A stretch of 21,616 nucleotides of DNA from a virus. Location: IMG/VR virus record IMGVR_UViG_3300036806_000262, positions 1-21,616 of that record. The stretch is one strand, 5' to 3'. The translations under genes were made by a program, and so were the position numbers. Each line of letters starts with the position of its first letter. The first letter of the stretch is position 1. Shown here piece by piece: positions 1 to 21,616 of this stretch. The notes under the pieces are model-generated. The model saw only the letters and a program-made list of their open reading frames with translations, was not told the origin of the DNA and searched no databases.

Positions 1-2
1 TT

Positions 3-641
3 GGGCGTCTCGATGTCGTCGTCAATAACGCGGGCTACGCCGATATCGCGCCATTTGAACAGTTGAGCGCGGAGAGATTCAAGGCTGTGGTCGACACCAA
101 CTTCTATGGTGTCGTCAACGTGTGTCGGGTGGCGATCCCGATCATGCGAAAGCAGAAGAGCGGCTGTATCCTTCAGATATCATCGGTCGGAGGCCGCGTC
201 GCCCGGCCCGGCAATTCGCCGTATCACGCGGCCAAATGGGCGGTGGGAGGATTCACCGAGTCCCTCGCCCAGGAATTGGCTCCCTTTGGCGTCAAGGTGT
301 GCGCGCTCGAGCCCGGTGGCATGCGGACCAACTGGGGTGCGCGCGCGAACCAAGATACTCCAGACTTGCTTCCGGACTATGAACCGTCCGTCGGCTCAGT
401 CGTCAAGGCTCTGGAGTCTTACTGGGGTCACGAGACCAGCGACCCAGTCAAGGTCGCTCAGGTCATCCTTCGATTGGCTGCCGCCGATCGCCTGCCTGCA
501 CATCTCCTGCTAGGCAGCGACGCGGCAAAGAATGCCGGCGAGGCCGAGGCGACGCGTGCAGCCGACGCAGAGCGCTGGCGAGACATCAGCGTGTCGACCG
601 ACTTCGACGCACGCGGCGAATTGCCTGATGTGCGATTCTGA
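3..641 (+). CDS. Short-chain dehydrogenase/reductase, 5'-truncated by window edge
   Basis: NAD(P)-dependent oxidoreductase of the classical SDR family, probably a cytoplasmic host enzyme; the substrate cannot be told. The reading frame is open from base 3, so the N-terminal glycine-rich cofactor motif lies outside the window. Visible hallmarks are the NNAG motif just after the edge, the conserved Asn in DTNFYG, the serine strand ISSVGG and the catalytic Y-x-x-x-K as SPYHAAK. EPGGMRTNW is the usual post-catalytic PG segment. The C-terminus (about 90 residues beyond the core) is typical of SDRs annotated as oxidoreductases acting on unknown alcohols or ketones. It converges with the phage portal gene and has no functional link with the prophage, so I read it as flanking chromosome. 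Confidence 0.9.
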   Translation, partial: GRLDVVVNNAGYADIAPFEQLSAERFKAVVDTNFYGVVNVCRVAIPIMRKQKSGCILQISSVGGRVARPGNSPYHAAKWAVGGFTESLAQELAPFGVKVCALEPGGMRTNWGARANQDTPDLLPDYEPSVGSVVKALESYWGHETSDPVKVAQVILRLAAADRLPAHLLLGSDAAKNAGEAEATRAADAERWRDISVSTDFDARGELPDVRF

Positions 642-963
642 GCGAGATGATTTGTGGTTGCCACGTTAATACGCCTAACCATCCGCTGGAGCGAACGCCG
701 GACCGCTTTGCTCCAATAATCATTGCAGAATGAAATGGTGCGACGTGGCGCGATCTGGTGCGATTGACCGCGAGCCAATCCCCTCCCCTGGGGGTGATTG
801 AAATGGGTGGCATGGGGGGAGCTTCCTGGATCGGGCGTGAGTTGGGAAGATGCGCGCCGCGATGCCGAGAAGTGGATATCCTGGCTCCAGCTCAAGCGGC
901 CGGCGCGCCGGGTGAGCTGTGGGACCTGAGGCCATTTTCAGCGAGCCTGCCATTCACACGCTG
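642..963. other. Non-coding junction between host gene and prophage
   Basis: This 322-base stretch separates two convergent genes (SDR on plus, portal on minus) and should contain the left end of the prophage. I see a 10-bp triple repeat (736-765), a weak GGAGC...GCTCC inverted repeat near 692-713 and a CCCCTGGGG palindrome near 786-794, which could belong to terminators. No tRNA and no convincing gene was found. A 44-codon open frame at 798-929 contains GVSWEDARRDAEKW, loosely like a formylglycine-generating-enzyme domain fragment, but is too short to call. Confidence 0.55.
736..765. repeat. Three tandem 10-bp repeats near the prophage end
   Basis: Three consecutive units, TGGTGCGACG, TGGCGCGATC and TGGTGCGATT, share the consensus TGGYGCGA plus two variable bases. 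The 10-bp period places each unit on the same face of the helix. Position between host gene and portal fits a protein-binding array at the element end, for example transposase end sites, but this is inference. Confidence 0.7.
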
Positions 964-2607
964 TTACGTTCTGACCGCGTCACGGACGGCGCCGTTGGCG
1001 GAAAATGCTGCGAGCGCTTCAACTACGATGCCCGCGACCTTAGTTGGATCCCAGCCGGAATAATGCGACTCGATCTTTGCGATCAACTCTTCCGGACTCG
1101 AGCTATCGCGAACGAATTGTCCGATCGGCGCGAACACTCCGCGGAACGCTCGCGATAAGTCCGCCGCTGCGCCGCTGGCGATGCGCCCATTCGAATCATC
1201 GGCCTGCTGGTAGCGATCGCCGGCCGGCGTTGTCGACAAGGCTGACATCTTCCGAGCAGGTTGAGCCTGACCGTTTCGTCGAAAGGCCGGCTTACCGCCA
1301 GGTATATCCTGCCCTGGATCCGGAACCGCTTTTCGCTGAAGCGGGATTCCAATCCTTCGGCCGAGCGTCGCAATTCCGTCGTCGGTCACCTCGAGGCCTG
1401 CGCCGTCTAGGAATGAGACGGCCTGGGCGGTCGACGCGATATCTTCGGCCTCTTCGCCGCCCCATGTAATTTTTACCCGTCCCGGAATGCCATTGATCCG
1501 GAGAAAAGGATTAAACAGTTGATAGCGCAGCGTGTTCCCGAGCCTGATCGAATCGAACTGGCGAATATCGCCCCGGACCTGGGCTTGCTCTTTCGCGACG
1601 CCGGACCCGCTCATCCCGCCGTGCTCGGCGTCCGCGCTCGTCGTTTGGCCGACGATCAATTTACTTTTCTCGCGCTGACACGCTTTGAAAAACAAATCGA
1701 ATCCATCGGCGCCGCCGCGCGCTTGCGCCTGTTGCAACTCAATGTCTGTCGCCTTCGAAACGACAATGCCGCCGATCTTAGTCGCCAGCTGGAACGCATT
1801 TTGTAGAACGATCCGCGAATCGTCATCGGCCTGGTCATATTTTCCGACCAGGAACGGCGCTCCAAACCGGTCCAGGAACCGCGCCCACCAATCGCGATCG
1901 AAGTTGCTAAACAGCGACCAGAAAATCAGCGATCGCATCGGGCCCCCGCGATAATCCGGCGTCGTCAACAGATGCCCGCGGTGAATCATATAACGCATTG
2001 GATCTGCGTCGTGCCGAGTGCCCATGATCGTCCCCGTTTGCGGGTCCGTGTCCCAGATTCGCAAATAACCGGTCGAGTAATCGAACAGCCGCGGCGGGAC
2101 CCTGGTTAATCCCACCAATTCGAAATTCAGCTTCTTGTTCACCCGCGCCGGCCGGAAAACTTTCTCGACCATCGCGAGCGGCCAGAGCACGCCGTCCAGG
2201 AGAGCGCCGCACCCATCGATGAACGACGGCAACCCTTCCACCATCTCCTTTATATATTTAGAGGCCTCGACGTCCTGGGCATTCTTCGGATCCACCGCAT
2301 CGATCGAATACTGGTCGCCCAGGATCGCGAGCTTTCGCTTAGCCAGCTCGCCCTGCAGATGCGAGTCCGTCAAAACGATCGTGTCACAGAGCGCGAAATA
2401 TTCGTTCGTCTGCCCAAAATCGGTGCCGTCCAGGATCGCGTGGATCTGATCGACGTCGAACGACGCGGTTGACAGCGGCGTGGTCGCGACCAGTTCCTTA
2501 AAGATGGTTTTCCGTACCAGCGGGATCCGGGACAATAAAAATTCGGCTAACTTCCGCGCGAGCGGCGACGTTCCGGGTTTCACTTTAACGATTGCAGTCG
2601 ATTCCAT
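964..2607 (-). CDS. Mu gp29-like portal protein (DUF935 family)
   Basis: Forms the dodecameric portal ring at the head vertex through which DNA is packaged. The 547-aa length matches Mu gp29-type portals (about 510-550 aa). The N-terminal half shows the family pattern: a segment around residues 60-80 (DQIHAILDGTDFGQ), then the region LTDSHLQGELAKRKLAI, and later FWSLFSNFDRDWWARFLDRFGAPFLVGKY with its aromatic cluster. It follows the terminase nuclease by about 20 bp in the same minus-strand operon, as in Mu (gp28-gp29). The start ATG at 2607 has no clear Shine-Dalgarno sequence and sits against a palindromic element. The gene looks intact, yet the next Mu gene (gp30-type head morphogenesis) is missing; host DNA follows. 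Confidence 0.9.
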   Translation of the reverse strand: MESTAIVKVKPGTSPLARKLAEFLLSRIPLVRKTIFKELVATTPLSTASFDVDQIHAILDGTDFGQTNEYFALCDTIVLTDSHLQGELAKRKLAILGDQYSIDAVDPKNAQDVEASKYIKEMVEGLPSFIDGCGALLDGVLWPLAMVEKVFRPARVNKKLNFELVGLTRVPPRLFDYSTGYLRIWDTDPQTGTIMGTRHDADPMRYMIHRGHLLTTPDYRGGPMRSLIFWSLFSNFDRDWWARFLDRFGAPFLVGKYDQADDDSRIVLQNAFQLATKIGGIVVSKATDIELQQAQARGGADGFDLFFKACQREKSKLIVGQTTSADAEHGGMSGSGVAKEQAQVRGDIRQFDSIRLGNTLRYQLFNPFLRINGIPGRVKITWGGEEAEDIASTAQAVSFLDGAGLEVTDDGIATLGRRIGIPLQRKAVPDPGQDIPGGKPAFRRNGQAQPARKMSALSTTPAGDRYQQADDSNGRIASGAAADLSRAFRGVFAPIGQFVRDSSSPEELIAKIESHYSGWDPTKVAGIVVEALAAFSANGAVRDAVRT

Positions 2608-2626
2608 AAACGTGACGTTTAATCCA
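2607..2626 (-). repeat. Degenerate copy of the dispersed palindromic element, at the portal start
   Basis: TAAACGT-G-ACGTTTA is a 7-bp-arm palindrome (2607-2621) whose 11-base core AACGTGACGTT is shared with four other copies in the window. The following TAATCCA resembles GGATCCA of the 4593-4613 copy. On the minus strand it lies exactly where a portal ribosome binding site would be. Confidence 0.7.
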
Positions 2627-2627
2627 T

Positions 2628-3350
2628 TTAACGAACACCAACCAGTGAACGCGTCCTAGGCGCACCAAATTTATAAGCGTAAGGATTCAGGAGTTTTCGA
2701 TTCGGCATTTTCGGACCGGCGATCTTGCTCACCGCCACCGCGGCCGCTGCGACCGGCCCGCCAGCGCCGACCAGGCCGTGTAAACTCGCGCCGAGCGCGC
2801 AAAAAACGTCTGCGTGATTTCCACTTTCGTCCGGCTCAGCGATGAACGTCGCGCCTTCCGGCTGCCGGAGATCGTTGCGAACAAAGACTGCATTCGGCAA
2901 AGTCAGATTCGCGTCGTTCAGCATGTTCACGACGAGATTACCAAGATAGAGCTTGTAAGTCATCTCTTCGCCACGATAGCTCGCCTTTTCGCTCTCGATC
3001 ACCAGCTGCACCGGTGCCTTGCCGGCGAAGTGCGATCGCAAATCGGTCGCGAAAAACCGCTCAGACGTCGCCAGGACCACGATCTTCCGGATGCGACAAC
3101 CTTTCGGAACATCCAGCGCCATGCCAAGCATCGCGCGGGTGACCGCCGGATCGTCGGTTTTAAACCGGATCGCCGCGCGCACGAAATAATCGAACCCGAC
3201 TTTTTGTGTTACAACAATTGCGGTCGGATTACTCAACTTTTTCGTCGTAGTAGCCGGATCGATCCCGATCGAGATCGGCTGATTTTCCACCAGCTTATCT
3301 TTCCACTGGTCCGGCCAGGCTTGCTGCGGAGTGAGAGCTCGAAATTTCAT
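2628..3350 (-). CDS. Terminase large subunit, nuclease domain (separate polypeptide)
   Basis: Cuts concatemeric or host-linked DNA during headful packaging; RNase H-like fold. In the 240-aa product, strand one carries ISIGIDPATTTKK with the first metal-binding aspartate (residue 31). A middle acidic segment VIESEKASYRGEE (about 117-129) and the late aspartate of NHADVFCALG (D181) complete the expected acidic set. In Mu and relatives this domain is the C-terminal half of a single gp28-type terminase of about 550 aa. Here it begins with its own ATG, placed directly after the TAA of the 62-aa gene (TAAATG), and without a strong ribosome site, so translation is probably coupled. The ATPase half is encoded separately at 3536-4483. 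Confidence 0.82.
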   Translation of the reverse strand: MKFRALTPQQAWPDQWKDKLVENQPISIGIDPATTTKKLSNPTAIVVTQKVGFDYFVRAAIRFKTDDPAVTRAMLGMALDVPKGCRIRKIVVLATSERFFATDLRSHFAGKAPVQLVIESEKASYRGEEMTYKLYLGNLVVNMLNDANLTLPNAVFVRNDLRQPEGATFIAEPDESGNHADVFCALGASLHGLVGAGGPVAAAAVAVSKIAGPKMPNRKLLNPYAYKFGAPRTRSLVGVR

Positions 3351-3539
3351 TTAATTGAGCGATTGCCCCACAACTTCGCAGCGCATTTTCTTCGCATCGA
3401 ACCACCCGGTCACGATCGTCCGCATCCTTTGTTTCCGAGCTTTGTTCCGGAGCGGAGATCCATAGAGTTGCTTGAAATCCGCCACGACCGTCGCGTCGCC
3501 TTTAACAAATTCGAGCTTCGGTTGTTCTTCGAAAATCAC
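3351..3539 (-). CDS. Small basic protein between the two terminase halves
   Basis: A 62-aa protein that I do not recognise. It starts with GTG at 3539, overlapping the ATPase stop codon (GTGA), and has a very strong ribosome site, AAGGAGG seven bases upstream, inside the end of the ATPase gene. Its stop abuts the nuclease ATG. The C-terminal half is basic (RNKARKQRMR) and ends WFDAKKMRCEVVGQ; there is no membrane segment and no zinc motif. The strong ribosome site argues that it is truly translated rather than being a leftover linker of a broken terminase. It could bridge ATPase and nuclease, or be an unrelated insertion. Confidence 0.65.
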   Translation of the reverse strand: MIFEEQPKLEFVKGDATVVADFKQLYGSPLRNKARKQRMRTIVTGWFDAKKMRCEVVGQSLN

Positions 3540-4483
3540 GCCGCATCCTCCTTGAGCGCGATCTGGTCGGTGATATCGGTCGCGATGCCTTCCTTTTCAC
3601 CGCGCATCATTGCGTGGTGCAAAATATGGAGCGAGATCGCCGCCGAGCCTCCGCGGATGAATCTCAGGCCGTGGTTCCGGTCCCAGGCGGTTTTATCGAA
3701 CGCACGTTGCCGATGTTCCTCCGGCGTCACTGGTTCGCCGGTCACGTCATCATACATTTGCACCCCGGCCGCTTCCGCGTCCCAGACGTCGACGCGATGG
3801 ACCATGAATCCCGCCTGGCTCTTGTACCAATTGCCCTTCGGATTGACCGGGAAATTTTCCTCCTGCGGGACCGTGAGCTCGTAACTATAATGAGTATCGT
3901 CCGGCGGCGGCGTCGACGTCCCGAGCAATCGGAACTGCGGATTGCTGGTCATGAACGGCAACACCGCCTCGAGCACTTCCTGGAAATCCGGGATCCGGCC
4001 GAACTCGTCTAAATAGATATCGCCGGTCCAACCGACCGCCGTGTCCGGATTTGGCGCCACCACTATCGATCGGCTGTAGCTGGTTCGATCGTGCCAGATC
4101 TTCGTCTCAAGTTTTTGATGCTCGAAAAGATCGGCCACCGCGTCTTTATCCAGGTCGGCCGCTTCGCTGTCGAATTTATACTGCCCGCCCTCGTTAACGA
4201 GCTTCCGAAATTCCTGCATCACGTTGATCCAGATCTGCGCTTCCTTTCGGATGAACTCGGTGCCCAGAAGAATCGATGCGCTCGCAAAAACGCTGGTCAG
4301 GCCGCGGATCTCGAGCATGCGGCGCAACGCGCGCGCGGCCGCGGTGGTCGATTTCCCTTTTTGCCGGGCCCAGACCCAGAACACGGTACGGAGCTTATCT
4401 TCCCAGAACGGCTCGACCGCATACGGTCGGAGCTTGAACAGCGGATCAGGCGTCGTTTCGTTAGATTTTTTCTTGGTCGCCAT
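3536..4483 (-). CDS. Terminase large subunit, ATPase domain (Mu gp28-like, separate polypeptide)
   Basis: DNA-packaging motor ATPase. From the ATG at 4483 the product has 315 aa. A Walker A-like ARQKGKST lies at about residues 39-46 and a Walker B-like IYLDEFG at about 156-162, with D159-E160 as the acidic pair. LLGTSTPP around 185-200 fits the coupling motif position, and RAFDKTAWDRNHGLRF near the end is typical of gp28-type terminases just before the nuclease domain. The protein ends there (LKEDAA), so the nuclease is not fused. An upstream GTG at 4516 would add 11 residues, but it lies inside the 4501-4521 palindromic element, so I prefer the ATG at 4483 (MATKKKSNE). Confidence 0.85.
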   Translation of the reverse strand: MATKKKSNETTPDPLFKLRPYAVEPFWEDKLRTVFWVWARQKGKSTTAAARALRRMLEIRGLTSVFASASILLGTEFIRKEAQIWINVMQEFRKLVNEGGQYKFDSEAADLDKDAVADLFEHQKLETKIWHDRTSYSRSIVVAPNPDTAVGWTGDIYLDEFGRIPDFQEVLEAVLPFMTSNPQFRLLGTSTPPPDDTHYSYELTVPQEENFPVNPKGNWYKSQAGFMVHRVDVWDAEAAGVQMYDDVTGEPVTPEEHRQRAFDKTAWDRNHGLRFIRGGSAAISLHILHHAMMRGEKEGIATDITDQIALKEDAA

Positions 4484-4500
4484 TTCCGGTTTTCTGATAA

Positions 4501-4613
4501 CTGGATCCAACGTCACGTTGGAGCTGAGGGGACGAGTTCACCGATGGGTTTGGATCGGCAGCGCTCGTTACAGCCGGATTGCCGCCCGCCAGCCAACGTG
4601 ACGTTGGATCCAG
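4501..4613. repeat. REPIN-like pair: two inverted 21-bp palindromic elements 71 bp apart
   Basis: 4501-4521 reads CTGGATCCAACGTCACGTT plus GG, and 4593-4613 is its exact reverse complement. Each unit is itself largely palindromic (CCAACGT-C/G-ACGTTGG). The 71-bp spacer has no gene. The whole unit fills the gap between the small terminase (stop at 4625) and the terminase ATPase (start at 4483). A pair of short imperfect palindromes in inverted orientation within about 110 bp is the layout of REPINs mobilised by REP-associated tyrosine transposases; no such transposase is in the window. Confidence 0.85.
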
Positions 4614-4624
4614 TTGTTTCAGTG

Positions 4625-5263
4625 TCATTGCGAAATTGGCTTATCGCCGAATATGAGCTGGACCAGCTTGTCGGTTTTGATTTCCTTGGAATCTTTGCCC
4701 TCGGCGATTTCGGTGGCGCGTTTGTCAGTGTGCCACTTAATAAACAGTTCGGCCGTTTGCCGTTGAAAACGTTTCTCCTCGAGTAGGAGCTGCCGATCGC
4801 GTTGTTGCAGCACGATGCTGCGCTGGTTCGTCCGTTGTTGGGCGATCTCAGTCCGGCGCAACAGAGATAACGCTTCCAGTAATTCGTAATCGGCTTTTCC
4901 TTCGGTAGCCTGCTCGAGTAGTTCCAGGATCTTTCCGCCGGCAATCGCCGCCGCGCCTTCGGTGATAGAACCGCCGCTCGATTTGGCCAGCTTCAGCGAA
5001 TAATCGGCCAGGATCTTGATCGACTCTTCCCGTTCGCGTCGGGCGAGCCAGTCCTGGTAACCGCCCTGGCGCCATTCGCTCAGGTTTTGCGCGGTCACCG
5101 GTTCCTCGCCCCAGAGTTGATCGAGGATCCGGAGCACGTCCGGGTTTTCGTTGAGACTCTTTAATATAGAGGGACCGCGTTCGCCATCGAACAACCGGTG
5201 ATTTACTTCCTCCCGGACCGTCGCCGGCAGACTGGCTATTTTACCTTTGCGCGTCGTAGCCAT
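4625..5263 (-). CDS. Mu gp27-like small terminase subunit (DUF3486 family)
   Basis: Recognises phage DNA for packaging and partners the terminase ATPase. The 212-aa length and all-helical composition fit DUF3486. The N-terminus KIASLPATVREEVNHRLFDG is the family's opening, giving a DNA-binding segment in which no residue set is catalytic; SEWRQGGYQDWLARREREE follows at about residues 82-100, then long amphipathic helices rich in Gln/Arg (RRTEIAQQRTNQRSIVLQQR). Position upstream of terminase and portal matches Mu gene order 27-28-29. The start ATG at 5263 follows the stop of the adhesin gene by a few bases. Confidence 0.85.
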   Translation of the reverse strand: MATTRKGKIASLPATVREEVNHRLFDGERGPSILKSLNENPDVLRILDQLWGEEPVTAQNLSEWRQGGYQDWLARREREESIKILADYSLKLAKSSGGSITEGAAAIAGGKILELLEQATEGKADYELLEALSLLRRTEIAQQRTNQRSIVLQQRDRQLLLEEKRFQRQTAELFIKWHTDKRATEIAEGKDSKEIKTDKLVQLIFGDKPISQ

Positions 5264-5266
5264 AGA

Positions 5267-6373
5267 TCACGGCGTTCCGTATTCGGTTTTCAAAGCGGCT
5301 TCCTTCGCGGCGCGGTCGGTCGGACTTAGCGCGGGAATATAAACAATGATGCGGTAGAGGCTCGTTCCGCAGAACTGGCCAAACGCGCCCGATGCTCCGA
5401 TTCTAACCGGCTCGCCGTTCGAAAAACTTGTAATTGCAGATCCGCTAAAGTCGGCGCCCGAATCACTTCCGTCGATAAACACGTCACTGGTGGTTCGATC
5501 GACCATTTGAAACGTGTAGACATGAATTGATCTGCCGGACCCATTTTCGGCTACCTGCGTGTTGGTTCCGTCGGAAATTTGAAGCTGCGCTTCTACGTTT
5601 ACAGGAAAAAAGAACTGTAGCTGAGCTGACCAACCCGGCGTGCTTAAATCGTCCGATGCAGTCTTATCGAGGATTGGCCCTGAACCTCCGGCCGCTACCA
5701 AAAAAACCGTCATCGAGCCCGGATTGTCCGCGAAATTTGATAGGAGCATCCAATCCTCGCTGCCGTCCAGCTCTATATATGGAAGCCCGTTCCCATCGTC
5801 AGCGTGCCAGGCCAAAACTTGAGAGTCCGGCCCGTTTGAATCTAGCGCAGTCATGCCGCGTTGCGCGTCGTGACCGTTGCCTGTCGAATCCGTCCAAGTG
5901 ATGTTGATCGGATTTCCGTCACCCACTCCGCTTAAAGTTGAAGGATCGAGATCGGCAATTGGCCCGCTCGGCGTCGGCGTCGGCGTCGGCGTTGAAGTGG
6001 GAGTTGGAGTAGGAGTCGGCGTGGCCGTCGCGGTAGCTGTCGGAGTTGGCGTCGGCGTATTAGTCGGGGTCGTGGTTGCCGTCGCCGTTGGAGTTGGAGT
6101 GTTTGTCGGAGTCGGGGTTGGAGTATTTGTCGGCGTGGGCGTTGGAGTCGCGGTCGCGGTCGCGGTCGGGGTGGGCGTCGGCGTGTTGGTCGGCGTAGGT
6201 GTCGGAGTCGGCAACGCACCGCCATCGATCGGGACCGCCAGGAATCTATTGATCGATTGGGACGCGGTCCCGCCGGCGCCAGAAATAAAATAACGCTGGC
6301 TGCCGACAGAGAGCGCCGTGCCGACGCAAAAAGTCAGCAGCGCGAAAACCGCGAACAACGATCGGACACGCAT
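5267..6373 (-). CDS. Secreted adhesin-like protein: signal peptide, Thr-Pro repeat stalk, LamG-like domain
   Basis: 368 aa. Residues 1-24 form a signal peptide ([17 protein letters not shown]). About residues 54-137 are a low-complexity stalk of PT, NT and AT dipeptides. The C-terminal 225 residues, starting [11 protein letters not shown], have the look of a concanavalin/LamG jelly-roll ([63 protein letters not shown]), a fold that usually binds sugars or other surface ligands. The start has a ribosome site, TAGGGAGCG, directly shared with the 802-aa gene at 9487. It sits between lysis-region genes and the small terminase, an unusual place for a tail fibre. It may be a virion-associated receptor binder or a lysogenic-conversion surface protein. 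Confidence 0.75.
5969..6211 (-). repeat. Thr-Pro coding low-complexity repeat
   Basis: About 240 bases of GTCGGC/GTTGGA/GTCGCG-type hexamers (read on plus), encoding alternating Thr with Pro, Asn or Ala on the minus strand. Higher-order units of 24-42 bases recur ([16 protein letters not shown]). Because units are multiples of three, slippage would change stalk length without breaking the frame. Confidence 0.9.
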
Positions 6374-6380
6374 TCGCTCC

Positions 6381-6752
6381 CTACTTATCCGCGACCGCCT
6401 TTACGTCGACTTGCGAATTGCTTGTATCGAATCGGCGGACCGAAATTTCGTTCGCGTTCGATTTCACTGAGAACGTGTAACCGCCGCCATCCTTCAACTC
6501 GACGCTCTCGCCGGCGCCGCCGGCCCGCACCGAAATGACGGCCCCAGTGGCGTTGATCACCGTGAGGGTGCTACATGGCTGCGAACCGAACGCGGTCCAG
6601 TTGCTCCCGGTCGCGGCCGTGGTCGCTTTCATCGGAACGCTCTGGGTGCCGGTGCCGAGCTGATACGGCCGGGTGAACGATTGCGCCGAAGCGTTCGGCC
6701 CTAAAGCCAAAAGCGCGATCGCGCCGATTAAGATTAATAGTTTTCTTTTCAT
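6381..6752 (-). CDS. Small secreted protein, likely beta-sandwich
   Basis: 123 aa with a clear signal peptide ([23 protein letters not shown], cleavage after ASA). The mature part is rich in beta-forming residues and Gly/Ser: a central [19 protein letters not shown] is followed by [18 protein letters not shown]. That pattern resembles small phage accessory structural proteins of unknown role, but these normally lack signal peptides. It is tightly linked (8 bp) with the adhesin downstream and follows the 105-aa secreted protein by 4 bp, so all belong to one cluster. The start lacks a Shine-Dalgarno sequence. No enzymatic motif is visible. Confidence 0.7.
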
Positions 6753-6756
6753 AGTT

Positions 6757-7074
6757 TTAATGCGAAGCCGGCGACGGCGATGCGTAAGATTTCACAGCGG
6801 CGTCCATACGTTTCACTTCGTCGGGCGGAATATTTTTCTTCACTTCATCTGCTTTCGCGCCGGCCACGCCATCCTTCAGCAGACGATTCGCCTTCGCGAT
6901 GGCGTGTCGCAATTCAGAGCGCACTTTGTCGATTTCCATCGCCATCTGGATCTGTTTTTGTTCAGGCGACATTTTACTCGTGTCGAGAGACGGCTGCGGC
7001 GTCGGAGATTGCGCGCAAAGCGCGTGGATCAGTGCGAGCCCTGCGATCATTGAGAATGCGATTTTCGTTTTCAT
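6757..7074 (-). CDS. Small secreted helical protein
   Basis: 105 aa. The N-terminus MKTKIAFSMIAGLALIHALCAQ is a signal peptide; the cysteine is not preceded by a proper lipobox (HAL-C), so signal peptidase I cleavage after CAQ is more likely than lipidation. The mature part has a Pro-rich linker, then two charged helices (MSPEQKQIQMAMEIDKVRSELRH and ADEVKKNIPPDEVKRMDAAVK) and a short Ser/Pro tail. I do not recognise a family. It lies 4 bp downstream of the 802-aa beta-helix gene, which suggests co-expression and possibly a periplasmic helper role. Confidence 0.65.
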   Translation of the reverse strand: MKTKIAFSMIAGLALIHALCAQSPTPQPSLDTSKMSPEQKQIQMAMEIDKVRSELRHAIAKANRLLKDGVAGAKADEVKKNIPPDEVKRMDAAVKSYASPSPASH

Positions 7075-7078
7075 AAAA

Positions 7079-9487
7079 TTACTGAAAGATTTGGAATCCA
7101 GTGAAATAAGTGTTCAAACTTCCATCGAGCGCGACCCCTGCATTGGAATAAGCTCTCACATCAACGGTATCGCCTGCGCTGAGAGGCACCGCCGCCGAGC
7201 CTGTTGAAGATCCGTGATTGATGGTCGCCGTGATTTGGAGTCCTCGCGCAATCTCCGACCCGTTCACAAAAAGCGACGCCACGAAGTCGGTACTGGACGC
7301 GGTGGAAGTCACGCCCCAGCTGAAGCTGTAGATTCCAGAAGATGGCGCAGTGAAATTGTAATTGGTCGTGTTGTCGAAGCCACCCATGTAATCAACGTCC
7401 TTCGCTCCGAACGAAATTTTGGCGAATGCGCTATTGCCAGCACTGATTGACGAATTGGCGTGGACCTTGAAATAGGGCGCATAATCTGGCCACGACCCTC
7501 TGTTCCCGGTCGCTCTCACTTTTGAAATCGAACCGCCGCCGGTCGCCGTTTGTTTGATCGTTCCGGATGAAAGCGAAGTGCTATCAATTCGGGTATTGTC
7601 TTTGACCGTCACGGTGCTGATCGTGTCAGTCGAATCCTGGCTAAAGATCGACATTTCGGCTTCGCAGCCCGAACTCGACGCATTGAAATGGTTTCCCATG
7701 ACCGTGAACGTCTTGTTCAATCCCACGGAATTGTAGGCCGTGTCGTTACTGCTCGCGCCGCTGTCGAAGCTGACCGGAGCGTCAAAACCGTCAAATCCAT
7801 TCGCTTCCAGGTAATTGTTCGAAAGTTCGACGTTTCCGCACCCGCTCAGTGAAACGGCCGCGAAGGTGCCTTGAAGATGCGAATTGGCGATGTTCAGACC
7901 GAACACATTGTTCATCGAAACGCCGGCAGTGAATCCGATCGACGTCACATTATTGAAATTAAAATTGCCAGCAGCCGTCGCTTCCGGACTGGAAGTGCTG
8001 GCTATGATTCCAACGGCGTTGGGCGCGCTCGTAGCGATGCCGGTATGAGTGCCGGACTGGCTTCCCGATGTGTTGATGGCCGAACCGCCAGAAGTAGCCG
8101 AAATCTGGAAGGTGTTCGTTGCCGCGTTTTTGACGAAATAAACTTTCCCGGCAGTGATTCCGGTCGGAAGCGCTCCCGTCGTCAAAAACCTAACCGGTTG
8201 ACCGTTCGCAAGGCCGTGCCCGGTCCAGGTCACTACTCCTGGCGAAGCAATCGTGATTGTGACTGTAGAATTAGTTCGTGAATCGCCGTCGAAGTTGGAA
8301 TTGCTTAACGAAACGTTTCTGCACCATGCGAGTTCAAGCGTGCTGTATTGATCAGGTCGACCGCCGCGCATGTTGATCAACGAAAGATTTACATGGTCGC
8401 CGACGTCATTGCTGACTCCAAAAATGTTGTTTGCTCCGGTAACGTCGGACACGTTGTAGTCAGTCAGTCCATGCAGATAAATTCCTTCCATTGTGCTGCC
8501 GACCGAACCACCGTCGAAATAGATGTGCCCCACGGAAACGCCGGTCACTGGATTAGTGCCTGCCCCACCGCGAGCTATTGCCAAACCCTTGTCGCCGAAA
8601 TTGGTGATTCTCCAGTGCGTGAATTGACCGCCGGTAACGCCGGCAACGTTATTGCTATCGAAATATCCGCCAGAGTTTTTCGGCCAATCAATCGTGATGT
8701 TGTCATAAACAGAACCGGTCCAATCACCGCTGTGGGTGATCGCGGTCTGCATTACGTCGTGGATGTAAACGTTCCTGACCGTCGTGTGCGGGTAATTGCT
8801 GTTAATAAAGCTCCCGGTCGCGGCTCCGCTCGATACGTGATCCCACCCTCCGTCACCTTCTAAGTCCTCAGCAGTTATCCAAGGTGCGGAGATTTGAATT
8901 TTTGATGTATCAGTCTGCATGGCCGAAATAATTTTATGTCCGTGGCCTTCAACCGTTACGAAAGAAGTCGAAAACGTCGTGCAACCGGACGCGGTTAGAT
9001 TCGAAAGAATTTCAATGGTATCGCCGGACTGAGCGACGGCGGCAGCGGCGCTTAAAGTTGCAAACGCGAGAGGCGTGCCGCGCAGTCCGCTGAGAGATCC
9101 AAAATCCGCTCCACGGTTTTGATCGACATAAATTTTCGCCCCTTTGTCGGAAACGCCGGACCAATCGATCAAGTCCCACCGCGATTTGTAGGTGACAGGC
9201 GGCGGGTTGGGCCCGCTACCGGTAAATAGCGATGCCGCAAACGCGCGTTCGTCCGAGCTCGCGGAACTTTGCAGCTGCGCGTAAACCAAATCCCACCGGT
9301 CCACATACGCGATCGTGTTTTTTACCGTGGTCCCGATCTCGAGGCAGCGTTGCGCGGTTAGCGCGCCGTAACCGGCCGTCACCAGGCCGTCGATCGTCGG
9401 TCCGTCTTTCGGGACGTAGGCGTTCGCGGTCAGTGCGAATGCGGCAAAGAGGAAAGCGCAAAGCGCCAAGCGAAATAAATTTCTCAT
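7079..9487 (-). CDS. Large secreted parallel beta-helix protein with C1q/TNF-like C-terminus (tailspike-like)
   Basis: 802 aa. Signal peptide at residues 1-23 (LALCAFLFAAFALTANA). A short helical domain precedes a right-handed parallel beta-helix from about residue 115 to 640, with ladder-like turns such as TVRNVYIHDV, NVSLSNSNFDGD and NVELSNNYLEANGFD. Near residues 410-485 is an inserted beta domain (VVTWTGHGLANGQPV, GALPTGITAGKVYFV, NTFQISATSGG) often seen in phage tail proteins. The last 130 residues (FTAPSSGIYSFSWGV ... LSAGDTVDVRAYSN ... YFTGFQIF) resemble a C1q-like trimerising jelly roll. Domain order is that of a tailspike, but the signal peptide implies export. Ribosome site TAGGGAGCGC lies just before the ATG. 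It could be a polysaccharide-binding or degrading surface protein; no catalytic residues are assignable. Confidence 0.78.
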   Translation of the reverse strand: MRNLFRLALCAFLFAAFALTANAYVPKDGPTIDGLVTAGYGALTAQRCLEIGTTVKNTIAYVDRWDLVYAQLQSSASSDERAFAASLFTGSGPNPPPVTYKSRWDLIDWSGVSDKGAKIYVDQNRGADFGSLSGLRGTPLAFATLSAAAAVAQSGDTIEILSNLTASGCTTFSTSFVTVEGHGHKIISAMQTDTSKIQISAPWITAEDLEGDGGWDHVSSGAATGSFINSNYPHTTVRNVYIHDVMQTAITHSGDWTGSVYDNITIDWPKNSGGYFDSNNVAGVTGGQFTHWRITNFGDKGLAIARGGAGTNPVTGVSVGHIYFDGGSVGSTMEGIYLHGLTDYNVSDVTGANNIFGVSNDVGDHVNLSLINMRGGRPDQYSTLELAWCRNVSLSNSNFDGDSRTNSTVTITIASPGVVTWTGHGLANGQPVRFLTTGALPTGITAGKVYFVKNAATNTFQISATSGGSAINTSGSQSGTHTGIATSAPNAVGIIASTSSPEATAAGNFNFNNVTSIGFTAGVSMNNVFGLNIANSHLQGTFAAVSLSGCGNVELSNNYLEANGFDGFDAPVSFDSGASSNDTAYNSVGLNKTFTVMGNHFNASSSGCEAEMSIFSQDSTDTISTVTVKDNTRIDSTSLSSGTIKQTATGGGSISKVRATGNRGSWPDYAPYFKVHANSSISAGNSAFAKISFGAKDVDYMGGFDNTTNYNFTAPSSGIYSFSWGVTSTASSTDFVASLFVNGSEIARGLQITATINHGSSTGSAAVPLSAGDTVDVRAYSNAGVALDGSLNTYFTGFQIFQ

Positions 9488-9494
9488 GCGCTCC

Positions 9495-10121
9495 CTAAAC
9501 CGGAGATCCTGTAATGCCCTTCACGTCGTCCACGTCGCACAGCAGATACGGGAACACGGTGATGTTGTGCCGGCTCAATGCACGACTGATCGGCTGCCGG
9601 AAATTGTCCCAGGTCGGTTGCCCGAAATAGCCGTCCGGATTTTCGATGATCTGACAGCCGGCGCTGAATCGTCCAGTGTCCTTGCTGGCGCCCCCGGAAT
9701 GAATGAAGATCCCGAAATCGCCGGACTCTTCATGATGAACGGTGCCGTCGTGATTCAATCGATTGATGTGAACCGTCTCGGCCTGGCGGAATGCTTTATA
9801 TTTTCCATGCAGCTCGGCCTCGCAGAAAAGATGAATGCCTTCCTTAAGCTGTGCCGCGTATTCAACGGTGTGGATCGGAGTCTTTACCAGGGTCCAACTC
9901 GGATCCGTCGACGCGGTCCACTGATCGACCTTCCCGTCGATGTAACGCAAAATAATGTCGTCGTAAGCCGCCGTTCGGTTTTGGGCGACGCTCGACTCGA
10001 GCGCGGCCCGGATTCCGATTAGGAAAACGTTGCCGACTCCGCCCTTGTTAAAGTTCGGTCGCCGCAGCGGAATCATTTTCTCCCACAACGTGCCGAGATT
10101 TAGCTTGGTAAAATCTCTCAC
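9495..10121 (-). CDS. L,D-transpeptidase-like (YkuD-type motif) cell-wall enzyme
   Basis: 208 aa. The key stretch at about residues 137-155, IFIHSGG-ASKDTGRF-SAGCQII, contains the His and the S-x-G-C nucleophile spacing of the YkuD L,D-transpeptidase/carboxypeptidase fold. TVHINRLNHDGTVHHEESG just before it fits a substrate strand. It has no signal peptide, so as a lysis enzyme it would need a holin. It sits in the region where Mu-like phages keep lysis genes, and no other endolysin is visible, so an endolysin role is a reasonable inference; a structural or virion-associated murein enzyme is the alternative. GTG start at 10121 overlaps the stop of the upstream 56-aa gene (GTGA). Confidence 0.7.
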   Translation of the reverse strand: MRDFTKLNLGTLWEKMIPLRRPNFNKGGVGNVFLIGIRAALESSVAQNRTAAYDDIILRYIDGKVDQWTASTDPSWTLVKTPIHTVEYAAQLKEGIHLFCEAELHGKYKAFRQAETVHINRLNHDGTVHHEESGDFGIFIHSGGASKDTGRFSAGCQIIENPDGYFGQPTWDNFRQPISRALSRHNITVFPYLLCDVDDVKGITGSPV

Positions 10122-10288
10122 TTAACGACCCTCCCGGTTTCTTCATCGACCAGTGGCACGTCGCGCCATTCGCTGTGTTGCGTGTGGTCCGCCCGCCATC
10201 CGGTAAATTTTTGCTGCAAGACTTTCCGGGTCGGTCCGCCAGGTTGCTCGAAGCGCAAAACGAAACGAATCTCTGGAGTCGCAGTCAT
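10118..10288 (-). CDS. Small hypothetical protein, 56 aa
   Basis: Too short for routine gene calling but firmly placed: its ATG (10288-10286) overlaps the stop of the upstream gene (TAATG) and its stop overlaps the GTG start of the L,D-transpeptidase-like gene (GTGA). The product begins MTATPEIRFVLRFEQPGGP and continues with KFTGWRADHTQHSEWRDVPLVDEE, a beta-rich, Trp-containing pattern. I do not recognise a family. Coupling on both sides suggests a stoichiometric partner in the lysis or wall-modifying module. Confidence 0.65.
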   Translation of the reverse strand: MTATPEIRFVLRFEQPGGPTRKVLQQKFTGWRADHTQHSEWRDVPLVDEETGRVVK

Positions 10289-10926
10289 TAAACGTTCAGC
10301 ACTGATAAGCGAGCCGATGTAGGGCGAGCGTGGGTGAGTGTTGGCGCAGAGCTATTCTTCGCCACTCCCAGCTCCGTGCTCCATGCTCCGCGCTCTTCCA
10401 CCGGCCAAGCCGGCCAAAACCCGGACGGTGTGAGTCCTAACCAATGCAGCTCGAAGTGATAAATCGCGCTGGCTTGGGGAATTGAAATCTCCTGGAAGAT
10501 CCGGCTCGGCCGACCGTTCACATAAATAATTAGCTGTTGCCAGGTGCGCAGCGCGGCGCCGGGCCGTTGCGGATCGCAGTCGTGAAAGATTCCCGGCGGA
10601 TCAGTATAATAATGAACCACGCAGGTTGAGCGGTCCGCTTTCCCGAGCTCGCCCGTTTCGTTGTCGCGGTATGCCACCTGGTTGCCGGCTGCCGGATTAT
10701 CGACCGTGCATCCGAGGAAGAAAATCAGAACGGCGCCGACGATGCCGGCGAGGAAGAAAGCCAGAGAGATCCATTCACGCGATTTAGTTTTCGACCCGTA
10801 ACCTGTCTCGAAATTTTGAGTCATGTCGACAATGGCCACTCCGGCGGCAACTGCGAGACCAGCCAGGAACGACGCGATCGCGATTCCAATTTTCCAGCCG
10901 AGAGCTAATGCGATGACAGGACTCAT
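10288..10926 (-). CDS. Membrane protein, two transmembrane segments, unknown function
   Basis: 212 aa. Two hydrophobic segments (about residues 10-33, and 50-71 FFLAGIVGAVLIFFLGCTV) precede a soluble domain of about 110 residues with Cys, Tyr and Trp (STCVVHYYTDPPGIFHDCDP, IYHFELHWLGLTPSGFWPAWP). The two Cys in the soluble part could pair if it faces the periplasm. The last 30 or so residues look non-native: they are encoded by a period-7 repeat (10371-10395) and neighbouring repetitive sequence. The gene lies between two small proteins and the wall enzyme, consistent with a lysis role, possibly holin-like or spanin-like; no family assignment. Confidence 0.6.
   Translation of the reverse strand: MSPVIALALGWKIGIAIASFLAGLAVAAGVAIVDMTQNFETGYGSKTKSREWISLAFFLAGIVGAVLIFFLGCTVDNPAAGNQVAYRDNETGELGKADRSTCVVHYYTDPPGIFHDCDPQRPGAALRTWQQLIIYVNGRPSRIFQEISIPQASAIYHFELHWLGLTPSGFWPAWPVEERGAWSTELGVAKNSSAPTLTHARPTSARLSVLNV
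10371..10395. repeat. Period-7 micro-repeat at a gene 3' end
   Basis: GCTCCGT, GCTCCAT, GCTCCGC and a partial GCTC follow each other without gap (read on plus). It encodes part of the tail of the 10288-10926 membrane protein on the minus strand, and belongs to the wider set of 7-9 bp micro-repeats in the window. Confidence 0.8.
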
Positions 10927-10928
10927 TT

Positions 10929-11126
10929 TTAGAAATCGACGCGCGCCTTAAGCTCGAAGTCCGTGACGGACTTTCCGGTCCGGATAATTTTTTCGCGGGA
11001 AACGCTAGGCCGCACGCTCATCAACAATCGCTGCCAAAACCCGCGCTTATCATCGCCGGCCGCGTTGTCGCGATCGGGATCGCGATCGAGCGGAGTTACC
11101 GGTCCAGGATTGAGCGGATCGTTCAT
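10929..11126 (-). CDS. Small hypothetical protein, 65 aa
   Basis: The product begins MNDPLNPGPVTPLDRDPDRD, a Pro/Asp-rich disordered start, and continues with a basic amphipathic stretch (GFWQRLLMSVRPSVSREK) and FELKARVDF at the end. No membrane span. Its ATG overlaps the stop of the upstream 68-aa gene (ATGA) and it ends 2 bp before the next ATG, so it is part of a tight operon. Family not recognised. Confidence 0.55.
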   Translation of the reverse strand: MNDPLNPGPVTPLDRDPDRDNAAGDDKRGFWQRLLMSVRPSVSREKIIRTGKSVTDFELKARVDF

Positions 11127-11329
11127 GAGGACTGGACCGGCACGGCCATCGACGCTCCTGCCCGCGCAAACTTAATGGTTGAAACGGTCACGATTTGAGC
11201 GCCGTCCAATCGATCGAGAAAACGTTGGAGGATCTGCTCTTCGCTATCTTCGAATTGCTCGATGATAGGCTTCACCACTTCCGCGATTTCAGGCGGAAGT
11301 TTTTGAAGCGCGAGCGGATCCCATTTCAT
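11123..11329 (-). CDS. Small hypothetical protein, 68 aa
   Basis: The N-terminal half is helical and acidic (LQKLPPEIAEVVKPIIEQFED) with a second amphipathic helix (SEEQILQRFLDRLDG); the C-terminal part (QIVTVSTIKFARAGAS) is beta-like. No signal peptide or membrane segment. It is coupled by ATGA overlap to the 65-aa gene. Its upstream gap of 48 bp holds a GTCAC repeat. Family not recognised; operon position between holin-like fusion and membrane protein suggests an accessory lysis or structural protein. Confidence 0.55.
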   Translation of the reverse strand: MKWDPLALQKLPPEIAEVVKPIIEQFEDSEEQILQRFLDRLDGAQIVTVSTIKFARAGASMAVPVQSS

Positions 11330-11349
11330 TCGCTAGAGGTTGCTTCGAC

Positions 11350-11373
11350 CGGTCACTTGTCACCGGTCACTAC
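11350..11373. repeat. CCGGTCACT direct repeat in a gene gap
   Basis: CCGGTCACT occurs twice, separated by TGTCA (ACCGGTCACT TGTCACCGGTCACT). It lies in the 48-bp gap between the 292-aa fusion gene and the 68-aa gene and resembles the other short-period repeats at gene ends. Confidence 0.7.
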
Positions 11374-11377
11374 TTTT

Positions 11378-12256
11378 TCAGTTGCCGGTCTTGCTTAGAT
11401 TTCCGAAGTGGTAATTTCCCCAGGCGCCGGCGTGGACGATCAGAATCTTCCCGTACTGCGACCAGTATTCGCCTTCGCCAAAAACGCCGAACGTGAAACG
11501 ATGGTCGCCTGGACTTTGCCAGAGCGGTATGTAAGCGCCGGCGCCGAGAATCGCCCCGACCGATTGATCTTTCGAACCGGCTCCGGAGATCGGAGAATTG
11601 ACGCCGGCCGTAGCGAAAACCGTCGGCTGAAATTTTGCCGATATTTTTAATTGATACTTCGCATTGGCCGTTGCAGATGCCGCGTACCAATTTCCGGCCA
11701 GTGCATCGAGACGCAGGCCCATGAAAAAGTAATCTCCAAACGGATAGCCTGCGGCGATTCCGTAGCCCCACGCGCCGTCCACTTTGTAAGATGGATAAAC
11801 TCCGAGAGTCAGAGACCCCGCCGCGATCATGGAGTTCGCGAATTGCTGAATCGTGTCCTCGTTGATAACCACCGGCGTCGGCGCCGGCTGCACGACGTCT
11901 TTAACATCTTTCGTGTCCGGAGCGGTCTGCGCGAACGGTGTTGGAACCGGAGCCGCATCCTGCCCATTCGCCGAGGGCGAAAATGAGAGCACCATCATGG
12001 TGCCGATCGCGATCGCGGAAAGCGTGGAAACTTTTTGGGCCGCGGCTGTGCCGGAAATTGTCCGGGTCGCCCTGATCCGCCCGTAAATCGCAATCACTCC
12101 TCCGGCGAACGAGAGGACCGCTTCCCAATTATTGACCAGGCTCGGAAGCAGGTCCGAGATATCGATATTTTTCGCTTTCAACGCTCCGGCGACAATCGCG
12201 GCCAGGCCGCCCCAGATGGTCGAGCTCGCGAAGAACGATTTGCTTGTGGTGATCAT
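11378..12256 (-). CDS. Holin-like N-terminus fused to an outer-membrane beta-barrel-like domain
   Basis: 292 aa in one uninterrupted frame. Residues 1-70 look like a small phage holin: SSTIWGGLAAIVAGALKA, an amphipathic loop with NWEAVLSFAGGVIAIYGRIRATR, matching the two-helix holins found beside terminases. About residues 77-98 form a second signal-like segment (LSAIAIGTMMVLSFSPSANG), followed by a Pro-rich linker (APVPTPFAQTAPD). From about 140 to the end alternate aromatic and polar strands (YPSYKVDGAWGYGIAAGYPFG, FFMGLRLDALAGNWYAA, YHFGNL at the C-terminus) as in eight-strand outer-membrane barrels. The combination could tie inner- and outer-membrane disruption in one protein, or be a chance gene fusion processed at the internal signal. 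No single known family covers it. Confidence 0.62.
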   Translation of the reverse strand: MITTSKSFFASSTIWGGLAAIVAGALKAKNIDISDLLPSLVNNWEAVLSFAGGVIAIYGRIRATRTISGTAAAQKVSTLSAIAIGTMMVLSFSPSANGQDAAPVPTPFAQTAPDTKDVKDVVQPAPTPVVINEDTIQQFANSMIAAGSLTLGVYPSYKVDGAWGYGIAAGYPFGDYFFMGLRLDALAGNWYAASATANAKYQLKISAKFQPTVFATAGVNSPISGAGSKDQSVGAILGAGAYIPLWQSPGDHRFTFGVFGEGEYWSQYGKILIVHAGAWGNYHFGNLSKTGN

Positions 12257-12259
12257 AAG

Positions 12260-12298
12260 TTTCAGCTTTCAGGGTTTCCGCATTTCAACTTTTCGATT
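12260..12298. repeat. Period-8 TTTC micro-repeat in a gene gap
   Basis: TTTCAGC, TTTCAGGG, TTTCCGCA, TTTCAACT and TTTCGATT run head to tail. They occupy the 41-bp gap between the winged-helix-like gene and the holin-barrel fusion, directly upstream of the latter's start on the minus strand, where no ribosome site is evident. Confidence 0.75.
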
Positions 12299-12576
12299 CA
12301 CGAGCGCTGCGGATTTCGCTCGTGAAACAACACTCCTTCTGCGGTCGCTTTGTAGTAACGGGTGGATCCCTGCGGATCCGGAGTCTCGGAAACGCGACCG
12401 GCGCCGACCTGGAATTGCAGGGCGGACTCGATCTCCGAGATTGAAAACTTTTTCTTTTTGAGCGCGGTTTGAATTGCAGCTGCGCTGAAAGCCAGCACGC
12501 TGCGATTCACCAAATATTCGAGCACGAGCCGGCGCGATTCCTCGCGGCGCCGTTGCTTGATCTCTCCCGTTTTCAT
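12298..12576 (-). CDS. Small winged-helix-like protein
   Basis: 92 aa. Helices REESRRLVLEYLVNRSVLAFS, AAAIQTALKKKKFSISEIESALQFQVGAG, and a hairpin RVSETPDPQGSTRYYKATAEGV make a plausible winged-helix fold: a helix-turn-helix followed by a beta wing ending in YYKATAEG, as in DNA-binding proteins of the MarR/ArsR-like size. Small winged-helix proteins just ahead of the terminase genes occur in other Mu-like phages. Start ATG overlaps the stop of the coiled-coil gene (TAATG), with AAGGGA upstream. The Lys run may contact DNA. Target unknown; a late-gene regulator is one option. Confidence 0.6.
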   Translation of the reverse strand: MKTGEIKQRRREESRRLVLEYLVNRSVLAFSAAAIQTALKKKKFSISEIESALQFQVGAGRVSETPDPQGSTRYYKATAEGVLFHERNPQRS

Positions 12577-13049
12577 TAGTGAGATCCCTTCCGGCCGGTC
12601 GGGCCATCGAGCTTGCCCTCGAGTTTGCCCATGGTGCGCATCACTTCATTAGAGAGCGTCTGCATCGTCCCGCGTACCGCCCCGAGCTCGCCGTGCAGCT
12701 GTCCGAACTGGTTGGAGTTCGTTTGTTTGTTGTCCGAAATTTTATCCGATAGGACCCGCTCGAGCTCGTTGCATTTATCGCCGATCAGCTCGCGCGATTC
12801 TTTTTGATCGTCCTCCCGGCGCCGATCGAGCGCCTGAATCTCCTCGCGCCAGCGCTGCGCGGTGGTGTCGAGATCCTTTTTTGTGGCGTAAACGTCGTAG
12901 GCCGGAGGTTTTTGGCGGGTCAGGTTCCAGATAGAGACCACGTAGTAAAGCGTCGCCACTGCAGCCAGCACCGAGGCGGGAATAACCAGCCCCGGTGGTA
13001 CAATCGACGAAGTCGCCTGGGCAAGAAACGGGCTAACGAGCGCGAACAT
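12576..13049 (-). CDS. Membrane-anchored coiled-coil protein (DUF2730/Mu gp26-like architecture)
   Basis: 157 aa. A hydrophobic segment at about residues 19-43 (LVIPASVLAAVATLYYVVSIW) anchors the protein; the rest is a long charged coiled coil (TTAQRWREEIQALDRRREDDQKE, ELERVLSDKISDNKQ, LSNEVMRTMGKLEGKLD). Proteins of this length and layout precede the DUF3486 small terminase in Mu-like phages (DUF2730) and are also typical of inner-membrane spanins. The sequence alone cannot separate the two. It is the first gene after the 109-bp gap following the repressor operon, so a lysis or late promoter may lie at 13050-13158, though I see no strong consensus there. Confidence 0.6.
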   Translation of the reverse strand: MFALVSPFLAQATSSIVPPGLVIPASVLAAVATLYYVVSIWNLTRQKPPAYDVYATKKDLDTTAQRWREEIQALDRRREDDQKESRELIGDKCNELERVLSDKISDNKQTNSNQFGQLHGELGAVRGTMQTLSNEVMRTMGKLEGKLDGPTGRKGSH

Positions 13050-13158
13050 TGGCGCCCGGAGTGTAATTACCGAGGGAAAAACCGACTAATCAGACTGGCA
13101 AGAAGTGTAGAGAAAAGAATCTCCCGCGAATCATGCTAAAAAACGCGAATCTCTGACC

Positions 13159-13554
13159 TCAACTTCCGGTATAGATCGATTCGCCTTTTGGAACGAGCCA
13201 GCGTCGCGTCGTCAAGATCAGTGTCAGATGATCGTCGGTCATAACGGCCCAGCGCGGATTTTTATCGGCTGCTGGTCCGGCCGCGTTATCACGTGTGAGT
13301 TTTTCGATCTCCCACGGCTTCATTTCTTCTCGATCGGTGCGCGACCAGACTTCCATCACGCAGACGCGCTGGCCCTGGACGTCCTCGAACATCGCCATAA
13401 CTCGGAACGGACCGCGCCGAAACCACGAGTAGCACCACGATTTTTTTATCGGCTGTCCGAGTTGCTGATTGATCGCCGGCTCCAGGTCGCCGACTCGGGC
13501 AAAAGCTGAAGTTGCACCGCAGAGAACACAGAGCGCACAGAGGAAAATTTTCAT
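13159..13554 (-). CDS. Small secreted protein linked with the repressor
   Basis: 131 aa. The signal peptide MKIFLCALCVLCGATSAFA has an unusual Cys-rich core that is produced by a 9-bp repeat (13516-13542). The mature part opens RVGDLEPAINQQLGQPIKKSW, matching in outline the RIGETEEQCVKRYGEPV opening of its upstream neighbour, so the two are probably paralogues of one secreted family (about 110-120 residue mature domain). FRVMAMFEDVQGQRVCVMEVWS fits a beta core. No catalytic motif. It is the third gene of the repressor operon, 4 bp after the previous one, and so could be expressed in the lysogen. Confidence 0.65.
   Translation of the reverse strand: MKIFLCALCVLCGATSAFARVGDLEPAINQQLGQPIKKSWCYSWFRRGPFRVMAMFEDVQGQRVCVMEVWSRTDREEMKPWEIEKLTRDNAAGPAADKNPRWAVMTDDHLTLILTTRRWLVPKGESIYTGS
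13516..13542. repeat. Period-9 micro-repeat encoding a signal-peptide core
   Basis: ACCGCAGAG, AACACAGAG and CGCACAGAG (plus-strand reading) follow one another. On the minus strand CTCTGTGCG-type units encode Leu-Cys-Ala/Val steps, giving the hydrophobic core LCALCVLCG of the 131-aa secreted protein. Confidence 0.8.
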
Positions 13555-13558
13555 TGAT

Positions 13559-13993
13559 TCAAAAATTACTCATTCCGTTTCTGGCCGCGATAAAGGTCGA
13601 CGATTCGATCATTAAAGTATCGCCAGCGGCCACGATCGCTCTGGCTCGGCGATCCGATCGACTATACTCCTGGATCTGATCGATTCCGCGCTCCGGCATC
13701 CAAGTCGCATTTCCCGAGTTTGAGCCGAGAAGTATCGAAAGCTCCTCATTGGAAAATTTACCGCGGTCGATCTTGGAGATAAGCAAACATTCCGCCTTTC
13801 CGGAAATAAAGTAAGCCTTGATCTGAAAGGCTCCCGTCTTAAAGACAACGACGTCGCCCGGCGTTTTGTCTTCCCGTAAGCGCTCAACAGGTTCTCCATA
13901 TCTCTTAACGCACTGTTCTTCGGTCTCTCCGATGCGAGCTCCGGCCGTGGAAGCGAAAATAATTGTGGCACAAATAATCAGAGCGACTTTCAT
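13559..13993 (-). CDS. Small secreted protein translationally coupled to the repressor
   Basis: 144 aa. Signal peptide MKVALIICATIIFASTAGA, then RIGETEEQCVKRYGEPVER, an opening I associate with small exported proteins of Verrucomicrobia-type genomes (R-x-G-E-T-E...Y-G-x-P). The mature domain alternates beta strands (DVVVFKTGAFQIKAYFISG, ECLLISKID) with a helix (FSNEELSILLGSN) and a WMPE segment. The ATG at 13993 overlaps the repressor stop (ATGA) and has the good ribosome site AGGAGGAAC. Coupling to the repressor implies expression during lysogeny; superinfection exclusion or host surface change are possible roles but unproven. Confidence 0.7.
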   Translation of the reverse strand: MKVALIICATIIFASTAGARIGETEEQCVKRYGEPVERLREDKTPGDVVVFKTGAFQIKAYFISGKAECLLISKIDRGKFSNEELSILLGSNSGNATWMPERGIDQIQEYSRSDRRARAIVAAGDTLMIESSTFIAARNGMSNF

Positions 13994-14466
13994 TTCTGTT
14001 CCTCCTGCTTTGGTTTTGATCTGTTATTTAGCTCGAGAGAGAGCGCCGCGATAATTTCCGCGTGCGCGCCGCGCATGTATTCCGGTCCCGACTCTGCCTG
14101 TTGGGTATGCTCTTTGATCAGAGTGATCAGCTCCTCGGAGCTCATCTTTTTGGCGGCTTCCGCCGGACCGCCGCGAAGGATTCGAAGCACCTCGGCTTCC
14201 GCCGGCGACACTCCATAATTTCCCGATTGTTCGCGCACAACATGATCTGGGCCGTCCCCTTCTCCGGTCAGCAACCATTGTGCGCTGACGCTCAACGCTC
14301 GCGCAATTTCTTCAATTCGATCCGATCCCGGCGGTGATCCTGCGAGCCAGCGGCCAACAGTAGTGTGAGCTACCTTGAGCTTCTCTCCCAGGGAAAGCGC
14401 GGAATCTCCGCGCACTTTCATGGCGAGGTCCAACCGGTCCTTAAAAGATTTAGCGTTTGCGCTCAA
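13990..14466 (-). CDS. Prophage repressor, cI/Mu c-type helix-turn-helix protein
   Basis: Keeps the rightward early promoter silent during lysogeny. I use the TTG at 14466 (158 aa): residues about 6-70 form an HTH_3-type domain (FKDRLDLAMKVRGDSALSLGEKLKVAHTTVGRWLAG), with recognition helix around HTTVGRWL, followed by RIEEIARALSVSAQWLLTGEG, the usual end of this domain. A leftward TATATG -10 box is about 30 bases upstream and AAGG lies 12 bases before the TTG. The longer open frame up to 14754 runs back through the early promoter and Ner gene and is not credible. The C-terminal 80 residues are helical (AEVLRILRGG, EELITLIKEH) with no S24 peptidase motif, so RecA-triggered self-cleavage is not expected. 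Confidence 0.82.
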   Translation of the reverse strand: MSANAKSFKDRLDLAMKVRGDSALSLGEKLKVAHTTVGRWLAGSPPGSDRIEEIARALSVSAQWLLTGEGDGPDHVVREQSGNYGVSPAEAEVLRILRGGPAEAAKKMSSEELITLIKEHTQQAESGPEYMRGAHAEIIAALSLELNNRSKPKQEEQK

Positions 14467-14474
14467 TTTCTTTG

Positions 14475-14503
14475 TTGACCTTGTGCGGTAACGCTCATAT
14501 AGG
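14475..14503 (+). promoter_or_regulatory. Rightward early promoter
   Basis: TTGACC (14475-14480), a 17-base spacer and TATAGG (14498-14503) form a good sigma-70-like promoter 54 bases ahead of the Ner-like start. On the other strand TATATG (14501-14496) could be the -10 box of the leftward repressor promoter, so the two divergent promoters overlap. Confidence 0.6.
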
Positions 14504-14522
14504 TGTGGCCGGTGAGCGTAAC
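14488..14522. promoter_or_regulatory. Candidate repressor/Ner operator (inverted repeat)
   Basis: GTAACGCTCA (14488-14497) and TGAGCGTAAC (14513-14522) form a 9-of-10 inverted repeat with a 15-base spacer that contains the -10 boxes. A third GTAACG follows at 14525-14530. Position over both divergent promoters is what an operator for repressor or Ner would need. Confidence 0.55.
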
Positions 14523-14556
14523 ACGTAACGGTAAAAATGGGAAGAGGAAAAAGGGG

Positions 14557-14712
14557 ATGGGTCGCTGGCCCATCGGCATCTGGACAATCCAGAAGGCCGC
14601 GGACCGCCTGGGCGTGACGCGCACACATCTCAGCCTGGTGATTCATGGACACCGCGAAGGTCGTTCCCTGAAGCAGCGCTACCGGGCACTTGTAAAGACC
14701 TCTCCCAATTAA
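14557..14712 (+). CDS. Ner/Cro-like small HTH regulator
   Basis: 51 aa from the ATG at 14557, which has a purine-rich GAGGAAAAAGGGG leader. The core WTIQKAADRLGVTRTHLSLVIHGHREG is a Cro/Ner-type helix-turn-helix, with recognition helix about RTHLSLVIHG. An upstream GTG at 14503 would overlap the -10 box and is not used. As the first early gene, divergent from the repressor, it is placed like Mu ner, which turns down both early and repressor transcription after induction. The next gene starts on the base after its stop codon. Confidence 0.75.
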   Translation: MGRWPIGIWTIQKAADRLGVTRTHLSLVIHGHREGRSLKQRYRALVKTSPN

Positions 14713-15504
14713 ATGAAAATCGAAACCGTTCCCATCCTCGATGTGTCGTTTCATCCTGTAGTTAAAGATCTGCCGCCTGCGCCGGAGGAATTGATTCAGT
14801 CGCTAATTGTAGACCTGGAGGACCGCCCCAAGATGACGCCGCTCCTCGTCGACGAAAAACTGCGCATTATCGACGTAGACAGCGGCGATCGATTAAAGGC
14901 GGCGCTTAAGCTCGATTTTCTGGAAGTGCCGGTGATCCGGAGGCCAAATAACGAAACCTTTTCTTCGGTCGTCGCTTCAATTGTTTGTCGCCGGAATTAC
15001 ACCAAGTCGGCTGTCGCCTATTTGGCATATCCGTTGCTGGAGCCATTGATCTCCGAGAGGCGTGGGCGGCCTAATTGCGCACGGCGTGCGCAATTATCCA
15101 GGACGACCGAAGAGGCTGCTGCATCCCTCGGCATAAGCCGACGCCTGTTGGTTTACGCCAAGCAAGTCCACGATCTTTTCCGTAAGCATCCGCACACCCG
15201 GGAAATTATCGAGCCGCGCATACTGGCGGCGGAAGATTCAATTTCGCTCGGGTACGCAATCAACGGCATCGCGGGTCTGATTCATACCAAAGGGAAATCG
15301 CGAGGGAATACAGACCAGCTCGAGCTCTTCGAAATGTCGCTGGTCAAAAGCGCGCGTTACATCCGCGACTGGACAAACCTAAGTGAGACCAAAAAGCGAC
15401 ACGCAGTCGCCCATTACACGGCTAATTTCCTGCCTTCGCTGCCACCGGAATTTCATCGCGCTCACGAACGTTTCTGGCGTGAGCACAAGACCGAGATGGT
15501 ATAG
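14713..15504 (+). CDS. ParB/Srx-like DNA-binding protein
   Basis: 263 aa. The N-terminal 90 residues follow the ParB/sulfiredoxin fold: VPILDVSFHPVVKDLPP, LIQSLIVDLED, PLLVDEKLRIIDVDSGDRLKAALKL (the ParB box analogue, GxHR becoming SGDRL), then VPVIRRPN. Residues about 115-150 give an HTH (TTEEAAASLGISRRLLVYAKQVHDLF), as in KorB/ParB central domains. The Arg of the box is present while the usual His is replaced by Asp. In Mu-like phages ParB-type early proteins exist, with roles in replication or regulation. A perfect palindrome (15072-15096) lies inside the gene and is a possible binding site. It begins directly after the Ner-like stop. Confidence 0.7.
   Translation: MKIETVPILDVSFHPVVKDLPPAPEELIQSLIVDLEDRPKMTPLLVDEKLRIIDVDSGDRLKAALKLDFLEVPVIRRPNNETFSSVVASIVCRRNYTKSAVAYLAYPLLEPLISERRGRPNCARRAQLSRTTEEAAASLGISRRLLVYAKQVHDLFRKHPHTREIIEPRILAAEDSISLGYAINGIAGLIHTKGKSRGNTDQLELFEMSLVKSARYIRDWTNLSETKKRHAVAHYTANFLPSLPPEFHRAHERFWREHKTEMV
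15072..15096. repeat. Perfect 25-bp palindrome inside the ParB-like gene
   Basis: Arms TAATTGCGCACG (15072-15083) and CGTGCGCAATTA (15085-15096) flank a single G. The palindrome encodes the boundary region between the ParB-fold and HTH domains (PNCARRAQLS). No other copy was seen in the window. Confidence 0.9.
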
Positions 15505-15507
15505 CCG

Positions 15508-15690
15508 ATGCGAACCGGACCGTACTATCTCCGCCGTAATCGCGCGCACCGAGTTTCGGATTTACTCGCAGCCCATCGCATTCTTATTCGCGGCGGTTTC
15601 AGCGGGGCTGTAGCGGCCAGGCTGCTCGACGTGCCGCACAGCACCATCTGCACTTGGAAAACGTTGGCACGAGATCGACGTCGCAAATGA
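15508..15690 (+). CDS. Small HTH protein (transposase/resolvase-type helix-turn-helix)
   Basis: 60 aa. RILIRGGFSGAVAARLLDVPHSTICTWKTLARDRRRK is a helix-turn-helix with the AARLLDVPHSTICTWK pattern common in transposase and resolvase N-termini, where a first helix, GVP-like turn and W-containing recognition helix follow. Basic residues at both ends would help DNA contact. It starts 3 bp after the ParB-like stop and its TGA overlaps the next ATG (ATGA). It may be an early regulator or an accessory factor of transposition. Confidence 0.65.
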   Translation: MRTGPYYLRRNRAHRVSDLLAAHRILIRGGFSGAVAARLLDVPHSTICTWKTLARDRRRK

Positions 15691-16124
15691 TTCATCTTCC
15701 GGATTTCAAAGACAGCCGCGAAGCGATCCGCTTCGGCCAGCACATCACCCGCGACCAATTTATTTTTCTGGCCGGCGCGCGCGCCGGGTTGAAGCGCGAG
15801 TTCGATGAGATCCGGCATTACGAAGCCTCACTGGATTCCACGGACCGATGTCTCGCGGTTGCGTTCAAACTGCAATTTATCCGCGAGTGCATGGAAGCGG
15901 CGCCGGACAATGTGCTCGCGTCGCTGATCGGCACCGGAATCGTTCGCAACGGTCCAGATCCCGAGGTTCGCGAGGGAGCGAACTTTACGGCGGGAGGCTC
16001 TGAGCGCGCAGACGCGAGTGAGTCTAGGGAAGCCGGCTGCTCGTTTTTGGTGAAAAACGAGAGTCCCATCCACTCAACTTCTCAACCGCTCAACGCCTCA
16101 ACTTCTTTGGAGGCCGCGCGATGA
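15687..16124 (+). CDS. Hypothetical early protein with a repeat-derived C-terminal tail
   Basis: 145 aa from the ATG at 15687, which overlaps the stop of the HTH gene. Residues 1-90 look like a genuine helical protein (DSREAIRFGQHITRDQFIFLAGARAGL, FDEIRHYEASLDSTDRCLAVAFKLQFIRECMEAAPDN). From about residue 92 the composition changes: the coding DNA there contains two hairpins (15966-15983 and 16040-16061) and a period-8 CTCAAC repeat (16073-16104), giving tail residues such as IHSTSQPLNASTSLEAA. The tail probably arose from repeat insertion. Function unknown. Its stop overlaps the next ATG (ATGA), and GGAGG near 16110 serves that next gene. Confidence 0.65.
   Translation: MIHLPDFKDSREAIRFGQHITRDQFIFLAGARAGLKREFDEIRHYEASLDSTDRCLAVAFKLQFIRECMEAAPDNVLASLIGTGIVRNGPDPEVREGANFTAGGSERADASESREAGCSFLVKNESPIHSTSQPLNASTSLEAAR
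15966..15983. repeat. Small hairpin in the gene tail
   Basis: GTTCGC (15966-15971) pairs with GCGAAC (15978-15983) across a six-base loop. It opens the repeat-rich segment at the end of the 15687-16124 gene. Confidence 0.6.
16040..16061. repeat. Perfect 9-bp hairpin in the gene tail
   Basis: CTCGTTTTT (16040-16048) and AAAAACGAG (16053-16061) pair perfectly with the loop GGTG. Inside a coding frame this strong stem is unusual; it is not followed by a T-run, so it is not a typical terminator. Confidence 0.8.
16073..16104. repeat. Period-8 CTCAAC micro-repeat, four copies
   Basis: Four head-to-tail units, CTCAACTT, CTCAACCG, CTCAACGC and CTCAACTT. It encodes the last residues of the 15687-16124 protein and ends just before the ribosome site (GGAGG) of the next gene. 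Confidence 0.9.
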
Positions 16125-16195
16125 CGACCGTCCAATACCTCGCGGCCGGTACCATTCTCTTAATCACCCTCTACGTCGTTTTCCGGAGCCGCTGA
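16121..16195 (+). CDS. Tiny single-span membrane peptide, 24 aa
   Basis: MTTVQYLAAGTILLITLYVV followed by FRSR: one hydrophobic helix with a short basic tail, predicting an inner-membrane peptide with cytoplasmic C-terminus. The ATG overlaps the previous stop (ATGA) and the TGA overlaps the next ATG (TGATG); GGAGG lies 8 bases upstream. The neat coupling on both sides is the main support. Function unknown; small early membrane peptides in phages sometimes act in host takeover or exclusion. Confidence 0.5.
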   Translation: MTTVQYLAAGTILLITLYVVFRSR

Positions 16196-16383
16196 TGCAT
16201 CTGGTCGAAACATTTTTCAGCTGGCTCGATTTTCTTTTCCCGATCGCGCTTATCGCCGGCCTTTTTGTTCTGAGCATTATCGATCTCGCCGGCCGCCGGC
16301 TCGGTCACGCGGTATTCGAATTTTACTCAGCCGCGATGCTCACCGCGATCGTGTTCCTCAACTCGCATCTGCCAAATTTATGA
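16195..16383 (+). CDS. Small membrane protein, two spans
   Basis: 62 aa. Two hydrophobic segments (FLFPIALIAGLFVLSIIDLAG and FYSAAMLTAIVFLNSHL) separated by a short basic loop (GRRLGH) give a hairpin membrane protein with the loop in the cytoplasm. It starts within the previous stop codon (TGATG) and its TGA overlaps the next ATG. No family recognised. Together with the preceding 24-aa peptide it makes a membrane pair in the early operon, ahead of the transposase. Confidence 0.6.
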   Translation: MHLVETFFSWLDFLFPIALIAGLFVLSIIDLAGRRLGHAVFEFYSAAMLTAIVFLNSHLPNL

Positions 16384-16556
16384 GCCTTTTCCCGAAGAGC
16401 CAAAAGCTGGAGCTTGAGTTCAACGAGAAACAGGTCGCGCTGATAGAGGAGCTTATTGACAAGGGCTTTCACGGTACAAGCGCCGCCCAGTGCGTAATGC
16501 GCCTGATCGATGCGCAACTCCTCGAGATTATCGAAGAAAAAGGAGACCAATCGTGA
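16380..16556 (+). CDS. Ribbon-helix-helix-like small regulator, 58 aa
   Basis: Sequence starts MSLFPKSQKLELEFNEKQ. A beta strand (KLELEF), a helix (EKQVALIEELIDKG), a short turn with GTSAAQ, and a second helix (CVMRLIDAQLLEII) are the order and length of CopG/Arc ribbon-helix-helix proteins, which bind DNA as dimers through the strand. ATG at 16380 overlaps the membrane protein stop (ATGA) and its TGA overlaps the transposase GTG (GTGA). Being directly coupled to the transposase it may autoregulate that part of the operon. The fold call is by eye. Confidence 0.6.
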   Translation: MSLFPKSQKLELEFNEKQVALIEELIDKGFHGTSAAQCVMRLIDAQLLEIIEEKGDQS

Positions 16557-18424
16557 CCGAGTTCCAGGCCGACGAACAGCGCCGCCGCCACGAGCTACTG
16601 GTCCAGTGGAACGCGCTGAAATCGGCGCCGCACAATCTCTCCGGAAACAAAGCGGCCGATCGGCTCGGCGAATCGCACGCGACCCTATTGCGATGGCAAC
16701 GCCGATATGAGTCGAGAGGCCTCGACGGGCTGTTACCAGACCAGGCAAACCTCTGTGGAGGGAAGGCAAAATTTGCCCTGGATGAATCCGAGCAGCACGC
16801 GCTCCGGCATTGGCGGCTAAAGAAAAATTCGTTGCCGCTGGCGATCGAAGAAGGGTTTGTTAATGATCCCGATTGCCGTCCGGAAACGCGCGCAAAAATT
16901 CACGCCGAGATGGATCTCGCCGCGCGCGAGAAACGCGCGCCGCGCTGGCCGATGTCGATCCAGCGCGCCGGTTACGTAAGCGAAGACGAGAAAGCGCTCC
17001 ACCGCGGACCGAAACATTTTCAGGAGTTCGAGATCATCGAGCGCCGCGGACTTTGGATCAACGGCTTGAACGGTCACGAGATCCCTATCGTCGGAAATAC
17101 GCTGTTCGAGTCCGACGATATGTCGGTCAATGAGCCGTTCCGATATCTGGATCCTGAAACCGGCGCGGTCAGGGTCGGCCGTCAATCGCTTGCCACCATC
17201 AACGTTTATTCAGCGGCATGGCTCGGCGTTTCACCGGTAGGCCGTGAACGGGACGCTTATCGTCTAGAAGATATCGCGGACCACTTGCTCGACGTGGTCG
17301 ACGCCCAAGGGCTACCCATGCTTTGGCGATTCGAACGCGGACCGTGGGAGAACCAGGTCATCGACGGAATTAAACTCGGCGATGGCACCAGGTGGGGCGA
17401 TCTCTCGGCGCTTTTCCGCGTTCTTCATGTTTTTAAATCGCGCTCGAAAGGTTTGATCGAGTCGAGCTTCGGATTTCTGCAATCGCTGATGGCGCATGAA
17501 TCGTTATCGATCGGGCGATCACGCGGCGAATTTGAACGCGCGACAAAATTATTTCTGGCAGCCGGCCGCGGCGATTCCGGCGCAGCCTTGCACTTCTGGG
17601 ACATTTCAGAATGCGCCGATGGCATGGCCGACGCGATGGTGCGATTTAATGATCGTCCTAAAATTCGCCGCGCGTTTGGCAAGCAGGCAGTCGTGCCGGC
17701 GGACCTGCAACGCTCGGCAGAAAAACGGGAATGCCCGAAGTCGGAACGTTGGAGATTCTCACCGATCAAGCGCCCGGCCACGGTCCGGGGCGGCGCGATC
17801 GAAGTCTCGGTAAATCATTATCCGTTTCCATTCCGGTTTCGCGTCAATGGCGCGAGCGATTTGTATTTAGAGCGCGGCTACTCAGTCCTGATCGCGTTTC
17901 ATCCCGGGCGACCAGAGGAAGGCTGTCACGTTTTCAATGCCGAGCTCGGCAGCCGCAATCGCGACGGGTTGAAGCTCGGCGAATTTTTAATGGTGGCGCC
18001 GTTCGCCGAGGACGCGCCGCAGCTCAATCTGGCGCCATCCGAGTATGCCTTCGCCGCGCGCAAAAATGCCAACGCCGCGGTTCGCTCAGAGTTCCGCGCG
18101 ATCACGGCCGCCGGCTCGCGAGCTCGCCGCGTCTCAATTTCACGTGACGGTTATGGGAACGCGGTTCGCCGCGAAGCTGGATGCAACGTCACGTTGCCTT
18201 TGCGGTCTGAACCAGTCGGCTGTGGCGCGCAGGGAGATCCTGCGACTCCGAATATCGAGAGGTTCTCTATTCCCTCTCGACGGCTCTCAAGGTTAGGCAG
18301 CCGGGATGACGGACATGAATCACCGGGGGTGCGGACCGCAAAACCTTTCGATGAGGAAGCCGAGCTCGCTCGAGTTCAAAAAATGGAAAAGGACGCGATC
18401 GATCGCGGCGACCTCGTCACATGA
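16553..18424 (+). CDS. Mu A-like DDE transposase
   Basis: Catalyses strand transfer for integration and replicative transposition. GTG start at 16553 with AAAGGAG about 9 bases upstream gives 623 aa (MuA is 663). An N-terminal HTH (NKAADRLGESHATLLRWQRRYES, residues about 32-54) precedes the catalytic core: first acidic residue in TLFESDDMS (D188 or D189), ERGPWENQ at about 261-268, and glutamate in KGLIESSFGFLQ (E303). The second catalytic position, normally Asp in a DNG/DxG context, is Glu in ERG. A beta-barrel-like region follows (IEVSVNHYPFPFRF, YSVLIAFHPG). The C-terminal linker is interrupted in frame by a palindromic element (18177-18197) and a hairpin (18255-18280). The last residues (EEAELARVQKMEKDAI) fit the MuB-contacting helix. 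Confidence 0.85.
   Translation: MTEFQADEQRRRHELLVQWNALKSAPHNLSGNKAADRLGESHATLLRWQRRYESRGLDGLLPDQANLCGGKAKFALDESEQHALRHWRLKKNSLPLAIEEGFVNDPDCRPETRAKIHAEMDLAAREKRAPRWPMSIQRAGYVSEDEKALHRGPKHFQEFEIIERRGLWINGLNGHEIPIVGNTLFESDDMSVNEPFRYLDPETGAVRVGRQSLATINVYSAAWLGVSPVGRERDAYRLEDIADHLLDVVDAQGLPMLWRFERGPWENQVIDGIKLGDGTRWGDLSALFRVLHVFKSRSKGLIESSFGFLQSLMAHESLSIGRSRGEFERATKLFLAAGRGDSGAALHFWDISECADGMADAMVRFNDRPKIRRAFGKQAVVPADLQRSAEKRECPKSERWRFSPIKRPATVRGGAIEVSVNHYPFPFRFRVNGASDLYLERGYSVLIAFHPGRPEEGCHVFNAELGSRNRDGLKLGEFLMVAPFAEDAPQLNLAPSEYAFAARKNANAAVRSEFRAITAAGSRARRVSISRDGYGNAVRREAGCNVTLPLRSEPVGCGAQGDPATPNIERFSIPSRRLSRLGSRDDGHESPGVRTAKPFDEEAELARVQKMEKDAIDRGDLVT
18177..18197 (+). repeat. Dispersed 21-bp palindromic element inside the transposase linker
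   Basis: CTGGATGCAACGTCACGTT followed by GC; identical over all 21 bases to the copy at 20605-20625 and differing at two bases from the 4501 copy. It is read through in the transposase frame. Confidence 0.9.
18255..18280. repeat. 8-bp hairpin near the transposase 3' end
   Basis: TCGAGAGG (18255-18262) pairs with CCTCTCGA (18273-18280) across a 10-base loop. It lies 58 bases after the palindromic element in a stretch of transposase linker that looks inserted. Confidence 0.7.
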
Positions 18425-18452
18425 AAAGCAGCAGCAAGAACGGAAATGGGAA

Positions 18453-18665
18453 ATGGAACTACAACAAAAGGCTGAAACGCTGAAACGCGGACCGGCTGAA
18501 ATAAAAATCAACGTCGTCGCGATCTTCCTGGACGCGGCGATTCAACTCGGAGATTGGGAAGGCGCTCGAATCTTGCGCGGACTGCTTCTGCGCCGGCCGG
18601 CGTTGCCTTCGCCTCAATATCTCAACGGCTCAACGCCTCAACAGTCTGATCGGAGGGGCGCCTAA
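18453..18665 (+). CDS. Small protein between transposase and MuB; start affected by an 8-bp duplication
   Basis: From the ATG at 18453 the product is 70 aa, beginning MELQQKAETLKRGPAEIKIN. A helical core VVAIFLDAAIQLGDWEGARILRGLLLRR follows, then a repeat-derived tail (PSPQYLNGSTPQQSDRRG). Unlike other genes of this operon it has no stop/start overlap with its upstream neighbour. The expected ATGA exists at 18421, but that frame ends after 20 codons at 18483. The duplicated GCTGAAAC (18471-18486) is the cause: with a single copy the 18421 ATG would read directly into KRGPAEIKIN. Either start could be used in nature. Family not recognised. Confidence 0.6.
   Translation: MELQQKAETLKRGPAEIKINVVAIFLDAAIQLGDWEGARILRGLLLRRPALPSPQYLNGSTPQQSDRRGA
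18471..18486. repeat. Exact 8-bp tandem duplication, GCTGAAAC twice
   Basis: Two adjacent exact copies. Because eight is not a multiple of three, gain or loss of one copy switches the frame that begins at the coupled ATG 18421. A 7-bp duplication (GGAAATG twice, about 18442-18455) lies just upstream. Confidence 0.9.
18613..18644. repeat. Period-8 CTCAAC micro-repeat, four copies
   Basis: CTCAATAT, CTCAACGG, CTCAACGC and CTCAACAG head to tail, encoding the C-terminal tail of the small protein before MuB and ending just before GGAGGGG, the MuB ribosome site. Confidence 0.88.
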
Positions 18666-19658
18666 ATGGCCCCCGAATTATACGGCACGATGGAAGTCCA
18701 GGAGCTCCAGGATCTCGCCGGCAAAGTCCAGGAATTTCAGAACGCGCGGAAGTTGTCCGACGCCGCGCTGGCGAAAATGCTTCCGTCGATCGGGTCCACC
18801 AAAACTTACAAGCGGATCCTCGGCGGCGATCTGAAAGAGCTCGATCTCGAAAATCAGCTTCACGGTTACCGGAGCGCGGTCGCGTTCATCGAATCGATGG
18901 GCGAGGACGACAGCCAGGAGGAAGAACTCTACGAGGATCTCTACCCGGTCATCCATTTGCGGCGCGCGTTTTTCGAGACCACACGCGAGCGCGGCATCGC
19001 GCGGGTGATCTTTTTGCTCGGGCCTAACGGGTCCGGCAAATCGAGCGCGCGCAAATTGTTGATCGAGAAATTCGGGCAACGCCTGATCACCATCGAAGCG
19101 AACGTGGCCTGGAACGATTCGCCCCAGGCAATGCTCGGCGCGTTGCTGGCGCAATTTGGGAAAAAAGATGTGCCGTTCACCGATCGGCTAACGATTGCGA
19201 TCGAGCAATTGTCCCGGAGCCGGCGCTGTCTTTGCATCGAGGAAGCGCACCATCTTGGGCCGCGTTGTTTGAACCTGGTCAAAACGCTGATCAATCAAAC
19301 GCCGGCGGAAGTGATCTTGATCGCGATCGACACGCTTTGGCGAAAGCTCGAGACCCGCGCTTACGAAGAGGCGACCCAGCTCACCGGCAATCGGCACGCG
19401 GACACCATTCGGCTCGGCTCGTCGGTCCGCGACAGCGATGTCCGGAAATTACTCGAGCGCCGGATCCCAAGTTTAAACGGCGATATCAAGCAAGCGGTCC
19501 GCCTGGTCGCGGAGAAAGCGAACGCCGGCGGAATGCGGCACGGCCTTTACGCGTTCGTGCGCGAGGTCTGCAAAAAGGCCAACGAGAAAGCAGGCAAAGA
19601 CGACGTCACGCTCGAGATCCTGGTCAACGCCGTAGCCGAGGAGGCGGCGAGCCGATGA
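18666..19658 (+). CDS. Mu B-like AAA ATPase, transposition target activator
   Basis: ATP-dependent DNA-binding protein that coats target DNA, presents it to the transposase and gives target immunity. 330 aa (MuB is 312). The N-terminal 60 residues hold an HTH-like region (LSDAALAKMLPSIGSTKTYKRILGG), as in MuB. Walker A is GPNGSGKS at about 119-126, Walker B is CLCIEEAHHL at about 188-197, and a sensor-like segment EVILIAIDT follows. The C-terminal helical lid (DVRKLLERRIPSL ... LVAEKANAGGMRHGLYAFVREVCKKA) is typical. The ribosome site GGAGGGGCGCCTAA precedes the ATG. The stop overlaps the next gene (ATGA). Confidence 0.88.
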   Translation: MAPELYGTMEVQELQDLAGKVQEFQNARKLSDAALAKMLPSIGSTKTYKRILGGDLKELDLENQLHGYRSAVAFIESMGEDDSQEEELYEDLYPVIHLRRAFFETTRERGIARVIFLLGPNGSGKSSARKLLIEKFGQRLITIEANVAWNDSPQAMLGALLAQFGKKDVPFTDRLTIAIEQLSRSRRCLCIEEAHHLGPRCLNLVKTLINQTPAEVILIAIDTLWRKLETRAYEEATQLTGNRHADTIRLGSSVRDSDVRKLLERRIPSLNGDIKQAVRLVAEKANAGGMRHGLYAFVREVCKKANEKAGKDDVTLEILVNAVAEEAASR

Positions 19659-19882
19659 ATCGCGCAAGAGATCACAAGTCAGCGGTCGGCGGTCGGAAAA
19701 AAACAAAGCCGCCTACGCAGCAAGAATTGAAACGGCGGAAACTTTGTGACGAGCTCGCTGATCGGTTAATCGCGCGCGGGAAGGTCGTCAACTATTCCGG
19801 CAACCGGGAAGAAGTGATCGATCTACTCGAGGAAGCGGTCCGCAAAGTCACGATCTTCAATAATCACGGAGGTCGCCGATGA
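19655..19882 (+). CDS. Small basic early protein, 75 aa
   Basis: The start ATG overlaps the MuB stop (ATGA). The N-terminal 30 residues are very basic (ARDHKSAVGGRKKTKPP, LKRRKLCDELADR), followed by a short helical part EEVIDLLEEAVRKVTIF. The N-terminus is partly encoded by a short GTCGGCGGTCGG repeat. No family recognised. Charge suggests nucleic-acid binding. Its stop overlaps the following ATG (ATGA at 19879). Confidence 0.6.
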   Translation: MNRARDHKSAVGGRKKTKPPTQQELKRRKLCDELADRLIARGKVVNYSGNREEVIDLLEEAVRKVTIFNNHGGRR

Positions 19883-20094
19883 GCGCCTCAACTTCTCAAC
19901 GTCTCAACCGCTCAACTCTTGAAGAGGACAAGGCGATGAACTTCGCCCGGTTTCAACTCCGGATGCAGCGAACGATAGGGGAGATGGCGCCACGCGCGAC
20001 GGAAAAAAATAATGTTCCGTTAAATGGCAGTGCGCCTCGCACCTACGGCGAGGAATACGAACTCATCGTTAATCGACCAGGAGGTTTGCTGTGA
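19879..20094 (+). CDS. Small early protein, 71 aa, with repeat-encoded N-terminus
   Basis: The coupled ATG at 19879 gives a product that begins MSASTSQRLNRSTLEEDK, which is the translation of a CTCAAC period-8 repeat (19887-19918). A second ATG at 19936 (MNFARFQLRMQRTIGEM) follows GAAGAGGACAAGGCG, which contains a usable ribosome site, and would give 52 aa without the repeat. The conserved part is likely the second half (RMQRTIGEMAPRA, YGEEYELIV). No known family. The stop overlaps the next GTG (GTGA), and AGGAGG in its last codons serves that gene. Confidence 0.55.
   Translation: MSASTSQRLNRSTLEEDKAMNFARFQLRMQRTIGEMAPRATEKNNVPLNGSAPRTYGEEYELIVNRPGGLL
19887..19918. repeat. Period-8 CTCAAC micro-repeat, four copies
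   Basis: CTCAACTT, CTCAACGT, CTCAACCG and CTCAACTC head to tail, located between two alternative start codons of the 71-aa gene. This copy is at a 5' end, whereas the 16073 and 18613 copies are at 3' ends. Confidence 0.9.
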
Positions 20095-20357
20095 TCGGAG
20101 AACAGAAAACGCCGAACGCTCAACTCCCAACGTCCAACGCTGAACTACAGACCGCGCTTTTGATCGCGGGACAGTTGTTCGGTTTAGCAACGCGACTCGA
20201 CGCCGATGCGCTCGAGCGCTTCCTGGATTCAAAACCGAAGGATTTTTACCACGAAGCAACTTGTCGCGCCGCGATCGCGTTTCGTCGTTCAATCGACTCG
20301 GCGCTATCCGCGTCATCCGCGAAATCCGCGGTTAAAGAATCGGGAGGCGGGAAATGA
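20091..20357 (+). CDS. Small early protein, 88 aa
   Basis: GTG start at 20091 with a strong AGGAGG seven bases upstream, overlapping the previous stop. Both ends are repeat-encoded: the N-terminus (KTPNAQLPTSNAELQ) from a period-7 CAACNNN repeat, and the C-terminus (SALSASSAKSAVKES) from a period-9 ATCCGCG repeat. The middle (LLIAGQLFGLATRLDADALERFLDSKPKDFYHEATCRAAIAFRRS) is helical and is probably the functional core. No family recognised. Its stop overlaps the next ATG (ATGA). Confidence 0.6.
   Translation: MIGEQKTPNAQLPTSNAELQTALLIAGQLFGLATRLDADALERFLDSKPKDFYHEATCRAAIAFRRSIDSALSASSAKSAVKESGGGK
20114..20148. repeat. Period-7 AACNNN micro-repeat, five copies
   Basis: GAACGCT, CAACTCC, CAACGTC, CAACGCT and GAACTAC head to tail, encoding the N-terminal segment of the 88-aa protein. 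Confidence 0.8.
20302..20334. repeat. Period-9 ATCCGCG micro-repeat, three copies
   Basis: CGCTATCCG, CGTCATCCG and CGAAATCCG, then CGGTTA, head to tail, encoding the Ser/Ala-rich tail of the 88-aa protein. Confidence 0.8.
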
Positions 20358-20599
20358 AGCGGCCGCGCTTTGAAACCATCAAGATGCGCGTCCGCCGGGA
20401 CATCTTGCACGGCAGCTCGCGCAACGTCGCCAATTTCCTGAGCCGCAAGATGAAGAAAAATCAGCGGCTCGTTTACCTGAAACACAACACGCTGGTTGGA
20501 TCTTTCGCCTACTGGACCGCGATCGTTGAAAATCTTGAGCTCGTAACTTTTAACGTCCGGATTCCAAAAAAGAAAAAATCCGGAAGGAGGGCTTCGTGA
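20354..20599 (+). CDS. Small basic early protein, 81 aa
   Basis: ATG overlaps the previous stop (ATGA), with GGGAGGCGGGAA as ribosome site. It is strongly basic at both ends (FETIKMRVRRDILHG, SRKMKKNQRLVYLKH and terminal KKKKSGRRAS). A central WTAIVENLELVTFNVRI suggests two beta strands. This composition fits a DNA- or RNA-binding accessory protein; no family recognised. Its TGA overlaps the next GTG. Confidence 0.6.
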   Translation: MKRPRFETIKMRVRRDILHGSSRNVANFLSRKMKKNQRLVYLKHNTLVGSFAYWTAIVENLELVTFNVRIPKKKKSGRRAS

Positions 20600-20880
20600 G
20601 CAAACTGGATGCAACGTCACGTTGCTTTCCGTTGCCGCCGATGCTGCCGCGCGGACAGAAGCCTGGCTCCATCCGCCATCGCGATCGCCGGAACAAAACC
20701 GGTTGCGTCGGGATCTCGCTGGTCCGTACCAAACTGCCGAGCGGCCGCCGTTGCCGTTTCTTCGCCGCGCACCTGGGCAAGACAAACCGGAAATTTAATA
20801 TCGACACCCTCGGCCGGCAAGAAGCCTGGCGCCGGGCCCTCAGGCTCCGCGCCGATTACGAAAAGGCGGTGGCCGCGTGA
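20596..20880 (+). CDS. AP2-like DNA-binding domain protein, 94 aa
   Basis: GTG start at 20596 with GGAAGGAGGG upstream, overlapping the previous stop. After a repeat-derived start (KLDATSRC, encoded by the palindromic element at 20605-20625) comes NKTGCVGISLVRTKLPSGRRCRFFAAHLGKTNRKFN, three beta strands, and a helix RQEAWRRALRLRADYEK. That is the layout of AP2/integrase-arm-type domains that phages use in homing nucleases and regulators: N-x-(T/S)-G-x-x-G, aromatic strand, then a helix with alternating Ala and Arg. It could bind phage DNA in regulation or transposition. The stop overlaps the next GTG (GTGA). Confidence 0.65.
   Translation: MSKLDATSRCFPLPPMLPRGQKPGSIRHRDRRNKTGCVGISLVRTKLPSGRRCRFFAAHLGKTNRKFNIDTLGRQEAWRRALRLRADYEKAVAA
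20605..20625 (+). repeat. Dispersed 21-bp palindromic element at the start of the AP2-like gene
   Basis: Identical over 21 bases with the copy at 18177-18197. It lies 9 bases inside the reading frame and supplies the KLDATSRC residues. Confidence 0.9.
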
Positions 20881-21233
20881 GTGAGCAAACGGAAACCGCG
20901 TCGCCGGCGGACGCTAAAGAAGTCGCGAAGGTCGAGCTCACCGACGAAGAGAAGATTGCGATTCTTGGGGTCCACTACAAGCGCGACGCGAAAGCCGCGG
21001 CTATAAAGTATTTGACGGATCCAGGGCGGAAATATTACTGGCCGCGCGTTCAACCAAAAATTATTCGTGGCCGTTGCTGTCTGTTTATCGATGGCTCGAG
21101 TTACACCGATTATTTCGGTCACACCTGGCAGGAAGCCTTCATGTGCCTGGTGTTTCGGCGGAAGATCGCAGCTGAGTCCGCGCGATCGGCTCAACTGAAA
21201 AAGGAAATCAAAAAATCGGAGGTGCCGGCGTGA
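20877..21233 (+). CDS. Hypothetical early protein, 118 aa
   Basis: GTG start overlaps the AP2-like gene's stop. The N-terminal 25 residues are acidic and disordered (QTETASPADAKEVAKVE). A helix follows (LTDEEKIAILGVHYKRDAKAAAIKYL), then aromatic-rich DPGRKYYWPRVQPKIIRG with CCLFIDGSSYTDYFG and a helical end (TWQEAFMCLVFRRKIAAE, LKKEIKKSE). I do not recognise a family. Downstream coupling (GTGA) to the zinc-finger-like gene keeps it in the early operon. Confidence 0.6.
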   Translation: MSEQTETASPADAKEVAKVELTDEEKIAILGVHYKRDAKAAAIKYLTDPGRKYYWPRVQPKIIRGRCCLFIDGSSYTDYFGHTWQEAFMCLVFRRKIAAESARSAQLKKEIKKSEVPA

Positions 21234-21457
21234 GCCCCGAAGAAGTCACCGCCATTTACGAGAACCTCCGGGACGACATTTGCGTGTGCGGCGCCGTGAA
21301 GCAGACCGGAAAATCGTTTTGTAAACATCACTACTTCGCACTGCCGGCGCCGATGCGCGACCGACTCTACGTCCGCACAAACTACTGCGAATCGTTCCTG
21401 GCCGCTGCCCGGCACCTTCGCCTCTCTCCTCCGGCTCCAACCTATGCCAAGGATTAA
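21230..21457 (+). CDS. Small zinc-binding-type protein, 75 aa
   Basis: GTG start overlaps the previous stop; GGAGGTGCCGGC upstream is a good ribosome site. The segment ICVCGAVKQTGKSFCKHHYFALPAPMRDRLY has C-x-C followed after ten residues by C-K-H-H, a set able to bind one zinc ion. This small zinc-ribbon pattern with a following LP-x-x-x-R-x-x-LY is common among early phage proteins of unknown role. It overlaps the next start by 14 bases. Confidence 0.6.
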   Translation: MSPEEVTAIYENLRDDICVCGAVKQTGKSFCKHHYFALPAPMRDRLYVRTNYCESFLAAARHLRLSPPAPTYAKD

Positions 21458-21616
21458 AGCTCAATCGGATATCAAGGAACGATGGCAGTTCGATCAGCTG
21501 ATCGATGACCTGGTCGACAAACAAATCGTAATGGAGCGCCTGGTTCTCCGGCGCGACAAGAAACTGCTCGACGTCCGGAGCGAGTTCGATCCGGACATTC
21601 AGGACCTCTCTGGAAA
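21444..21616 (+). CDS. gam: Mu Gam-like host-nuclease inhibitor, 3'-truncated by window edge
   Basis: Open from ATG 21444 to the window end (57 codons). The visible part, MPRIKAQSDIKERWQFDQLI and on to RRDKKLLDVRSEFDPDIQDLSG, is a long charged helix with a pattern like Mu Gam, which binds DNA ends and protects them from host exonucleases. Order after transposase and B with small genes in between matches Mu (A, B, kil, gam). Only the first third is present, so the assignment rests on pattern and position. Confidence 0.55.
   Translation, partial: MPRIKAQSDIKERWQFDQLIDDLVDKQIVMERLVLRRDKKLLDVRSEFDPDIQDLSG

Follow-up and report, generated by a model that had tools for sequence, protein, structure and literature searches.

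An octamer doublet behind a phage transposase gene as a probable part of a dispersed four-unit array family of Verrucomicrobiota and viral contigs

The window, meaning the whole stretch of 21,616 nucleotides that was analysed, is a virus record in itself; its left part has minus-strand genes for portal (phrog_113) and terminase (phrog_2), and its right part carries a transposase gene and an AAA ATPase gene matched to the DNA transposition protein family (Table 1). This gene arrangement appears like that of transposable (Mu-like) phages, and the ATPase would have a MuB-type role. The nearest relatives are L003, a virus record with an ATPase of 75% identity, and L002, a Chthoniobacteraceae MAG with an ATPase of 56% identity; L011 and L012 lie farther away. 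The transposase, used in single-sequence searches, returned no match in viral contigs and none in named phages. A link of the phage to the Chthoniobacteraceae is suggested by one relative (L002) and by the arrays described below.

Table 1. Features of the window discussed in the text (SD pairing values are predictions)
Feature	Position	Strand	Description
Second CTGAAA-type array	12257..12296	-	more degenerate; 19.9 bits vs shuffle maximum 16.1
(CTCAACNN)x4 array	16073..16102	+	47.0 bits vs null maximum 10.8; followed by SD-like GGAGG and ATG 16122
Transposase gene	16553..18424	+	65%/53% identical to L003/L002; phrog_310, E 6.7e-6, N-terminal region only
20-codon ORF from ATGA overlap	18421..18483	+	closed by TGA of array unit 2; SD pairing -3.4 kcal/mol
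70-aa ORF, slot between transposase and ATPase genes	18453..18665	+	SD pairing -4.8 kcal/mol, weak
A-rich leader ACAAAAGG	18464..18471	+	fits family flank consensus
Doublet of GCTGAAAC	18471..18486	+	array units 1 and 2
Array of four 8-bp units	18472..18501	+	CTGAAACG, CTGAAACG, CGGACCGG, CTGAAA; seen in sequence, by TRF and by profile
(CTCAACNN)x4 array, first unit CTCAAT	18613..18642	+	29.8 bits; ends 23 nt before ATPase start
AAA ATPase, DNA transposition protein	18666..19658	+	AAA_22, 7e-13; phrog_296, 1.4e-14
(CTCAACNN)x4 array	19887..19916	+	39.6 bits; begins 5 nt after stop at 19882

Behind the transposase gene an 8-bp word is present twice in tandem, reading GCTGAAACGCTGAAAC, and its 8-bp period extends to 18488. 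The transposase stop (TGA 18422-18424) is overlapped by ATG 18421 as ATGA, and the ORF opened there is closed by TGA 18481-18483. The sequence-only reading had reported the doublet and the stop after 20 codons, and had held that without one copy ATG 18421 would be joined to the frame of the 70-aa ORF; the former is confirmed in the sequence and the latter by frame computation. In the one-copy version ATG 18421 opens 78 codons with the same end as the ORF from ATG 18453, while ATG 18453 is closed after 12 codons. On its own the doublet is weak evidence, since a second-order model predicts 0.33 perfect 8-bp tandem doublets for a window of this composition and two are observed, the other lying at 1162; the chance is 1 in 2 that an 8-bp change joins two frames 32 nt apart, and nothing is unusual about an out-of-frame ORF of 20 codons. 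Chance is exceeded by features that the sequence-only reading had not noticed: a further CTGAAA at 18496 in register, the A-rich leader, and the close agreement of the site with a dispersed family of four-unit arrays.

The CTGAAA cores at 18472, 18480, and 18496 share one common 8-bp register, and the repeat called by TRF covers 18467-18488. Unit 3 has the degenerate core CGGACC, which matches two of six core bases and has lost the TGA; the 30-bp length of the site agrees with four units of which the third is degenerate, and unit 3 would then have decayed from an intact unit. In 73 family arrays the leader consensus has A at positions -5 to -3 (0.88/0.92/0.95) and G at -1 (0.81), and the leader of the window has AAA and G at these positions. 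A profile built from 72 four-unit (CTGAAANN)x4 arrays, taken from other records only and none from the window, scores 39.8 bits at 18464-18503, compared to a maximum of 16.1 in 300 shuffled windows and of 11.2 in 20,000 simulated 8-bp duplications elsewhere in the window; the site without units 2 and 3 still reaches 32.1 bits against a null maximum of 22.8. The exact array had no counterpart in the other records searched. A structured RNA at the site was considered and ruled out by a z of -0.45 and by Rfam, which has no match in the window. A 7-bp doublet, GGAAATG, lies just upstream of the array at 18442-18456 and contains the ATG 18453 start codon.

Further arrays occur in the window. The minus-strand CTGAAA-type array lies exactly in the gap that separates one gene's stop (12298) from the following ATG (12256). 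A CTCAAC sister family has three arrays in one operon; behind each, within approximately 19-23 nt, comes a start codon accompanied by an SD-like stretch. Arrays of the CTCAAC kind abound in certain genomes of the order (G113, G114, G115, G132, and G146). Directly upstream of the array at 16073 a hairpin-like CTCGTTTTTGGTGAAAAACGAG occupies 16040-16061. A possible heptamer version (CTCAACT CCCAACG TCCAACG CTGAACT) is seen at 20119-20146, and regions of genome G150 show excess 7-bp periodicity. None of six transposase relatives scanned with the array profile gave a match above the shuffle maximum; the arrays are therefore not a shared trait of the phage group.

The family occurs in soil Verrucomicrobiota, in the order of the Chthoniobacteraceae MAG and beyond, and in many viral contigs. 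A scan of viral contigs with GCTGAAACGCTGAAACGC returned 12 stretches, several of them with further period-8 CTGAAA arrays elsewhere. Among 213 genomes of the order CTGAAANNCTGAAANNCTGAAA was found in 27 and CTCAACNNCTCAACNNCTCAAC in 25, with dozens per genome in some; reversed-pattern controls were nearly empty, with a single match for the reversed form against 27/213 genomes for three units of CTGAAANN. In the phylum sample 23 of 378 genomes had a four-unit match of either type, some of these being plain satellites; the pure (CTGAAATC)n satellites of G068 and G069 were excluded as family evidence. An open search for any array of 6+2 bases, run on regions fetched as holding such arrays, returned almost only the CTGAAA and CTCAAC cores. 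In 150 arrays, a set that leans to four units because one collecting pattern required four, the unit count was four in 113, three in 21, five in 12, and six in 4; an earlier set of genome regions gathered with three-unit patterns had four exact units in 45 of 69. The spacer pairs vary, and adjacent spacers are identical in 27% of cases when 17% (CTGAAA) or 9% (CTCAAC) is expected; some copying between units is therefore likely. No description of the octamer families was found in the literature searched, the scope of which falls short of most subscription papers.

The CTGAAA family is mostly intergenic and enriched at or just after gene stops, judged from arrays that were gathered by core-containing patterns, mostly from contigs without gene annotation, and from gene calls that are simple ORFs of at least 100 codons. 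For 40 of 93 CTGAAA arrays a same-strand ORF ends either in the first TGA or at most 16 nt ahead of the array, compared to 14/93 in the opposite reading and 4% at random positions; the gene-end placement of CTCAAC arrays is weaker. With the whole array taken in, the terminating TGA of an ORF belongs to unit 1 in 13 cases, to unit 2 in 12, and to unit 3 in 8, a pattern that is partly arithmetic, since three intact units of period 8 stop every frame. Facing array pairs between genes are seen at L075:9807-9888, at L046:1565-2444 and 5439, and in G132 (C3/C32/C42); the pairs, sometimes with A-rich and T-rich ends, could form hairpins resembling bidirectional terminators.

The slot between transposase and ATPase genes can be compared with four relatives that keep both flanking genes. 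The first slot gene begins 31 nt after the transposase stop in L003, 28 nt in L002, 50 nt in L011, and 33 nt in L012; the stop/start overlap is absent in all four, and the L003 transposase ends with TAG at the place aligned to ATGA 18421. ATG 18453 lies 28 nt past the transposase stop and is therefore considered to fit the relatives, with ATGA 18421 appearing incidental. After the repeat the codon score of the 18453 frame is 0.19, versus 0.03 and -0.16 in the other frames; this lies within the trusted-gene range, and its margin of 0.16 compares to a 5th percentile of trusted margins of 0.09. It is therefore likely, as judged from sequence comparison, that ATG 18453 is the real start of the following gene, and the 18421-18483 ORF is probably not a gene. 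Use of the internal ATG was one of three options offered by the sequence-only reading, and it is the one that the gaps of the relatives and the codon statistics favor.

The slot genes of the relatives show no evident relation to that of the window; the slot (window 18425-18665, L003:4633-5000, L002:7786-8884, L011, and L012) holds a different gene in each and may be a variable cargo position. The slot protein has no family match, nor a homologue in viral contigs by single-sequence search. Weak matches to it in the order (E 0.0016-0.0065) were set aside: two are interrupted by stop codons, and the third, at 37% identity, falls within a 366-codon frame whose context lends no support. Since the window and L003 both read QQQE in the slot frame, a programmed frameshift into it from the transposase was weighed; it was dropped as the slot frame is closed just upstream in L002 and L011, and the L012 slot gene is in the transposase frame, behind the transposase stop. 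Slot gene and array are absent from the relatives found.

The doublet is probably best explained as units 1 and 2 of a slightly decayed (CTGAAANN)x4 array belonging to this dispersed and mostly intergenic family, with the ORF from ATG 18453 as the likely gene. Every intact unit brings a TGA, and with a period of 8 successive units stop successive frames: unit 1 (TGA 18473) closes the transposase frame and unit 2 (TGA 18481) the frame opened by ATGA 18421, while unit 3, the sole unit able to close the remaining frame, is without a TGA as CGGACC and therefore lets the ORF from ATG 18453 read through to 18665. TGA 18473 and TGA 18497 are both in the transposase frame and TGA 18481 is in that of 18421; the array of the window thus stops the frames of 18421 and 18422 only, and the third is open because unit 3 has no TGA. 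The only stop inside the array that belongs to an upstream-opened ORF is that of the 20-codon ORF, and this frame layout is why a stop was seen to arise "precisely because" the word occurs twice. Placement and arithmetic suggest that the element may work at gene ends, as a cassette for translational stop or insulation, and the 18453 protein would be made. Counting against the array are the decay of unit 3, the distance of 47 nt from the transposase stop (the family tends to 0-16 nt or a stop within the array), and its position inside a predicted ORF; intact forward arrays cannot lie inside an ORF, and the array of the window does lie inside a predicted one.

A slippage-controlled (phase-variable) switch, in which gain or loss of one GCTGAAAC toggles translation between ATG 18421 and ATG 18453, is very improbable. 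The two frames are mutually exclusive in the one-copy and two-copy versions, slippage is possible in principle with adjacent identical units, and adjacent spacers across the family are identical somewhat above composition (0.27 vs 0.17); against this, only two identical units are adjacent, the family clusters at four units even where three-unit patterns were used, ATG 18421 has weak SD pairing and an overlap that is not conserved, and both versions would give a near-identical protein, so that a toggle would alter the N-terminus only. It is improbable as well that 8 bp were duplicated locally by chance, recently or long ago, within a purine-rich leader and without relation to the dispersed arrays: the expected number of doublets, the second one at 1162, and the GGAAATG doublet nearby would allow it, but the third core in register, the matching leader, and the other octamer arrays in the same operon speak against it, as does the fact that 0 of 20,000 simulated duplications came above 11.2 bits. 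The sequence-only reading had offered both a switch and a recent mutation; neither is upheld, as the doublet belongs to a dispersed family that usually has four units with differing spacers.

It is rather unlikely that the slot holds no gene, with 18425-18665 being intercistronic and containing one (CTGAAANN)x4 and one (CTCAACNN)x4 array, and the 70-aa ORF open by chance through the decay of unit 3. This explanation agrees with the array and clashes with the use of ATG 18453; the missing homologue and family match, the presence of both array kinds inside the ORF, and the modest SD pairing favor it, yet the codon score is frame-specific and in the trusted range, and an ORF stands in the slot of all four relatives. 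That the second copy is an assembly or sequencing error in the contig is scarcely credible; the window, being a virus record, comes with no reads for inspection, but there is no positive sign of an error, and in the two-copy form the core at 18496 falls precisely where the 30-bp length of the family places its fourth unit.

The closest described analogue of the octamer arrays is the group of TAACTGA heptamer direct repeats of marine Beggiatoaceae, Cyanobacteria, and Bacteroidetes (MacGregor 2015, PMC4679880), which read forward give stops in all three frames, can overlap upstream gene ends, and have been proposed to play a regulatory role near starts (PMC4679880). Both kinds are dispersed between genes, have a period that is not a multiple of 3, and are patchy among lineages, and some copies of both overlap the upstream stop codon (PMC4679880). 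The TAACTGA unit is an invariant 7 bp in 2-6 copies in the main genome and up to 43 elsewhere, mostly just upstream of starts (PMC4679880), whereas the 8-bp unit CTGAAANN joins a core of 6 bp to two variable bases, and its arrays, usually of four units behind an A-rich leader, occur in Verrucomicrobiota and viral contigs, mostly where genes end. The array of the window does not share the three-frame stops of TAACTGA, unlike octamer members in which three units are intact.

Phase-variable simple-sequence repeats (contingency loci) are likewise tandem units of a length that is not a multiple of 3, but the octamers cluster at four units with heterogeneous spacers, and in place of a run of several identical units the window has two adjacent ones. 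The STRR heptamers of heterocystous cyanobacteria are short tandem units dispersed between genes; they are set apart from the octamer arrays by another unit length and another lineage. REP/BIME elements (PMC2817692) are dispersed extragenic repeats that sometimes form facing pairs; they differ from single octamer arrays, which are not palindromic, and facing octamer pairs occur in G132 and L046 and not at the sites of the window.

The supposed switch is thus replaced by a general feature, octamer elements of near-constant size that are scattered intergenically across several lineages of Verrucomicrobiota and among phage records. It is tentatively proposed, as a possibility of less than even standing, that Verrucomicrobiota and their phages share an undescribed class of dispersed four-unit octamer elements (CTGAAANN and CTCAACNN) which serve as multi-frame cassettes for translational stop or insulation at gene ends, and that a phage gene has taken in part of the one at this locus after its single frame-blocking TGA was lost. 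The reading-frame logic of the octamers is directly testable, and the arrays can mislead gene callers. Near-constant unit number together with free spacer bases is unlike the products of slippage and asks for a mechanism of copying or selection; the arrays may furthermore point to the hosts of uncultivated soil phages, as a signature.
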